Positions 1 through 64,000 of a stretch of 64,000 nucleotides of DNA are shown here, piece by piece. Source of the stretch: Pleomorphomonas sp. T1.2MG-36 (lineage in GTDB: Bacteria; Pseudomonadota; Alphaproteobacteria; Rhizobiales; Pleomorphomonadaceae); NCBI RefSeq assembly GCF_950100655.1, contig NZ_CATNLY010000045.1:62001-126000 (forward strand), read 5' to 3'. Under the pieces are notes generated by a model that saw only the letters and a program-made list of their open reading frames with translations, searched no databases and was not told where the DNA came from. Made by a program: the position numbers and the translations under genes. Every line of letters starts with the position of its first letter. The stretch's first letter is position 1.

Positions 1-13
1 GGCGGCGTGCCTT

Positions 14-33
14 GGAAGCCCCGACGGGCTTCC
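14..33. repeat. Hairpin downstream of glnK
   Basis: An 8-bp perfect inverted repeat (GGAAGCCC / GGGCTTCC, 4-base loop) lies 8 bases beyond the glnK stop. No T-tract follows on the minus strand, so it does not look like a complete intrinsic terminator. If amtB follows glnK outside the window, as is common, it could be an intercistronic processing or stability hairpin. Confidence 0.45.
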
Positions 34-41
34 CGAATGGG

Positions 42-790
<749 letters not shown>

Positions 791-2020
791 ATGACAGAAC
801 CTGTCGAAAGAGTGGACGTGCTGGTCGCTGGCGGCGGCTACGTCGGCCTTTCCGCCGCGCTCGCCATCGCCGCTTCGGTGCCGGGTGCCCGCGTGGCGCT
901 CGCCGACCCCCGCCCGTGGCGCGAAGCCTCGGGCGATCTGCGGGCCTTCGCGGTGGCAGCGGCGGGCCGGCGCGTGCTTTCAGCTCTTGGTGTCTGGGAC
1001 GACCTCGTTGGCGAGGCCGAGCCGGTCCGCGAGATGATCGTCACCGACTCTCGCCTCGACGACCTCATCCGGCCGGTGTTCCTGACTTTCGAACGGCAGC
1101 AGGATGGGGCCCCTCTCGCGCACATGCTGCCGAACGGCCCGCTGGTCGCGGCACTGGGCGCAGCGGCCGAAGCCGCCGGCGTCCGCTTCCTGACGCCCGA
1201 CAGCGTACTGGCCACCGAACAGAGCCCAGGCGGCCGCCGGGTGATGCTCGCATCCGGGAAAACGCTGGTCGCTTCCCTGGTGGTCGCCGCCGACGGTGCC
1301 CGCTCGCGCCTGCGCTCGGAAGCCGGCATCGGCGTCAACTCCTGGAACTACGGCCAATCGGGGATCGTCGCCACCATCGAACACGATCGACCGCATGAAG
1401 GACGCGCCGAAGAGCATTTCCTACCGGCGGGCCCGTTTGCCGTGCTGCCGCTCAAAGGTGGCAATCGATCCTCGCTCGTCTGGAGCGAACGCACCGATAT
1501 CGCCGGCCGTCTTGTCGCCGGCGCGCCGTTCCTGTTCGACGCGGAACTCGTCCGCCGGATCGGCCACCGCCTCGGCGAGGTTCGCGTCGTTGGCCGGAAG
1601 CAGGCCTTCCCGCTCGGACTGGCGCTCGCCCGCCGCTTCACGGCCGATCGGCTGGCGCTGATCGGCGACGCCGCACATGCCATTCATCCCATTGCCGGCC
1701 AAGGCCTCAACCTTGGCTTCAAGGATGCGGCCGCGCTGGCGGAGGTCGTTGCAATCACCCTGCGCGCCGGTCGCGACCCCGGTGCTGCCGACGTTCTGGA
1801 CGAATATCAGCGTTGGCGCGGCTTCGACACCTTGCGCATGGCCGCGATGACCGATGGGCTGAATCGGCTGTTCTCCAACGATGTCGGGCCACTGCGGCTG
1901 ATCCGCGATCTCGGTCTCGGGTTGGTCGATCGGCTGCCACCGATCAAGCGGGTGTTCGCCGACGCGGCGGCCGGCGCACCCGGGCCGTCGCCACGTCTCG
2001 TCGCCGGCGAGCCGATCTAG
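791..2020 (+). CDS. UbiH/UbiF/COQ6-family FAD-dependent hydroxylase
   Basis: A 409-residue flavin monooxygenase of the ubiquinone-biosynthesis type, which hydroxylates the polyprenyl-benzene ring. The N-terminal dinucleotide-binding motif (VLVAGGGYVGLSAALA) lies near residues 9-24, and the second FAD motif GDAAHAIHPIAGQGLN near 290-305. The ATG at 791 follows GGAAGGGAAG; an earlier in-frame start at 653 would add an unrelated extension. Which ring position it modifies cannot be told from sequence. It ends 6 bases before the convergent L,D-transpeptidase gene. Confidence 0.88.
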   Translation: MTEPVERVDVLVAGGGYVGLSAALAIAASVPGARVALADPRPWREASGDLRAFAVAAAGRRVLSALGVWDDLVGEAEPVREMIVTDSRLDDLIRPVFLTFERQQDGAPLAHMLPNGPLVAALGAAAEAAGVRFLTPDSVLATEQSPGGRRVMLASGKTLVASLVVAADGARSRLRSEAGIGVNSWNYGQSGIVATIEHDRPHEGRAEEHFLPAGPFAVLPLKGGNRSSLVWSERTDIAGRLVAGAPFLFDAELVRRIGHRLGEVRVVGRKQAFPLGLALARRFTADRLALIGDAAHAIHPIAGQGLNLGFKDAAALAEVVAITLRAGRDPGAADVLDEYQRWRGFDTLRMAAMTDGLNRLFSNDVGPLRLIRDLGLGLVDRLPPIKRVFADAAAGAPGPSPRLVAGEPI

Positions 2021-2026
2021 GGACCT

Positions 2027-2578
2027 TCAGCCAAAGAAGATGGTCGTGCGCGCCGACAGACGTGGCAGCAGTTTCAACATGTCGGCGCGCTTCAACGCCA
2101 TGCAGCCCGCCGTTGGGCGACCGTCAGCGTGCGCAAGGTGAAAGAAGATGGCGCTGCCGCCGCCGCGGATGCGGGGCCGGAGATTGAAATCGAGCACCAG
2201 GACGACGTCGTAGGCGTGATCGTCGCGCCACATCGCCTCGTGGCTCCTGGGATAGGGACAGCGGACCGGACGATTGTAGTTGCCGTCGGACGGATCGTCG
2301 CACCAGCCGTCGTCAGGCCGCAGCGGAACAAGCAAAATGCCCGCACGCGGTCGGCTTCCGAAGCGATCCGGCCGATAGAAACCGCCGACAATGCGGAAAC
2401 CTCCCCGCGGGCTCGCCCCATCCCCCTCCCGCTTCAACACCGAGAGTCCCGACCGACCGATCGTCGCCGCCAGATCAACGCCTCCGCCGACAAGCCGCCC
2501 GCGCGTGGAATGGGGCGATTTCACGCGAACGTGAAGGCGCGTGAGCGCCGGCCCCTTCGGTTTCAACTTGCCGTGCAT
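2027..2578 (-). CDS. Small L,D-transpeptidase (YkuD/ErfK-type) family protein
   Basis: A 183-residue protein ending in a YkuD catalytic domain. The motif FFHLAHADGRPTAGCM places a conserved His at 147 and the catalytic Cys at 159. Family members make 3-3 peptidoglycan cross-links or attach lipoproteins to peptidoglycan. The ATG at 2578 is preceded by an AAGGCG-like site. No obvious signal peptide or LysM domain is present, so export and substrate are uncertain. It is divergent from cenR, and the shared upstream region carries direct repeats. Confidence 0.75.
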   Translation of the reverse strand: MHGKLKPKGPALTRLHVRVKSPHSTRGRLVGGGVDLAATIGRSGLSVLKREGDGASPRGGFRIVGGFYRPDRFGSRPRAGILLVPLRPDDGWCDDPSDGNYNRPVRCPYPRSHEAMWRDDHAYDVVLVLDFNLRPRIRGGGSAIFFHLAHADGRPTAGCMALKRADMLKLLPRLSARTTIFFG

Positions 2579-2594
2579 ATTTTTCGCCTTGCTT

Positions 2595-2630
2595 GACAGA
2601 CGGTCGCGAAGGACCGACAGACGGTATAAT
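2595..2630 (+). promoter_or_regulatory. Direct-repeat operator and -10 box upstream of cenR
   Basis: GACAGACGGT occurs twice exactly (2595-2604 and 2616-2625), 21 bases start to start, or two helical turns. The second copy abuts a perfect TATAAT at 2625-2630. The -35 position 17 bases upstream is poor, as in promoters needing an activator. This is the layout expected for a tandemly binding OmpR-class regulator such as the downstream CenR. That assignment is inference; the repeats are directly visible. Confidence 0.6.
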
Positions 2631-2754
2631 TTTGTGAAGTATCCGGTCTGCCATGATAATCTGGCAGGGATCGGATGAATCGCCAAGCCGGTGCGATGCA
2701 CCCCGAAGACGAGGGGCGGGCTCTCTGGCAGCGATCATCTTTGACGGGGATGAC

Positions 2755-3438
2755 ATGACCGCTCGAAAAATTCTGATCGTCGACGACGACCCCGACCTCC
2801 GCGAGGCGCTGCTCGAACAGCTGTCCCTGTTCGACGAGTTCGAGCCCATCGAGGCGGAAACCGCCACCAAGGGCATGCAACTTGCCCGGACGGCCCACGT
2901 CGACCTCGTGTTGATGGACGTCGGCCTGCCCGACATGGATGGCCGCGAGGCGGTGAAGATTCTCAGGAAAGGCGGATTTGCGGCGCCGGTGATCATGCTG
3001 ACCGGGCACGATACCGACAGCGACCAGATCCTCGGGCTCGAAGCCGGTGCCAACGACTATGTCGCCAAGCCGTTCAAGTTCGCCGTTCTGCTTGCTCGCG
3101 TGCGCGCCCAATTGCGCCAGCACGAACAGTCGGAAGAGGCGGTGTTCACGATCGGGCCCTATACCTTCCGTCCCTCGGCCAAGCTTCTGGTGGACGCCAA
3201 GGGTGGCAAGATCCGCCTCACGGAAAAGGAAACCTCGATCCTGAAGTTCCTTTACCGGGCCGGCGACAAGGTGATCACCCGCGATGTGCTTTTGCACGAG
3301 GTCTGGGGCTACAACGCCGGCATCACCACCCACACCCTCGAGACGCACATCTACCGCCTTCGCCAGAAGATCGAGAAGGACCCGGCCAACGCCCAACTCC
3401 TCATCACCGAAGGCGGCGGCTACAAGCTCGTGCCGTAA
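2755..3438 (+). CDS. cenR: OmpR-family response regulator, CenR-like
   Basis: A 227-residue two-domain regulator. The receiver (residues 5-118) has acidic residues Asp10-Asp12, phospho-acceptor Asp55 (LVLMDVGLPDMDG), Thr83 and Lys105 in AKPF. The winged-helix domain (about 130-225) ends in the typical THTLETHIYRLRQKIE recognition region. The sequence closely recalls CenR/OtpR of Rhizobium and Brucella, which controls envelope functions and is essential in several species. The ATG at 2755 follows GGGGA. No histidine kinase is adjacent, which fits CenR. The divergent L,D-transpeptidase gene would be a plausible envelope target. Confidence 0.82.
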   Translation: MTARKILIVDDDPDLREALLEQLSLFDEFEPIEAETATKGMQLARTAHVDLVLMDVGLPDMDGREAVKILRKGGFAAPVIMLTGHDTDSDQILGLEAGANDYVAKPFKFAVLLARVRAQLRQHEQSEEAVFTIGPYTFRPSAKLLVDAKGGKIRLTEKETSILKFLYRAGDKVITRDVLLHEVWGYNAGITTHTLETHIYRLRQKIEKDPANAQLLITEGGGYKLVP

Positions 3439-3536
3439 CCCTTCCGCCTCCCTTCGGGGGTGGAAAACCCGGCCGACGCCGGCAAGCCGGGGATTGGGCG
3501 GTTAACCTTCTACGGGCGGCATGCTAGGGATTTTGC

Positions 3537-3564
3537 GTCATGTGCCGCGTCCGCGGCGCATGAC
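3537..3564. repeat. 28-bp near-perfect palindrome upstream of cNMP-binding gene
   Basis: Arms GTCATGTGCCGCG and CGCGGCGCATGAC pair over 13 positions with a single T-G mismatch and a 2-base centre. It lies 44 bases before the start codon at 3609. No T-tract follows on either strand, so it is not an intrinsic terminator. It could be an operator for a dimeric regulator. Confidence 0.65.
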
Positions 3565-3608
3565 CGATAATTGCCACCATCGTTTGTCCCGCCCGCGCCA
3601 GGCCATTC

Positions 3609-4070
3609 ATGAGTCTCGAGTCCGACATACAGCTGCTCGGCACGGTGTCCATGCTCTCCGATTTCACGGAGGACAAGCTGCGCCTGCTCGCCTTCTCGGC
3701 CGAGAGCCGCGACTTCCGGGACGGGCAGCGCCTCTACTCGGCGGGCGACCGCGCCGACTGTGCCCATGTCATATCGGCAGGTGAGGTGGCACTGTTCCCG
3801 CCCGGCGAGTCCGAAACCCCCACCGAGGTGGTTGGCCGTGGCGCTCTGCTTGGCGGCCTCGCCCTGATCGTCGATGGCGAGCGAACGATGACCGCCGTGG
3901 CGCGCGGCCGAGTCGAGACCATCTTGATCCGCCGGCCGCTGTTCCGCCGAATGCTCGATGAGTTTCCCGAGATTGCCGCCGGTCTGCATCGGCGCCTGTC
4001 GGCCAACGTGCGCGAGACCACTTCGCGGCTGATGACGGTACGCGAGCGCCTCGACCGCCTCGGAAACTGA
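3609..4070 (+). CDS. Stand-alone cyclic nucleotide-binding domain protein
   Basis: A 153-residue protein made of one CAP-like effector domain (about residues 10-125): LLGTVSMLSDFTEDKLRLLA, then FRDGQRLYSAGDRADCAHVISAGEVALF. The Crp-type C-terminal HTH is absent, as the protein ends after the dimer helix. It may therefore act by protein-protein contact rather than DNA binding. The canonical phosphate-binding cassette RxA is not clear, so the ligand is unknown. It follows cenR by 170 bases, separated by a strong palindrome, and converges on xthA. Confidence 0.75.
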   Translation: MSLESDIQLLGTVSMLSDFTEDKLRLLAFSAESRDFRDGQRLYSAGDRADCAHVISAGEVALFPPGESETPTEVVGRGALLGGLALIVDGERTMTAVARGRVETILIRRPLFRRMLDEFPEIAAGLHRRLSANVRETTSRLMTVRERLDRLGN

Positions 4071-4082
4071 CGCCGCCTGAGA

Positions 4083-4895
4083 TCAGACCTCGATGCTGAC
4101 CACGACGGGCGCATGATCCGACGGGCGGTCCCAATCTCGCGCATCCTTCAGGATGCGGAAGTCGCTCACCCGCGTGGCCATGCTGGGGTGCGCCCATATG
4201 TGGTCGAGCCGACGCCCCTTGTCGGCCGCCCGCCAGTCCTTGGCGCGGTAGCTCCACCAGGAATAGAGCTTCTCCTCAAGCGGCACGAATCGTCGGGCAA
4301 TATCGACATAACCGACAGCCGAGCGGACAGCCTCCAGCTTCTCACATTCGATCGGCGTGTGGCTGACGATCTTGAGAAGCGCCTTGTGCGACCAGACGTC
4401 ATGCTCATGGGGAGCGACGTTGAGATCTCCCACCACCACATCCGGTAGCCCGTCGCTGGCCGTGGGCAGAAAGTCCCTCATCTCGTCGAGAAAGCGAAGC
4501 TTGTGGTCGAACTTCGGGTTGATGGCAACATCCGGCTCGTCGCCGCCGGCCGGCACGTAGAAGTTATGGACGCGAAAAGCCGAATTGCCCTCGCCGATCA
4601 CTGCGGAAATGTGGCGCGGGTCGCCAACCTTGTCGCAGAACTCGCGAACGCGAACGTCGCCGAGCGGCAAGCGCGAGACGATGCCGACACCATGATAGCC
4701 GCCGCGACCGCCGTTGAGAGCAATATGCTCGTAGCCGAGCTTGCGGAAGTCGGCGGCGGGAAACTGGCCGTCCTGGCACTTCGTCTCCTGCAGGAACAGC
4801 ACGTCCGGCGCCGCTTCATTGAGCAGGCGCTCGACGATGAGTCGGCGCATGCGCACGGAATTGATGTTCCAGGTGGCGATCTTGACCTGTCGCAT
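4083..4895 (-). CDS. xthA: Exodeoxyribonuclease III
   Basis: A 270-residue EEP-fold nuclease acting as AP endonuclease and 3'-5' exonuclease in base excision repair. Family motifs are in order: KIATWNINSVRMR (residues 5-17), FLQETKCQD with catalytic Glu (about 34-42), VVGDLNVAPHEHD (about 157-169), and the C-terminal RLDHIWAHP and SDHAPVVVSIEV. The ATG at 4895 begins the domain directly. It lies downstream of the rplS terminator and converges on the cNMP-binding gene. Confidence 0.95.
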   Translation of the reverse strand: MRQVKIATWNINSVRMRRLIVERLLNEAAPDVLFLQETKCQDGQFPAADFRKLGYEHIALNGGRGGYHGVGIVSRLPLGDVRVREFCDKVGDPRHISAVIGEGNSAFRVHNFYVPAGGDEPDVAINPKFDHKLRFLDEMRDFLPTASDGLPDVVVGDLNVAPHEHDVWSHKALLKIVSHTPIECEKLEAVRSAVGYVDIARRFVPLEEKLYSWWSYRAKDWRAADKGRRLDHIWAHPSMATRVSDFRILKDARDWDRPSDHAPVVVSIEV

Positions 4896-4918
4896 GAGCT
4901 TGCGGGATCTCCGGATGT

Positions 4919-4948
4919 AAAAAGGCCCGCGTGCGAAGCGCGCGGGCC
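4919..4948 (-). terminator. Intrinsic terminator after rplS
   Basis: Reading the minus strand, an 8-bp GC stem (GGCCCGCG / CGCGGGCC, 9-base loop) is followed at once by TTTTT (4919-4923). It ends the rpsP-rimM-trmD-rplS transcript 30 bases past the rplS stop. Confidence 0.85.
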
Positions 4949-4977
4949 CGGAACGATCGGTCAGCCTTGGGCTGCGC

Positions 4978-5382
4978 TCACTTGTCGGCCTTGGCGGCGT
5001 CGTTAAGCTTGCGGGCGCGGGCGTTGGTCGCCTCGAAGATACGGGCCGCCTTGCCGCGCAGGTCGCGCAGGTAATAGAGCTTGGCCCGGCGCACCTTGCC
5101 GCGGCGCACCACGTCGAGCGAGTCGATCATCGGCGAGTAGATCGGGAAAACGCGCTCGACGCCCTCGCCGTAGGAAATCTTGCGAACGGTGAAGCTCTCG
5201 TTGAGACCGCCACCCTTGCGGGCGATGCAGACGCCCTCATAGGCCTGCACGCGGGTACGCGTGCCTTCGGTAACCTTCACGTTGACGCGAACGGTATCGC
5301 CGGGAGAAAACTCGGGCAGCTGGCGCTGCGCCTTGACCACGGCCATCTGCTCGGCCTCGAGCTCCTGGATGATCTTGCTCAT
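4978..5382 (-). CDS. rplS: 50S ribosomal protein L19
   Basis: A 134-residue L19, located at the 30S-50S interface. The core is typical: [33 protein letters not shown] split across residues 25-57, then [21 protein letters not shown]. Bacterial L19 is usually about 115 residues; the lysine/alanine-rich C-terminal extension is common in Alphaproteobacteria. It is last in the ffh-cm-rpsP-rimM-trmD-rplS cluster. Confidence 0.97.
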
Positions 5383-5527
5383 CTTTGGATTCCTTCTTTT
5401 TCCTGAGCCGACCAGAGCGCCCTGTTCATCGTCACATCGAACGAAGGGGCGGATACGTCAATCAACTATGGGCGGGGTTCCTACACGAGACGGACCCGTT
5501 TGTCGACCACTTCCACCCAGATTCTTT

Positions 5528-5550
5528 GCCGGAAACTGCTCATTTCCGGC
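5528..5550 (-). repeat. Hairpin around the trmD stop codon
   Basis: A perfect 8-bp inverted repeat (GCCGGAAA / TTTCCGGC) with a 7-base loop that contains the trmD stop codon (5540-5542). No T-tract follows. It may tune trmD-rplS mRNA processing or stability; nothing more can be said. Confidence 0.5.
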
Positions 5551-6250
5551 CTTTGGCGGCGAGATGCGCGGACCAGAGGTCGGGACGCCGCTCGGTCGTC
5601 ACCCGTTCGGCGTCGGCACGGCGCCAAGCGTCGACTTTTCCGTGATCTCCCGACAGCAGAACCTGCGGGATCGCCTCATCCTCGAAGATCGGGGGCCGCG
5701 TGTACTGCGCGTGCTCGAGCAGACCTTCCTCGAAGCTCTCCGTGATGCCTGAGAGGTCGTTGCCCATCACGCCGGGCAGCAGACGGACGACCGCGTCGAG
5801 AAGCACGATGGCCGCAACCTCCCCGCCGGACAGCACATAGTCGCCGATCGAGACCTCCTCCAGCCGGCGGTGTCCGATCAGCCGCTCGTCGACGCCTTCG
5901 AAACGGCCGCAGACAATGACGACACCCGGACCGGCGGCAAGTTCGCGCACACGGGCCTGCTTGAGAGGAGCTCCGCGTGGCGTCATCAGCAAACGTGGCC
6001 GGGGATCATCCGGCGGAGACACGGCGTCGACGGCACGCGCCAGCACGTCGGCGCGCATCACCATGCCGGGACCGCCGCCGGCCGGCGTGTCGTCGACGTT
6101 GCGATGGCGTCCCTCGGCAAAGTCGCGGATCTGGGTCGGTCTCAGCGACCACCCCCCCTCGCCAAGCGCCCGGCCGGCGAGGCTGACCCCGAGCGGGCCG
6201 GGAAACATCTCCGGATAGAGCGTCAGCACATCGGCGGCAAAACCAGTCAC
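5540..6250 (-). CDS. trmD: tRNA (guanine-N1-)-methyltransferase
   Basis: A 236-residue SPOUT methyltransferase making m1G37 in tRNA, which prevents +1 frameshifting. Visible motifs are [15 protein letters not shown] near the N-terminus, [14 protein letters not shown] (about 52-65), [14 protein letters not shown] (about 110-123) and the trefoil-knot segment [13 protein letters not shown] (about 133-145). It starts with GTG at 6250 and overlaps the rimM stop by four bases (GTGA), so the two are translationally coupled. Confidence 0.97.
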
Positions 6251-6792
6251 GGCGCCTCCTCCCCGTCCGGTTCGCCGGGTTCGTCGAGGAGGCCGTCCGG
6301 CGGTGCGATGATGGCCTTGCCGGATGCAAAATCGAGGGTCGGCACGACGGCGCGCGTAAAGGGCACATAGACCGACGCGCGCCCCGGGCGCTTCACATCC
6401 AGAAGGTCGTCCGCTCCGAAATTGACCACTGCCACCACCGTGCCGATCGCCTCGCCGGCCGTCGTCTCGACCGCGAGACCGATGAGGTCGGCGTGGTAGA
6501 ACTCGTCCTCATCCGGCGGTGGCAAGGCCGAGCGATCGACGTGAAGCTTGGTGCGGTTCAGTTTCTCGGCGGCGGTTCGGTCGGTGAGCCCCTCGAAGGA
6601 AACAACCAGCATGTCGTCCTTGAGGTGCCGCAGCGACTTGATGCGGAAGATGGCCCCACGGCTGTCATGCAGAGGGCCGTAGTCGGCCACGGCCAGGGGA
6701 TCGGCTGTATGCGCCTTGACGCGCACCTCGCCACGTACGCCATGGGCGGCGCCGATCTCGGCAATGACAACGGACTTCTGCGGTTCGGCCAA
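6247..6792 (-). CDS. rimM: 16S rRNA processing protein RimM
   Basis: A 181-residue 30S maturation factor that binds S19 and helps 16S 3'-end processing. The start region [19 protein letters not shown] (about residues 8-26), [15 protein letters not shown] in the middle and the C-terminal PRC-barrel segment are typical. The start codon is TTG at 6792; the only upstream sequence in this frame runs into a stop within five codons, and no closer ATG keeps the domain intact. Confidence 0.95.
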
Positions 6793-6806
6793 GGGATGTC
6801 TCCGTC

Positions 6807-6841
6807 AAAGAAAAGGACCGCCCCGCGGGGCGGGACGGTCC
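6807..6841 (-). terminator. Terminator-like hairpin between rpsP and rimM
   Basis: On the minus strand a stem GGACCG...CGGTCC enclosing further GC-rich self-complementary sequence is followed by TTTTCTTT. It has the form of an intrinsic terminator but lies inside the rpsP-rimM-trmD-rplS cluster, so it probably attenuates the distal genes and raises relative rpsP output. Confidence 0.75.
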
Positions 6842-6866
6842 CTTAAAGGATGGTGTCAGACCGAAA

Positions 6867-7226
6867 TCACTCGGTCGGAGCCTCGACGGCAGCGGCCTTC
6901 TCGGCACGCTCGGTGGCGCGCTCCTTGGCCTTGTCGCCCGGCTCGGCCTTCTTCGGGTTGCTGCGAGCCGGGCGGTTGGCAAGGCCGGCCTTGTCGAGGA
7001 AGCGCAGGACGCGATCGGTCGGCTGGGCGCCCTGATCGAGCCAGTACTTGGCGCGGTCGGCATCGAGCACAATGCGGTTCTCGGCGTCATCGGCCAGCAT
7101 CGGATCGAAAGTGCCGATCTTTTCGATGAAGCGGCCATCACGCGGCGAACGGGCGTCGGCGATGACGATCGAGTAGTGCGGACGCTTCTTGGCGCCGCCA
7201 CGGGCGAGACGGATCTTGAGGGACAT
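6867..7226 (-). CDS. rpsP: 30S ribosomal protein S16
   Basis: A 119-residue S16 starting [20 protein letters not shown], with [20 protein letters not shown] near residues 25-44. The conserved domain ends near residue 85. An alanine/lysine/glutamate-rich tail follows, as is usual in Rhizobiales. It is separated from rimM by a terminator-like hairpin and lies 48 bases after the chorismate mutase gene. Confidence 0.97.
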
Positions 7227-7274
7227 TGGGATTACTCCAGCTTGGTTTGTCTTCGGTTAGGGGTGAGGAGTCGC

Positions 7275-7568
7275 CTACTGGCGAAGCGCCTCGTGGTGCC
7301 TGATCACTTCCGTGATGATGAAGTTCAGGAATTTCTCGGCAAAATCAGGATCGAGCCGGGCATCGGCCGCGAGCGCCCTGAGCCGTTCGATCTGGACCTT
7401 TTCCCGCGAGGGATCGGCCGGCGGAAGCTTGTGCTCGGCCTTGAGCCGACCGACCTTCTGCGTACACTTGAAACGCTCGGCAAGGAGATGAACCAGCGCC
7501 GCGTCGATGTTGTCGATCGAGCCGCGCAGTTCCAGCAGTTCGGCCATCACCGGATCGAGCGTCGTCAT
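7275..7568 (-). CDS. Chorismate mutase (AroQ class)
   Basis: A 97-residue all-helical chorismate mutase converting chorismate to prephenate for phenylalanine and tyrosine synthesis. LRGSIDNIDAALVHLLAERFKCTQKVGRLKAEHKLPPADPSRE shows the AroQ active-site pattern in pieces: Arg15, Arg32-type and Lys43-type positions and the final helix residues. The length is that of monofunctional AroQ. Its ATG overlaps the ffh stop by four bases (ATGA). The ffh-chorismate mutase-rpsP order is common in Rhizobiales. Confidence 0.9.
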   Translation of the reverse strand: MTTLDPVMAELLELRGSIDNIDAALVHLLAERFKCTQKVGRLKAEHKLPPADPSREKVQIERLRALAADARLDPDFAEKFLNFIITEVIRHHEALRQ

Positions 7569-9127
7569 TTCTTCGGTCCCTTCGGCAGACCGGGAAGACC
7601 CGGCAATCCCGGCAGACGACCACCGGAGAGGCCCGGCAGACCGGAGAGACCGGGCGGCAACGTCCCCGGCAGGCCCGGCGGCAAGCCGCCCTTCCCGCCA
7701 AGTCCACCACCCATGCCCATGTCGCGAGCCATCTTTTCGAGCTGCGCCGGATCCATCTTGGACGGATCGGGCATGCCGCCGCCCATCATGGCGCCAAGCT
7801 TGCCAAGACCGCCGAACAGCCCGCCCTTCTGCTTGCCCATGGCCTTCATCATGTCGGCCATCTGCCGATGCATCTTCAGCACCTTATTGACGTCGGACAC
7901 TTCGGTGCCGGAGCCGGCGGCAATGCGCTTGCGACGCTTGGCGTCGATGACGGCGGGCTTGGCCCGCTCCTTCTTGTTCATCGACTGGATGACGGCCACT
8001 TGCCGCTTTAGCAGGCGATCGTCGAAACCGGCGGCAGCGAGCTGGTTTTTCATCTTGGCCATGCCGGGCATCAGGCCGAGGATGCCGCTCATGCCACCGA
8101 GCTTCTGCATCTGCCCGAGCTGTTCGGCAAGGTCGTTCATGTCGAACTCACCCTTGCCCATCTTGGCGGCCATCCGGGCCGCCTTCTCGGCGTCGATATT
8201 GGCAGCGGCCTTCTCGACCAGCGCCACGATGTCGCCCATGCCGAGAATGCGGTCGGCCACCCGCTGCGGATGGAAGTCTTCGAGCGCATCGGCCTTTTCG
8301 CCGACGCCCATCAGCTTGATCGGCTTGCCGGTGACGGCGCGCATGGACAGCGCCGCACCGCCGCGACCATCGCCATCGACGCGCGTCAGAACGATACCGG
8401 TGATGCCGATCTGTCCGTCGAAGGCGCGCGCCGTGTTGACGGCGTCCTGGCCGGTCAGCGCGTCGGCGACCAGCAGCACTTCGTGCGGCTGGGCGATGCG
8501 CTTGACGTCGGCCGCCTCGTTCATCAGGGCATCGTCGACGGTGACGCGACCGGCGGTATCGAGCAGAACCACGTCGTAGCCGCCGAGGCGGGCGGCAGTC
8601 AGCGCCCGCGCAGCGATTTCCTGCGCCGACTGTCCGACGACGATCGGCAGCGTATCAATGCCGTTCTGCTCGCCGAGAACCTTCAATTGCTCCATGGCCG
8701 CCGGACGCCGGGTGTCCAGCGACGCCATCAGCACCTTCTTGCGCTGACGCTCGGTCAGACGCCGGGCGATCTTGGCCGTCGTCGTCGTCTTGCCCGAGCC
8801 CTGCAGACCAACCATCAGAATGGCAACCGGCGCCGGTGCTTCAAGATCGATCGGCTGGGCGTCGGACCCCAGCATCTCCACGAGCTGGTCGTGGACGATC
8901 TTGACGACCATCTGGCCCGGAGTGACCGACTTGACCACCTCGACGCCGACAGCGCGGTTCTTCACCTTGTCGGTGAAGGACTTGACAACGTCGAGCGCCA
9001 CGTCGGCCTCGAGCAGCGCCCGCCGCACCTCGCGCATGGCTTCCGCGACGTCGGCTTCCGACAGCGCGCCGCGACGGGTGAGCTTGTCGAAAATGCCGGC
9101 AAGGCGATCGGAAAGGCTTTCAAACAT
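7565..9127 (-). CDS. ffh: Signal recognition particle protein Ffh with Gly/Pro/Leu-rich tail
   Basis: A 520-residue SRP54 GTPase that targets nascent membrane proteins to FtsY. The N domain is followed by the G domain with P-loop GLQGSGKTTTTAKIA (about 107-121), DTRRPAA, DTAGR and TRVDGDGRGG. The methionine-rich M domain spans about 300-455. The last roughly 50 residues are an unusual run of PGL/GLPG-type repeats ending LPKGPKK, longer than in typical Ffh. Its partner ftsY lies at 12515. The ffs RNA was not seen in the window. Confidence 0.97.
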   Translation of the reverse strand: MFESLSDRLAGIFDKLTRRGALSEADVAEAMREVRRALLEADVALDVVKSFTDKVKNRAVGVEVVKSVTPGQMVVKIVHDQLVEMLGSDAQPIDLEAPAPVAILMVGLQGSGKTTTTAKIARRLTERQRKKVLMASLDTRRPAAMEQLKVLGEQNGIDTLPIVVGQSAQEIAARALTAARLGGYDVVLLDTAGRVTVDDALMNEAADVKRIAQPHEVLLVADALTGQDAVNTARAFDGQIGITGIVLTRVDGDGRGGAALSMRAVTGKPIKLMGVGEKADALEDFHPQRVADRILGMGDIVALVEKAAANIDAEKAARMAAKMGKGEFDMNDLAEQLGQMQKLGGMSGILGLMPGMAKMKNQLAAAGFDDRLLKRQVAVIQSMNKKERAKPAVIDAKRRKRIAAGSGTEVSDVNKVLKMHRQMADMMKAMGKQKGGLFGGLGKLGAMMGGGMPDPSKMDPAQLEKMARDMGMGGGLGGKGGLPPGLPGTLPPGLSGLPGLSGGRLPGLPGLPGLPKGPKK

Positions 9128-9433
9128 CGGCGGTCCTCGTCGAACGGTTTGTCGGACCGCTCATATGGCCCCGACCGCCACGAAACCCAAGCACCGCAGG
9201 CATCCGCGGGCGCGACGCGCTGGCGGATGTTGACCTCCGGGATCATGCCCCGGTCGGCGGCTCGGCTGTCGCAACAGGACGAGAATGGAGCGGCATTAGC
9301 GGCAAGACAGCATCGAGTCAAGGAAAACCGGCTTTTCGCCAGCCTCAGAAGCTGCATTTACCGCGCCGACACGCCCGCCGCTTCCTCTGCCGCCGCCATT
9401 CGTCTATGAGAGAGCAGAAGGAGCCAGGCGGCG
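9128..9433. other. Intergenic region between divergent ffh and dapF
   Basis: 306 bases that should hold both outward promoters. The dapF ribosome-binding site AGAAGGAG is at 9416-9423. No convincing -35/-10 pair, hairpin terminator or small gene was recognised. Confidence 0.5.
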
Positions 9434-10282
9434 ATGAGCATCCCTTACGTCAAGATGAACGGCATCGGCAACGAGATCGTCGTGCTCGATCTGCGCGACA
9501 GGACGGAGACCGTGACCGCCGAGGCCGCACGCGCGATCGGCGCCAGCGAGCCCTTCGACCAGCTCATGGTTCTCTACGCTCCCCGCCGGCCCGATACGCT
9601 GGCCTTCATGCGCATCTTCAATATCGACGGTTCGGAGAGCTTTGCCTGCGGCAACGGCACGCGGTGCGTCGGTCGGCGTCTGTTCGAAGCGGGAGCGCCC
9701 TCGCCCTGCTTCGTCGAGTCACGCGCCGGCCGCTTGCGTATCGAAAAGGCCGGCGACCTCGTTACCGTCGACATGGGCGAGCCGCGGTTTGCCTGGAACG
9801 ACATTCCGCTTGCCGAACCTTTCGCCGACACCCGCGCCATCGAATTGCAGATCGGGCCGATCGACGCCCCGATCCTGCATTCGCCCTCGGTCGCCAACAT
9901 CGGCAACCCGCACGCCATTTTCTGGGTCGACGACGTGGAAGCCTACGATCTCCAGGCCATCGGACCCATGCTTGAAAATCATCCCATTTTTCCCGAGCGC
10001 GCCAATATCTCGCTTGCCCACGTGACAAGCTCGGACGCATTGACGCTGAAGGTATGGGAACGAGGTGCCGGTCTGACGCGCGCCTGCGGCTCAGCCGCCT
10101 GCGCCGCTGCCGTGTCGGCAGCCCGTACGCGCCGGACCGGGCGCAAGGTTCGCGTGACGCTTCCCGGTGGCGACCTCGTCATCGAGTGGACGGCGGAAAA
10201 CCGCATTCTGATGACCGGCGCCACCGAATTCGAACGCGACGGCCTGCTGCCGGAAGACATCTTCGCCTCGGCTGTAGCCTGA
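9434..10282 (+). CDS. dapF: Diaminopimelate epimerase
   Basis: A 282-residue cofactor-independent epimerase converting L,L- to meso-diaminopimelate for lysine and peptidoglycan. The two catalytic cysteines sit in [12 protein letters not shown] (about residues 71-82) and [12 protein letters not shown] (about 215-226). The N-terminal [15 protein letters not shown] motif is typical. The start at 9434 follows AGAAGGAG with normal spacing. The dapF-mtaB-ftsY order is common in Alphaproteobacteria, but here another gene sits between dapF and mtaB. Confidence 0.96.
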
Positions 10283-10306
10283 GGCGCCTCGTTATCGGGG
10301 CATTTC

Positions 10307-11152
10307 ATGGAACACGGCACACCCAGCTCCACCGCCCTGGTCGTCGCAGCGCTTCGCGCCGCGCACCAGACCCATGACGACGGCCGAGTATTTCGCGATC
10401 CCTATGCCGAGGACATGCTGGGACCCGAGGGCGCCCCGCTGATGATGGGCCTGCCGATCGTCCCGGGCTATCGGATGATGCGCTTTTTCATGGCCGCGCG
10501 CAGCCGGTATGCCGACGACGCGCTGGCCGAGGCAGTGTCTCGCGGCTGTCGGCAGGTGGTGGTGCTCGGCGCCGGTCTCGATACCCTCGGCCTCCGGAAT
10601 CCCTATCGCGCGATCGGGCTGCATGTTTTCGAAGTCGACCATCCAGCGACCCAGGCCGACAAGCGTCGCCGCCTGCTGCGCTTCGGACCGAGACTACCGA
10701 CCAGCCTTTCGCTGGTGCCGGCCGTATTCGGCGAGAGCGACATCGTCGCGGAGCTTGCCGCGGCGGGTTGGCGGGCGGACAAGCCGACCTTCTTTCAGAT
10801 GCTGGGCGTTGTGGTTTACCTGCCCGCCGCGACGCGGCAAGCGCTTTTCGCCTTCATTGCCGACCTTCCGGCCTCGGAGGTCGTGCTCGACTATACGACG
10901 CCGCCCGAAAGCCAGTCGCCGGAAGGCAGAACGATCACGGTGGCGCAGATGGCCGAGGCGGCAAAGGTCGGCGAACCCTGGCTCGGTCTCATAGCGCCAG
11001 CAGCGCTCGCCCGCGAGTTTGCCGATCTTGGACTGTCCGACATTGAGGACCTCGATATTCCGAGGCTCCGGCAGCGCTATCTGGACGAGAGGCCGAGCGA
11101 AGGCGCGGCAGATTTTGGCCTCCACGTTCTCCACGCCCAGCATCAGGCCTGA
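10307..11152 (+). CDS. SAM-dependent methyltransferase, leucine carboxyl methyltransferase (LCM/PPM1) type
   Basis: A 281-residue class I methyltransferase. The SAM-binding motif VVVLGAGLDTLGLR lies at about residues 85-98, followed by VFEVDHPATQADKRR (about 108-122), the pairing seen in the PF04072 family. FQMLGVVVYLP (about 162-172) is the second family motif. Most characterised bacterial members are mycobacterial and of unknown substrate. It sits 24 bases after dapF and may be co-transcribed. Its place within an otherwise conserved dapF-mtaB-ftsY order suggests a later insertion. Confidence 0.82.
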   Translation: MEHGTPSSTALVVAALRAAHQTHDDGRVFRDPYAEDMLGPEGAPLMMGLPIVPGYRMMRFFMAARSRYADDALAEAVSRGCRQVVVLGAGLDTLGLRNPYRAIGLHVFEVDHPATQADKRRRLLRFGPRLPTSLSLVPAVFGESDIVAELAAAGWRADKPTFFQMLGVVVYLPAATRQALFAFIADLPASEVVLDYTTPPESQSPEGRTITVAQMAEAAKVGEPWLGLIAPAALAREFADLGLSDIEDLDIPRLRQRYLDERPSEGAADFGLHVLHAQHQA

Positions 11153-11239
11153 GCCCGCCCGCCATGCGGTTTCCGCTCTGGCAATTTCCGCGCCTTTCCG
11201 CCATATAGCCGGTTTGGGCATCAGCATCGGAACGAAAGC

Positions 11240-12496
11240 ATGGCAATCGAGGTGATCACCTTCGGCTGCCGCCTTAACACGGCGGAATCCGAAGTGATGC
11301 GACAGAAGGCGGCCGAGGCGGGCCTGTCCGAAGCCGTGCTGGTCAACACCTGCGCCGTGACGGGTGAGGCCGTGCGGCAGGCCAAGCAGGCGATCCGCCG
11401 GGCACGGCGCGCCAATCCCGAAGCCCGTATCGTGGTGACCGGTTGCGCCGCCCAAACCTCGCCCGAGCTGTTCGCCGGCATGGAAGAGGTCGATCTCGTG
11501 GTCGGCAACGCCGACAAGCTCACCGAGGCGGCCTATCAGGCGATCCCCGACTTCGGCGTGTCGGCGGAGGAAAAGACCCGCGTCAACGACATCATGAGCG
11601 TGCGCGAAACGGCGCTGCACCTTGTTGACGGTTTCGAGGGACGCACCCGCGCCTTCGTTCAGGTGCAGAACGGCTGCGACCACCGCTGCACCTTCTGCAT
11701 CATCCCCTTCGGCCGGGGCAATTCCCGTTCGGTACCGATGGGCGACGTGGTCGCACAGGTGCGCCGCCTCGTCGAGAACGGCTATGCCGAGGTGGTGCTG
11801 ACCGGCGTCGACCTCACTTCCTATGGGGACGATCTGCCTGGAAATCCGCGCCTTGGGCGCCTGACCCGATCCATCCTGAAGGAAGTGCCTGAGCTATCCC
11901 GCCTCCGCATTTCGTCGATCGACTCCATCGAGGCCGACCCCGACCTGATGGCGGCCATCGCCGAGGAAGAGCGGCTGATGCCGCACATGCACTTGTCGCT
12001 GCAGCATGGCGACGACCTGATCCTGAAGCGGATGAAGCGGCGCCATCTTCGTGCCGACGCCATTCGCTTTTGCGAGGAAGCGCGGCGTCTCCGGCCGGAC
12101 ATGGTCTTCGGAGCCGACATCATCGCCGGGTTCCCGACCGAGACCGAGGACATGTTCCGCAATTCGCTCGCCATCGTCGACGACTGCGGCCTCACCCATC
12201 TGCATGTCTTCCCCTACTCGCCACGCCCAGGTACGCCAGCGGCCCGCATGCCACAAGTTTTGCGTGTTGATATCAAGAATCGCGCTTTTAGATTGCGCGA
12301 AAAGGGCGATGCCGCATTCCGCGCCCATCTTGAAGCGGAGGCTGGCCGTCGTCACTCCGTTCTGGTCGAAAAGGACGGGCTCGGCCGCACCGAACAGTTT
12401 ACGCTCACAGAGATCGACCGGGGCATGCCCGGCGAAATCGTATCGGCCGTCGTCACAGGCCATACCGACCGTGCCCTTATTTCCAAGGCCGCCTGA
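11240..12496 (+). CDS. mtaB: tRNA N6-threonylcarbamoyladenosine(37)-C2-methylthiotransferase MtaB
   Basis: A 418-residue radical-SAM methylthiotransferase that turns t6A37 into ms2t6A37. N-terminal UPF0004 cluster cysteines are at Cys10, in NTCAVTGEA (about 44) and TGCAAQ (about 79). The radical-SAM cluster is GCDHRCTFCIIPFGRG (about 146-161). It is shorter than MiaB in the C-terminal TRAM region, and the e-MtaB-type hallmark GVDLTSYG supports MtaB over MiaB. ftsY follows after 18 bases. Confidence 0.92.
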   Translation: MAIEVITFGCRLNTAESEVMRQKAAEAGLSEAVLVNTCAVTGEAVRQAKQAIRRARRANPEARIVVTGCAAQTSPELFAGMEEVDLVVGNADKLTEAAYQAIPDFGVSAEEKTRVNDIMSVRETALHLVDGFEGRTRAFVQVQNGCDHRCTFCIIPFGRGNSRSVPMGDVVAQVRRLVENGYAEVVLTGVDLTSYGDDLPGNPRLGRLTRSILKEVPELSRLRISSIDSIEADPDLMAAIAEEERLMPHMHLSLQHGDDLILKRMKRRHLRADAIRFCEEARRLRPDMVFGADIIAGFPTETEDMFRNSLAIVDDCGLTHLHVFPYSPRPGTPAARMPQVLRVDIKNRAFRLREKGDAAFRAHLEAEAGRRHSVLVEKDGLGRTEQFTLTEIDRGMPGEIVSAVVTGHTDRALISKAA

Positions 12497-12514
12497 GGCA
12501 GAGGACCAACCAAC

Positions 12515-13546
12515 ATGTCGGACGACAAGAAGCCGGGTCTCATAGGGCGTTGGTTTGGCGGCGGGCGCGAGGCGTCGGATACACGTGAATCACCAGTCGA
12601 GCCGGAGGCACCCGCTGTCGCCGAACGCCCATCCTGGTTCCAGCGCCTCACCAGCGGCATGTCGCGCTCGTCGCAGGCGCTCAGCGGCGGCATCGTCTCC
12701 ATCTTTACCAAGCGCAAGCTCGACGCCGACACACTCGAGGAACTTGAGGACGTGTTGATCCAGGCCGACCTTGGCGTTGCCGTATCGTCGGCTATCGCCG
12801 AGCGCCTGTCCGCCGAGCGCTATGGCAAGGACATCACCGACCACGAGGTGAAGACCATTCTCGCAGCCGAGGTGGAAAATGTCCTCGCCCCGGTCGCCAT
12901 CCCCTTCGCACTGAAGGTCGACAAGGCGCCGCAGGTGGTGCTCGTGGTCGGCGTGAACGGGTCCGGCAAGACCACCACCATCGGCAAGCTGGCCTTGAAG
13001 TTCACCTCCGAGGGCCGAAAAGTCATGCTGGCCGCCGGAGACACCTTCCGTGCCGCCGCCATCGACCAGTTGAAGGTCTGGGCCGGGCGCACGAACGTGC
13101 CGATCGTTGCCCGCGACGTTGGCGCCGATTCGGCCGGCCTCGCCTTCGACGCGTTGACCCGGGCGAAAGCCGAGGGCATTGACGTTCTGATGATCGATAC
13201 GGCCGGCCGCTTGCAGAACAAGGCCGAACTGATGGCCGAACTCGAGAAGGTCGTCCGCGTCCTCCGCAAGATTGACCCCACCGCGCCGCACGACGTGCTG
13301 CTGGTGCTCGATGCTACCACCGGCCAGAACGCCATCTCCCAGGTGGAAGCCTTCGGCCGGACGGCCGGTGTCACCGGTCTCGTCATGACCAAGCTCGACG
13401 GTACGGCGCGCGGTGGCATCCTCGTCGCCATCGCCGAGAAGTTTGGCCTGCCGGTGCACTTCATCGGCGTCGGCGAGGGGATCGACGATCTTGAGCCCTT
13501 TGCTGCCCGCGACTTTGCCCGGGCCATCGCCGGACTTGGCGACTGA
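12515..13546 (+). CDS. ftsY: Signal recognition particle receptor FtsY
   Basis: A 343-residue SRP receptor GTPase at the inner membrane. A variable acidic N-terminal region of about 45 residues precedes the NG domain. The P-loop is GVNGSGKTTTIGKLA (about 149-163), then GDTFRAAAIDQL, DTAGRLQNK, TKLDGTARGG and GVGEGIDDL. All G elements are intact. It is the partner of Ffh encoded at 7565-9127. Confidence 0.97.
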   Translation: MSDDKKPGLIGRWFGGGREASDTRESPVEPEAPAVAERPSWFQRLTSGMSRSSQALSGGIVSIFTKRKLDADTLEELEDVLIQADLGVAVSSAIAERLSAERYGKDITDHEVKTILAAEVENVLAPVAIPFALKVDKAPQVVLVVGVNGSGKTTTIGKLALKFTSEGRKVMLAAGDTFRAAAIDQLKVWAGRTNVPIVARDVGADSAGLAFDALTRAKAEGIDVLMIDTAGRLQNKAELMAELEKVVRVLRKIDPTAPHDVLLVLDATTGQNAISQVEAFGRTAGVTGLVMTKLDGTARGGILVAIAEKFGLPVHFIGVGEGIDDLEPFAARDFARAIAGLGD

Positions 13547-13672
13547 CGGTGCCGCCCTGAGCGTCCTTCGCGCCGCTGCGGATTGCCGGTCGCCGACGAA
13601 GCCGCTATTTGTGCAGTCTGGAATACGTCGAAGCCGCGATTGACGGCCGCGCACCCACGCTCCGAGGCAAGC

Positions 13673-14401
13673 ATGCCCCTCGCCGATCTGGCCAATCCAA
13701 CACGCTTCCTAGCACTTGCCGGCCGCCTGATCCCCTGGCTTGCCGGGCTCACCGTCATGTTGTTCGCCGGCGGTCTCGCCTTGGTCATCCGCTCGCCGGC
13801 TGATTATTTGCAGGGCGAGACCGTCAGGATCATGTACATCCACGTGCCCGCCGCCTGGTTGTCCATGCTGACCTACGCCATCATGGCCGTGTCCGCGCTC
13901 GGCACCCTGGTCTGGCGACATCCGCTTGCCGATGTCGCCGCTCGCGCGGCCGCCCCGATCGGTGCCACTTTCACCGCGCTGGCCCTGGTGACCGGATCGC
14001 TGTGGGGTCGGCCGATGTGGGGCACCTACTGGGAGTGGGATGCGCGCCTCACCTCGGTGCTGGTGCTGTTCATCATGTATCTCGGCCTCATCGCACTCTG
14101 GCGTACCATCGAGGATCCGACGCGCGGCGCGCGCGCCGCCGCAATCCTGATCCTGGTCGGTTCGGTCAATCTGCCGATCATCAAGTTCTCGGTCGACTGG
14201 TGGAACACTCTGCACCAGCCTGCCTCGGTGTTCCGTATCGACGGTCCGACCATCGACGTCACCATGCTGTTGCCGCTCGCGGCCATGGCATTGGCCTTCA
14301 CCGCCCTTCTCGCCACGCTGCACCTGGCCGCCATGCGCAATGAGATTTTGCGTCGGCGCATTCGCGCGCTCGGCCTGACTGCCGCCGGAGCCGCCCGATG
14401 A
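13673..14401 (+). CDS. ccmC: Haem exporter / cytochrome c maturation protein CcmC
   Basis: A 242-residue membrane protein that presents haem to CcmE in the periplasm. Six hydrophobic segments are visible, with the tryptophan-rich periplasmic motif WGRPMWGTYWEWDARLTS at about residues 108-125 and flanking haem-ligand histidines (IHVPAAW; WWNTLHQ). The ATG at 13673 follows CCGAGG and matches the family start; an earlier start at 13583 would add about 30 non-conserved residues. ccmD overlaps by four bases. ccmA and ccmB are not next to it. Confidence 0.94.
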   Translation: MPLADLANPTRFLALAGRLIPWLAGLTVMLFAGGLALVIRSPADYLQGETVRIMYIHVPAAWLSMLTYAIMAVSALGTLVWRHPLADVAARAAAPIGATFTALALVTGSLWGRPMWGTYWEWDARLTSVLVLFIMYLGLIALWRTIEDPTRGARAAAILILVGSVNLPIIKFSVDWWNTLHQPASVFRIDGPTIDVTMLLPLAAMALAFTALLATLHLAAMRNEILRRRIRALGLTAAGAAR

Positions 14402-14622
14402 TCGCTTCTCTCGGCCCTTATGCCGGCTTCATTGTCCTGAGCTACGGAGCGGCCGCGCTTGCCGCCTTCGGCCTCACGTTTTGGGTGGTTCTGGATCATC
14501 GCCGTTTGAGACACACGCTGAGGACCCTTGAGGCGCAAGGCCTGACCCGCCGATCGGCGCGCGCCGCGGCTCGACTGGCGCCCGAAACATCATTGGACGC
14601 CAAGCTGGAGACGCAGGCTTGA
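14398..14622 (+). CDS. ccmD: Haem exporter protein CcmD
   Basis: A 74-residue single-pass protein. A transmembrane segment (about 8-30) is followed by the typical basic stretch DHRRLRHTLRTLEAQG. CcmD helps release holo-CcmE from the CcmABC complex. Its length is at the upper end for the family. It overlaps ccmC (ATGA) and ccmG (TTGA), showing translational coupling. Confidence 0.9.
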   Translation: MIASLGPYAGFIVLSYGAAALAAFGLTFWVVLDHRRLRHTLRTLEAQGLTRRSARAAARLAPETSLDAKLETQA

Positions 14623-15203
14623 GCACGTCTTCCCGCCGCCGCGCCAGCCTTCTCGCGCTCGTTCCGCTCGTCTTGTTTCTGGCGCTTGCCGCCTTGTTCT
14701 ACGCAAGACTCGGAGCGGGCGACCCGGCGGAGGTACCGTCCGCACTGATTGGCAAACCGGTTCCCGACTTCCGGCTCGACGCCGTCGCCGGACTGACGCA
14801 AGACGGAGCATCGGTTCCCGGTCTTTCGTCGACCGACCTCGCCAAAGGCGTTTCCGTCGTCAACGTGTTCGCCAGTTGGTGCGCGCCCTGCCGTGCCGAG
14901 CATCCGCTGCTGACCAAAATCGCCGAGGACCGGCGTATCCGCCTCTACGGGCTCAACTACAAGGACGCCGACGATCAGGCGCTGCGCTTCCTCAACGGCC
15001 TCGGCAATCCCTATGCCGCCGTCGGCGCCGATCGCAAAGGTCGCGTCGGCATCGACTGGGGCGTCTATGGCGTGCCCGAAACCTTCGTGGTGGCCGACGG
15101 TCACATCGTCGCCAAGCTGGTGGGGCCGCTTACGCCCGACAGAATCTCGACGGAACTGAGACCGGCCATCGACAGGGCGCTGGGCGCTCAGGCGGCGCCG
15201 TAG
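14619..15203 (+). CDS. ccmG: Thiol:disulfide interchange protein CcmG/DsbE
   Basis: A 194-residue membrane-anchored thioredoxin-like protein that reduces apocytochrome c. The signal anchor covers about residues 9-30; the active site WCAPC has Cys88 and Cys91; the cis-Pro region GVYGVPETFVV is near 152-162. The start codon is TTG at 14619, overlapping the ccmD stop; there is no nearby in-frame ATG. Its 3' end overlaps the convergent yggS-like gene by 16 bases. Confidence 0.93.
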   Translation: MSTSSRRRASLLALVPLVLFLALAALFYARLGAGDPAEVPSALIGKPVPDFRLDAVAGLTQDGASVPGLSSTDLAKGVSVVNVFASWCAPCRAEHPLLTKIAEDRRIRLYGLNYKDADDQALRFLNGLGNPYAAVGADRKGRVGIDWGVYGVPETFVVADGHIVAKLVGPLTPDRISTELRPAIDRALGAQAAP

Positions 15204-15862
15204 TCCCGGAAGCCAAAAATGGCGCTGCCGACCCGCACATGCGTCGCGCCCTGGCCGATCGCCGTTTCGTAATCCGACGACATGCCCATCGAGCGGAAGG
15301 CCACCCCAGCCCGCCGCGCCAGTTCGTCGAGCAACGCGAAATGCGGCGCTGGCGGATCGCCGACCGGCGGGATGCACATCAACCCGGTAATGGCGAGGCC
15401 GTGCACGTCGCGACAGCGCTTCACGAAGTCCACCGTTTCGCGCGGCGCGATACCAGCCTTTTGCGGCTCCTCCCCGGTGTTGACCTGCACGAGCAGCTTG
15501 GGGAAACGGTTCTGCGTCCGCATTTCCTTGGCAAGAGCCGCCGCGATCTTGTCGCGGTCGACGCTGTGGATGACATCGAACAAAGCCACCGCTTCGCGCG
15601 CCTTGTTTGACTGCAACGGTCCGATCAGATGCAGCTCAACGCTGGGGAAATCCGCCTTTACCGACGGAAACTTGGTGGCGGCCTCCTGCACGCGGTTTTC
15701 GCCGAAGACGAACTGCCCGGCGGCGATGGCGGCACGGACATCGGCCTCCGGAAAGGTCTTGGAAACGGCGATCAACGTCACCGAACCGGTTGGCCGTCCG
15801 GCCTCCTCCTCGGCCCCCTCGATCACCGCCCGCACCCGTCCAAGCGCTTCGGAAATGGTCAT
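15188..15862 (-). CDS. YggS-family pyridoxal-5'-phosphate homeostasis protein
   Basis: A 224-residue fold-type III PLP-binding protein. LIAVSKTFP (about residues 29-37) carries the PLP lysine; GENRVQEAATK, HLIGPLQSNKAR, SVDR, GLMCIPP, and the C-terminal GMSSDYETAI with VRVGSAIFG are hallmarks. Members maintain cellular PLP and lack a known catalytic role. The ATG at 15862 has AGAGG upstream; a TTG at 15886 is an alternative. It overlaps ccmG tail to tail. Confidence 0.93.
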   Translation of the reverse strand: MTISEALGRVRAVIEGAEEEAGRPTGSVTLIAVSKTFPEADVRAAIAAGQFVFGENRVQEAATKFPSVKADFPSVELHLIGPLQSNKAREAVALFDVIHSVDRDKIAAALAKEMRTQNRFPKLLVQVNTGEEPQKAGIAPRETVDFVKRCRDVHGLAITGLMCIPPVGDPPAPHFALLDELARRAGVAFRSMGMSSDYETAIGQGATHVRVGSAIFGFRDYGAA

Positions 15863-16089
15863 GCTGGCCTCTCCATTCTCCGCCAAAGCCGCGAAGGCCC
15901 AAGTCCCGAAGGGCCGGAGGCATCTCTGTCGCCAACCCTGCCGCCTGTCTTTGGCGCACGCCGCCGTCTTGTCAATACGGCGCTGGAAACTCTACCTTGT
16001 TTCGCCATCTTCTGATCTTTAAGTGGGTGGGACGTGTGCCGCAGCGTCGCCATCGCGTGCGGAAAGTAACAACGGAAAGGGTATCCGCG

Positions 16090-16761
16090 ATGTTTCAAAC
16101 CCTGAGGATAGGGCGCCGTGCGTTCCTGAGCGGCATTGCCGGTGCCGGCGTGACGCTGGCGCTCGCCACCGCCGCGGTACCCCTTGCAACAACCGAAGCG
16201 CTGGCCAAGCCCAACCTCGCCAATCTTTCGCCCGAGCAGCTCGCCACGGTGCAGGCGGTCAACCGCTACTTCAACTCGATCACCACCTTCGAAGGGAAGT
16301 TCCTGCAGACGGCGCCTGATGGCGGCGAGACCACCGGTTATTTCGTCATCGACCGGCCCGGCAAGATGCGTTTCCGCTACTATCCGCCGGCACAGCTCGA
16401 CATCACAGTCGACGGCCGGACAGTTGCGGTCGACGACAAGGCCATGCAGTCGCAGACGCTCTATCTTCTGTCGGAAACGCCATTGCGCTTCCTGCTCGAC
16501 AAGAACATCAACCTGCTTGAAGAGGCAGTGGTGCAGTCGGTCAGCGCCGATTCCGATTTCATCGTCATCCGCCTTCAAGACCCTGGCACGTTCGTCACCA
16601 GCCATCTGACGCTTTACTTCGATGCACGCACCACCGAACTGAAGCAGTGGACGGTAACCGACGATCAGGGGTTTGACACCACGGTGGCCATCTACGAAAC
16701 CAAGGTGGGCAATCCCACCAATCCGGAATGGTTCCAGATCAACTATTCCAAGTACAAGTGA
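16090..16761 (+). CDS. lolA: LolA-like outer-membrane lipoprotein carrier protein
   Basis: A 223-residue periplasmic protein of the LolA/LolB fold. The family pattern [23 protein letters not shown] (seen in two stretches), [11 protein letters not shown] and DNA-free beta-rich remainder fit LolA, which ferries lipoproteins to the outer membrane. The N-terminus [18 protein letters not shown] is a twin-arginine-like signal (RRAFL) with an ALA cleavage site near residue 38, unusual because LolA is usually Sec-exported. The ATG at 16090 follows GGAAAGGG; a longer upstream frame is not supported. Confidence 0.87.
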
Positions 16762-16783
16762 CCGCAGCCCGCCAGGAGTGATG

Positions 16784-17380
16784 ATGACCGAGATGCCCGC
16801 CGCCGGCCGCAAGGCCGAGAATCCCTGGCTCAAGCTCGCCCTTGAGCTGGGCCCGCTTCTCGTCTTCTTCTTTGCCAACGGCCGCTTCGGTATCTTCGCC
16901 GCCACCGGTGCCTTCATGGCGGCGATGGCGGTGGCGTTGATCGCTTCCTGGGCGATCAACCGACGCCTCGCCATCATGCCGCTGGTGACGGGTATCGTCG
17001 TCGCCATCTTCGGCACGTTGACGCTGATCCTGCACGACGACACCTTCATCAAGATGAAGCCGACCATCGTCAACACCCTGTTCGGCGGCGCGCTCCTCGG
17101 CGGTCTGTTTTTCGGCAAGACTTTGCTCGGATACGTCTTCGACGGCGCTTTCCATCTCGACGAACAGGGCTGGCGCAAACTGACCATCCGCTGGGGCCTG
17201 TTCTTCCTTCTTCTTGCCGTCCTCAACGAGCTGATCTGGCGCACCCAGACGACCGAGTTCTGGGTCGCCTTCAAGGTCTGGGGCATCATGCCGTTGACCT
17301 TGCTGTTCTCGATCGCGCAACTGCCACTTCTGTCGCGTCACGCCATCGAACAGCCGGGCATTTCCAAGGATCCCGCATGA
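16784..17380 (+). CDS. yciB: Inner membrane-spanning protein YciB (septation protein A family)
   Basis: A 198-residue membrane protein with five hydrophobic segments. [17 protein letters not shown] (about residues 18-34) and the C-terminal [20 protein letters not shown] are family hallmarks. In other bacteria it affects envelope synthesis and septation. Two tandem ATGs exist (16781, 16784); the second gives better spacing to AGGAG at 16774. It overlaps the VOC gene by four bases. Confidence 0.92.
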
Positions 17381-17772
17381 CCCGGACGATCGCCAGCGTG
17401 GCGCTCGTGGTCGCCGACTATGACGAGGCGATCGCCTTCTATGTCGATGTACTCGGCTTCTCCCTCATAGACGACGCGCCGCTTGGCGACGGCAAGCGAT
17501 GGGTGCGGGTCGCTCCAACCGGATCCGGAGCCGCCCTGCTGCTTGCCCGGGCTGACGGTCCGGAACAGGCGGCGCATATCGGCGATCAGACCGGCGGCCG
17601 GGTTTTCCTTTTCCTCGAGACCGACGATTTCGCCCGAGACCATGCGTCGTTCTCGTCCCGAGGCGTTCGCTTTCTCGAAGAGCCCCGCTTCGAGGCCTAC
17701 GGTACCGTCGCAGTCTTCGAAGATCTCTACGGCAACCGCTGGGATCTCATCGAGCCGAAGCGAGCCGCCTGA
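17377..17772 (+). CDS. VOC (glyoxalase/bleomycin resistance) family protein
   Basis: A 131-residue single-domain VOC protein: [26 protein letters not shown] at the N-terminus, [13 protein letters not shown] in the middle and [16 protein letters not shown] at the end. Likely metal ligands are a Glu in each half (last at WDLIE). The substrate cannot be predicted. It is coupled to yciB through an ATGA overlap. Confidence 0.88.
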
Positions 17773-17877
17773 CAACAGCATCATCTGCCCAATCAACATG
17801 CGTCCAAAGGCTGGATCGGGTCCGGGCTTTGGGTCTAGTGTCGGCTGATCCGCCTCTACGACAAGGACATTTTCTTC

Positions 17878-19026
17878 ATGGCTGCCTACGACTTCGACAC
17901 CGTCATCGATCGACGGCAGGTACCCACCTCCAAATGGGACCGCTATCCCGAGGGCGTTCTGCCGATGTGGGTGGCCGACATGGATTTCCCCGTTGCCGAG
18001 CCGATTGCCACCGCTTTGCGCGACCGCCTGGATCATCCGGTGTTCGGGTACGGCGGTCCTGGGCCAGCCTCGCTGCGCGACGCGATCGCGGCCGACATGC
18101 AGGATCTCTATGGATGGACCATATCGCCTGTTGACGTGGTGTTTCTGCCAGGCGTCGTGCCGGGCTTCAACCAGGCGCTCAAGGCCTTTGCTCAACCCGG
18201 CGACCGCTTGGTGGTCGAAACGCCGGTCTATCCGCCGATCCTCGCCGCTGCCGGCAACTGGGATCTCACCCGCGTCGACGTTCCGGTGTTGCCGGTCGCC
18301 CAGGGTTGCGCCGTCGACCTCGATCGTCTGACCGGCGCCCTCGCCGGCGCGGCAGCTTTCCTGCTTTGCAACCCGCACAATCCCACCGGTCGCGTGCGGA
18401 CGCGCGCCGAGCTCGCGGCAATCGCCAACGCATGCCTTTCGTCCGGCGCCGTAATCATTTCGGATGAGATTCATTGCGACATCGTCTACGGGGCAGTCAG
18501 GCACGTGCCCATTGCGTCCCTTTCGCCGGATATCGCCCGCCGAACTATCACCCTGATGGCGGCCAGCAAGACCTACAACATCGCCGGCCTGAAGACGGCC
18601 TACGCCATCATTCCCGATCCCGATCTGCGCCGTCGCTTCATCGCCGCCAATCTCGGCATGAGCGAAGGCGCCAACGTGCTTGGGCTTGTCGCCACCGAAG
18701 CGGCACTCCGAAACGGACGCCCCTGGAAACAAGCCCTGCTTGCCTATCTCGAAGCCAATCGGGACCATCTCGTTGCGCGCCTTGAACGGGAGATTCCAGG
18801 AATCCGGATCACCGCCCCGGAAGCGACCTACCTCGCCTGGCTCGATTGTTCAGAGCTCGATCTTGGGGACGCCTATCGCTTCTTCCTCGACAAGGCCAAA
18901 GTCGCCTTCAACCCCGGCCCCAGCTTCGGCGGCGACGACCATCACGTTCGTCTGAACTTCGGTTGTCCTCGCTCCATGCTCGATGAAGGCATCGACCGCA
19001 TGGTCAAGGCACTTTCCCAGCGCTGA
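17878..19026 (+). CDS. PatB/MalY-family PLP aminotransferase (putative C-S lyase)
   Basis: A 382-residue fold-type I PLP enzyme. WVADMDFPVAEPI near residues 32-44, FLLCNPHNPTGR (about 160-171), SDEIHCDIVYG (about 195-205) and the PLP-lysine segment ASKTYNIAGLK (about 229-239) are the PatB/MalY signature. Such enzymes typically cleave cystathionine or other cysteine conjugates. The true substrate is not deducible. A bidirectional terminator separates it from convergent parB. Confidence 0.9.
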   Translation: MAAYDFDTVIDRRQVPTSKWDRYPEGVLPMWVADMDFPVAEPIATALRDRLDHPVFGYGGPGPASLRDAIAADMQDLYGWTISPVDVVFLPGVVPGFNQALKAFAQPGDRLVVETPVYPPILAAAGNWDLTRVDVPVLPVAQGCAVDLDRLTGALAGAAAFLLCNPHNPTGRVRTRAELAAIANACLSSGAVIISDEIHCDIVYGAVRHVPIASLSPDIARRTITLMAASKTYNIAGLKTAYAIIPDPDLRRRFIAANLGMSEGANVLGLVATEAALRNGRPWKQALLAYLEANRDHLVARLEREIPGIRITAPEATYLAWLDCSELDLGDAYRFFLDKAKVAFNPGPSFGGDDHHVRLNFGCPRSMLDEGIDRMVKALSQR

Positions 19027-19077
19027 GACTCTCTCCCGACGAGATCGTTACGGGTCCGAAAGATCGGAATCGAAACA

Positions 19078-19109
19078 AAACGCCCCGGCGAGACATCGTC
19101 GGGGCGTTT
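19078..19109. terminator. Bidirectional terminator between patB-like gene and parB
   Basis: AAACGCCCCG and CGGGGCGTTT form a 10-bp stem with a 12-base loop; A-rich on the left and T-rich on the right, so it can end transcription from both converging genes. Confidence 0.85.
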
Positions 19110-19143
19110 CGCTTGCGAATCGAACAGGTGAAAATCGGAAAAA

Positions 19144-20028
19144 TCAGTCTTCCAGACGACGAATGATGTCGTCCAGTTGATCGAGACTGGCGTAGCCGAG
19201 CCGCATCTCGCCCGAGCCGTTGGGCTTGTGACGAATTTCCACGGACAGCCCCAACGCGTCGGAAAGCCGCTTTTCCAGCGCTCGCGTATCGGCATCCTTG
19301 TCCGGCTTTGCCACCTTTGCCCGACCATGCGGCTCCGAAATGGTCGCCTGCGCCAGCGTCTCCGCCGAACGGACGGTCATGCCCTCCTCGACGATACGCT
19401 TGGCAAGCGCTGTGGGATCGGGCGCGGCAATCAGGGCACGGGCATGGCCGGCCGTCAAAGCACCTGCGTTGAGATACTCCTTCACCGGTTCGGGCAGCTT
19501 GAGCAGACGCAGCGTGTTGGCGACATGGCTGCGGCTCTTGCCGATCACCGAGGCGAGGTCGTTTTGCGTGTATTCGAACTCCTGAATGAGCTGGTCGTAT
19601 CCCATTGCCTCTTCCAGGGGGTTGAGGTCCTGCCGCTGAACGTTTTCGATGATGGCGATTTCCATCGCCTCGCGGTCGGTCACGTCCTGGATGATGACGG
19701 GGATCTCGTGCTGGCCGGCCTTCTGCGCGGCGCGCCACCGCCGCTCACCGGCGATCAGCTCATACCCATTGCCGCCGGCCGGCGCCGGCCGAACCACAAC
19801 TGGCTGAATCATGCCGTGCTGGCGAATGGACCCCGCCAGCTCTTCAAGGTCTTCCTCCTTGAACAGACGGCGCGGGTTTTTGGGGTTCGCCTTGATGAGG
19901 TCGATCGACACCTTGCGAATGCCGCGGACCCGCTCGACCACTTCGAATTCGGAACTGGCATCGCCAATCAGCGCCGCCAGTCCCCGGCCCAGCCGCCGAC
20001 GTCCGCTCTCGTCGCTGACGCTGCTCAT
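19144..20028 (-). CDS. parB: Chromosome partitioning protein ParB
   Basis: A 294-residue ParB/Spo0J CTPase clamp that loads at parS. GRGLAALIGD near the N-terminus contacts ParA; IKANPKNPRRLF, GMIQPVVVRP and GERRWRAAQKAG (about 92-103) form the CTP-binding domain; the HTH KSRSHVANTLRLLKLP lies at about 162-177; the C-terminal dimer domain is intact. The ATG at 20028 has GAAGGGAAAG upstream. Its cognate parS is at 23788-23803 and a variant at 25337-25352. Confidence 0.97.
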   Translation of the reverse strand: MSSVSDESGRRRLGRGLAALIGDASSEFEVVERVRGIRKVSIDLIKANPKNPRRLFKEEDLEELAGSIRQHGMIQPVVVRPAPAGGNGYELIAGERRWRAAQKAGQHEIPVIIQDVTDREAMEIAIIENVQRQDLNPLEEAMGYDQLIQEFEYTQNDLASVIGKSRSHVANTLRLLKLPEPVKEYLNAGALTAGHARALIAAPDPTALAKRIVEEGMTVRSAETLAQATISEPHGRAKVAKPDKDADTRALEKRLSDALGLSVEIRHKPNGSGEMRLGYASLDQLDDIIRRLED

Positions 20029-20090
20029 GACTTTCCCTTCGCTTTCTTCAGCCCCCGGGAACCACACGTTCGACGAGGTCTTCGTGGTCC

Positions 20091-20113
20091 GGCATCCCTG
20101 ACTCCGGGATACC
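20091..20113 (-). repeat. Hairpin directly after the parA stop codon
   Basis: GGTATCCC and GGGATGCC (minus strand) pair over 8 positions with one G-T and a 7-base loop, starting at the base after the parA stop. There is no T-tract. It may stabilise parA mRNA and lower read-through to parB. Confidence 0.4.
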
Positions 20114-20947
20114 TTATGCCGCGACGGCGCGGAAACGCCGCTCGCGCTGGATGATTTCAGAGGCAAGCTTCAGATAGGCTTGGCTGCCCGTACACTTGAG
20201 GTCATAGAGCAGCGCCGGCTTGCCGTAGGAGGGCGCCTCGGAAACGCGGACGTTGCGCGGAATGATCGTCTCATAGACGGCATCGCCCATATTGGCGCGA
20301 ACGTCCTGCACGACCTGCGCACTGAGGTTGTTGCGGCCGTCATACATGGTGAGCACGATGCCATGGATACCGAGTTCCGGGTTGAGGCTGCGCTTGACCT
20401 GCTCGACGGTGGAGAGAAGCTGCGACAAGCCCTCAAGGGCGAAAAATTCGCACTGCAGAGGCACAAGGATGGAGTGCGAGGCCGACAGCGCATTGATGGT
20501 CAACAGATTGAGCGAGGGCGGACAGTCGATCAGCACGTAGGTGAAGTTCTTCTCGCGACCACCCGTGTTCTCCACCGCCTCGACATGCCGGGCGATGGCC
20601 TTTCTGAGACGGTAGGCACGATCTCCCGAGCCGGCGATTTCCAGCTCCACCCCAAGATTGTCCAACGTCGACGGCGCGACGGTGAGCCGCGGCACGGCCG
20701 TCGGCACCAGACATTCCCGCAGTTCCGCTTCGCCGATCAGAAGATCATACGTCGACACCTTGCGCGACTTGCGATCGATACCGAGGCCGGTCGAGGCGTT
20801 GCCCTGCGGGTCGAGGTCGATGATCAGCACCTCCTCGCCGATGGCGGCCAGGGCCGTGCCGAGGTTGATGGCCGTGGTCGTCTTGCCGACGCCGCCCTTC
20901 TGGTTGGCCAGCGACAACACGCGGGGACTGTGCGGAAGGCGGTTCAT
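20114..20947 (-). CDS. parA: Chromosome partitioning ATPase ParA
   Basis: A 277-residue ParA/Soj ATPase. The deviant Walker A LANQKGGVGKTTTAINLG (about residues 13-30) contains the signature lysine; LIIDLDPQGNASTGLG is near 42-57; VLIDCPPSLNLLTINAL is near 126-142. It drives segregation of ParB-parS complexes. Its ATG overlaps the rsmG stop by four bases. A longer upstream frame is rsmG in another frame. Confidence 0.97.
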   Translation of the reverse strand: MNRLPHSPRVLSLANQKGGVGKTTTAINLGTALAAIGEEVLIIDLDPQGNASTGLGIDRKSRKVSTYDLLIGEAELRECLVPTAVPRLTVAPSTLDNLGVELEIAGSGDRAYRLRKAIARHVEAVENTGGREKNFTYVLIDCPPSLNLLTINALSASHSILVPLQCEFFALEGLSQLLSTVEQVKRSLNPELGIHGIVLTMYDGRNNLSAQVVQDVRANMGDAVYETIIPRNVRVSEAPSYGKPALLYDLKCTGSQAYLKLASEIIQRERRFRAVAA

Positions 20948-21648
20948 CGGCGGGCATCCTGTTCTGGAAGACCGGCAGTCGGCAGCCGGCGGACATGATC
21001 GACGAGAATGATGCGGCTGTCGGCTTCGATCCGGCTCTTCCGTTCTACCAGATCGAAGCTCCACGAGAGAGACGCTTGCCTGTGCTCCGTGGCAAAATCC
21101 TGTCCCTTGTGGAAAACGCCCGTTGCTCCAGCGCACAGCCAAGGTTCGGCATACTCGAGAAGACGATCGAACGAGGCGAGAGCCCGAGCCGAAACGGCGT
21201 CGAATCGATTCTCATTGGGCGATAGTCGTTCCGGAAGCGACTCGATGCGATCCGAAACGATCTTTGCCGGCAAGCTCAATTCGCGAGCGACCGCCTGCAA
21301 AAATGCCGCTTTCCGCCCGTTGGACTCAACGAGAGTCACTGAACCGCCCTCCACATCCGCCAACAGGATGGCCGTCACGAGCCCAGGAAAACCGGCGCCC
21401 GAGCCGATGTCGAGCCAACGCCGGGCGTTCGGCAGAGCAGCGAACGCCTGCGCTCCGTCGGCAACATGCCTCCGCCAGATGTCAGGAAGAGTTGACGGTG
21501 CAACTAGGTTCTTGACCGGCTGCCACTTCCGAACGAGACCAACATAAGCCACAAGCCGTCTTTCCATGGCCGCATCCAGTGGCAGGATGGCCCGCACGGC
21601 GTCCAGGTCGTCATCCGTTTCGGCTGGGTTCGCTACCTTCCCCGTCAT
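20944..21648 (-). CDS. rsmG: 16S rRNA m7G527 methyltransferase RsmG (GidB)
   Basis: A 234-residue class I methyltransferase. VRKWQPVKNLVAPST near residues 39-53, the SAM motif WLDIGSGAGFPGL (about 78-90), LVESNGRKAAFL and FDAVSARAL are all typical. The start overlaps the mnmG stop (TGATG), so it is coupled to mnmG in the usual gidA-gidB-parA-parB order. Confidence 0.96.
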   Translation of the reverse strand: MTGKVANPAETDDDLDAVRAILPLDAAMERRLVAYVGLVRKWQPVKNLVAPSTLPDIWRRHVADGAQAFAALPNARRWLDIGSGAGFPGLVTAILLADVEGGSVTLVESNGRKAAFLQAVARELSLPAKIVSDRIESLPERLSPNENRFDAVSARALASFDRLLEYAEPWLCAGATGVFHKGQDFATEHRQASLSWSFDLVERKSRIEADSRIILVDHVRRLPTAGLPEQDARR

Positions 21649-23528
21649 CAGGCGGCCTCCCCTTTCTGGCGCGCCGAAAGCTTGCGCAAGTGGGCGAGAA
21701 GCAGCGTCAGACTGGCAGGCGTCACGCCATCGATACGACCGGCCTGACCGAGAGTGGTCGGTCGCACCGATTCCAACCTCTGCCGGACTTCGTTGGAAAG
21801 CCCCGTCACCGCCTGATAATCGAGATCAGCCGGCAATGCGCGGGCTTCGTCGCGTCGAAACGCCGCGATATCGGCCTCCTGCCGGTTGAGATAGACGGCG
21901 TAGAGCGCCTCGGTCTCCAGGGCCGCGCTCGTCACGCTATCGAAACAACCGAGCTCAGGCCAGATGCCGGCAAGGCGGGACAATGACATGTCCGGATAGG
22001 AGAGAAGCTCATAAGCGGTCCGTCGGACGCCATCCTTGTTGAGAGCAAGGCCATGGTCCTCGCCTTCACGCGGGCTCAGCGAGAGTGACAGCGCCGTTTG
22101 CCGCGCGGCTTCCAGCGCCGCCATCTTTGCCGAGAAGGCAAGGGCACGGGTCGACCCGACCACACCGAGAGCAAGCCCACGGGCCGTCAGCCGCTGGTCG
22201 GCGTTATCCGCCCTCAGCGATAAGCGATACTCGGCACGGGAGGTGAACATGCGATAGGGCTCACTCACACCCTTGGTGACAAGATCATCGATCATCACAC
22301 CGAGATAGGCTTCGGCTCGATCGAACACGATGCCTTCCGCCCCACCCGCTCGCCGGGCCGCGTTGATGCCGGCGACAAGACCCTGAGCCGCCGCTTCCTC
22401 ATAACCGGTGGTGCCGTTGATCTGGCCGGCGAGGAACAATCCGGCCAGCTTCTTTGCTTCCAACGTCGGTTGCAGCTCGCGAGGGTCGATGTGGTCATAC
22501 TCGATGGCATAGCCGTATTGGACGATGCGCGCCCGCTCCAGCCCGGGAATCGACGCAATGATCGCGTCCTGCACATCTTCGGGCAAGGACGTCGAGATGC
22601 CGTTGGGATAGACGAGATCGCTGTCGAGCCCTTCCGGCTCCAGAAAAATCTGATGCCCGTCCCGATCCCCGAAGCGGACGATCTTGTCTTCGATCGATGG
22701 GCAATAGCGAGGTCCGCGGCTGCCGATCTGACCGGAGTACATGGGCGAGCGGTGGACATTGTCACGAATTACCCGGTGCGTTGCCTCGCTCGTTCGGGTG
22801 ATGTAGCAGGCAACCTGCGGCTGGGCGATTATCGAGGTCAGCGTGGAGAATGGCTCCGGGCTTTCATCGCCCGGCTGTGCCTCCAGTGAGGCGTAGTCTA
22901 TCGAATGGCGGTCGAGCCGGGGCGGCGTACCCGTCTTGAGGCGACCGAGCCGTAACCCAAGCCGAGCAAGCGTTCGTGACAATCCCATGGCCGGCCGTTC
23001 GCCGATGCGCCCTGCCGGCGTCGTTTTGGGGCCGAGATGAATAAGTCCGGACAGAAAGGTCCCGGTCGTCAAAACCACAGCAGCGCAGGTCAGCCGACGC
23101 CCATCCGCTATGACGACTGCCGAAACACTACCGTCAGTAACCTCGATATCGTCGGCTTCACCCTCGACCACCGAAAGGTTGGCTGTCGACGCAATCTCGG
23201 CCTGCATCGCCGCCTTGTAGAGCTTTCGGTCGGCTTGCGCGCGAGGACCCCGCACGGCCGGCCCTTTCCGTCGATTGAGAAGACGGAACTGAATGCCGGC
23301 AGCATCGGCAACTCGGCCCATCAAGCCGTCGAGTGCATCGACTTCACGAACGAGATGTCCCTTGCCCAGCCCGCCAATCGCGGGATTGCAGGACATCGCG
23401 CCAATAGTCGAAAAGTGATGTGTAATCAGCGCAGTACGCGCACCACTACGCGCAGCGGCGTGCGCGGCTTCGGCGCCCGCATGGCCACCGCCGATAACGA
23501 TTACGTCAAAGCGTTCCAGATCGTTCAC
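21648..23528 (-). CDS. mnmG: tRNA uridine-5-carboxymethylaminomethyl modification enzyme MnmG (GidA)
   Basis: A 626-residue FAD enzyme that with MnmE modifies wobble U34. The FAD motif [19 protein letters not shown] is at about residues 9-27, then [32 protein letters not shown] and [13 protein letters not shown] (about 430). Length is normal. The start codon is GTG at 23528. Its partner mnmE lies upstream across the parS-containing gap. Confidence 0.97.
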
Positions 23529-23771
23529 TGTCGCTCCGATATCTGCAAGTGTCGCCGCTGCCCAATTGGCGCGACCATTGGCGCCGTGGCCGACCGAGCT
23601 AAGCCCTTCTCGGCGCGTGGCGCCCGATGACAGGGGTCAGTTGGGTCTTCATAGGGCAATTGAGGCTATAAGGTCAAAGCCGAAAGCGCTGTTTTCCGGT
23701 CTTTCTCGCCCGATCTCGCCTCGAAAAGGCTCGATTCCGTGGTTCGGTTCGGAGGCGAATCCGAAGACTTT

Positions 23772-23786
23772 TCCACAGGCTGTGGA
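23772..23786. repeat. DnaA-box-like inverted repeat next to parS
   Basis: TCCACAG and CTGTGGA flank a single G as a perfect inverted repeat. The left arm extends to TTTTCCACA, which differs from the DnaA box TTATCCACA at one position. It ends one base before parS. DnaA binding is inference. Confidence 0.5.
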
Positions 23787-23787
23787 G

Positions 23788-23803
23788 TGTTTCACGTGAA
23801 ACA
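23788..23803. promoter_or_regulatory. parS centromere site
   Basis: The sequence TGTTTCACGTGAAACA is an exact match to the 16-bp parS palindrome recognised by chromosomal ParB. It lies about 3.8 kb from parB and 4.6 kb from the presumed origin. Confidence 0.96.
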
Positions 23804-23893
23804 CCGTTAATTAACTGCGAATTTCAGCCCGCCGCGCGCCGCAGCCATTCCGCCTATAAGTGCTTCTGGAGATTCGTTTCGGATGAGAATCGG

Positions 23894-25189
23894 TTACTTG
23901 CCGATGCAAAAGGTCGAGAAAATGGAGCCCAGCACCTCTTCCACATCGATCCGACCTGTCAGGCGTCCAAGTGCATCACTAGCCCGCCGAAGGTGATCGG
24001 CTACCACCTCTGCAGGAAGGCCAGGAGCTCCAGCCTCTCGTAGTGCCTTACAAGCCTGATCCAAGCACCCCCGTTGACGAACGCGGCTGACCAACGGTGC
24101 CTCTCCGCCCAGTCGACTGGCTGCTTCCTCGGACAACCTGAGAAGCAGACGATCGATCGAAGTCCGATCATGGATCGAAACCCGGATCCCTTCACCCTCC
24201 CCGGGAGAGAGATCAGCCTTTGTCCGAACCCTCAAAACCGCAGCCTCAAGCGCCAACACTTCGTCCGGCGGGAGGGCACTAGTCTCATCAAGCCATAGAA
24301 CGATGTCAGCCGCCGCCGCCCTCGCCCTACCGCGCCTCATACCTTCCGCCTCGATGGTATCGCCACCGTCGCGAAGACCGGCTGTGTCGATCAACGTCAC
24401 GGCGTAACCGTCAAGATCAAGGCGGACTTCCAGGACATCGCGGGTAGTCCCGGGAATGTCCGTGACGATGGCGATATCACGTTCGGCCAGGGCGTTGACC
24501 AGGCTGGACTTGCCCGCGTTGGGCGGCCCGAGCACCACCACTTCCAAACCATCGCGAATCCGCTCGCCACGCTCTCCAGCTGTCAGTGCGCGTTCGATTT
24601 CCGCTTGCAGGCCGGCAACGGCCGGAACAACGCCACTTGAGACGTCAGCCGGCACATCCTCCTCGTCGGAGAAGTCAAGATCAGCTTCGACATAGGCCCT
24701 GAGGCCGATGATACGCTGGCGCCACTCCTCGGCCTTCTGTCGAAACGCTCCGCCAGCCAGTCGCAAGGCCTGCCGCCTCTGAGCGTCTGTCTCGGCAGCG
24801 ATCAGATCGGCAAGTCCCTCGGCCTCCGTCAGGTCCAGGCGGTCATTCTCGAACGCTCGCCGCGTGAACTCTCCGGCTTCAGCCAGTCTCAGCCCGGGTA
24901 GCCCACCAATATAGGCGAGAAAAGCCGATAGGACCGCTCGACCGCCGTGAAGATGGAACTCGGCGACGTCTTCACCGGTAAAGCTGGCCGGCCCCGGAAA
25001 GAAAAGCACCAGACCGCGGTCGATCAGCTGACCATTTCCACTGATGTCTCGCAACACCGCACGGCGAGAAGCAGGCACATGCCCAATCGTTGTTTCGAGT
25101 ACGAATCGAACCTGAGGTCCGGAGACACGCACCACCGCGACGCCGCTTGGCGGCGCACCTGACGACAAGGCGAAGATCGTCTCGGTCAC
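23894..25189 (-). CDS. mnmE: tRNA modification GTPase MnmE (TrmE)
   Basis: A 431-residue GTPase partner of MnmG. The N-terminal formyl-THF-binding region (TIFALSSGAPPSGVAVVRVSG) leads to GEFTRRAFENDRLDLTEAEGL; the G domain has GPPNAGKSSLVNAL (about 216-229), IPGTTRD, DTAGLRD, and the protein ends in the essential CIGK. It is a little shorter than E. coli MnmE (454). The start codon is GTG at 25189. Confidence 0.97.
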   Translation of the reverse strand: MTETIFALSSGAPPSGVAVVRVSGPQVRFVLETTIGHVPASRRAVLRDISGNGQLIDRGLVLFFPGPASFTGEDVAEFHLHGGRAVLSAFLAYIGGLPGLRLAEAGEFTRRAFENDRLDLTEAEGLADLIAAETDAQRRQALRLAGGAFRQKAEEWRQRIIGLRAYVEADLDFSDEEDVPADVSSGVVPAVAGLQAEIERALTAGERGERIRDGLEVVVLGPPNAGKSSLVNALAERDIAIVTDIPGTTRDVLEVRLDLDGYAVTLIDTAGLRDGGDTIEAEGMRRGRARAAAADIVLWLDETSALPPDEVLALEAAVLRVRTKADLSPGEGEGIRVSIHDRTSIDRLLLRLSEEAASRLGGEAPLVSRVRQRGCLDQACKALREAGAPGLPAEVVADHLRRASDALGRLTGRIDVEEVLGSIFSTFCIGK

Positions 25190-25260
25190 GATTCGATGTC
25201 TCCGTTGATACCTTCGTAGTGCCGAACCCAGGGAGTACCGTTGGGGTTGGCGGTATGTTC

Positions 25261-25287
25261 AAAAGGCAAGGGCCCCAACGGGGCCCT
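25261..25287 (-). terminator. Intrinsic terminator after rho
   Basis: On the minus strand AGGGCCCC / GGGGCCCT form an 8-bp stem with a 3-base loop (25269-25287) followed by TGCCTTTT. It lies about 80 bases past the rho stop and before mnmE. Confidence 0.75.
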
Positions 25288-25322
25288 CATCGACATTCTG
25301 GCGATTTGAAACGGTACCGAAT

Positions 25323-25358
25323 CGACGGTGTTTCACTGATTCACGTGAAACACCGTCG
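25323..25358. repeat. Long inverted repeat with embedded parS-like site
   Basis: Arms CGACGGTGTTTCAC (25323-25336) and GTGAAACACCGTCG (25345-25358) are perfectly complementary over 14 bases around an 8-base centre. The centre plus right arm contain TGATTCACGTGAAACA (25337-25352), parS with one mismatch. It begins 6 bases past the rho stop. It may serve both as a 3' hairpin for rho mRNA and as a second ParB site; both roles are inference. Confidence 0.75.
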
Positions 25359-25364
25359 ACCGGA

Positions 25365-26630
25365 TCAGGTGTTCATGGAATCGAAGAAATCGCCGTTGGT
25401 TCGGGTCTGCCGCAGCTTGTCCAACAGGAACTCGGTTGCGTCGGTGGTTCCCATAGGATTGAGAATGCGGCGAAGAACGAAGGTCTTCTTGAGCTTGTCC
25501 GGCGCCACCAGCAGGTCTTCCTTGCGGGTACCGGAACGCTGGATGTCGATCGCAGGGAACACGCGCTTGTCGGAGATCTTGCGATCGAGGATGATTTCCG
25601 AGTTGCCCGTGCCCTTGAACTCTTCGAAGATCACCTCGTCCATGCGGCTGCCGGTGTCGATCAGTGCGGTGGCGATGATGGTCAGCGACCCACCCTGCTC
25701 GATATTGCGTGCCGCGCCGAAGAAGCGCTTGGGCCGTTGCAGCGCGTTTGCATCGACGCCGCCGGTCAGCACCTTGCCGGAAGACGGCACCACAGTGTTG
25801 TAGGCTCGGCCGAGACGGGTGATGGAGTCGAGAAGAATGACGACGTCACGGCCATGCTCGACCAAACGCTTGGCCTTCTCAATGACCATCTCGGCGACCT
25901 GGACGTGGCGCGTCGCCGGCTCGTCGAAGGTGGAGGACACCACCTCGCCGCGCACCGAGCGCTGCATGTCGGTCACTTCTTCCGGACGCTCGTCGATCAG
26001 AAGAACGATCAGATAGCATTCCGGATGGTTGGTGGTGATCGAGTGGGCAATGTTCTGCAGCAGGACCGTCTTGCCGGTACGCGGCGGCGCAACGATCAAC
26101 GCGCGCTGTCCCTTGCCAAGCGGCGCCACGATATCGATGACGCGCGCCGAAAAGTCCTTCGACGGCACGCCCTCGACTTCCATGCGGAAGCGCTCGTCAG
26201 GATAGAGCGGCGTCAGGTTGTCGAAGTGCACCTTGTGGCGCGCCTTCTCGGGGTCCTCGAAATTGACGGTGTTGACCTTGAGCAGCGCGAAGTAGCGCTC
26301 GCCTTCCTTGGGGCTCCTGATCTGCCCCTCGACGGTGTCGCCGGTCCTGAGCGAGAACCGACGAATTTGGGCCGGCGAAATATAGATGTCGTCCGGACCT
26401 GGCAGATAGTTGGCATCGGGAGAGCGCAGGAAACCGAACCCATCCTGCAGCACTTCGACGACACCCTCGCCGATGATATCGACTTCTTGCTCGGCAAGCT
26501 GCTTCAAAATGGCAAACAGCAGTTCCTGCTTGCGCATGGTCGAGGCATTCTCGACCTCGACTTCTTCCGCAACGGCCAGAAGTTCGGTGGGGGTCTTCTT
26601 CTTGAGATCCTGGAGCTTCATCTCCGACAT
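25365..26630 (-). CDS. rho: Transcription termination factor Rho
   Basis: A 421-residue hexameric RNA helicase. The N-terminal helical domain ([20 protein letters not shown]) precedes the cold-shock RNA-binding domain ([22 protein letters not shown]); Walker A is [14 protein letters not shown] (about 180-193); [15 protein letters not shown] and [11 protein letters not shown] follow, and the C-terminus ends near [14 protein letters not shown] at 26630 fits the family; a TTG at 26636 is possible. It heads the rho-mnmE-mnmG-rsmG-parAB block. Confidence 0.97.
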
Positions 26631-26670
26631 GGACAAGGCATCTCTTGGCTGGAAAAAGGAATTGAAGTCG

Positions 26671-26697
26671 AAAACACAAAACTCCCCTCGGTGGGGA
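26671..26697 (-). promoter_or_regulatory. Possible attenuator hairpin in the rho leader
   Basis: On the minus strand a short TCCCC/GGGGA stem with a 5-base loop is followed by GTTTTGTGTTTT, about 40 bases before the rho start. The stem is only 5 bp, so it is weak. Leader attenuation of rho is known in enterics, which makes the position suggestive only. Confidence 0.3.
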
Positions 26698-26871
26698 TAC
26701 GCATCGACGATCTTTTCCGAAAGACGCGGGCTGGCAGTGACGGCGGGGAGCCGCCACGGGAAAACTATCCGAACGCTCCGTCCGGAAGATGCCTGCCCGC
26801 GAAGCGAGGGACGGATTTCGCTATACTCTGTTCCGACCGGCGCGGCAAGACGGCAACCCGTCGCCTCAGCG

Positions 26872-27306
26872 TCAAAACGGCTTCAGCACAACCAAGGTCA
26901 GAATGCCCAGGAGAATGATTGTGGGCAGCTCGTTCATCATCCTGAAAAAGCGGGAATTGCGCCGATTTGCATCAATCGCGAAGGCCTTGCGCCAAGCATC
27001 GAGCTGGTAGTGGTAAACGGTCAGGGCAAGCACCAGCAAGGCTTTCAGCCACAGCCAGGACGCGCCGGAAAACCAGCCACCCTTCAAACCGAGCCAGAGG
27101 CCAAAACCCCAAGTGCCATACATGGCTGGCCGCATGATGCCCTTGAGGAGTCGGCGCTCCATCACCTTGAACGTCTCAGACTGAGCCGACCCCACCTCGG
27201 CATCGGCGTGGTAGACGAAAAGGCGCGGCAGATAAAAAATGCCGGCCATCCAGGCGATGACGGAAAACAGATGGCCGATCTTGATCCAATCGTAGGCCAA
27301 GCCCAT
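26872..27306 (-). CDS. hemJ: Protoporphyrinogen IX oxidase HemJ
   Basis: A 144-residue membrane protein with four hydrophobic segments. [28 protein letters not shown] contains the conserved His in helix 1 and the LPRLFVYH block; the last part has [15 protein letters not shown]. HemJ oxidises protoporphyrinogen IX before the ferrochelatase step. The ATG at 27306 overlaps the hemE stop (TGATG); GTG at 27309 is the alternative. Pairing with hemE supports a haem role. Confidence 0.93.
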
Positions 27307-28346
27307 CACCGCCCCCCGCGAACACGTGCCAGCATACGCGCAACATTGTCGATGGAACCGTCCGGCGTGATGCCGTGACCGAGATTGAAGATCAGCCTCC
27401 CCTCGCCCAAACGATCGAGCACCCGATCGACGGCGGCATCGAGAGCTCCGCCACCGACGACGAGATGCAGCGGATCGATGTTTCCCTGCACGGCGGTTTG
27501 AGGCTGCACGCTATCCCGAACAAAATCGAGCGAAGCCTGCCAATCGATGCCAACGGCATTGACTCCGGTCTCCCTAACGTAAGCCGGAAGATGTCCGCCT
27601 GCCCCCTTTGGAAAGCCGATCACCCGGGCATTCGGCACTCGGGCTCGCACTCCCGCGACAATCCGTTTCGTCGGTTCGATGACAAACCGCCAGAAGCCGG
27701 TATCGTCGAGCGCCCCCGCCCAGGTATCGAAAATCTGAACCGCGTCGGCGCCAGCCGCAAGCTGGGCGGAAAGATAGTCGATCGAAGCGTCGACCAGAAC
27801 GTCGACCAACCGATCGACACCGCTTGGATCCGCGAGCGCTGCCCGGCGTGCCGGCATCTGATCCGGTGTACCCCGTCCGGCGACCATGTAGGTGATTAGC
27901 GTCCAGGGCGCCCCGCAGAAGCCGAGCAGCGCGGTCTCCTTCGGAAGCTCGCTGCGAACGCGAGACACCGTTTCGATGACCGGCGCCAACCGTTCGAGCA
28001 GGCGATCCGGTTGGAGTTCCTGGCGAGACAGATCGATCGGCTCCAGTCGGGGTCCTTCTCCCTCGACGAACCAGACCTTCTGACCCAGCGCATGCGGTAT
28101 GACGAGGATGTCGGAAAACAGAATGGCCGCATCAAAGCCAAAGCGTCGGATCGGCTGAAGCGTCACCTCCGTGGCAAGTTCCGGTGCATAGCAAAGATCT
28201 AGGAAGGAACCCGCTTTGGCGCGTGTGGCTCGATACTCGGGAAGATAGCGACCGGCTTGCCGCATCATCCAGACCGGTGGCGGTGAGAGCCGCTCGCCAT
28301 CGAGAACCCTGAGGAGGCGACGTTCGTTTGCCACCCTGTCTGTCAT
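27306..28346 (-). CDS. hemE: Uroporphyrinogen decarboxylase
   Basis: A 346-residue enzyme forming coproporphyrinogen [27 protein letters not shown] (about residues 23-46, in pieces) is the signature; [12 protein letters not shown] holds the catalytic Asp; [16 protein letters not shown] and [11 protein letters not shown] follow. The ATG at 28346 gives the standard start [12 protein letters not shown]; the longer frame reaches into the origin region and is rejected. In Caulobacter and Rickettsia hemE also flanks the origin. Confidence 0.97.
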
Positions 28347-28546
28347 CGCGCCGTCGGCCGTTTCCAAGTTAAGAATCCTATTTGAAGAGACTTTCTTTTT
28401 CTTATTGCCGAGGGATAGCAGGGATTGTCGCCTCTCCACAATCCGAACCATGCGAGGAGGCGACGGAGGATATCGACAACCGCCTCTCACACATTAGCCT
28501 GTGGCTTTCGTGGAAAACTTCAACGGATGGCGGAATGCCGCAAGTC

Positions 28547-28561
28547 TTAACGAATGGTCAA
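28547..28561 (+). promoter_or_regulatory. Near-consensus CtrA site in oriC
   Basis: TTAA, seven bases, TCAA: one mismatch from TTAA-N7-TTAA, 35 bases upstream of the exact site. A pair of CtrA sites in the origin would suit repression of initiation. Confidence 0.5.
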
Positions 28562-28581
28562 TGGGGATGACGGTCGAAAAG

Positions 28582-28596
28582 TTAAAGAACCGTTAA
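28582..28596 (+). promoter_or_regulatory. CtrA box in oriC
   Basis: TTAAAGAACCGTTAA is an exact TTAA-N7-TTAA CtrA site. In Caulobacter such sites in the origin let phosphorylated CtrA block DnaA-driven initiation. Confidence 0.75.
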
Positions 28597-28678
28597 GCAC
28601 GCGGATCGCTTTTGCACAGCACCCACAGGGTCCGTCAAAAAGAGGTCGTTTTGGCCTGCCTGTTGACGAATTTGCGAC

Positions 28679-28687
28679 TTACCCACA
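28679..28687 (+). promoter_or_regulatory. DnaA box
   Basis: TTACCCACA differs from the consensus TTATCCACA at one position and lies within one of the two ACCCACAGGG repeats of the origin region. Confidence 0.6.
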
Positions 28688-28870
28688 GGGGTCGGCCAGA
28701 CCCCTTTCCCAGGGCCTCGCTTGTTCACGTTCGTCCACCAGATGGGCGGCGGCCTGTGGACAGCCCCCGACCAACCGCATCCAAGTGCTTGATCGCAGGA
28801 GGCTAAAAAGAACTCGCCAAGCCTTGCGCCATCTGAGATGCTGCCCGCCATCTTTCGGAGCACGCCGGCC

Positions 28871-29728
28871 ATGAAGCGAGGCCAGACCTATTTTCATATC
28901 CACCTCGTCTCGGACTCCACCGGCGAGACGCTGCTCGCCGTCGGCCGGGCGGCAACAGCGCAATACGACTCGATGGTGGCCATCGAGCACATCTATCCCT
29001 TGGTGCGATCGGTTCGGCACATCGAGCGCGTCATCGCCGACATCGAGGCTGCTCCCGGCATCGTTCTTTATACGCTGGTGCAACAGGATCTGGCCGTTCG
29101 GCTCGAAGAAGCCTGCCAGGCGGCGGCCATTCCCTGCATCGACGTGTTGCGGCCCGTGTTCGATGTGTTCCGTTCCTTCTTCAATGTGCGGGCGATCGGC
29201 AAGGCCGGCGCCCAGCACGCCATGGACGCCGACTATTTCAAGCGGATCGACGCGCTGAACTTCACACTGGCTCACGACGATGGCGCCCTTCCCGATGACA
29301 TCGAGGAAACCGATGTCATCCTGATCGGCATCAGCCGCACGTCGAAGACACCGACATCGATCTATCTCGCCAATCGCGGCATCCGCACTGCCAATGTCCC
29401 TCTAGTGCCGGGCATCCCAATTGCCGACAAGGTTATCGTCGCGCGGCGGCCGCTGGTGGTCTGCCTCATCGCCACTGCCGAACGCATCATGCATGTCCGA
29501 CAGAACCGCCTGCTGGCACTCGCCGATCAGAACCAGAACTCGACCTATGTCGACAAGGCGTCGATCGCCCAGGAAATTCTCTATTCCAAGCGCCTCTGCA
29601 CCGAGCATGGTTGGCCGATGATCGACGTCACGCGCCGATCGATCGAGGAAACCGCCGCCGCCATCCTCGCCCTTTGGGACCAGCATCGCTATGGCAAGGT
29701 CCTCGATCCCTTTTCGGACGCCGGTTAA
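28871..29728 (+). CDS. ppsR: DUF299 kinase/pyrophosphorylase (PPDK/PEP synthase regulatory protein, RP001 family)
   Basis: A 285-residue bifunctional regulator that phosphorylates or dephosphorylates pyruvate phosphate dikinase or PEP synthase. FHIHLVSDSTGETL at the start, HDDG in the middle and the P-loop-like GISRTSKTPTSIYLANRG (about residues 152-169) are typical. The ATG at 28871 matches the family start MKRGQTYFHIHLVSD; one at 28838 would add 11 residues. Its position next to the origin is conserved in Alphaproteobacteria. Whether the target is PpdK or PpsA is unknown. Confidence 0.93.
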   Translation: MKRGQTYFHIHLVSDSTGETLLAVGRAATAQYDSMVAIEHIYPLVRSVRHIERVIADIEAAPGIVLYTLVQQDLAVRLEEACQAAAIPCIDVLRPVFDVFRSFFNVRAIGKAGAQHAMDADYFKRIDALNFTLAHDDGALPDDIEETDVILIGISRTSKTPTSIYLANRGIRTANVPLVPGIPIADKVIVARRPLVVCLIATAERIMHVRQNRLLALADQNQNSTYVDKASIAQEILYSKRLCTEHGWPMIDVTRRSIEETAAAILALWDQHRYGKVLDPFSDAG

Positions 29729-29731
29729 GAC

Positions 29732-30319
29732 ATGAGCCTCGTTCTTGCCTCTGCGAGCGCCGCTCGCGCCGCCCTCATGACCGGTGCCGGTCTGATCTTC
29801 AAACGGATTCCGGCCGATGTCGACGAACGCCTCATTGAGGAGGATCTCGTCGGGCTTTCCGCCGCCGATGTGGCGCAGGCACTTGCCGATGTGAAGGCGG
29901 TCGAGGTCTCGTTGCGCAGGCCCGGCGATCTGGTCATCGGTGCCGATCAGACACTGTCGCTGGGCGATGAACGTTTTCACAAGCCAAGGGATCGCGAGGA
30001 AGCCAGTCGGCAACTCGTCCGTCTCTCGGGGCGCACGCACGAACTTCATTCCGCCTTGTCATTGGCCCGCAATGGCGAGGTTCTTTATCGCACTGTCGAT
30101 GGTGCCAAACTGACCATGCGGCCACTCTCGACACGCTTCATCAGTCACTATCTCGCCGTGGTTGGCGAAACGGCACTGGGTTCGGTCGGCGCCTACCAGC
30201 TCGAAGGCTTCGGCGTTCAGCTGTTCGAAGCCATCGATGGAAACCATTTCACCATCCTCGGTCTGCCTCTCCTGCCATTGCTCGAGTTTCTGCGCGAGGA
30301 AAGGATGATCGAACAATGA
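29732..30319 (+). CDS. maf: Maf-family nucleotide pyrophosphatase
   Basis: A 195-residue Maf protein hydrolysing non-canonical or dTTP/UTP-type nucleotides. LVLASASAARAALM at the start, VIGADQTLSLGD (about residues 69-80) and a GAYQLEGFG block (about 151-159) are family motifs. The typical SxSPRR is relaxed to SASAARA. It overlaps aroE by four bases in an origin-proximal operon ppsR-maf-aroE-coaE. Confidence 0.92.
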   Translation: MSLVLASASAARAALMTGAGLIFKRIPADVDERLIEEDLVGLSAADVAQALADVKAVEVSLRRPGDLVIGADQTLSLGDERFHKPRDREEASRQLVRLSGRTHELHSALSLARNGEVLYRTVDGAKLTMRPLSTRFISHYLAVVGETALGSVGAYQLEGFGVQLFEAIDGNHFTILGLPLLPLLEFLREERMIEQ

Positions 30320-31134
30320 GTCATGCGGCCGTCATTGGCTGGCCCGTGAGCCAGTCGCGTTCACCTTTGATCCACGGCCACTGGCTGAAACAGTTCGATA
30401 TCAAGGGTGACTATGGCCGCGTTGCCGTCGAGCCGGAACGAGCCGAGGATTTCTTCGCCCACTTTGCCGACAGCGGGTTGCTCGGCGGCAATGTCACCAT
30501 TCCCTACAAGGAAACGGCCGCCCGCGCTGCCGGCTATCGTGAGCCGGTCGTCGACCGGGTTGGCGCCGCCAACACGTTGTGGATGGAAAATGGCGTGCTC
30601 TGCGCGGACAACACCGACGGAATTGGCTTTCTTGCCAATCTCGACGATCGTGCGCCCGGCTGGGACAGGGCTCCTGCCGAAGCGCTCGTGCTCGGTGCCG
30701 GCGGTGCCGCCGCCGCCGTCGTGGATGCGTTGGTCGACCGCGGATTCAGGGTGCGCATCCTCAATCGCACCCTGTCGCGAGCGGAGGCCCTGGCGGGGCG
30801 CTATCCCGGCCGAGCCTCTGCCGACGTCCTTTCGGAAGCGAATCGATATGCGGTAACGGCCGGCTTTCTCGTCAACACGACGTCGTTGGGCATGAAAGGC
30901 GATGGTGCCATCGATCTCGATCTGAGCGTCGTGCCGGCCGATGCCGTGGTGACGGACATCGTTTATGTACCTCTTGAGACGCCATTCCTCGCCTCGGCCG
31001 CGTCGCGTGGCCTCCGCACCGTCGACGGTCTTGGCATGCTCCTCCACCAGGCGGTCCCGGGCTTCACGCGCTGGTTCGGACAACGCCCGTCGGTGACCGC
31101 GGAGCTTCGGGCACTGATCGAGGCCGATCTTTGA
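30316..31134 (+). CDS. aroE: Shikimate dehydrogenase
   Basis: A 272-residue NADP enzyme of the aromatic pathway. VIGWPVSQSRSPLIHGHWL (residues 5-23), GGNVTIPYKE with the catalytic Lys (about 57-66), NTLWMENGVLCADNTDGIGF, the dinucleotide motif VLGAGGAAAAV (about 125-135) and the final GMLLHQAVPGF are intact. Start and end overlap maf and coaE. Confidence 0.96.
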   Translation: MSHAAVIGWPVSQSRSPLIHGHWLKQFDIKGDYGRVAVEPERAEDFFAHFADSGLLGGNVTIPYKETAARAAGYREPVVDRVGAANTLWMENGVLCADNTDGIGFLANLDDRAPGWDRAPAEALVLGAGGAAAAVVDALVDRGFRVRILNRTLSRAEALAGRYPGRASADVLSEANRYAVTAGFLVNTTSLGMKGDGAIDLDLSVVPADAVVTDIVYVPLETPFLASAASRGLRTVDGLGMLLHQAVPGFTRWFGQRPSVTAELRALIEADL

Positions 31135-31712
31135 TCATCATCGGTCTCACCGGCTCGATCGGCATGGGCAAGACCACCACCGCCGATCTGTTCCGGCAAG
31201 CGGGTCTGCCGGTGTTCGATGCCGATGCGACGGTGCATGCCCTCTACGAAGGTCCGCTCGCCGCCGATATCGAGGCGGCATTCCCTGGAACGACCAGGGC
31301 GGGTCGCGTCGACCGCGCTCGGCTCGCCGAACGGCTTTCCGGCGATGCCGACGCCTTCCGCCGATTGGAAGCCATCGTTCATCCGGCGGTGCATCGTGCC
31401 GAAGCCGATTTCCTCGCACGGTCTCGGGCCACTGGCGCCCGAGCAGTCATCCTCGACATTCCGCTTCTTTTCGAAACCGGCCGGCAGGGGGATGTCGACA
31501 AGACGGTGGTGGTATCGGCCCCGGCCGAGGTGCAGCGCGCCCGCGTGCTGTCTCGCCCCGGCATGACGCAGGAAAAGTTCGAGGTCCTCCTCGCGCGGCA
31601 GATGCCGGATGCCGAGAAAAGGGCGCGAGCCGATTTCGTCATCCCCTCTGGAGACGGTATCGCCGCGGCGAAGGCTTCCGTCGAGGCTTTTCTCCGTCAA
31701 CTGCTTTCTTGA
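31131..31712 (+). CDS. coaE: Dephospho-CoA kinase
   Basis: A 193-residue P-loop kinase for the last step of CoA synthesis. GLTGSIGMGKTTTADLF (about residues 5-21) is the Walker A; FDADATVHALYEG and LDIPLLFETGRQ are the substrate and lid elements. The start codon is TTG at 31131, overlapping the aroE stop. dnaQ follows after 68 bases, the usual order near alphaproteobacterial origins. Confidence 0.96.
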   Translation: MIIIGLTGSIGMGKTTTADLFRQAGLPVFDADATVHALYEGPLAADIEAAFPGTTRAGRVDRARLAERLSGDADAFRRLEAIVHPAVHRAEADFLARSRATGARAVILDIPLLFETGRQGDVDKTVVVSAPAEVQRARVLSRPGMTQEKFEVLLARQMPDAEKRARADFVIPSGDGIAAAKASVEAFLRQLLS

Positions 31713-31780
31713 GGATTTGGCGGGGGACAAGCGGGGCGGATTTCCTTGAAATCGTGCTCGTCGGCAGGCAGGATTCGCCC

Positions 31781-32500
31781 ATGCGTGAAATCGTCTTCGA
31801 TACCGAAACCACTGGCCTCGATCCCAAGACCGGCGACCGCCTTGTCGAAATCGGCTGCGTCGAAGTTGTCAACCGTTTCCCGACCGGGCGGAACTTCCAT
31901 GTCTACATCAATCCAGGGCGGTCGGTGCCCAAGGAAGCATTTGATGTGCATGGGCTGTCCGACGAGTTTCTGGCCGACAAGCCGCGTTTTGACGAGATCG
32001 CCGATGGATTTGTCGCCTTTGTCGGTGAAGCGCATTTGGTTGCCCACAATGCCAGCTTCGACATGGGCTTCATCAATTTCGAGCTGAAGGCGTCGGGACG
32101 GCCAGTTTTCGGCAACGAGCGGGTGGTCGATACGCTGATGATGGCGCGGCGGAAGCATCCCGGTGCGCCCGCAAGCCTTGATGCACTCTGCAATCGCTAC
32201 GGCATCGATCGCTCAAGGCGCATCAAGCACGGCGCTCTGCTCGATGCGGAGCTCCTGGCCGAGGTCTATCTCGAGCTGACCGGTGGCCGGCAGGCTGGCC
32301 TCGACCTGACGGTGTCCGTCCAGGATGCTTCTACCGGCGATACCGGGGGTCGCGTTGCGCTACGCCCGCGCCCCGCGCCGTTGCCCTCGCGTTTGTCCGC
32401 TTCCGAAGCGGAGGCTCATGCAGCTTTTATTGCCGCCATTGGCGAAAAGGCGCTTTGGAACACCTATCTCGACAATGGCGAGCAGGCAGAAACGGCCTGA
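31781..32500 (+). CDS. dnaQ: DNA polymerase III epsilon subunit (3'-5' proofreading exonuclease)
   Basis: A 239-residue DEDDh exonuclease. ExoI is FDTETTGLDP (residues 5-14), ExoII HNASFDMGFI (about 94-103) and ExoIII HGALLDAELLAEVYLEL (about 148-164). The C-terminal region that tethers it to the alpha subunit is present. The ATG at 31781 matches the family start MREIVFDTETTGL; upstream frame is unsupported. Confidence 0.96.
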   Translation: MREIVFDTETTGLDPKTGDRLVEIGCVEVVNRFPTGRNFHVYINPGRSVPKEAFDVHGLSDEFLADKPRFDEIADGFVAFVGEAHLVAHNASFDMGFINFELKASGRPVFGNERVVDTLMMARRKHPGAPASLDALCNRYGIDRSRRIKHGALLDAELLAEVYLELTGGRQAGLDLTVSVQDASTGDTGGRVALRPRPAPLPSRLSASEAEAHAAFIAAIGEKALWNTYLDNGEQAETA

Positions 32501-32619
32501 GCGAGACTTGGCTCAGCGGTTTCCCGGGTTCGTCCGGTCAGGCTGTCCTTAGCCGGCGAATTATGTCATAGAGCGCTCCTGCGCTCGTTCCAGCCGCCAG
32601 ATTGGTCGGGAGGCGCTTG

Positions 32620-33186
32620 ATGATTAAGTCTCCGAAAGGATCGGTTGTGGCCAAGGCGACGCCCGAGAAATTCCGGCAGGTCGCCGCCCTGCCCTATCGT
32701 TTGACGGCCGAAGGCTACGAGGTGGTGATGATCACCACCCGCGACAGTGGTCGCTGGATATTGCCCAAGGGTTGGCCGATCAAAGGCTTGAAGCCTCACG
32801 AGAGCGCCGAAACCGAGGCGATGGAGGAGGCAGGTCTGATCGGCAGCGCCGTGCCGAAGGCCATTGGCCGCTTCACCTACGTGAAGCAGTTTCCCAAGCG
32901 CCAGGAGAAGGTACTGGTCGACGTCTTTCCGCTGGCCATCGAGCGGCAGCTCGAGAACTGGCAGGAAAAAGATCAGCGCGAGGTCCGGTTCTTCAACCCG
33001 GTAGACGCCGCGGCACTGGTATCCGACGCTGGCGTCGGCGATATCATCCTCGCCTTCTTTGTCGATCTCGCCAAGAAGAAGGCGGCCGGCACCCTGAAGG
33101 CACCGACCGCCGAAAAAGCATCTCCGTTGCCGGGCGAACCGGACGTGGATCAGGCAAGCCCTTCGAACAAGGCCGTCGACAGATAA
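32620..33186 (+). CDS. NUDIX hydrolase
   Basis: A 188-residue nudix protein of the rhizobial PKGWPIKG type. The nudix box (about residues 43-66) reads [20 protein letters not shown] then AGL: the EExG core and one upstream Glu are kept, while the first Glu and the Arg of the consensus are replaced, as in diphosphoinositol polyphosphate hydrolase-like members. The substrate is unknown. The ATG at 32620 follows GGGAGGCG. Its last 37 bases overlap cysK on the other strand. Confidence 0.85.
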
Positions 33187-34115
33187 CGCTCGGCAAAGGA
33201 CGGCACGATCACAACGATGGTCTTGCCGGCATTCTCGGGCCGTTGACCGAGCTTGATCGCCGCCGCCAGCGCCGCTCCGGAAGAAATGCCGACCGGCACG
33301 CCTTCAAGCTTCGCCGCCTGGCGAGCGGTGGCAAGTGCCTCTTCCGAGGGAACCGGTAGGATTTCGTCGTAGACCTTGGTGTCGAGAACCGACGGAACGA
33401 AACCGGCGCCGATGCCCTGAATCTTGTGCGGACCGGGGGCGCCACCCGAAAGAACAGGGCTCTCGTTCGGCTCGACGGCCACCACCTTCACCTCGGGCTT
33501 ACGCTCTTTCAATACGCGGCCGACGCCGGTAATGGTTCCACCAGTACCAATGCCCGCGACGAAAATGTCGACCTTGCCTTCGGTATCGTTCCAGATCTCC
33601 TCGGCCGTGCTCACGCGGTGCACTTCCGGGTTGGCCGGATTCTCGAACTGCTGCGGAATGATGGAACCGGGAATGCTGGCGGCCAGCTCGCCGGCTTTGG
33701 CGATGGCGCCCTTCATGCCCTTGGCCGCTTCGGTCAGCTCCAGTTCGGCGCCAAGCAGCTTCAGCATCTTGCGGCGTTCAACCGACATCGATTCCGGCAT
33801 GACCAGAATCAGCCGGTAGCCCTTGGCGGCCGCGACGAAGGCGAGCGCGATACCTGTGTTGCCCGAGGTCGGCTCGATCAGGGTGGACTCGCCGGGCTTG
33901 ATCTTGCCCTGTGCCTCCAGCGCCTCGATCATCGCAACGCCAATGCGATCCTTGACCGAGGCGATGGGGTTGAAGAACTCCAGCTTGCCGAGAATGGTCG
34001 CCTTGACGCCATTCTCCTTGGCGAGCTTGTCGAAGCGAACAAGCGGTGTGTCGCCGATGGTGTCGGTGATGGACGCGTAGATCTTGCCGCGACCGCGGCG
34101 GGAAAGATCGCTCAT
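33150..34115 (-). CDS. cysK: Cysteine synthase A (O-acetylserine sulfhydrylase)
   Basis: A 321-residue PLP enzyme. The PLP lysine is in [11 protein letters not shown] (about residues 49-59), the substrate loop in [12 protein letters not shown] (about 80-91), the phosphate loop in [13 protein letters not shown] (about 188-200), and [11 protein letters not shown] lies near 277. The ATG at 34115 gives the standard start region [12 protein letters not shown]. It overlaps the convergent nudix gene by 37 bases. Confidence 0.96.
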
Positions 34116-34265
34116 GGGAAAATCCTCGTTGTGCTGGCCTTCTGAAATTACGCCCATTCTATCGGCGGTCGCAAAACGTCACCAGTCAACCGAGGTCGCA
34201 TCAGGCAATCGGATTGGAAAATGATCCCATAGAAGAGCCATACTTGAGAACGGATTGCCCCATCC

Positions 34266-34712
34266 TCAAGATCGACCTGTCGATCCGAACCCACCCGCTC
34301 CGCGAATGGTCGCGTCGAGTGCCTCGGTTTCGACGAGGTGGGCACGACAGACCGGCGCGATGACCATCTGGGCAATGCGCTCGCCGCGTCCGATGGTGAA
34401 TGGCGTATCGGAAAGGTTGACCAGGATGACCTTTATCTCGCCGCGATAGTCGGCATCGATCGTGCCGGGCGAGTTGAGGACGGTCACACCATGCTTGGCG
34501 GCCAGCCCCGAGCGCGGCCGGACCTGCGCCTCGTAACCGGACGGCAGCGCCATGGCGAGACCGGTCGGCACCAATGCACGCCCGAGCGGCGGCAGGATCA
34601 CCGCCTCTTCGACGGCTGCCAGAAGATCGAGGCCTGCGGCGTCCTCGCTCTGGTAAGCCGGCAACGGCAGATCCTGGGCATGGGGTAGACGCAAAAGAGC
34701 AACCTCGACCAT
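34266..34712 (-). CDS. dut: Deoxyuridine 5'-triphosphate nucleotidohydrolase
   Basis: A 148-residue trimeric dUTPase. Motif 1 is [11 protein letters not shown] (about residues 22-32), motif 2 [11 protein letters not shown], motif 3 [13 protein letters not shown], motif 4 RIAQMVI and motif 5 [10 protein letters not shown] at the C-terminus, all complete. The ATG at 34712 has GAGG upstream; a TTG at 34724 is less likely. It lies 42 bases after coaBC on the same strand. Confidence 0.96.
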
Positions 34713-34754
34713 CGATAACCTCAAACCTTATGTGTTGCGGACCCGAATCGAAAA

Positions 34755-35960
34755 TCAGCCAAGCCGTTCGGCAACCAGCGCAACCAAGCGCTCGGCGACC
34801 TCATCCTTGGACAACGTCGGCCAGACATCGACACCGGCCGCCGAAAGGACGCGAACGCTGTTGCGATCGCCGCCGAACACCCCTCCGGCCGCCGACACGT
34901 CATTGGCGACGATATAGTCGGCTCCCTTGGTTGCCAGCTTTCTGGCAGCGTTGGTCTCGATTTCAGTCGTTTCGGCGGCGAATCCAACGACGATCTTCGG
35001 CCGTTGGGCGTCGTGGCCGAGCGTCGCTAGGATATCGGGGTTTTCGATGAACGAAAGCGGCGGTGGGTCACCGGCCGCTTTCTTGATCTTGTCCGGCGCC
35101 ACTTCGGCCGGACGCCAATCCGATACGGCGGCGGTCATCACCGCGACGTCGGCCGGCAGGGCGGCGAACGCGGCCGCAAGCATCTCGCGGGCCGTCTCCA
35201 CCCGAACGATGTCGACACCCAGAGGATCCGGGATCGAAACCGGGCCGGAGATGAGCGTCACGCGGGCACCGGCGCGGGCGGCGGCGGCGGCAACGGCGTG
35301 GCCCTGCTTGCCCGAGGAGCGGTTGGTGATGAAACGCACCGGATCGATCGGCTCGATGGTCGGACCGGAGGTGACGAGCACGTGCCGACCGGCCAGCGGC
35401 CTCGGTTGCTCCCGCATGGCGAAGAAAGCCTCGACACCGGCAACGATGTCCATCGGCTCGGACAGGCGGCCGACGCCTGCTTCGTTGCGCTCGGCCATCC
35501 GCCCCTCGGCCGGGCCGATGAAGCGAACGCCGTCGGCGGCCAGTTGCGCGGCGTTGCGCCGGGTTGCCGGGTGCGCCCACATGCGCTGGTTCATGGCGGG
35601 ACAAACGATGATCGGCGCGGCGGCGGCCAGCAGGCTGGCCGTGGCAAGTTCGTCGGCAATGCCGTTGGCCATGCGCGCCATCAGGTTGGCGGTGGCGGGC
35701 GCCACCAGGATCAGGTCCGTATCGCGGGAAAGCACGATATGGCCGATGTCCTGCTCCTCGGTGGGATCGAACAGATCGCTGAACACCTTCTCGCCGGAGA
35801 GCGCTCCCACGGTCATCGGCGTCACGAACTCTTTTCCCGACCGGGTCAGGATCACTCGTACCTCGGCGCCGCGCTCCTTGAGGCGTCGGATCACCTCAAG
35901 CACCTTGTAGGCGGCGATGCCACCACCGATGACGATCAGAATGCGCTTGCCCGCCAGCAT
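34755..35960 (-). CDS. coaBC: Bifunctional phosphopantothenoylcysteine decarboxylase/phosphopantothenate-cysteine ligase
   Basis: A 401-residue fusion. The N-terminal flavin decarboxylase (CoaC) has GGGIAAYKVLEVIRRL, LVAPATANLMARMANGIAD and CPAMNQRMW (about residues 119-127). The C-terminal ligase (CoaB, from about 190) has LVTSGPTIEPIDPVRFITNRSSGKQG in pieces and VVGFAAET. With coaE in this window it covers three CoA steps. The coaBC-dut order is widely conserved. Confidence 0.96.
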   Translation of the reverse strand: MLAGKRILIVIGGGIAAYKVLEVIRRLKERGAEVRVILTRSGKEFVTPMTVGALSGEKVFSDLFDPTEEQDIGHIVLSRDTDLILVAPATANLMARMANGIADELATASLLAAAAPIIVCPAMNQRMWAHPATRRNAAQLAADGVRFIGPAEGRMAERNEAGVGRLSEPMDIVAGVEAFFAMREQPRPLAGRHVLVTSGPTIEPIDPVRFITNRSSGKQGHAVAAAAARAGARVTLISGPVSIPDPLGVDIVRVETAREMLAAAFAALPADVAVMTAAVSDWRPAEVAPDKIKKAAGDPPPLSFIENPDILATLGHDAQRPKIVVGFAAETTEIETNAARKLATKGADYIVANDVSAAGGVFGGDRNSVRVLSAAGVDVWPTLSKDEVAERLVALVAERLG

Positions 35961-36066
35961 CTCAGGCTCCCTTTTGGACGATCGGAAGGGAACCTAGACC
36001 ATCGGGCCGCGGAGCGTAAGCGACAAAAGCGGAGGGAAGCGCCCAGTCCGAAACGGTGGCAATGGC

Positions 36067-36762
36067 TTAGCCGCTGGCGAACTTCTCGTCGAAGGAGTAG
36101 CCGGAACCGCGTACCGTACGGATCGGGTCGCGGGCGCGGCCGCGATTGATCGACTTTCTGAGGCGACCGACATGGACGTCGACGGTGCGTTCGTCGACAT
36201 AGACGTCGTGGCCCCACACGCCATTGAGCAACTGTTCGCGCGAGAAAACTCGGCCGGGCGACTGCATCAGAAACTCGAGCAGCCGGAACTCGGTCGGGCC
36301 GAGGTGTATTTCGCGTGCCGAGCGCCGGACACGCCGTGTTTCGCGGTCGAGCTCGATGTCGCCGGCCGTCAGAAGACTGGATACCGCTTCCGGCTTGGCA
36401 CGCCGCAGCATGGCCTTGACGCGAGCGATCAGCTCGGGGACCGAGAAGGGCTTCACGACATAGTCGTCGGCACCGGTCGCAAGTCCGCGTACCCGTTCCG
36501 ACTCCTCGCCGCGCGCCGTCAACATGATGACCGGCAGCCGCTCGGTTTCCGGCCGTGCCCTCAGGCGACGGCACAGTTCGATGCCCGAGAGACCCGGCAG
36601 CATCCAGTCGAGCAGAAGCAGGTCGGGAGTGATCTCCTTGAGGCGAATGTCGGCCTCGTCGCCGCGGAAAGCTTGCTCTACCTCGAAGCCCTCGGCTTCG
36701 AGATTGTAGCGCAGCATCAGCGACACTGCTTCCTCGTCCTCGACGATCATCACCTTGGCCAT
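36067..36762 (-). CDS. phoB: Phosphate regulon response regulator PhoB
   Basis: A 231-residue OmpR-class regulator: receiver with Glu8/Asp9-type acidic pair, Asp52 (LLLDWMLPG) and the KPF switch, and a winged helix ending DVHVGRLRKSINRG...VRGSGYSFDEKF. It would bind the PHO box upstream of pstS. The ATG at 36762 matches the family start MAKVMIVEDEEAV; the TTG at 36774 is weaker. It ends the phoR-pstSCAB-phoU-phoB block. Confidence 0.96.
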   Translation of the reverse strand: MAKVMIVEDEEAVSLMLRYNLEAEGFEVEQAFRGDEADIRLKEITPDLLLLDWMLPGLSGIELCRRLRARPETERLPVIMLTARGEESERVRGLATGADDYVVKPFSVPELIARVKAMLRRAKPEAVSSLLTAGDIELDRETRRVRRSAREIHLGPTEFRLLEFLMQSPGRVFSREQLLNGVWGHDVYVDERTVDVHVGRLRKSINRGRARDPIRTVRGSGYSFDEKFASG

Positions 36763-36786
36763 GGTCGTCCTCAACTCCAGAGCTTG

Positions 36787-37494
36787 TTATGAACCGGCAA
36801 TGGTACTGGCAATCGAAGCGTCGGCCTTGGGCCGCTCCTCATCGTAGGACCGGCCCGTCACGACATAATGCACCGATTCCGCGATGTTGGTGGCGTGATC
36901 GCCGATACGCTCGATGTTCTTGGCGCAGAACAGAAGATGGATGCAGAAGGTGAGATTGCGCGGATCTTCCATCATGTAGGTGAGGAGCTCGCGGAACAGC
37001 GACGTGTAGAGCGCGTCGATCTCGTCATCGCGCTGGCGCACGGCTCCGGCAGCCTGGTCATCCTGGCTGGCATAGGCATCCAGCACCCTCTTCAGCTGCT
37101 GCAGGGCGATCTCGCAGAGATGCTCGACGCCGGTGATGAGCTGCTTGTGCGGGAACACGCCGTTGATGGCGACGACACGCTTGGCGATGTTCTTGGCGAG
37201 ATCGCCGACCCGTTCGATATCGTTGGCGATGCGCATGGCACCGACGATTTCGCGAAGATCGTTGGCCATCGGCTGGCGACGGGCGATCACCAGGATCGAC
37301 TTGTCCTCGATCTCGCGCTGCAGCCGGTCGAGATCCTTGTCGCCGGCGATCACCTTCTGGGCGAGGGCGAGGTCGAGCCGCGTCAGGGCGGCAACCGAGT
37401 CGCCGACAGCGCGCTCGGCAAGGCCGCCGATCTCGGTGACCATGCGGGCGATTGCCTTGAGGTCGTCGTCATAGGCGGAAACCGTATGTTCCAT
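36787..37494 (-). CDS. phoU: Phosphate transport system regulator PhoU
   Basis: A 235-residue protein with two three-helix PhoU repeats. Metal-binding E/DxxxD motifs are visible (RIANDIERVGDLAKNIAKR and CAKNIERIGDHATNIAESV). PhoU links Pst transporter state to PhoR and keeps the regulon off when phosphate is plentiful. It follows pstB by 22 bases. Confidence 0.96.
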   Translation of the reverse strand: MEHTVSAYDDDLKAIARMVTEIGGLAERAVGDSVAALTRLDLALAQKVIAGDKDLDRLQREIEDKSILVIARRQPMANDLREIVGAMRIANDIERVGDLAKNIAKRVVAINGVFPHKQLITGVEHLCEIALQQLKRVLDAYASQDDQAAGAVRQRDDEIDALYTSLFRELLTYMMEDPRNLTFCIHLLFCAKNIERIGDHATNIAESVHYVVTGRSYDEERPKADASIASTIAGS

Positions 37495-37516
37495 GGAAAT
37501 CTCCTGCCGTTTCCGA

Positions 37517-38335
37517 TTAGCCGAAGCGGCCCGTTATGTAGTCCTGCGTCCGCTGTTCGAGCGGATTGGTGAAGACGTGGTCCGTCGGGCCTTCCTCGAT
37601 CAGGTGTCCGAGATGGAAGAAGGCGGTCCGCTGCGACACACGCGCCGCCTGCTGCATCGAATGGGTCACGATGACGATGGTGAAGTTGGCGCGAAGCTCG
37701 TCGATCAATTCTTCCACCTTGGCGGTGGCGATCGGGTCGAGCGCCGAGCAGGGCTCGTCCATCAGGATGACTTCGGGCGATACGGCGATGGCGCGGGCGA
37801 TGCAGAGCCGCTGCTGCTGGCCGCCGGAAAGGCCGGTTCCCGGCTCGTTGAGGCGATCCTTGACCTCGTTGAAGAGCGAGGCCTTCTGCAGGGACGTGAC
37901 GACGATCTCCTCGAGGTCGGCCTTGGAACGGGCGAGGCCGTGGATGCGCGGCCCGTAGGCGACATTGTCGAAGATCGATTTCGGGAACGGGTTCGGCTTC
38001 TGGAACACCATGCCGACGCGCGCTCGGAGTTCCACCACATCGAGGTCCGGATCATAGACATCCTGATCGTCGAGCTTGATGGTTCCTTCGACGCGGGCGC
38101 CCGCAATGGTGTCGTTCATGCGGTTGATGCAGCGCAGAAAGGTCGACTTGCCGCAACCCGACGGGCCGATGAAAGCGGTGACCGCCTTCTCGGGAATGCC
38201 GATGGAAACCCCGTGCAAGGCTTCTTTCTGGCCGTAGGTCACTCGGACGTTGGCCGTGTGGATCTTGATCGGCCGGCTCGCCGGATCGGGGGTGCGGACG
38301 GTTTCGAAGGTCGTCGCGACCTGAACTGCGGACAT
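37517..38335 (-). CDS. pstB: Phosphate ABC transporter ATP-binding protein PstB
   Basis: A 272-residue ATPase: Walker [10 protein letters not shown] (residues 57-65), Q-loop [16 protein letters not shown], signature [14 protein letters not shown], Walker [14 protein letters not shown] and H-loop THSMQQA are all present. The ATG at 38335 was preferred over a longer frame that runs into pstA. Confidence 0.97.
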
Positions 38336-38358
38336 GGCGGAAACTCCGGAGAAACGGG

Positions 38359-39696
38359 TTACCAGCGGCGCTCGAAGGCGCGGCGGAGGATGATGGCGAT
38401 ACTGTTCATGGCGAGCAGGAAGGCGAGCAACACGATGATCGCCGCCGAGGTACGCTCGGTGAAGGCGCGTTCCGGCTCGGTTGCCCACATGTAGATCTGC
38501 GTCGGCAGCGCCGTCGCCGGATCGAAGGGTGTCGTCGGGTATTCGACGACGAATGCCTTCATGCCGATCATCAGCAGCGGCGCCGTTTCGCCCAGGGCAT
38601 GGGCCAGCCCGATGATCGTTCCGGTGAGCACGCCGGGCATGGCCAGCGGCAGTACGTGGTGGAAGACTGTCTGCATCTTCGAGGCGCCAACGCCAAGGCC
38701 GGCTTCGCGGATCGACGGAGGCACCGCTTTCAGCGCGGCGCGCGTGGCGATGATGATGGTCGGCAAGGTCGTGAGCGTCAGGACCAGGCCACCGACCAGG
38801 CTCGCCGAGCGCGGCAGATGGGCAAAGTTGATGAAGACGGCAAGACCCAGAAGACCGTAGACGATGGACGGAACGGCGGCGAGGTTGTTGATGTTGACCT
38901 CAATCAGGTCGGTCCAGCGGTTCTTCGGCGCGAACTCCTCAAGATAGATCGATCCGGCGACGCCAAGCGGCAGCGACAGCACCAGCACCACCATCATCAT
39001 GTAGAGCGAGCCGACGAGCGCCACGCCAACGCCGGCCATTTCCGGCCGTGTCGACGCGCCGTTGGTGAACAGGCCCGTGTTGAAGGCGAGTCGCAGGGCC
39101 CCCTCTTTCTCGAGCTTCTCGATGAGGACAATGTGCTTGTCCTTGATGAGACGCTGACTTTCTGGAATGTCGGCCCGGATCGAACCCTTGACGAAGGCAT
39201 CGACGTCGCCCGTGGCATAGAACTCGACGTTTCTCTTGGTGCCGATCAGCGACGGGTCCTTGGCGAGCATGCTCCTCAGCATCGGCGCGGAGCCCTTGGA
39301 CAACAGATCGAGACCATCGTAGAGGGCATCCTCGTCGTTGGGATCGAGCTCCAAGGTTTTCTGCAGTGACGCGGCGATCAGATCGTCGAAGCGGAACGCG
39401 TTGCCGCCCATGATCGAGGCGGACGACCGATCGCCGTCCGGTGCAATGATGGTCGGATTGAAGTCGACGATCATGCTGATGCGCGTTTGTTGGAACGCGG
39501 TGTAGCCCTTGGCCACGATGGAGCTGAACAGAGCTGCCAGAAAACAGATGGCGATGGTCACGGCGAGCAGGCCGTAGACGCGGAAGCGCCGTTCGGCGGC
39601 GTAGCGCCGTTTCAGGCCGATGTCGACTTTGGAGATCTTCCGGACCTCCGTGCCACCAAGCCGGGAAGAGGGAAGAGGAGAGGTGGCTTCCGTCAT
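38359..39696 (-). CDS. pstA: Phosphate ABC transporter permease PstA
   Basis: A 445-residue permease. A cytoplasmic N-terminus and first transmembrane segment (about 38-62) are followed by a long soluble domain of about 180 residues, then the core with six segments and the EAA-like loop [36 protein letters not shown] in pieces. This long form is typical of Alphaproteobacteria. The ATG overlaps the pstC stop (ATGA). The much longer open frame upstream is pstC read out of frame. Confidence 0.94.
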
Positions 39697-41150
39697 TCGT
39701 ATTGCTCCCGGTACTTGCGGACGATGGTCAACGCCAGCACGTTGAGGCCGAGCGTGATGACGAACAGCGTGATACCCAGCGCGAAGGCCACCAGCGTTTG
39801 CGGACTGGTAAACTCGAGGTCGCCGGTCAGCTGATTGACGATCTTCACGGTAATGGTGGTCATTTCCTCGAAGGGATTGAGCGATGCGCGAGCTGCGACA
39901 CCCGCCGCCAGCACGACGATCATCGTCTCGCCGATGGCACGCGACACGGCGAGCAGCACCGCGCCGACCACGCCGGGCAGCGCCGCCGGCAAAATCACCA
40001 GCCGCATGGTTTCGGAGCGGGTGGCGCCGAGGGCCAGCGAGCCGTCGCGCAACGAACGGGGAACGGCCATGATGATGTCGTCGGAAAGCGAGGACACGTA
40101 GGGAATGATCATGATGCCCATCACTAGGCCGGCGGTGAGCACGTTGTTGCCCGAAGTGCCGAGGCCGAGCGGCATGGCGACATAATCGCGAATGAGCGGC
40201 CCGACGGTGGTCAGGGCGAAGAAGCCGTAGACGATGGTCGGGATGCCGGCCAGGATCTCGATGAGCGGCTTGGCAATCAAGCGGACCTTCGAGGTGGCGT
40301 ATTCGGCCATGTACACGGCGGAGAACAGACCGACCGGCACGGCCACGACCATGGCGAAGAAGGAAATGTAGAGCGTGCCCCAAAAGAGCGGCAGAAAGCC
40401 GAACTGGCCACTCTCCGTCGAGCCAGCGGCGGCAAACCGCGGGTCCCAGACGGTACCGAGATAGAAGTTGGCCGGCGACACCATGGAGAAGAACTGCAGG
40501 GCCTGGAACAACAGGCTGAGGACGATGCCGACTGTGGTGAGGATCGCGACCGACGACGCGGCGATGAGCAGCGCCAGAACGGTGTTTTCGACGAGGTTGC
40601 GGGCCCTGAGTCGCGGTTTCACCCGGACGAACGCGAAGATCAGGCCGAAGGCGAGAGCGGCGACGACCGCCGCGTCGACGGCGGTATCGAGACCGTCGGA
40701 AACGAGATTGAGCGCCCCCGCTGCGATCAGTTGATAGGGCTTGACGTCGGCGCCAAGCGGCAGTCCGTGCTGGGCGAACACCGAACGCGCCGCCACGACG
40801 CCGATCCGGATGTTCTCAAGTTCCTCGGGGGTCGCGAGCTTCAGACCGGCGGCCACCTGCTGCACGCCGGAAATCTCCAGCGACAGCTGCGCGGCATTGC
40901 TCAACACCTGCTCGGGCAGGTTGGCACGCACCGTGTGATCGACGAGCAACGGCTTGGCGATCGATAGCGCGACGAGAATGAGCAGCGCCGGCATGGCCGT
41001 CCAGATCAGGACGTAGGCGCCGTAATAGCCGGGCCGGGCGGCGAGCGCTCCGCGCCCCTTGCCTGAGAGGACGACAGACTTCCAACGGCCCAGCACGAAG
41101 CCGAAGAAGGAAAGACCCGCGATCAGCGCGAGCAGCCAGAGCGGACCCAT
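39693..41150 (-). CDS. pstC: Phosphate ABC transporter permease PstC
   Basis: A 485-residue permease with an N-terminal segment pair, a large loop and a C-terminal permease core. GIPTIVYGFFALTTVGP and PRSLRDGSLALGATRSETM (EAA loop) are characteristic, followed by ALPGVVGAVLLAVSRAIGETM. It is of the long alphaproteobacterial type. The ATG at 41150 has GGAGG just upstream. It follows pstS after a strong hairpin. Confidence 0.94.
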   Translation of the reverse strand: MGPLWLLALIAGLSFFGFVLGRWKSVVLSGKGRGALAARPGYYGAYVLIWTAMPALLILVALSIAKPLLVDHTVRANLPEQVLSNAAQLSLEISGVQQVAAGLKLATPEELENIRIGVVAARSVFAQHGLPLGADVKPYQLIAAGALNLVSDGLDTAVDAAVVAALAFGLIFAFVRVKPRLRARNLVENTVLALLIAASSVAILTTVGIVLSLLFQALQFFSMVSPANFYLGTVWDPRFAAAGSTESGQFGFLPLFWGTLYISFFAMVVAVPVGLFSAVYMAEYATSKVRLIAKPLIEILAGIPTIVYGFFALTTVGPLIRDYVAMPLGLGTSGNNVLTAGLVMGIMIIPYVSSLSDDIIMAVPRSLRDGSLALGATRSETMRLVILPAALPGVVGAVLLAVSRAIGETMIVVLAAGVAARASLNPFEEMTTITVKIVNQLTGDLEFTSPQTLVAFALGITLFVITLGLNVLALTIVRKYREQYE

Positions 41151-41190
41151 ACGGCCTCCCCGATGTTTCGCCCGCCGATCGGCGCGGCGC

Positions 41191-41222
41191 AAGAAGGAAG
41201 GGCCTCCGACGAGAGGCCCTTC
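41191..41222 (-). terminator. Attenuator hairpin between pstS and pstC
   Basis: GAAGGGCCTC and GAGGCCCTTC form a perfect 10-bp stem with a 6-base loop (41197-41222), followed on the minus strand by CTTCTT. It probably allows partial read-through, so that the binding protein is made in excess over the membrane complex. Confidence 0.7.
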
Positions 41223-41241
41223 TGGAGTTCATGTCGATCGA

Positions 41242-42276
41242 TCAGAGGGTCTTGCCGGCCTGGAAGTCGGCCAGAACCTTCTGGCGCTCTTCCTTCGGCG
41301 CCGGGACGAGGCCCTTGGCGACGGCCGGCGAGCGCGGACCGATCATCTGATCGGCGAGGAAGAACTCGACGTACTCCTTGAGGCCCGGAACGACGCCGAG
41401 ATGCGCCTTCTTCACGTAGAAGAACAGCGGACGCGACACGGGATATTCGCCCTTGGCGATGGTCTCCACCGACGGAGCGATGCCGCTCATGGTTGCGACC
41501 TTCAGCTTGTCCTTGTTGTTCTCGTAGAAGGCGAGGCCGAACACGCCGATACCGGTCTTGTTCGAATCGATGCGGGCGAGCGTCTCGTTGTACTCGCCGT
41601 CGATGTCGACAGCCTTGCCATCCTTGCGCACCTTGGCGCAGGCCTTTTCGGCGTCGCCCTTGGCGAGACCCGAAGCGATGAACGCATCATAGGCCTTGGT
41701 GGCCTTGCAGCCGGCGAGGAGAACGTTGAGCTCGAAGACTTCGCGCGTGCCGTGCTTTTCACCGGGGATGTAGGCGGCGATCTCCCAGTCCGGGAAGCCG
41801 GCCTTGACGTCCGACCACTTGGCGTTCGGATTGTCGACGAGCTGGCCGTCCTTCAGAACCTTGGCGCCGATGGCGTTGAACCAGTCGGCCGGCTCGAAGG
41901 CGAAGTCCGGGCCCTTGATGTCGGAGGCGAAGACGATGCCGTCATAGCCGATGCGAATTTCCTGGACTTCGGTGACGCCGGCCGCCTTGCAGGCGTCAAG
42001 CTCCTCGGCCTTGATCTTCCGCGAAGCGTCGGCAACGTCGATGGTGTCGTCGCCCACGCCCTTGCAGAACTCCTTCAGGCCGGCACCGGTACCGCCGCCC
42101 TCGACGATCGGCGCCTTGAAGTTGGGGTTGGCCTCGGCGAAAGCCTCGGCGACGATGGTCGCGTAGGGCAGAACGGTGGAAGAGCCGGCGATGTGGATCT
42201 GCTCGGCGGCAAAGGCAGCCGTTCCGGTGGCGCAAAAACCGAGCACGAAGGCGCTGGCGGCGGTGGAGAATTTCAC
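41242..42276 (-). CDS. pstS: Phosphate-binding periplasmic protein PstS
   Basis: A 344-residue binding protein with a Sec signal peptide (about residues 1-23, cleavage after AAFA). IHIAGSSTVLPYA starts the mature part and supplies phosphate-binding serines and threonines, with a later GTREVFELN loop. The start codon is GTG at 42276 with AGGAG upstream. A three-repeat PHO box lies 109-137 bases upstream. Confidence 0.96.
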   Translation of the reverse strand: MKFSTAASAFVLGFCATGTAAFAAEQIHIAGSSTVLPYATIVAEAFAEANPNFKAPIVEGGGTGAGLKEFCKGVGDDTIDVADASRKIKAEELDACKAAGVTEVQEIRIGYDGIVFASDIKGPDFAFEPADWFNAIGAKVLKDGQLVDNPNAKWSDVKAGFPDWEIAAYIPGEKHGTREVFELNVLLAGCKATKAYDAFIASGLAKGDAEKACAKVRKDGKAVDIDGEYNETLARIDSNKTGIGVFGLAFYENNKDKLKVATMSGIAPSVETIAKGEYPVSRPLFFYVKKAHLGVVPGLKEYVEFFLADQMIGPRSPAVAKGLVPAPKEERQKVLADFQAGKTL

Positions 42277-42384
42277 GGGAGTACTCCTAACGGTTTAGGA
42301 TCATGACGGTCGGAGGCCTGAAAGCCCGCTGGCTGTCTCGTCCCCGTCACGTCGCGGACCCTAACGGCCTGGCGCTACCCTTCT

Positions 42385-42413
42385 ATGACGGATGGGCTAC
42401 AATATTATGACAG
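42385..42413 (-). promoter_or_regulatory. PHO box (three 7-bp repeats) upstream of pstS
   Basis: On the minus strand CTGTCAT (exact), TTGTAGC (partial) and CCGTCAT (6 of 7) occur at exact 11-base steps, matching PhoB binding to CTGTCAT-N4-CTGTCAT. It lies between phoR and pstS and is read by the PhoB encoded in the same cluster. Confidence 0.8.
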
Positions 42414-42441
42414 TATAATATATTGAATTATATGATGAAAA

Positions 42442-43827
42442 TCAGACAGCGAGGCCGTTGGCGACAACGGCTTCCGTCTTTTTCGTCATCTCGGGTCCCG
42501 GCAGGTCGGATCGCTTGGGCAGCCAGACATTGACCGTCGTGCCGGCCCCCACCTCGGAGCGAATGACGAGGCGTCCCTGATGGCGGTTGATGATGTGCTT
42601 GACGATGGCAAGGCCGAGGCCGGTGCCGCGCTGCTCGCGGCTCCGCGCCGCATCGACACGGTAGAAGCGCTCGGTAAGGCGCGGCAAATGCTCGGCCGGG
42701 ATGCCCGGGCCATCGTCCGACACGCAGGCACGAAAGCCGGGCCTGCCATCGTCGCCGGCCTCGTCTTCGAGCTCCAGCGTAACGCGGCCGCCCTCACGGC
42801 CATACTTCACGGCATTCTCGACGAGGTTGGTAAAAACCTGCATCAGCTCATCGCGATCACCGGTGATGGGAGCGTTGGCGAGGTCGGCTCCGATGGTAAT
42901 GACCGTCTGTCGAGCCTCTGCCACCGGCGTCAGCATGTCGGCGACTGCCGGCAATATCTCGGCAAGGTCGACGGCACCGGTCGGACGAAGGTGCGCCTTC
43001 ATCTCATGGCGAGACAGCGACATCAGATCGTCGATGAGCCGGCCCATGCGTCGAGCCTGTTCCAGCATGATGGTCAGGAACCGCTCTCGGTTGACTTCGT
43101 CCCGCCGGGCAGGCCCGAGCAGCGTTTCGATGAAGCCGGTCAGCGAGGCGAGCGGCGTTCTGAGTTCGTGGCTGGCGTTGGCTATGAAATCGCTTCGCAT
43201 GCGATCCAGCCGAACGGCATCGCTTTCATCCCGGAAGCGCAACAGCACGAAATCCGGCCGGCGCTTGGGTTCGGGGCGCGGCAGGCGCAGCGGCGAGCAA
43301 CGGACGACGAAATGTCGCTCCCCTCCCGTGCCGCGTTCGATGAAGCGCACCGGAGGCAGGCTTTCTCCCCGTCCGGCGCGCTGCACCGCGTCGAGTATTT
43401 CCGGCACGCGCAGGCGAAAAGCAAGCGGGTCGCCGATGCGGGCCGGTCCGAACTCGGCTGAGGCCGCGGCATTCTGATAGCGAAGCGTACCGTCCGCATC
43501 GGTCAGAAAAGCCGGCTCCTCCATGCCATCGAGCAGCAACTTCATGCCGGTGTCGGGCCAGCGGCGAGGCGGCGATCGGTCGGTTGGCCGCGATTGCGCT
43601 ACCTTTGCGCCAGTTGGCAGAACGCAAATCGCGGCTGTCGCTGTGGCAACCAGCCCCAGTAGCGCCACGGCCGGCGCGAGATCGGCCGCGAACAGCATGA
43701 CCAGCCAGAATGCGGCGGCGGCGGCAAGCACTGCCTGCAGGCGTCCCTCGGCAACAGATTCAGCAAAGCGCCCCCGTCCTTCATGCGCAAAATCGCTATT
43801 TTCCGGCCTGTCCGGCGTGGGGCTCAT
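42442..43827 (-). CDS. phoR: Phosphate regulon sensor histidine kinase PhoR
   Basis: A 461-residue kinase. Two hydrophobic segments (about residues 31-70) with almost no periplasmic part, then a PAS domain (about 95-205), H-box FIANASHELRTPL with His220, N-box QVFTNLVENAVKYG and G boxes DDGPGIP and GTGLGLAIVKH. The missing periplasmic sensor domain is normal for PhoR, which senses through PstSCAB-PhoU. An A/T-rich stretch directly follows its stop. Confidence 0.95.
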   Translation of the reverse strand: MSPTPDRPENSDFAHEGRGRFAESVAEGRLQAVLAAAAAFWLVMLFAADLAPAVALLGLVATATAAICVLPTGAKVAQSRPTDRSPPRRWPDTGMKLLLDGMEEPAFLTDADGTLRYQNAAASAEFGPARIGDPLAFRLRVPEILDAVQRAGRGESLPPVRFIERGTGGERHFVVRCSPLRLPRPEPKRRPDFVLLRFRDESDAVRLDRMRSDFIANASHELRTPLASLTGFIETLLGPARRDEVNRERFLTIMLEQARRMGRLIDDLMSLSRHEMKAHLRPTGAVDLAEILPAVADMLTPVAEARQTVITIGADLANAPITGDRDELMQVFTNLVENAVKYGREGGRVTLELEDEAGDDGRPGFRACVSDDGPGIPAEHLPRLTERFYRVDAARSREQRGTGLGLAIVKHIINRHQGRLVIRSEVGAGTTVNVWLPKRSDLPGPEMTKKTEAVVANGLAV

Positions 43828-43861
43828 GATATTTATTGGTCCTTAAGCGGAAACGCGGAGT

Positions 43862-43890
43862 CTGTCATATTGATAAACGTCTTTTATGAC
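43862..43890 (+). promoter_or_regulatory. Possible half PHO box upstream of ppk2
   Basis: CTGTCAT is exact at 43862-43868, but the positions 11 and 22 bases on (ATAAACG, TTATGAC) match poorly. PhoB control of ppk2 would fit the neighbourhood but is only weakly supported here. Confidence 0.25.
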
Positions 43891-43954
43891 GCTTGTAGCG
43901 CGGCTCGCTGTGCCCGCGTCGGTGGCGCGGTAGGCGGATTCTGGGGGAAAGCCG

Positions 43955-44941
43955 ATGGGAAAGAAAGACAAATCGACGAACGACATGACCCGTCGTTTCG
44001 TGTCGAGCGTCGAGCTGATCGCCGCCCGTGAAGGCGCCGCCGTGTTGGCGACGCAGGCACCCGACGCGCCGCCGATCACGCTCGGCAAGGTCACCTTCGA
44101 TCTCGACAATCCATATCTTCCCGAGGAGATCGAGATGGAAGCGCTCGGCTCCGGTGGCTACCCCTATAAGGAGAGCCTGAAGGAAAAGCCCTACGTTGAA
44201 GAGCTGAGGGTTTTGCAGATCGAGCTGGTGAAGCTGCAGAAATGGGCCAACGACACCGGCCAGCGCATCGTCGTGCTGCTGGAAGGCCGCGACGCCGCCG
44301 GCAAGGGCGGCACCATTTCCACCTTTCTCGAATACATGAATCCACGTTCGGCCCGCCACGTGGCGCTCACCAAGCCGTCGGACGTCGAGCGTGGCCAATG
44401 GTACTTCCAGCGCTACGTCAAGGAGCTGCCCACCAAGGGCGAAATCGTGTTCTTCGACCGCTCCTGGTACAATCGCGCCGTCGTCGAACCGGTGATGGGC
44501 TTCTGCACGGCCGAGGAGTCGGATCTGTTCCTCGAGGAAGTGCCGCATTTCGAGCGCATGCTCATTCACGACGGCATCGTGCTGATCAAGATCTGGCTGG
44601 ATATCGGCCGCGAAATGCAGCTCAAGCGGTTCCACGACCGCCGTCACGATCCCCTGCGCATCTGGAAGCTGTCGCCGGTCGACCTCAAGGCGCTGGCCAT
44701 GTGGGACCAGTACACGACGGCCCGCGACCGCATGCTGAAGGCCAGCCACTCCGATCTCAGTCCCTGGGTCGTCGTTCGGTCCAACGACAAGAAGCGGGCG
44801 CGTCTCAACGCCATCCGCTACCTGTTGTCGCGGCTGGACTACGACCGCAAGAATCTGGCCGCCATCGGCGAAATCGACGACAAGATTCTCGGCAAGGGTT
44901 CGAAGTTCCTGAAGATCAAGAACGGCAAGGACAAGGAATGA
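43955..44941 (+). CDS. ppk2: Polyphosphate kinase 2 (PPK2)
   Basis: A 328-residue P-loop kinase moving phosphate between polyphosphate and nucleoside phosphates. Walker A VLLEGRDAAGKGG (about residues 107-119), TKPSDVERGQWYFQRYV, Walker B FFDRSWYNRA (about 167-176) and the lid DDPLRIWKLSP-like segment are clear. It resembles the single-domain class I family. It lies next to phoR, tying polyphosphate metabolism to phosphate sensing. Confidence 0.94.
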   Translation: MGKKDKSTNDMTRRFVSSVELIAAREGAAVLATQAPDAPPITLGKVTFDLDNPYLPEEIEMEALGSGGYPYKESLKEKPYVEELRVLQIELVKLQKWANDTGQRIVVLLEGRDAAGKGGTISTFLEYMNPRSARHVALTKPSDVERGQWYFQRYVKELPTKGEIVFFDRSWYNRAVVEPVMGFCTAEESDLFLEEVPHFERMLIHDGIVLIKIWLDIGREMQLKRFHDRRHDPLRIWKLSPVDLKALAMWDQYTTARDRMLKASHSDLSPWVVVRSNDKKRARLNAIRYLLSRLDYDRKNLAAIGEIDDKILGKGSKFLKIKNGKDKE

Positions 44942-44980
44942 GACGGCTGCCGGGTTGCCGGCACGGCCGCCCGGCGTCCC

Positions 44981-46354
44981 TCACGCCAGCCTCAGGTACC
45001 AGTGAATGTCGCGATCGCTCACCTCGGCGAAGAAACGGTCGCATTCCGCTTCCTTGATGGTGAGATAGATATCGACCAGCCGCTCTCCGAGCCGGCGCTT
45101 CAGAAACTCGGAGTCGCGAGCCCGCCGAAGCGCTTCCGGCCAGAAGCGCGGCAACGACGGCGGAACTTGCGCATACCCGTTGCCGGTGATCGGCTTCGAC
45201 GGTTCGCGCCCCGCCTCGATGCCCTCGATCATGCCGGCGATCACCGTGGCGAGCGCAAGATAGGGGTTGGCGTCGGCGCCGGCCACGCGCTGCTCGAGAT
45301 GACGCGTTTGCGGCGGTCCGCCGGTGACGCGGATCGGCACCGAGCGGTTGTCGATCGCCCAGGCCGGCCCCAAAGGGGCGTAGGAGTTGGGTTTGAAGCG
45401 CCTGTAACTGTTGGCGTTCGGGGCGAAGATCGCCATGCTCTCGGCCATGGTCGCTTCGAGGCCGGCGATGGCGTGGCGGAGAAGGGCATTGCCCTCTGGT
45501 TCGCTGCCCGCGAAGAGATTTTTGCCGGTTTCGTCGCACAGGCTGACATGGAAGTGGGCGCCGGAGCCGGCGAAAGCCTCGTAGGGCTTGGCCATGAAAG
45601 TGGCTGTGAGGCCATGGCGCTCGGCCACGCCCTTGACGAGCCGCTTCCACAGGATGGCGTCGTCGGCGGCACGCAGCGCGTCGTCACGATGTTCCAGCAC
45701 GATCTCGAACTGGCCGGGCGAATACTCGGAGATCAACGTGCGCGCCGGCAGGCCGGCAACCTCGGCGGCGGCATAGACCGCCTCGAGGAATCCAGAGAAA
45801 TCGGACAGATCCTGAACGAGATAAGCCTGAAGATCGGCCTGACGGAAACCGTTCGGTGCCGCCGGCGGCATCACCCTACCCTCGGCCGCCGCGCGGCCGT
45901 CGAGAAGATAGAACTCCAGTTCGACGGCAGTCACCGGCCGAAGACCGAGCGCTTGTGCCTCGTCGACGACGCGTGCCAGCGCATGGCGCGGGTCGCTGGC
46001 CGAGCCCGCACCGTCGCCTTCGAAGGACGTGAGGATGAATTGGGCGGTGGGCGTCTCCCGCCAGGGCGACCGGACGAGAGTGCCCGCAACCGGGCGGCAC
46101 ATGCGATCCGCATCGCCCTGTTCCCACAGCAGCCCGGTTCCCTCCACGTCGGCTCCCTTTATATCGAGCGACAAAACCGAGCAGGGCAGCGGCCGGCCTA
46201 CGCGATAGGCACCGAGCAGCTCGGACCGGCGCAGCATTTTGCCGCGTTGCACGCCCGAGCAATCGGTCAGGAAGCACTCGAACTGGACGACGTCGGGATT
46301 GGCGGCGAGGAAAGCCTCGGCCTCCGCGACCTCGGCGATCTTGACGGCGGACAT
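44981..46354 (-). CDS. Glutamine synthetase family protein (gamma-glutamyl ligase type)
   Basis: A 457-residue GS-fold enzyme. AVELEFYLLD holds the first catalytic glutamates; AKPYEAFAGSGAHFHVSL (about residues 235-252) holds the metal/ATP residues; RRFKPNSYAPLGPAWAIDNRSVPIRV replaces the canonical GlnA sequence. This is typical of GlnA3/PuuA-like gamma-glutamylpolyamine or -amine synthetases rather than ammonium-assimilating GlnA. The substrate is unknown. ATG at 46354 was chosen; 46372 is possible. Confidence 0.85.
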   Translation of the reverse strand: MSAVKIAEVAEAEAFLAANPDVVQFECFLTDCSGVQRGKMLRRSELLGAYRVGRPLPCSVLSLDIKGADVEGTGLLWEQGDADRMCRPVAGTLVRSPWRETPTAQFILTSFEGDGAGSASDPRHALARVVDEAQALGLRPVTAVELEFYLLDGRAAAEGRVMPPAAPNGFRQADLQAYLVQDLSDFSGFLEAVYAAAEVAGLPARTLISEYSPGQFEIVLEHRDDALRAADDAILWKRLVKGVAERHGLTATFMAKPYEAFAGSGAHFHVSLCDETGKNLFAGSEPEGNALLRHAIAGLEATMAESMAIFAPNANSYRRFKPNSYAPLGPAWAIDNRSVPIRVTGGPPQTRHLEQRVAGADANPYLALATVIAGMIEGIEAGREPSKPITGNGYAQVPPSLPRFWPEALRRARDSEFLKRRLGERLVDIYLTIKEAECDRFFAEVSDRDIHWYLRLA

Positions 46355-46522
46355 GGATAACGACCCCGGCATGTCGGCGTGTGGAGGTAAATGACGACGA
46401 CAGGATGAAAAATCCCGGCTGTCATGGCATTTCCTGCGGCCTTTTGTCCAGCGCGCCAGTTCGGGCTTGGCCTATTTGCTCCTGCTCGGCTAGAAGAGAG
46501 CCTTCCTTATCGCTGGGTCGCC

Positions 46523-47692
46523 ATGCGCTTCCGTTTTGCTCTCCTTCTGCCCATTCTTTTCCTCGCCGCCTGTGCCGGATCGCGGCCCGACGGCGGCGCC
46601 CTTGAGGTGACGGCGGCGCCGGCGCCTGAAGCAACGGAGCATGAACTGCTGGTGGCCGCGACACGAGAACGAGCGACGTCGGGGCCGGCGATGTTCAACG
46701 GCGAGCGGGCGAGTCGCCTCGATTTCGCCGATCTCGAGATCTCGGTGCCGCCAAGCCACAAAACCGGCGATATCGAATGGCCATCTCCGCTGCCAGGCGA
46801 TCCGAAGAAACAGTTCGTGGCCCGTTCGCTCGACTATGTCGATGGCGCCGACGCCTTCGAAAAGCGCCTTGCCGCGCGGGTTGCCGCGCTGCCGAAGGGC
46901 CGTCGCTCGATCGCGGTCATCGTCCACGGTTTCAACACCGATTTCGACGAGGCGGTGTTTCGCGCCACGCAGATCGTTCACGATACCGGCTTCGACGGTG
47001 TGCCGGTGCTGTTCACCTGGGCATCGCGCGGCTCGGTGTTCGACTATGTCTACGACCGCGACAGCGCCACCATCGCCCGCGACGGTCTGGAAGAGCTGTT
47101 GCGCATCGCCGCCAAAAGCGGCGTCGAAGACCTGTATGTCTTCGCCCATTCCATGGGGAACTGGGCAACCATTGAGGCGTTGCGCCAGGCCAAGATCGCC
47201 GGTGACGGCGATTTCGGTGGCAAGCTGCGCACGGTGGTTCTGGCCGCGCCCGATATCGACGTCGACGTCTTCAAGTCGGAAATGCAGGTGATCGGCCGGC
47301 CAAAATACCCATTCGTGCTGTTTTCCTCGTCCGACGACCAGGCGCTCTGGCTGTCCGGTCTGATCGCCGGCGAGAAGCCGCGCCTCGGAGCCTATACCGA
47401 AGACAAGAAAGCCATTGCCGATCTGGGCGTCATCGTCATCGATCTCTCGGCCACCGAAGCCAACGACAGGCTGGCGCACAACAAGTTCGCCGTGGTCCTG
47501 CCCGACTTCGTCAACAAGCTCGGCGACCGCCTGAGACGGGGCGATCGGTTGGCAACGGCGCAGGGTAGCTTCACCGAAACGGCGCGGGGTTTGACCGGTT
47601 CGTTAGGCAGCCTCGTCGGTACCACGGCGGGCGCCGTCGTAACCCTGCCGGCCTATCTCCTGACGCTTCCGGTTCGGGTGGTGACTCGCTGA
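46523..47692 (+). CDS. DUF900-type alpha/beta hydrolase, probable lipoprotein
   Basis: A 389-residue exported protein. The N-terminus MRFRFALLLPILFLAACAGS has a lipobox (LAAC, Cys17). The hydrolase core has VIVHGFNTDF (about residues 132-141), ADS-box-like FTWASRGSVFDYVYDRDSA and the nucleophile elbow FAHSMGNWATIEAL with Ser at about 210; HNKF later supplies a likely catalytic His. The substrate is unknown. The ATG at 46523 starts the signal exactly. Confidence 0.85.
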   Translation: MRFRFALLLPILFLAACAGSRPDGGALEVTAAPAPEATEHELLVAATRERATSGPAMFNGERASRLDFADLEISVPPSHKTGDIEWPSPLPGDPKKQFVARSLDYVDGADAFEKRLAARVAALPKGRRSIAVIVHGFNTDFDEAVFRATQIVHDTGFDGVPVLFTWASRGSVFDYVYDRDSATIARDGLEELLRIAAKSGVEDLYVFAHSMGNWATIEALRQAKIAGDGDFGGKLRTVVLAAPDIDVDVFKSEMQVIGRPKYPFVLFSSSDDQALWLSGLIAGEKPRLGAYTEDKKAIADLGVIVIDLSATEANDRLAHNKFAVVLPDFVNKLGDRLRRGDRLATAQGSFTETARGLTGSLGSLVGTTAGAVVTLPAYLLTLPVRVVTR

Positions 47693-47706
47693 CCTTCTCT
47701 TGGCGC

Positions 47707-48060
47707 TCAGCGTTTGCCGACGAGGTCGATCAGCTGATCGAGCCGCTCTTCGTCGAGGCTGCGGATGCATTCCGCAAGTCGGTTGGCAAGTTCCGTTGCC
47801 TTTGGGGTGAGCCCCTCGGTGTCGATGACGATACGGGGATGCGACAGGTCGGCCAGCCGTTCGAGCTCGTCGGCTTCGTCCCAGATGACGTTGAGATGCC
47901 CGATGATCCGTTGCAGGAGATCCCAGGTGGGGCGGCCGCGCCGACCGTGCTCGAGCGCCGACAGGTAAGCCGGCGATACGCCGATCGCTGCCGCCATCGA
48001 CTTCAACGTCATGCCGCGCGCCTCGCGAATCTCACGCAGGCGGGCGCCGAACGGGGTCAT
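47707..48060 (-). CDS. XRE-family helix-turn-helix regulator
   Basis: A 117-residue protein with an N-terminal Cro/C1 HTH: LREIREARGMTLKSMAAAIGVSPAYLSALEHGRRG (about residues 7-41, in two pieces). The remainder is acidic and helical and probably dimerises. It follows smr by one base, so it is the last gene of a tim44-mltA-smr-xre operon, an arrangement widespread in Rhizobiales. The target is unknown. Confidence 0.9.
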   Translation of the reverse strand: MTPFGARLREIREARGMTLKSMAAAIGVSPAYLSALEHGRRGRPTWDLLQRIIGHLNVIWDEADELERLADLSHPRIVIDTEGLTPKATELANRLAECIRSLDEERLDQLIDLVGKR

Positions 48061-48061
48061 G

Positions 48062-48622
48062 CTACTTCCTCTTGCGGATCCGTATGTAGAGCGCGCCATC
48101 ACCGCCGTGTACCGGCCCTGCGTCCTCATAACCCAGCACGACCCGGCGAAACTCCGGCAGGCTCAGCCAGAGTGGCACGACACGCCGCAACACGCCACGC
48201 TCATGATCGTGCAGGCTCTGGAAGTCCCCGCCCGGGCGCCCCTTTCCGGTAATCACCAGAACCACCTTCCAGCCCATGGACTGCGCGTAGGATAGAAAGC
48301 CCGAAAGGCGGGCATGGGCCTCGTCCTGCCGGTAGCCGTGCAGGTCGAGCCGGCCATCGATGGCCGTACGGCCGCGATTGACGGCCTGTCGCTCGCGCTT
48401 GCCGAACGGGTGCAGCTTCGGCAGCGCGGGCTTGGCAGACGGAGCGGGAGAGACGGTCGGCTGCAACGGCACTAGAGATCGTTGCGCCTCGGGCTGTGCC
48501 GCGAGCGCCGCCGGTGGTGGCAGTGTGACCTTTTCGGGAAGAAATGGCGTCACGGTCTTCTTCACCGCTCGCCAGAGTTCTTCCTCCTCGGGAGCGAGCG
48601 ATCGGCCTTTGCGGCGGGACAT
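48062..48622 (-). CDS. Smr-domain protein
   Basis: A 186-residue protein: a proline/alanine-rich linker (about 30-75) then a C-terminal Smr domain with LDLHGYRQDEAHARL (about residues 92-106), VLVITGKGRPGG (about 122-133) and a final GGDGALYIRIRKRK. Smr domains are nucleases or nucleic-acid binders in repair or ribosome rescue; this small stand-alone type has no settled role. It lies 2 bases from mltA and 1 base from xre. Confidence 0.9.
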   Translation of the reverse strand: MSRRKGRSLAPEEEELWRAVKKTVTPFLPEKVTLPPPAALAAQPEAQRSLVPLQPTVSPAPSAKPALPKLHPFGKRERQAVNRGRTAIDGRLDLHGYRQDEAHARLSGFLSYAQSMGWKVVLVITGKGRPGGDFQSLHDHERGVLRRVVPLWLSLPEFRRVVLGYEDAGPVHGGDGALYIRIRKRK

Positions 48623-48624
48623 CG

Positions 48625-49719
48625 TCAGGTCTCCCGCGGCACAAGCAGGGTGAAGCGGGCGGTGTCGCGCACCCGGGCCGCCAGCGCAAAGGCGGCTTCG
48701 CCCGAACCGAAGAAAATGTCGCCGCGCGCCGGTCCGATGATTGCTGAACCGGTGTCCTGCGCCACCATCAGGCGGCGGAACGGTCCGGCGGCAAGATCGG
48801 CCTCGACGAACACTGGCGCGTGAAAGGTGATCTGCGAACGATCGACGGCCAGCGATCGGCCTGCCGTCAGCGCCACGCCCGCCGCGGCGATTGGACCAAG
48901 GGTGGGATCGTCGACGGGTGCCTCGCGGAAAAAGATATAGGATGGATTGCGGCCGAGCGCCGCTCGCCTGTCCTGTGGAGCCAGTCCTTCGAGCCACGAG
49001 CGCAGCGCATCGGCGGTGGCTTCGGACGGGCTCGCCACGACGCCGCGTTCGAGCATCAGGCGCGCCACTGGAAAGTAGGGATGACCGCTTTTCGCCGCGA
49101 AGGTGACTCTCAGAAGATCGCCACCTGGCAGACGAAGCCGCGCCGCGCCCTGCACGTGAATGAAAAAGGCCTCGACGGCACTCCCCACGTAGGCGATCGG
49201 GCGCGCCCGGCCGTCCAGAACGCCAGCCATGATTGCCCTGCGGTTGGGACAGGCGGCGAGGCGCCCCTGTTCGTCCTCAAGTGCCCAGGTCAGCGTCGGA
49301 TCGAGGTTGCGTCGGTCGTCATCGGCGCCGATTTCGCGCAGACCGCGGGGCGGCGCGAGAAGCGGGACCGGGAAAGCGAGCGAAGGCTGAAGGCGCGCGT
49401 CCACTTCGGGCTCGAAGAACCCGGTCACGAACCCTTCCCCCGAGTTAGGCTCGACGCGGAAAGGCCGGAAGTGCGTTTCGAAAAAGGTACGGGCCTCTGC
49501 CTGCTCGATGCCCTCCCCGAGAGCGATCGCTGCCTTCCCTTCCCGGACCAACGCCGCACTATCCGGGCCAAGCTCCTTCGTCGTCGGGGACTTGGCGGCA
49601 AGCCGGATCGCCGAACGGCGAAAGGCCGCGAAAGCGGCGGCGTGGTCGTCGTCGGCCCAGCCGGGAAGATCGATGAAGTCAACCGCGACGAGGCGGGCGG
49701 CGGAGAAGACGTCGGCCAA
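48625..49719 (-). CDS. mltA: Membrane-bound lytic murein transglycosylase A
   Basis: A 364-residue MltA family protein: TFFETHFRPFRVE, GFVTGFFEPEVDARL (about residues 96-110), the VQGAARLRLPGG core and the C-terminal 3D domain VAQDTGSAIIGPARGDIFFGSG with the catalytic Asp. It cleaves glycan strands. The likely start is TTG at 49719, 7 bases past the tim44 stop; then no signal peptide is visible, so export is unclear. An ATG at 49803 would give a non-conserved extension inside tim44. Confidence 0.88.
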   Translation of the reverse strand: MADVFSAARLVAVDFIDLPGWADDDHAAAFAAFRRSAIRLAAKSPTTKELGPDSAALVREGKAAIALGEGIEQAEARTFFETHFRPFRVEPNSGEGFVTGFFEPEVDARLQPSLAFPVPLLAPPRGLREIGADDDRRNLDPTLTWALEDEQGRLAACPNRRAIMAGVLDGRARPIAYVGSAVEAFFIHVQGAARLRLPGGDLLRVTFAAKSGHPYFPVARLMLERGVVASPSEATADALRSWLEGLAPQDRRAALGRNPSYIFFREAPVDDPTLGPIAAAGVALTAGRSLAVDRSQITFHAPVFVEADLAAGPFRRLMVAQDTGSAIIGPARGDIFFGSGEAAFALAARVRDTARFTLLVPRET

Positions 49720-49726
49720 GATGGGG

Positions 49727-50428
49727 TCAGCCCCCGGCGTCGGTAGCGACGAGTTTCCAGTTTGGATCCGACGATCTGGCCTCGCGCGCAAAAGTCCAGA
49801 CATCTGTCACTTCGGCCACCTTTTGCGGATCGCCTTCGACAACCGAGCCATCGCGCCCGCGAGTGACGGAAATGAGCTGTGAGGAGAAACGGACCGTCAC
49901 CTGTGCGATGCCGCCTTCAAGCCCGGCATCGACCACGTTCGCCTCGTCGATTCCGACGAAGGTGAAATCGATCTTTTCGCCACGCCCCTCGCGCTCGGTG
50001 ATCACCCCGGAGAAGCCGTCGAAAACCTCGCGCGACAACAACGGCTTCAGCGCCGCCCGGTCACCGGCGGCAAAGGCCGAGACGATCATTTCATACGCAG
50101 CGCTGGCGCCGCTCATGAAACCGTCGAGGTCGAAGTTTCGGTCGGCTGCGGCGATCGCCTTCAGCCCGGCGTTGGCGCTGCCATCGGGGACCGCCTCATC
50201 GATGCGGGCGAGCATTGCCTCGCGCGGGTCGGGCCGGCCTTCGCGCGGCAGGGTCACCACGTTGTCGCCCGCCGACGGCGGCTCGATTTCCGCCTTGCGG
50301 CCGGCGAACGGATCGAACGGCGGCTTTTCGTTGCCGGTACGCGTGCCGAGCACGCTTCTGAGACGCCAGAAGATGACGACGGCGATCACGAGGAAGATGA
50401 GGCTGGTGAGATCGAGGAAGGCGTTCAT
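49727..50428 (-). CDS. Tim44/TimA family protein
   Basis: A 233-residue protein: an N-terminal transmembrane helix (about residues 8-24), a charged proline-rich linker, and a C-terminal Tim44-like domain (about 90-230, FMSGASAAYEMIVSAFAAGD...LKPLLSREVFDGF). It is the bacterial relative of mitochondrial Tim44, found beside secB and mltA in Alphaproteobacteria. A role at the membrane in protein export or assembly is inferred from family and neighbours. Confidence 0.9.
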   Translation of the reverse strand: MNAFLDLTSLIFLVIAVVIFWRLRSVLGTRTGNEKPPFDPFAGRKAEIEPPSAGDNVVTLPREGRPDPREAMLARIDEAVPDGSANAGLKAIAAADRNFDLDGFMSGASAAYEMIVSAFAAGDRAALKPLLSREVFDGFSGVITEREGRGEKIDFTFVGIDEANVVDAGLEGGIAQVTVRFSSQLISVTRGRDGSVVEGDPQKVAEVTDVWTFAREARSSDPNWKLVATDAGG

Positions 50429-50670
50429 CCGAGCATCGTTTCCCTCAGTTGGCGCCGAAGGGGCGCATCATCGCGTTTGTATCGTCTGCCTATGTAGGCG
50501 ACGGCGGCGGCGAGGGAAAGACGGACATGCGGTGATTTTACGGCGATTTCGACGATAGGACCGCCGCTTGCGATCGACATTGCCTCGACCATATGGGACG
50601 GAGGGTCCCTTGCGCCGAACTGACGAGCCGGCGCATCATGACCGAACAAACCGATGAAACCGGGATCGCC

Positions 50671-51180
50671 ATGCGCCTTTCGCCCTATCTGCCTCTTCTT
50701 CTCATTGCCTGGCCGATCGCCGAGATCGCGACGTTCGTCTGGGTGGGCGGCTATCTCGGCGTCATCAACACCGTTGGCCTTGTCCTGCTCGCGGCCTTTG
50801 GCGGCTTGGCGCTGTTTCGCTATGCCGGGTTTGGTCTCCTGCGCCGTGTGCAGGCCGAGCTTTCGGGCGGCCGCATGCCGGCCGGTACGCTGCTGGAGGG
50901 CCTTATCGTTCTTATCGCCGGCGTGCTGTTGATTCTGCCGGGATTCCTGTCCGATGTGCTGGCGTTGCTGCTGCTGTTCGCTCCCGTCCGGCGATTCATC
51001 ATAACGGTGATCGCCGCCCGGCTTACTGTATCGACCGTTTCATCGGGCTACGGCCGTCGGAAAGAGGACGGCGTCGTCGACCTTGATGAAGACGAATGGG
51101 AAAGTCGCGGTGGCGGCAGCTCGCCGTGGTCGGATCGCCCACCCCTCTCGCCGCCCGATCGCGACGGCGATCGGTCTTGA
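50671..51180 (+). CDS. fxsA: FxsA family membrane protein
   Basis: A 169-residue membrane protein with four hydrophobic segments. LLLIAWPIAEIATFVWVGGYLG at the start and GLLLILPGFLSD-like GVLLILPGFLSDVLALLLL in the middle are the FxsA signature; an acidic, serine/proline-rich cytoplasmic tail follows. In E. coli it counters phage F exclusion; its general role is unknown. ATG at 50671 fits the domain; 50638 is also possible. Divergent from tim44, it precedes secB. Confidence 0.88.
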   Translation: MRLSPYLPLLLIAWPIAEIATFVWVGGYLGVINTVGLVLLAAFGGLALFRYAGFGLLRRVQAELSGGRMPAGTLLEGLIVLIAGVLLILPGFLSDVLALLLLFAPVRRFIITVIAARLTVSTVSSGYGRRKEDGVVDLDEDEWESRGGGSSPWSDRPPLSPPDRDGDRS

Positions 51181-51315
51181 TCTCGTCTCTCAAGCCTGAT
51201 AGCGCTCGGACCCGCGGAAAAACCGGGAAACGGCCATCAATCGCCGCCGGTTCCACCAAAACAATGGGTCACCTCGAGGGCGTCGTCGCCCAGGCTGGCC
51301 GGAGGAGTGCGGAGA

Positions 51316-51807
51316 ATGAGTTCGGTTCAGCCCGAGAATGGGGCCGCTGAAGCCCAGCCGTCGATGAGCGTCGTCGCCCAGTACGTCAAGGATCTGTCCT
51401 TCGAAAACCCGAAGGCGCCCGACAGCCTCAGGGCTCGCGAGAATGCGCCGCAGATTTCCATCGGCGTCAACGTCAACTCGCGCCAGCGCAGCCAGAGCGA
51501 CTATGAGATCGAGCTGCATCTCGAAGCCAAGGCGGCGCTCGGCGAGGAAGTGTTCTTCAACGTCGAGCTGACCTACGGCGGTCTCATCACGGTGCAGAAC
51601 GTTCCGGCCCAGCACCTTCACCCCTACGTCAATATCGAGGGTCCGCGCCTTCTGTTCCCGTTTGCGCGCCAGATCATCGCCGACGCCGTCATCCGCGGTG
51701 GCTTCCCCCCGCTCCTGATCGACCCGATCGACTTCGTCGCCCTTTACCAGCAGTATCTCTCGCGGCTTCAGCAGATGCAGCAGCAGCAGGGTGCTGCCGC
51801 CAACTGA
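51316..51807 (+). CDS. secB: Protein-export chaperone SecB
   Basis: A 163-residue SecB: QYVKDLSFENPKAP near residues 23-36, IELHLEAKA, FNVELTYGGL and the CPPLLFPFAR-like motif here GPRLLFPFARQIIADAVIRGGFPPLLIDPIDFVALY in pieces; a glutamine-rich C-terminus ends the protein. The tetramer keeps preproteins unfolded for SecA. ATG at 51316 has GGAGG 10 bases upstream. Confidence 0.97.
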   Translation: MSSVQPENGAAEAQPSMSVVAQYVKDLSFENPKAPDSLRARENAPQISIGVNVNSRQRSQSDYEIELHLEAKAALGEEVFFNVELTYGGLITVQNVPAQHLHPYVNIEGPRLLFPFARQIIADAVIRGGFPPLLIDPIDFVALYQQYLSRLQQMQQQQGAAAN

Positions 51808-51832
51808 GGCGGACGCTTTTTTGGATCGGCCG

Positions 51833-51862
51833 ACGGCGCGTCTCGAAAGGGACGCGCCGTTT
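51833..51862 (+). terminator. Terminator between secB and the convergent nitrilase gene
   Basis: ACGGCGCGTC and GACGCGCCGT form a 10-bp stem with an 8-base loop, followed by TT on the plus strand. The T-tract is short, so efficiency is uncertain. Confidence 0.65.
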
Positions 51863-51867
51863 GCATT

Positions 51868-52653
51868 TCAGGCCGCTGGCCCTAAGGCCTTGAGGTCGGA
51901 GAGATAGGTGTTTTCGGCGCGCGACCGGGTATAGGCCGCCGGCTCGAGGTTGGCGAAAAGCAGTGCCTCATCCCGGTCGTGAGGAGCTGCAAGAATGGTG
52001 CCGTCCGGCGCGGCGATGCGGGAAAGGCCGGCATAAGCGAAATCGCCATCGCTGCCGCAGTTGTCGACATAGGCGACGAATATCTGGTTCTCGAAGGCGC
52101 GAACGGCGATCATGTGGGCGGCGATGAATTCGCCCGATCCGCCTGCCGGCAAGGCCGTCGGCACCAGCACCGCATCGGCCCCGACCTGGGCGAGACGCCG
52201 GACGTTTTCCGGAAACTCCACATCGTAGCAGATCAGCAGGCCGAGGGTCAGCCCGTCGTGGCGGACGAGAACCGCCGAAGGCGGCGCGGCGTGAAACCAG
52301 CGCTTCTCATAGGAGCCGTACAGGTGGCTCTTTCGATAGACCACCCGTTGATCGGCCGAAACGAACAGGGCGCTGTTGTATACGGCATCGCCATCGCGTT
52401 CGGCAAAACCGGCAACGATGGCCAGTGCGTGCCGACGGGCTATCGTCGCGAGGCCTTCGGCAAGTGGTCCATCCGCCGGCTCCGCCAGAAGTGGCAGATC
52501 GGGTCCCGCGCCGTAACCGACGAGGCCGAGTTCTGGCGTTATCAGGAGACGGGCTCCGCCGGCCGCAGCCTCAGCGGCGGCTCTGTCGATCCGCTCGAGA
52601 TTTGCGGCCGGGTCGGATGAACGGGACTGCATCTGTAGGGCGGCGAGACGCAT
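51868..52653 (-). CDS. Carbon-nitrogen hydrolase (nitrilase superfamily)
   Basis: A 261-residue amidase-type hydrolase with the Glu-Lys-Cys triad: ITPELGLVGY (Glu about 41), YRKSHLYG (Lys about 109) and LLICYDVEFPENVR (Cys about 142). It belongs to the deaminated-glutathione amidase/omega-amidase neighbourhood of the superfamily, but the substrate is not clear. The ATG at 52653 has GGAG upstream; a longer frame is unsupported. It diverges from the FAD oxidoreductase, possibly sharing amine metabolism. Confidence 0.88.
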   Translation of the reverse strand: MRLAALQMQSRSSDPAANLERIDRAAAEAAAGGARLLITPELGLVGYGAGPDLPLLAEPADGPLAEGLATIARRHALAIVAGFAERDGDAVYNSALFVSADQRVVYRKSHLYGSYEKRWFHAAPPSAVLVRHDGLTLGLLICYDVEFPENVRRLAQVGADAVLVPTALPAGGSGEFIAAHMIAVRAFENQIFVAYVDNCGSDGDFAYAGLSRIAAPDGTILAAPHDRDEALLFANLEPAAYTRSRAENTYLSDLKALGPAA

Positions 52654-52846
52654 CGGCTGCTCCGCGTGGAGAGAGGATCCCCTTGAGGGATACAGACCTG
52701 GAAGCTGCCGCTCAAGCCGCGACTGGGACGGAAAAGCCCCATATATAGGCGGACTTGGGAAGCTGCCGGACTGGATCGACCCAGGTTTTGGCGTAAAACG
52801 GGGTGTGTTGCCGGCGATGGCCGGCGCCTTCCGGGGAGTCTTGAAG

Positions 52847-54175
52847 ATGGGTCCGCAGGTCGATCCCGTTCCGTCAGATGTTGCCATGCCGAAGGAGGCC
52901 GACGTCGTCATCGTCGGCGGTGGAATCATTGGAACCAGCTCGGCGCTCTATCTGGCCGAACGGGGCCTCAAGGTGGTGCTCCTCGAAAAGGGACATATCG
53001 GCGGCGAGCAGTCGAGCCGCAACTGGGGTTGGGTCCGGCAGGCCGATCGCGATCCGCGCGAGTTCGACCTCATCCGCGAGGCGATGCGCCTGTGGCGCGA
53101 GCTGGGCGCCCATGGCGTTGGCGATACCGGCTTCCGGGAGACCGGCATTTTCTTCGCCGCTCGTCGGGGACGCGAGATCGATGGCTATCGTGACTGGGCC
53201 AAAGCGGCGGCCGGGCACGGCATCGGCGCCGAGGTGATCGAGGGCGAGGCCGTCAAGGCCGTCATGAAGGACGATCTGTCGCCGCCCCCGGCCGGCCTGT
53301 GGTGCCCGAGCGACGGTTGCGCCGAGCCGCAGAAGGCGGCTCCAGCCATCGCGCTCGCCGCTCGTGCCAAGGGCGCCGTCGTCATCACCGATTGCGCGGT
53401 GCGCGGCCTGGAAACGGCCATCGGCGAGATCGTGTCGGTGGTCACCGAGCGAGGCACCATCAAAACAAAGCGGGTGGTCCTCGCAGCCGGCGCCTGGTCG
53501 CGCCGTTTCCTGAAGGATCTCGGCGTCACGCTGCCGCAGCTCAAGATGCGGTCGACCGTGTCGCGCACCCATCCGGTGACCGGCGGCCCCGATGCCGGCA
53601 TCTGGGATGACGCGATCGGTATCCGCAAGCGCGCCGACGGTGGCCTCACCGTGGCCAACGGCGTTGCCAATGTCGCCGATCTCACGCCGGACCATGTTCG
53701 CTTCGCCCTGAACTTCCTGCCGGCCTTGATGGCCGACTGGAAGCACGTATCGCTATCCTTCGGGTCGCGTTTCTTCCGCGAGATCGACGACTGGCCGACA
53801 AGGCCACTCGACAGGGTCTCGCCCTACGAAAAGATGCGCGTTCTCGATCCGAAGCCCGATGTCCGTTTCCTGCGACGTACCATGGGCGAGCTGAAGCGGC
53901 GGTTTCCGTCTTTCCGCGATACGCGCATCGTCCAGGCCTGGGCCGGCTATATCGACGTGACGCCTGACGTGGTGCCGGTCATCTCGGAGGTGGACGAATT
54001 TGCCGGCCTCGTTGTCGCCACGGGCTTTTCCGGTCACGGCTTCGGTATCGGGCCTGGGGCTGGCTGGCTGGTTGCCAACCTCGTCACGGGAACGACGCCC
54101 TTCGTCGACCCGACCCATTTCCGCCTGTCGCGTTTTTCGGACGGATCGAAGCCGAAACCGGCGTCGCGGCTCTGA
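52847..54175 (+). CDS. FAD-dependent oxidoreductase (DAO/glycine oxidase family)
   Basis: A 442-residue enzyme with the dinucleotide motif ADVVIVGGGIIGTSSALYLAERG (in part, about residues 18-40), QSSRNWGWVRQADRD (about 56-70, typical of the gamma-glutamylputrescine/amino acid oxidase group) and a C-terminal FAD segment GFSGHGFGIGPGAGWLVA. It probably oxidises a primary or secondary amine. ATG at 52847 follows GGGGAG. A PuuA-like ligase lies 7 kb away, which hints at, but does not show, a shared pathway. Confidence 0.87.
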   Translation: MGPQVDPVPSDVAMPKEADVVIVGGGIIGTSSALYLAERGLKVVLLEKGHIGGEQSSRNWGWVRQADRDPREFDLIREAMRLWRELGAHGVGDTGFRETGIFFAARRGREIDGYRDWAKAAAGHGIGAEVIEGEAVKAVMKDDLSPPPAGLWCPSDGCAEPQKAAPAIALAARAKGAVVITDCAVRGLETAIGEIVSVVTERGTIKTKRVVLAAGAWSRRFLKDLGVTLPQLKMRSTVSRTHPVTGGPDAGIWDDAIGIRKRADGGLTVANGVANVADLTPDHVRFALNFLPALMADWKHVSLSFGSRFFREIDDWPTRPLDRVSPYEKMRVLDPKPDVRFLRRTMGELKRRFPSFRDTRIVQAWAGYIDVTPDVVPVISEVDEFAGLVVATGFSGHGFGIGPGAGWLVANLVTGTTPFVDPTHFRLSRFSDGSKPKPASRL

Positions 54176-54228
54176 CGCATCCGCCCGATAAGTTGCAGAC
54201 TTTTCGGATAAGCGGATACGCAAAGGAC

Positions 54229-55431
54229 TCAGGCGGCGAGATCGGCGACCACGGCGTCGAGAACGAAGGCACCGGCCGGCGTGGTGCGAATGCGGCCATC
54301 GGGCAGCACTTCCACCATGCCGTGAGTGACGAGGTCGGAAATCCGGGCCGGATCGAAGCCACGGCCGGACAGCCGCCGATAGCGGGCCGCGTCGATGCCC
54401 TCGACGAGGCGAAGTCCCATCAGCAGCATTTCGTCACCAGCCGTCTCGCCGAAAATCTCCTCGGTCTCGATCACACCGTTGCCGGTTTCGGCGACACGCC
54501 GCATCCAGGCTTCTGGGTTGCGCTCGGCGATGGTGGCAAGGCGACCGCGGTCGTCTTCCTGAACGATGCGACCATGGGCTCCCGGCCCCAGGCCGACGTA
54601 CTCTCCGTAACGCCAGTAGAGAAGGTTATGCCGGCTTTCACCGCCCGGCGTGGCGTGATTGGAGATTTCATAGGCCGGCAGGCCGGCCGCTCCGGCGACC
54701 GTCTGCGTCAACTCGTAGAGATCGGCAGCCGCATCCGCGTCGGGCACCACCAGCTTGCCGGCAATGTAGAGCTTCTCGAAGGCGGTGTCCGGCTCGATGG
54801 TGAGCTGGTAGAGCGACAGGTGGTCGGCGGCGAAACCGATGGCGCGCCGAAGCTCCGCCTCCCAGGCGTCGAGGCTCTGGTCGGGGCGGGCGTAGATCAG
54901 GTCGAAGGAGAGGCGCGGGAAGGTTTCGCGGGCCAGCTCGAGGGCGCGCAATGCCTCGTCGAGATTGTGCAGCCGGCCGAGAAATTTGAGATCGGTGTCG
55001 TTGAGCGCCTGCACACCAAGCGACAGGCGGTTGACGCCCGCCGAGCGATAGCCCCGGAAGCGCTCGGCTTCCACCGACGAAGGATTGGCTTCAAGCGTGA
55101 TCTCGGCCTCGGCAGACATCTGCCAATGATGACCGATCAGATCGAGCAGGCGGCCGACGCTCTCCGGTTTCATCAGCGATGGCGTACCGCCACCGAGAAA
55201 CACCGAAGTCACGGTACGCCCCGGCGTCAGGCGGGCGTGGGCGGCTATTTCCCGCTCCATGGCGGCGAGATAGCCGGCCTCGTCGATCCCCTTCGGCCGG
55301 ACATGGCTGTTGAAGTCGCAATAAGGACATTTGCGAGCGCAGAAGGGCCAATGGACGTAGACGCCGAAACCGATGTCCGGCGTGCCTGAGGCCGCCGCTT
55401 CTACCCCCGAAAGGAGATCCCGATCGTTCAT
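54229..55431 (-). CDS. hemW: HemW-type radical SAM haem chaperone (coproporphyrinogen oxidase-like)
   Basis: A 400-residue radical-SAM protein. The cluster motif FCARKCPYCDFNSH (about residues 30-43) has CxxxCxxC; FLGGGTPSLM, LEANPSSVE and NRLSLGVQ follow, as in HemN/HemW. HemN's extra N-terminal cysteine is absent and the protein is short, so HemW is the better call. It is last in the rph-rdgB-hemW operon, 4 bases after rdgB. Confidence 0.94.
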   Translation of the reverse strand: MNDRDLLSGVEAAASGTPDIGFGVYVHWPFCARKCPYCDFNSHVRPKGIDEAGYLAAMEREIAAHARLTPGRTVTSVFLGGGTPSLMKPESVGRLLDLIGHHWQMSAEAEITLEANPSSVEAERFRGYRSAGVNRLSLGVQALNDTDLKFLGRLHNLDEALRALELARETFPRLSFDLIYARPDQSLDAWEAELRRAIGFAADHLSLYQLTIEPDTAFEKLYIAGKLVVPDADAAADLYELTQTVAGAAGLPAYEISNHATPGGESRHNLLYWRYGEYVGLGPGAHGRIVQEDDRGRLATIAERNPEAWMRRVAETGNGVIETEEIFGETAGDEMLLMGLRLVEGIDAARYRRLSGRGFDPARISDLVTHGMVEVLPDGRIRTTPAGAFVLDAVVADLAA

Positions 55432-55435
55432 AGGC

Positions 55436-56101
55436 TCACCCGCGCGGCCCGAAGCCGATGGGGAAGGCGCCTTCGACGAGCAGCTTCAGCGACCGCGATC
55501 GGTGCGACAACGGACCTGGCGCGTCCCAGATGGAACCGTGCTTTTCGGCTTCCGTCATCTCGCCATAGGTCCTGGTTTCTCCCTCCGGCATGAAGACCGG
55601 ATCATAGCCATGGCCGAAGTCGCCCGAGCGCGGGGGCCAGACGAGCGTGCCGTCACGCGTGCCGAGGTATTCCTGGGTATGGCCGTCAGGCCAAGCGAGA
55701 CAAAGGAGGGAGACGAACGTCGCCCGCCGCTTGTCAGGCGTCGCGGCCCCAACCTTGAAAAGCTCTTCCTCGACGAGACGCATGGCCATCGACCAGTCGC
55801 GGTTCGGCCCGGCCCAATCGGCCGTGTAAACTCCGGGACGACCGTCGAGAGCTTCCACGCACAGGCCGGAATCGTCGGCAAGGGCCACCTCGCCGGCGGC
55901 GCGAGCGGCGGCCAGTGCCTTGATACGGGCATTGTCGACGAAGGTCTGACCATCCTCGACCGGCACCGGCAGGCCAAGATCGCCCGCCGACACCAGCTCG
56001 ATGGAAAGACCGCCCAGCAGGAAGTAGAACTCGCGGAGCTTGCCGTTGTTATGCGTGGCGACGACGAGGCGCTTGCCGTCGATGCGGCGCTGTTCGGTCA
56101 T
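55436..56101 (-). CDS. rdgB: dITP/XTP pyrophosphatase RdgB
   Basis: A 221-residue Ham1-family enzyme that removes deaminated purine nucleotides. RLVVATHNNGKLREF (about residues 11-25), NARIKALAAARAAGEVALADDSGLCVEAL in pieces, GTRDG and FGYDPVF-like GHGYDPVFMPEG with SHRSRSLKLL are the family blocks. It lies 11 bases after rph on the same strand. Confidence 0.96.
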   Translation of the reverse strand: MTEQRRIDGKRLVVATHNNGKLREFYFLLGGLSIELVSAGDLGLPVPVEDGQTFVDNARIKALAAARAAGEVALADDSGLCVEALDGRPGVYTADWAGPNRDWSMAMRLVEEELFKVGAATPDKRRATFVSLLCLAWPDGHTQEYLGTRDGTLVWPPRSGDFGHGYDPVFMPEGETRTYGEMTEAEKHGSIWDAPGPLSHRSRSLKLLVEGAFPIGFGPRG

Positions 56102-56112
56102 ATCAAGCCCTT

Positions 56113-56835
56113 TCAGGACGCGATGGCCGCTTTCTGCAGCTCGATCAGCTGGGCGATGCCACCCTTGGCCAAGCCGAGCAATTGCTGCAGCTCGGCTTCC
56201 GAGAAGGGAGCACCTTCGGCGGTGCCCTGGATCTCGACAAGGCCGCCGGAACCGGTGATCACGAAGTTGGCGTCGGTCTCCGCGGAGGAGTCCTCGATAT
56301 AGTCGAGGTCGAGCACCGGAACGCCATCGGAAATGCCGCAGGAAATGGCGGCGACATGGTCGCGCAGCACCTTAGCATTGGCGGGCACCAGATTGCGCCG
56401 GCGCATCCACTCGATAGCGTCATAGAGCGCTACGAAAGCACCGGTGATCGAGGCGGTGCGGGTGCCGCCATCGGCCTGGATGACGTCGCAGTCGATCACG
56501 ATCTGCCGCTCGCCGAGAGCGATCAGGTCGACGACGGCGCGCAGGCTGCGGCCGATCAGTCGCTGGATTTCCTGCGTGCGGCCAGACTGCTTGCCGGCAG
56601 CGGCCTCGCGCTTCATGCGCTCGCCGGTGGCGCGGGGCAGCATGCCGTACTCGGCGGTCACCCAGCCCTTGCCACCGCCGCGCAGCCACGGCGGCACCTT
56701 CTCGTCGACCGAGGCGGTGACCAGCACATGGGTGTCGCCGAATTTGACGAGGCAGGAACCTTCGGCGTGGCGCGACACGCCGCGCTCAAGGCTGACGGGA
56801 CGCAGTTCGTCGGGAGCACGACGGGAAGGGCGCAT
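56113..56835 (-). CDS. rph: Ribonuclease PH
   Basis: A 240-residue phosphorolytic 3' exonuclease for tRNA maturation. [13 protein letters not shown] at the start, [19 protein letters not shown] (about residues 59-77), [15 protein letters not shown] and [19 protein letters not shown] (about 115-133) are intact. The ATG at 56835 is the family start; a very long frame reaching to 57579 is antisense to the next gene. hrcA, the frequent divergent neighbour, is not here. Confidence 0.97.
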
Positions 56836-57015
56836 GGGTTCTCCATAGAAATCGGATGCGGTAGCGACGGCTCCGCAAGGTTGCGCCCTTGTAGCCCTCT
56901 CGGGGAAGCTCCGTAAAGGGCGGTGATCGATGAACCGGCGGGAAAGCGGCGCTTCATTCCGGCCGAGGGGCGTGTATAAGGGGCCGAAGATCCCTTTCCT
57001 GCCGGACAAACCGCC

Positions 57016-58122
57016 TTGGCAAAGCCGCCCTCCCCCGCAAAGCCCGCTTCTCATGCCGGCCGTCCTCCATTCCGCAAACCGGACCGGTCCCAGGCCGCCG
57101 GGAAAGAAACGGAACGACAGGAAGCGCGCAGTCGCGAACCGCGCGGTCCGGCTCGTCCATCGGGAGCCGCAGCGCCGAAACGGCCGATGCCGGCCGTTCT
57201 CGGCCCGCGTCTCGCCAGCGAGCAGGTGAGCTCGCTGCTGGTCACCGAGGGTTGGGACGACTACCGCCTTCTGGATATGGGCGAGGGCGAGAAACTCGAA
57301 CGCTACGGCGCGCTCACCGTCATCAGGCCCGAGCCGCAGGCCATGGGGCCGCGCCGGTTGGCGCCGTCGGTGTGGGCAGCGGCCGGCGCCGCCTTCACCG
57401 GCGACGTCGAGGAGGATGGCCCGGGTCGCTGGCGGACAGAGCCCGGTATCGGTACCGCCTGGGAAATGCGGGTGATGGGACTGCCCGTCGTCTGCCAACT
57501 GACCGCCTTTCGTCATGTCGGCATCTTTGCCGAGCAAATCGCCCACTGGACCTGGATGGTCGAGCGCCTCAAGGCCCATCGCGGACCGGAAAAACCGAAG
57601 CTTCTCAACCTGTTCGGTTACACCGGCATTGCTTCACTGATCGCCGCCGAGGCCGGTGCCGAGGTGACGCACGTCGACGCCTCCAAGAAGTCCGTGGCCT
57701 GGGGGCGGGAAAACCAGGCGCTCGCCGGTCTTGACGCCGCCCCCATACGTTGGATCGTCGATGATGCCGTGAAGTTTGCCGAACGCGAGGTGCGTCGCGG
57801 CAAGCGCTATGACGGCATTCTGCTCGACCCGCCGCGCTTCGGCCGCGGTCCGGACGGCGAGGTCTGGTCGCTGGAAGCCGACCTGCCCCATCTTCTCGAT
57901 CTGACGCGCCAGATCCTGGCGCCGGGACCCGCCTTCGCGGTGCTGACGGCCTACGCCATCCGCGCTTCTTTCCTGTCCATTCACGAGATCACCGCCGATC
58001 TTCTCGGACACCGTCCGGGCACGATCGCCTCGGGTGAACTTGCTGTCCGCGAGACCGGCGACGCGGAGCGGCCGGGCCGGCTGCTCGCCACCTCGATGTT
58101 TTCACGTTTTATCGGAGCCTGA
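57016..58122 (+). CDS. Class I SAM-dependent RNA methyltransferase (RlmI/RlmK-like)
   Basis: A 368-residue protein with a disordered, Pro/Ala/Arg-rich N-terminus (about 1-60) and a Rossmann methyltransferase domain. [32 protein letters not shown] (in two parts, about residues 197-228) is the SAM site; [11 protein letters not shown] (about 271-281) is the DPPR motif typical of rRNA m5C/m7G enzymes. Start is TTG at 57016; ATG at 57187 would remove only the disordered part. The target base is unknown. Confidence 0.82.
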
Positions 58123-58125
58123 GCC

Positions 58126-58953
58126 ATGGCCGACAGGGAAAGAGCGCCCGGCGCCGTCCGGCAGATCACCTCGCTCACCAACCCGCTGGTCAAGGACATC
58201 CGGGCCTTGGCCATGAAGAAGGCCCGCGAGGAAACGGGCCGCTTCATTGGGGAAGGTTTGAAGCTCGTCACCGATGCGTTGGAAGAGAACTGGCCGATCG
58301 CTGCCATCGCCTATGCGCCGGCGGTACGCGACCAGCCGCATGTCGCCAAAGCCGCGGCCGCCGTCAGGGCGCGCGGTGGCGATGTGCTCGAAATGTCGGA
58401 GGCTGTGCTTGCCAAGATCACCCATCGCGACAACCCGCAGATGGTGGTCGGCGTGTTCGGGCAGAGGCTGAAGCCGCTTGCCGAGGTCAAGCCGGGCGAG
58501 GGCGAGGTCTGGGTGGCGCTCGAACAGGTGCGCGACCCTGGCAATCTCGGAACCATCATCCGCACGGTGGATTCCGTGGGCGCCAAAGGCGTCATCCTGG
58601 TCGGCGAGACCTGCGACCCCTTCTCCTTCGAAACGGTGCGCGCCACCATGGGCTCGCTGTTCCATGTGCCACTGGTAAAAACCGGGCGCGACGCTTTCCT
58701 TGCCTGGGCCAAGACCACGGGGGTTCGTCTCGTCGGCACCCATCTGAAGGCGACGCACGACTATCGCAACGTCGAAAGCCGTGCGCCGACTGTGCTGGTG
58801 ATGGGCAACGAGCAGGCGGGCATGACCGACGACATGACCGGGGCTTGCGACGTCCGCGTCAAGATCCCGATGGCCGGTCGCGCCGACAGCCTCAATCTGG
58901 CGGTGGCAACCGGCGTCATGCTCTACGAACTTAGGCGCGGTCAACTGACCTGA
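58126..58953 (+). CDS. TrmH/SpoU-family RNA 2'-O-methyltransferase
   Basis: A 275-residue SPOUT enzyme with an N-terminal substrate-binding region (ITSLTNPLVKDIRALAMKKAREETGRF in pieces) and C-terminal trefoil knot: EQVRDPGNLGTIIRT (about residues 132-146), VLVMGNEQAGM (about 224-234) and VKIPMAGRADSLNLAVATGVMLYE. All three SpoU motifs are intact. It follows the other methyltransferase by 3 bases, and overlaps the convergent GNAT gene by 13 bases. rRNA versus tRNA target is unresolved. Confidence 0.92.
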   Translation: MADRERAPGAVRQITSLTNPLVKDIRALAMKKAREETGRFIGEGLKLVTDALEENWPIAAIAYAPAVRDQPHVAKAAAAVRARGGDVLEMSEAVLAKITHRDNPQMVVGVFGQRLKPLAEVKPGEGEVWVALEQVRDPGNLGTIIRTVDSVGAKGVILVGETCDPFSFETVRATMGSLFHVPLVKTGRDAFLAWAKTTGVRLVGTHLKATHDYRNVESRAPTVLVMGNEQAGMTDDMTGACDVRVKIPMAGRADSLNLAVATGVMLYELRRGQLT

Positions 58954-59468
58954 GCCAGCTCCTTGTAGTAATAGAGCGTGCCGGTATAGCCGCCGTGCGG
59001 CTTCAGCGCGTAATTGGGAATCTCGCCGGCGAGGCGGAAGCCGCAGCGTTCGTAGAGCGGGCCGGCACCGCCGTCGCTCGCGGTATCCAGGACGATCAGC
59101 TGACGCCCCTTCGCAAGGGCCACCTGTTCGGCCGCTCCGATCAAGGCCGTGGCGATGCCGCGGCCGCGATGGCTGGGGCGCGTCATCATCTTGGCAAACT
59201 CGGCCCGATGCGGCTGGTTGGGCGGACAGTCGAGCAGCAAGGTCAGCGTGCCCACAAGCATCTCGCCCTCGAAGGCGCCGAGCACGACGCGTTGGCCCTT
59301 GTCGGCGGCGGTTAGCGAGCCGCGCCAGAACGCCCGGGCGTCGTCCATGGCAAACGGATGCATGAAGCTGACCGAGCCGCCGCCTGCGACCGTCTCGACG
59401 ATCAGCGCCGCCAGCGCGTCGACGGTCGCTGAATTCAGGCCGAGGGGATGGATGGTGATGTCCGACAT
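58941..59468 (-). CDS. GNAT-family N-acetyltransferase
   Basis: A 175-residue acetyltransferase. The acetyl-CoA motif RPSHRGRGIATALIGAAEQVA lies at about residues 99-119 (cited in part: RGRGIATALI), after FEGEMLVGTLTLLLD. The C-terminal LYERCGFRLAGEIPNYAL is typical. The substrate is unknown. It starts 2 bases beyond the XRE-cupin stop, so the two are very likely co-transcribed. Confidence 0.9.
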   Translation of the reverse strand: MSDITIHPLGLNSATVDALAALIVETVAGGGSVSFMHPFAMDDARAFWRGSLTAADKGQRVVLGAFEGEMLVGTLTLLLDCPPNQPHRAEFAKMMTRPSHRGRGIATALIGAAEQVALAKGRQLIVLDTASDGGAGPLYERCGFRLAGEIPNYALKPHGGYTGTLYYYKELAQVS

Positions 59469-59469
59469 G

Positions 59470-60036
59470 TCAGCTCCTTGCAAGCGCCACCACGTAGCGG
59501 GCCGGCGCGTCGCTTTCGTTCGAAATGGTCACATCAGCCGGCGGCCCGAAGCCGATACAGTCGCCGGCAGCCAGAACGTGCCGCCCGTCCGCATCGGTCA
59601 TGATGAGCTCGCCCTCGATCAGCCAGACCACCTGTCGGATGAAGGCGTAGGTAGCGGCCGGCAGCAGCGCGCTTTTACCGGGCGGCATGGTCACCTCGAC
59701 GATCTCCAGAGGATGATCGGGGCGCAGAAACACTTGTCGGCGGAGATAGCCGGTGTCCGGATCGCGCCACACCGCCTGATCGGCTACCCGCACGAGACGG
59801 TCGGCCCCGGCCTCGGCCCGGACCAGAAGGCTTGCCAGCGTCAGGTCGAAGGCCGCGGCCAAGCGAACCAGCACGCCCGCCGTCGGCGAGGCATCACCGC
59901 GTTCGATCTTGGAAATGGTGGCCTTGCCGACACCTGAGCGCGAGGCAAGGTCGGCCAGAGACCAGCCGCGTCCCTCCCGTTCGAGGCGGATGCGAGCGGC
60001 AAGTCTGGCACCGGTTTCGTCTTCAAAAGTATCCAT
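59470..60036 (-). CDS. XRE-family regulator with cupin sensor domain
   Basis: A 188-residue regulator: HTH at about residues 11-66 (GWSLADLASRSGVGKATISKIERG) and a C-terminal cupin (about 100-180) with GKSALLPAATYAFIRQVVWLIEGEL and LAAGDCIGFGPP. Such regulators sense small ligands and often control the next gene, here GNAT. A 13-bp perfect inverted repeat overlaps its start codon, a strong sign of autoregulation. Confidence 0.9.
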   Translation of the reverse strand: MDTFEDETGARLAARIRLEREGRGWSLADLASRSGVGKATISKIERGDASPTAGVLVRLAAAFDLTLASLLVRAEAGADRLVRVADQAVWRDPDTGYLRRQVFLRPDHPLEIVEVTMPPGKSALLPAATYAFIRQVVWLIEGELIMTDADGRHVLAAGDCIGFGPPADVTISNESDAPARYVVALARS

Positions 60037-60062
60037 TCGTCTCTTTTAGGAGACGAATGGAT
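60031..60062. promoter_or_regulatory. Inverted-repeat operator over the XRE-cupin start codon
   Basis: ATCCATTCGTCTC and GAGACGAATGGAT are perfect 13-base complements with a 6-base centre. The left arm contains the start codon (60034-60036, minus strand). It could bind the regulator itself or fold in RNA to hide the start. Confidence 0.75.
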
Positions 60063-60073
60063 GAAAGACAACG

Positions 60074-60101
60074 AAAAAAGCGGCCGCCACCGGCGACCGC
60101 T
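60074..60101 (-). terminator. Intrinsic terminator after the MHS transporter gene
   Basis: On the minus strand AGCGGTCGCC and GGCGGCCGCT pair over 10 positions (one T-G) with a 3-base loop and run into TTTTT (60074-60078). Confidence 0.85.
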
Positions 60102-60126
60102 TTCGCAACTCTTCGGCCGCTACCCA

Positions 60127-61482
60127 TCAGGCGTTGATGTCGACGCCGCTTGTTTCCTTGCCGAGCACCAGCGAGATGAAGGTGAGGCCAGCCATCACCG
60201 TCAGGTAGATGCCGACCCAGAACGGACTGCCCGCACCATAGGTCCAGAGCGCCACGGCAATGAACGGCGCCACGGCGGCGCCGAGGATCGACGACACGTT
60301 GTAGGAGATGCCAGAGCCGGTGTACCGGATGTTGGCCGGGAACAGCTCGGGCAACAGGGCGCCCATCGGGCCGAAGGTCATGCCCATCAGCGTAAAGCCG
60401 ATGATGAGGAAGGCCATGACGCCGAAGCCGCCGAGCGACAGGATCGGTACCCAGATAAGGCCGAACAGCATGATGGCGGCGGTGACCCAGAGCAGCGTCC
60501 GTCGGCGGCCCCAGCGGTCGGCCCAGGGGCCGGACGCCATGGTGAAGATGCCGAAGAACACCACGCCGACGATCATCATCATGACGAAGGTGCGATAGTC
60601 ATAACCGAGGCCTGGGATCGGCGCCGTGGTGGCGGCGCGGCCATAGCTCAGCGAGAACGTGGTCATCAGGTAGAACAGCACGTAGGTCGCCAGCATGTAG
60701 AACGTGCCGAGGATCAACTCGCGCCAGTGGTGGCGCACGGCATCGGCCATCGGCAGTTTGCGCAACTTGCCGGACTTCACCGTGTTCTCGAAAGCGGCAC
60801 TTTCCACCAGGCTGAAGCGCACCCAGAGCCCGACGATCACCATCACCGCCGAGAACAGGAAGGGAATGCGCCAGCCCCAGTCAAGGAAGGCCAGCGACGG
60901 CCGCGTCGGATCGTCGGACGGCAGCGCCGCCGAGATGATCAGGAACAGGCCGTTAGCGATGATGAAGCCGATCGGTGCACCGAGCTGCGGGAAGGTGCCG
61001 TAGAAGGCCCGCTTACCTTTCGGCGCGTTCTCGGTGGCGACCAGTGCCGCGCCGCTCCACTCGCCGCCGATGGCAAAGCCCTGGGTCAGGCGCATCACCA
61101 CCAGCAGGAAGGGCGCGAACCAGCCGACCGAGGCGTAGGTGGGCAGGCAGCCGATCAGGAAGGTGGCGATACCCATGGTCAAGAGGGCGGCGACCAGCGT
61201 CACCTTGCGGCCGCGCTTGTCGCCGAGGTGTCCGAAGAACACCGCGCCGAGCGGCCGGGCGACCATGGCGGCGCCGAAGATGGCGAAGGAGGAGAGCAGC
61301 GCCGTGGTGTCGTTGCCGGCCGGGAAGAACAGATGCGGGAACACCAGCACGGCTGCCGTGGCGTAGACGTAGAAGTCGTAGAACTCGATGGTGGTGCCGA
61401 CGAGACTGGCGAGGATGACGCGCGCGCGCGAATTTCCGGTGCGGACGGCGCCGGACGAGCCGGCGAGAGTGGTACTGGACAT
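60127..61482 (-). CDS. MFS transporter, metabolite:H+ symporter (MHS) family
   Basis: A 451-residue, 12-helix transporter. SLVGTTIEFYDFYVYATAAVLVFPHLFFP in pieces (about residues 26-54), GHLGDKRGRK (about 83-92) and GGEWSGAALVATENAPKGKR are the ShiA/ProP/KgtP-type signature. The substrate (organic acid or osmolyte) is not predictable. The ATG at 61482 fits the family; a longer frame reaches 61554. The XRE-cupin and GNAT genes follow past a terminator. Confidence 0.9.
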   Translation of the reverse strand: MSSTTLAGSSGAVRTGNSRARVILASLVGTTIEFYDFYVYATAAVLVFPHLFFPAGNDTTALLSSFAIFGAAMVARPLGAVFFGHLGDKRGRKVTLVAALLTMGIATFLIGCLPTYASVGWFAPFLLVVMRLTQGFAIGGEWSGAALVATENAPKGKRAFYGTFPQLGAPIGFIIANGLFLIISAALPSDDPTRPSLAFLDWGWRIPFLFSAVMVIVGLWVRFSLVESAAFENTVKSGKLRKLPMADAVRHHWRELILGTFYMLATYVLFYLMTTFSLSYGRAATTAPIPGLGYDYRTFVMMMIVGVVFFGIFTMASGPWADRWGRRRTLLWVTAAIMLFGLIWVPILSLGGFGVMAFLIIGFTLMGMTFGPMGALLPELFPANIRYTGSGISYNVSSILGAAVAPFIAVALWTYGAGSPFWVGIYLTVMAGLTFISLVLGKETSGVDINA

Positions 61483-61911
61483 GACTTTCCGTTCGTCAGA
61501 GGCATCCACCCGAAAGGTTGAGATCCCTCGGCGACGGCAGATGCACGAAAACAAGGACGGGGAGCGAAAGCTTCTTCGGGCCAGTCAGCTTCTGCTCCCT
61601 TCTTTGCGATGTCTGCGACTGGCGTTGGCAAGCCGAACAGGCATCGTTTGGAAGCGCGCTTATTAGACGAAGGTCGTGCTCATGTTAAGCGGTCAACAAG
61701 CGGCTCTAGCAATTATGTTGCGCATGGCTGCCATGTTGAGACCGAACCGTTCGTGATCGACGGTGCTTTTGAAAGAAAGCAAATGGTTGCCGGGGCATCC
61801 CGACGCAGCCATACCAGCTTCATAGGAACAGAAGGCCCCTCTTTGTTCCCTTCTCGTTCTTGACAGGCGGCGGACCATCCGCTTAGGTTGTAGCGGCTCG
61901 GGAGTAAAGCG
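61483..61911. other. Intergenic region between divergent MHS transporter and comM
   Basis: 429 bases. Apart from the candidate comM promoter at 61860-61888 and weak short stems, no gene or strong repeat was recognised. An 84-codon plus-strand frame (61609-61863) has no family character. Confidence 0.5.
61860..61888 (+). promoter_or_regulatory. Candidate comM promoter
   Basis: A perfect TTGACA (-35) at 61860-61865 is followed after 17 bases by TTAGGT, a poor -10. The comM start is 23 bases further on. It may also drive the recombinase gene downstream of the broken comM. Confidence 0.4.
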
Positions 61912-62571
61912 ATGGTCGCGCACGTCAGGACCGTGTGTTTTCAAGGCGTCGAGGCCACGCCCGTCGACGTTCAGGTCCACATGGGGCCGGGTAGGGTGTT
62001 GTTCAACATTGTCGGTCTTGGCGACAAGGCCGTCACCGAAAGCCGCGAGCGCGTCCGTGCCGCTCTGGCCGCTTCCGGCCTCGCCCTGCCTGCCAAGCGG
62101 ATCACGGTCAATCTGGCGCCCGCCGATCTGCCCAAGGAAGGCAGTCACTACGACTTGCCCATAGCGCTCGGCCTCATGGTGGCGATGGGTGCCCTGCCGG
62201 CCGACGCTCTTGGCGACTATATCGTGCTCGGCGAACTCTCCCTCGACGGGACCATCGCGCCGGTGGCCGGCGTGTTGCCGGCGGCAATCGCCGCCAACGC
62301 CGAAGGATTGGGGTTGATGTGCCCGCGCGCCTCCGGGCCGGAAGCGGCCTGGGCCGACGGCGAGATGCCCATCCTTGCGCCCATCAGCCTGATCGCCGTC
62401 GTCAACCACTTCAAGGGTACCCAAGTGCTGTCGCGGCCCGAACCGAAGGTGGCCGATGCCATGGCGATCCTTCCCGACCTCGCCGACGTCAAGGGTCAGG
62501 AGAGTGCCCGGCGGGCGCTCGAAGTGGCGGCGGCCGGCGGACATAACCTGTTAGTCATATACGGCACATAA
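61912..62571 (+). pseudogene. comM: comM/yifB fragment (Mg-chelatase-like ATPase), truncated by insertion
   Basis: Only 219 residues of a protein normally about 500 long. The N-terminal S5/Lon-like domain (FNIVGLGDKAVTESRERVRAAL; PADLPKEGSHYDLPIALG; GELSLDGTI) is intact, and the ATPase domain begins normally with LADVKGQESARRALEVAAAGGHNLL. The sequence then departs at VIYGT-stop, exactly where GPPGxGKS (Walker A) should come. All ATPase motifs are lost from this side. ComM is a helicase that aids branch migration in natural transformation. Confidence 0.92.
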
Positions 62572-62574
62572 CCT
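62541..62574 (+). other. Putative left attachment junction (attL) in comM
   Basis: Homology to comM ends between about 62550 and 62560. ACATAACCT occurs twice (62541-62549 and 62566-62574), once in comM sequence and once just inside the element. Serine recombinases cross over at a 2-bp core within short att sites; the exact core cannot be placed without the right end. Confidence 0.6.
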
Positions 62575-64000
62575 CGACAAGGCGTGGTGCGCCGGCTATG
62601 GTCGCGTCATGCCAAAGGCCTATAGTTACATCAGATTTTCGACTCCGGAACAACGTCTCGGCGACAGCCTCCGGCGCCAGCTAGAAGCCGCGCGCAACTA
62701 TGCAGCGGAGCAAGGGCTGGAGCTGGACGAGAGTCTAAGAGACGAAGGTCGTTCGGCGTACAAAGGCAAACATCGCGATGACAAGGCTGCTCTCGGGTCC
62801 TTTCTGAAAGCGGTCGAGAAGGGACGGGTTGAGCGCGGCAGCTACCTGCTCGTTGAAAGCCTCGACCGTCTTAGCCGTGAACAAGTGACAGTAGCTCTCC
62901 GGCTCTTTTTGCACCTTATTGAACTCGGACTGACGATAGTCACTCTCGCCGACAAGCGCGTTTATAGTGACGCGTCGCTCCAAGCAAATCCCACCGAGCT
63001 CATCATTTCGATTGTAGTAATGATGCGTGCGCATGAGGAGTCGGAAACAAAGGGAAAGCGTGTAGGTGCCGCGTGGGCAAACAAACGAATTCTCGCGGAA
63101 ACCGAAGGTCGTGCGATGACCCGGATCTGCCCCGGATGGATGCAGCTAAAGGAAGGTCGATATGAACTCATTCCTGAGCGTGTCGATATCGTAAGACGGA
63201 TTCTGCGCGAGTGCATAGGAGGCTCAGGCACTCGCTCGATTGCCTCCGGGCTCAACTCCGACGGAGTTCAGACATGGGGAGTCGGCGGCAAGAAGGGTTC
63301 ACATTGGCACGACAGCTATGTGAAGAAAATCCTCGAAAACCCGGCTCTCGTTGGTGAGTACACCCCTCGCTCTCCACGCGCCGGCGGCACGGAAGCGACT
63401 TCGGGCGCAACGCTTGTCGGCTACTATCCGGCGGTCACCGACCGCGAAACGTGGTTATCGGCACGCGCAGCTATGAGGGCGCGTGCGACGTCATCGGTGC
63501 GTGCTCCGGCCGGACTTCACCGCAACGTTTTGAGTGGCTTGCTCAAGTGCCATGCTTGTGGCGGGGGACTTCATTATATTGATAAAGGCCGGGGGCCGAA
63601 GGCAGGCGCTCCCTATTTGCAATGCGGAAACAGCCTCATGAAGGGGGGCTGTACCGAGAAAGCGAAATATAACTACGAGTCTACCGAGTCGGCCTTGCTT
63701 ATGACGCTCGCTACGAACGCTGTCGATGTTCGTGACGAGACCGTCGATGTCGCGCCATTTATGGGAGCGGTCACTGACGCGCAGGCAACGGTCGAGCGCT
63801 TGCTAGACCTCGTGGCGACAGGTGTGACGTCCGGAGCAGCCGTCGCGCGCCGAATTGCAAAGGCCGAGGCAGACCTCGCCATCGCGCAAACGGCACTCGC
63901 TAAGGCTGAGGAACGCCGCGCACTCGCTGCTTTGCAACCCCTGCGACGGATCCACATCGACTCCGCAAAGGTGGCAATAGCCCTTAGAGAGCGACCTGAC
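62555..64000 (+). mobile_element. Left end of an integrative element inserted in comM (continues past window)
   Basis: Starts near the loss of comM homology and carries a large serine recombinase as its first gene, the standard end layout for such elements. Codons ending in A/T (AGT, CTA, ATA, GTA) are visibly more frequent than in neighbouring genes. The rest of the element and the comM remainder are not in the window. Confidence 0.85.
62609..64000 (+). CDS. Large serine recombinase (site-specific integrase), 3' end outside window
   Basis: 464 codons are open from ATG 62609 to the window end, with no stop. The resolvase domain (about residues 3-155) has YIRFS with catalytic Ser11 and Arg9, then LVESLDRLSR (81-90) and the ESETKGKR segment. 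A Recombinase domain (about 170-260: VRRILRECIGGSGTRSIASGL; YVKKILENPALVGEY) follows, then a zinc ribbon with Cys314, Cys317, Cys339 and Cys348, and a coiled coil (about 415-440). This is the integrase architecture of phages and ICEs. No clear ribosome-binding site precedes it. Confidence 0.95.
   Translation, partial: MPKAYSYIRFSTPEQRLGDSLRRQLEAARNYAAEQGLELDESLRDEGRSAYKGKHRDDKAALGSFLKAVEKGRVERGSYLLVESLDRLSREQVTVALRLFLHLIELGLTIVTLADKRVYSDASLQANPTELIISIVVMMRAHEESETKGKRVGAAWANKRILAETEGRAMTRICPGWMQLKEGRYELIPERVDIVRRILRECIGGSGTRSIASGLNSDGVQTWGVGGKKGSHWHDSYVKKILENPALVGEYTPRSPRAGGTEATSGATLVGYYPAVTDRETWLSARAAMRARATSSVRAPAGLHRNVLSGLLKCHACGGGLHYIDKGRGPKAGAPYLQCGNSLMKGGCTEKAKYNYESTESALLMTLATNAVDVRDETVDVAPFMGAVTDAQATVERLLDLVATGVTSGAAVARRIAKAEADLAIAQTALAKAEERRALAALQPLRRIHIDSAKVAIALRERPD

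Follow-up and report, generated by a model that had tools for sequence, protein, structure and literature searches.

A 25,559-bp genomic island, integrative and at least ancestrally mobilizable, very probably sits in comM of Pleomorphomonas sp. T1.2MG-36 between attL and attR, placed there by its own large serine recombinase (LSR). The two parts of comM, the empty sites of relatives, the anatomy of the att sites, the gene content and the related islands are all directly visible in the genomes. We attribute the insertion to the LSR because the far part of comM was recovered, relatives carry empty sites, and the att anatomy is common to 20 elements. Most likely, the LSR recombined attP of a circular element with attB in comM; the crossover would lie at a [C/T]T dinucleotide in the Leu codon of the motif HN-x-L-x-x-GPPGxGKS, and integration would have split comM into a 219-aa N-terminal ORF and a 303-aa ORF that starts at an ATG lent by the element. 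The putative cargo is an MZA-like operon with a cytosine methyltransferase and Vsr, on a backbone that appears to be common to other islands: a MobQ-type relaxase, a lone DotA/TraY protein, a replication-like protein, an orphan C5-methylase, and a Y-family polymerase.

comM is split in Pleomorphomonas sp. T1.2MG-36 and uninterrupted in most relatives

The window, which is the whole 64,000-nucleotide stretch analysed here (G000:C45:62001-126000), belongs to a 371-kb contig, one of 54 in a draft genome of 5.2 Mb. At its right edge, the 5' part of comM (yifB) forms a 219-aa ORF at 61912..62571 on the plus strand, identified by ChlI, by TIGR00368 and by comparing it with the uninterrupted comM of 18 relatives. 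Host sequence runs to 62552; the final codons and the stop are element derived. The ORF retains the ChlI domain (Pfam, E 1.4e-39) plus the first 28 positions of Mg_chelatase (Pfam), and its end reads GGHNLL, then VIYGT, then the stop, which bears out the sequence-only reading that comM is normal to GGHNLL and stops five residues later. That reading placed the break immediately before GPPGxGKS; this has to be corrected because the break, at 62551-62552, falls in a Leu codon three codons before GPPG. Identity of the 5' part to the comM 5' part of a Methylobacterium locus is 72%, which fits an alphaproteobacterial host.

The check that it proposed, extension past base 64000, led to the comM remainder at C45:150098-150973, on the same contig and strand as the 5' part and separated from it by 25.6 kb, and so fixed the length and cargo of the element. 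Against the 499 positions of TIGR00368, the 5' part covers 7-217 (184.3 bits), and the remainder, with a complete Walker A motif, covers 211-499 (332.2 bits); neither part reaches the model's cut-off of 362.4, as a single ComM protein should, and the gene is interrupted. The 3' ORF has 303 aa and holds the whole ATPase module, its in-frame ATG being lent by the element just before HNMLMVGPPG. Full-length ComM is not translatable from the split gene as it stands, and the host may have lost ComM function and, with it, any capacity for natural transformation; a ComEC homolog is present in the genome.

A missing 3' part was one outcome that would have spoken against an insertion, and a truncation common to relatives that lack the recombinase was the other; the latter did not occur either. 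The LSR was found in one of the 20 family genomes, that of T1.2MG-36 itself, and in none of the 19 others searched (E <= 1e-30). A one-piece comM above the model cut-off is present in 18 of the 20, and in all 18 the DNA is uninterrupted through the site. The exceptions are T1.2MG-36 and G019, a member of the same genus, in which two contigs (L045 end, L042 start; C14, C83) overlap by 55 bp inside comM. This overlap stops exactly at the LSR core dinucleotide of comM. Because no third contig shares the overlap and no LSR was found in G019 (E <= 1e-30), its break is either an assembly break or the trace of a mixed empty and occupied site.

The recombinase and the predicted crossover

As the sequence-only reading stated, a large serine recombinase gene begins 37 bases past the comM stop codon; its ATG is 56 bases past the break. 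The gene occupies 62609..64000 of the window on the plus strand, runs on to C45:126291, and encodes 560 aa with three domains above curated cut-offs: Resolvase (PF00239, 66.5 bits), Recombinase (PF07508, 41.7 bits), and Zn-ribbon (PF13408, 30.7 bits). R9, S11, Q24, D86, R87, and R90 are invariant in 9/9 aligned LSRs, and the catalytic Ser and Arg are conserved; residues were paired by eye with the Bxb1 residues named in PMC12884075. Judged by its domains, catalytic residues, and att anatomy, the protein is a large serine recombinase. It is predicted to be active and may be able to excise the comM island.

Both comM parts were on one contig in 22 elements. G622, whose 3' part is incomplete, and G538, whose left junction could not be found, were set aside, and attL and attR of the remaining 20 were aligned on the codons HN-x-L-x-x-GPPG. 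In these 20 elements, host-like sequence runs through the Leu codon in the N part, and the C part restarts at the same codon. When centered on the Leu codon, the arms match as inverted repeats at a mean of 13.35 of 22 positions over the 20 elements, against 4.4-7.05 at 12 other offsets (-6 to +6), and this offset is the single symmetry maximum in 19 of the 20; the exception, G648, has its maximum at another offset. Random stretch pairs, evaluated for the first 18 elements, averaged 5.7, with no draw of 2000 above 7.5. The arms of the window's own element are symmetric at 11 of 22 positions, a modest value: of 20000 stretches drawn at random from the element region, 295 reach it too. In-frame stops in some N parts were considered as a sign of decay and rejected because the matches run beyond the junction.

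We place the crossover on the Leu codon because attP symmetry peaks there in the readable elements; the prediction is that it takes place at the first two bases of this one codon, three codons before GPPGxGKS. In the window, the predicted attL crossover dinucleotide, located by the attP dyad, is TT at 62551..62552 on the plus strand (which opens the Leu codon of HN-x-L-x-x-GPPG), and its attR partner is TT at C45:150110-150111; the insert measures 25,559 bp from core to core. The element-derived attP arm beside the core, assigned by symmetry with the arm at the far element end, spans approximately 62553..62576 on the plus strand. The window's core reads TT, that of most other elements CT, and in 20/20 the second position is T at attL and attR alike. 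At the first position, attL and attR disagree in four of the 20 elements (G608, Ps13, G205, and G053; not the window's), a departure from strict core identity that we assume to reflect later mutation. Since it adjoins the Walker A motif, the Leu-codon site is probably well conserved. The LSR gene starts at most about 260 bp from the core and faces it in 19 of the 20 elements; the exception is G319, in which the LSR lies inside the split comM, away from both ends.

Distribution of comM-LSR elements

Besides the window's element, 27 comM-LSR elements were found, 28 in total, and those 27 include elements in single-contig genomes. They comprise seven genome_contigs loci, 16 other genomes of the order sample (G319 included), and four more from the phylum sample. 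The genome_contigs collection was searched with the LSR alone and yielded 12 loci; a comM part directly adjoins the LSR in seven of them, from four Pseudomonas, a betaproteobacterium, a Sphingomonadales bacterium, and a Methylobacterium. A profile built from nine LSR sequences matched in 20 of 397 order genomes (E <= 1e-60). The comM part directly adjoins the LSR in 16 of these 20, the window genome counted, with G319 in addition; G037 and G222 have an LSR match yet an intact comM, and in G341 the LSR and comM are on different contigs, with comM broken elsewhere. In the phylum sample, the profile matched in 32 of 398 genomes, 30 of them with a locus (G414 and G624, which have none, stand outside the count); eight loci adjoin a comM part, and four of these had already been counted.

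The genomes of family f81 (L066-L073, L077, L084) hold a well-supported clade of related LSRs, with up to three matches per genome, and no comM part adjoined the LSR in the 10 f81 loci examined. None of 11 LSR relatives in viral_contigs had a comM part within the examined flanks. The best-ranked LSR match in phage records had 39.8% identity over 62%. Phage records with comM-like pieces (24, of which three were inspected) were set aside: their matches stop where the host-derived part of the query stops.

Insertion direction

The elements are inserted in both directions. Of the 19 elements (out of 20) with the LSR at the core, 10 have it next to the N part of comM, reading in the direction of comM, and nine next to the C part, reading against it; the 27 elements whose side is clear divide 13 to 14 (G319 has no side). 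A tree was built for 26 of the 27 side-labelled elements, L082 being dropped. On this tree the side of insertion needs eight changes, at least five of them forced by well-supported branches, and the side labels are no more clustered than shuffled ones (169 and 195 of 500 shuffles were as low for the two sides). Sister pairs on opposite sides include G329/G247 (support 100/99) and G205/G053 (96/90). The tree has its weaknesses, with long branches in several rows, unrelated leading residues in L074, and near-copies in L051/L053. Loci of direction-change elements include L128-L148 and L011-L017.

On the LSR tree, insertion direction has switched at least five times within the comM LSR family, a feature that is possibly new. 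For such a change it would be enough to reverse the core with respect to the LSR gene, attP being near-palindromic outside a non-palindromic core. Arm similarity in the sister pairs scores alike both ways, so a core flip and an inversion of the whole attP are indistinguishable. The central dinucleotide alone reportedly sets the direction of Bxb1 in the laboratory, a finding said to go back to Ghosh in 2003.

Cargo of the comM island

In 1-kb bins, G+C content is 0.55-0.63 inside the island and 0.63-0.68 in the nearest flanking bins, a difference so modest that composition alone would not prove foreign DNA. Fifteen element ORFs were scanned, leaving out a few short ones. The genes identified encode a relaxase (frame broken), a lone DotA/TraY, an MZA-like operon, a cytosine methyltransferase (Dcm), Vsr, a replication-like protein, an orphan C5-methylase, and a Y-family polymerase. 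No Tn7-type transposase (Pfam) and no phage structural gene were found among the 15 ORFs.

The relaxase gene lies at C45:126821-128748 (L002:6822-8749) on the minus strand. Its MobA_MobL domain scored 162 bits, and the MobQ model 180.9 bits against a cut-off of 200. Comparison of the ORFs with the kin copies shows that a frame change after the relaxase domain splits the gene into 484-aa and 126-aa ORFs in different frames, whereas the kin copies, of 641 and 643 aa, each read in one frame. Like an integrative and mobilizable element, the comM island has an integrase and att sites, as far as sequence can tell, but its relaxase is not intact, and its present mobilizability is doubtful because the frame is broken. 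There is no complete mating-pore set in the island, DotA/TraY standing alone among the 15 ORFs scanned. A DotA/TraY gene near a relaxase gene recurs at L002:9136-11562, L135:11912-13984, L140:11945-13918, and L160:10220-12619; in the G329 island with DotA/TraY, the relaxase evidence is only a MobV match below cut-off.

Four adjacent genes match PADLOC models MzaB, MzaC, MzaD, and MzaE (E 3.8e-86, 2.6e-134, 1.2e-13, and 7.3e-74, respectively). Compared with the MZA system as represented by the PADLOC and NCBIfam models, the operon differs in that all four proteins fall far under the NCBIfam equivalog cut-offs and that its neighbors are Dcm and Vsr; no model named MzaA was among the matches listed (the best 25 for the two methyltransferases). 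This gene content suggests that the island may protect against phage and be mobilized by a helper.

For the cargo of the other comM elements, the survey covered 100 ORFs out of a set of 257 with a length of 100 aa or more, a set in which LSR ORFs and 19 ORFs of the window are counted; it excluded G348, G394, and G538 and made no use of 12 of the 112 references. Pooled matches included, among the best 25 families of 124 in PADLOC and of 44 in Pfam, nine Resolvase, four DNA_methylase, two EcoRII, one AIPR, and one SIR2_2, these being pooled counts without a background control for which no enrichment is claimed. One of the 100 proteins, from another comM-LSR element, matched DprA (DNA_processg_A, best E 8.8e-55), a transformation-related family.

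Related islands and a possible exchange of the integrase

A second copy of the backbone is located in the same genome at G000:C1 about 408500-434000 (L162:10528 onward, L160). Its proteins are 76% (polymerase), 77% (methylase), 73% (687-aa protein), 85% (181-aa protein), 74% (DotA/TraY), 72% (relaxase, 641 aa and unbroken), and 74% (193-aa protein) identical to those of the comM island, and its relaxase also covers the separate 126-aa ORF of the comM island, at 77%. The flank of the C1 island has a tRNA-Glu, an MmeI-type restriction enzyme, and a 587-aa ORF that is a tyrosine-integrase candidate, its DUF6538 match scoring 25.1 bits, below the Pfam cut-off of 27. A third copy is found in G010, a genome of the same genus with an intact comM, beside a tRNA-Ser (G010:C2:18000-57999; L163, L161). 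Its integrase candidate has DUF6538 and a phage-integrase SAM-like domain above cut-off, and the catalytic Phage_integrase model below it; the island also carries Dcm/Vsr and an AAA_13 protein. More distantly, the comM element of G247, from another family of the same order, has a relaxase 53%, a DotA/TraY 37%, and a methylase 47% identical to those of the window island, and carries EcoRII with a methylase.

The position of these kin beside tRNA genes, with tyrosine-type integrase candidates, points to integrase exchange. From the gene content, the simplest reading is that the backbone swaps integrase modules and defence cargo, which would possibly be new. A broader reading, which we put forward as possible but doubtful, is that one backbone moves by swapping the whole integrase module (tyrosine-type at tRNA-Glu/tRNA-Ser, LSR at comM), that comM LSRs reverse direction through the two-base core alone, and that the lone DotA/TraY refits a helper's mating pore or evades entry exclusion. 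Gene content and the LSR tree back two parts of it, the exchange of integrases and the repeated change of direction; the two-base cause of that change and the role proposed for DotA/TraY are hypotheses. SGI1 uses its own pore subunits to refit the mating pore of its helper or evade entry exclusion. Two TrbI loci are present in the window genome, but DotB, the one marker sought, was not found above cut-off, which weakens the mating-pore reading of DotA/TraY.

Alternative explanations

In Listeria comK, a serine-recombinase prophage regulates gene integrity, and the comM island might likewise excise under some condition and restore the gene. In its favor, the LSR ORF and the two att sites all appear intact, and the 55-bp overlap of G019, ending at the core dinucleotide, resembles a mixed empty and occupied site. 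However, the lack of an LSR (E <= 1e-30) and of a third contig with the overlap in G019 counts against this, as does a cargo that resembles a defence island rather than a phage, and we consider regulated excision unlikely. We find it quite improbable that comM has instead become two working proteins, with the ATPase part translated from the element-supplied ATG. The 303-aa 3' ORF is indeed open from an in-frame ATG just before HNMLMVGPPG, the ChlI domain is kept in the 5' ORF, and in G247, a relative by the LSR tree, the same codon also carries an ATG in frame; but G247 is the only one of 18 other right ends with an open ATG, G329 having an ATG followed by a stop and the others no ATG. An element-supplied start codon as a general feature of comM 3' parts was dropped on the same count (1/18).

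Arrival by Tn7-like transposition, with the LSR as a passenger, would fit the use of comM by AbaR islands in Acinetobacter, where other interrupters are also described as carrying defence genes (PMC11472951). We give it very little credence: the 15 element ORFs include no Tn7-type transposase, the ends show an LSR-type dyad, and the LSR adjoins the junction in 19 of 20 elements. The probability of an assembly chimera, which a draft of 54 contigs might raise, is close to negligible, given that both ends are on one contig and that the same junction occurs in 27 other elements, some of them in single-contig genomes. Insertion of the island into comM by its own LSR therefore stands as the best explanation.

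Relation to known elements

comM as an LSR target is not new because it has been reported twice. In its account of LSR targets, PMC10083194 (Durrant et al. 2022) gives 12.4% of predicted site-specific LSRs as targeting homologs of a magnesium chelatase/ATP-dependent protease gene, which we read as comM/yifB, and describes the targets as enriched for competence genes. In PMC9203015, the magnesium chelatase gene is reported as the integration target of most sr1WO recombinases of Wolbachia phage WO, and non-fixed orientation is remarked on for a Wolbachia WO prophage in PMC5447182. The claim of the sequence-only reading that an LSR in comM is a different route to the same hotspot therefore holds as far as the contrast with Tn7-like AbaR elements goes, no Tn7-type transposase being among the 15 ORFs, but not in the unusualness it implied (PMC10083194, PMC9203015).

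The LSR elements of PMC10083194 have the same enzyme class and apparently the same target gene family as the comM island, and relative to the target section of that paper our analysis adds the codon, the direction changes, and the island backbone. The sr1WO systems, as described in PMC9203015 and PMC5447182, likewise combine a serine recombinase with a magnesium chelatase gene whose parts flank the prophage; WO, however, is a tailed phage, whereas the comM island carries a relaxase gene together with defence-type genes, and none of its 15 scanned ORFs is a phage structural gene. In Acinetobacter, comM is described as interrupted by AbaR and other elements, often with defence systems (PMC11472951); the AbaR/AbGRI islands interrupt the same gene but by Tn7-like transposition, not by an LSR. 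With integrative and mobilizable elements as characterized in PMC5704250 and PMC5357655, the comM island has in common an integrase, a relaxase gene, and no complete secretion system; it differs in its broken relaxase frame, lone DotA/TraY, and large defence-type cargo.

The natural symmetry of 20 elements yields a predicted crossover base, and with it a candidate attP/attB pair, for a very common and apparently little-described LSR target. Repeated direction change in these elements would be a possible natural counterpart of the central-dinucleotide finding in Bxb1. Pleomorphomonas sp. T1.2MG-36 adds a case, outside Acinetobacter, in which a defence-type island interrupts comM, and its genome also contains kin of that island.
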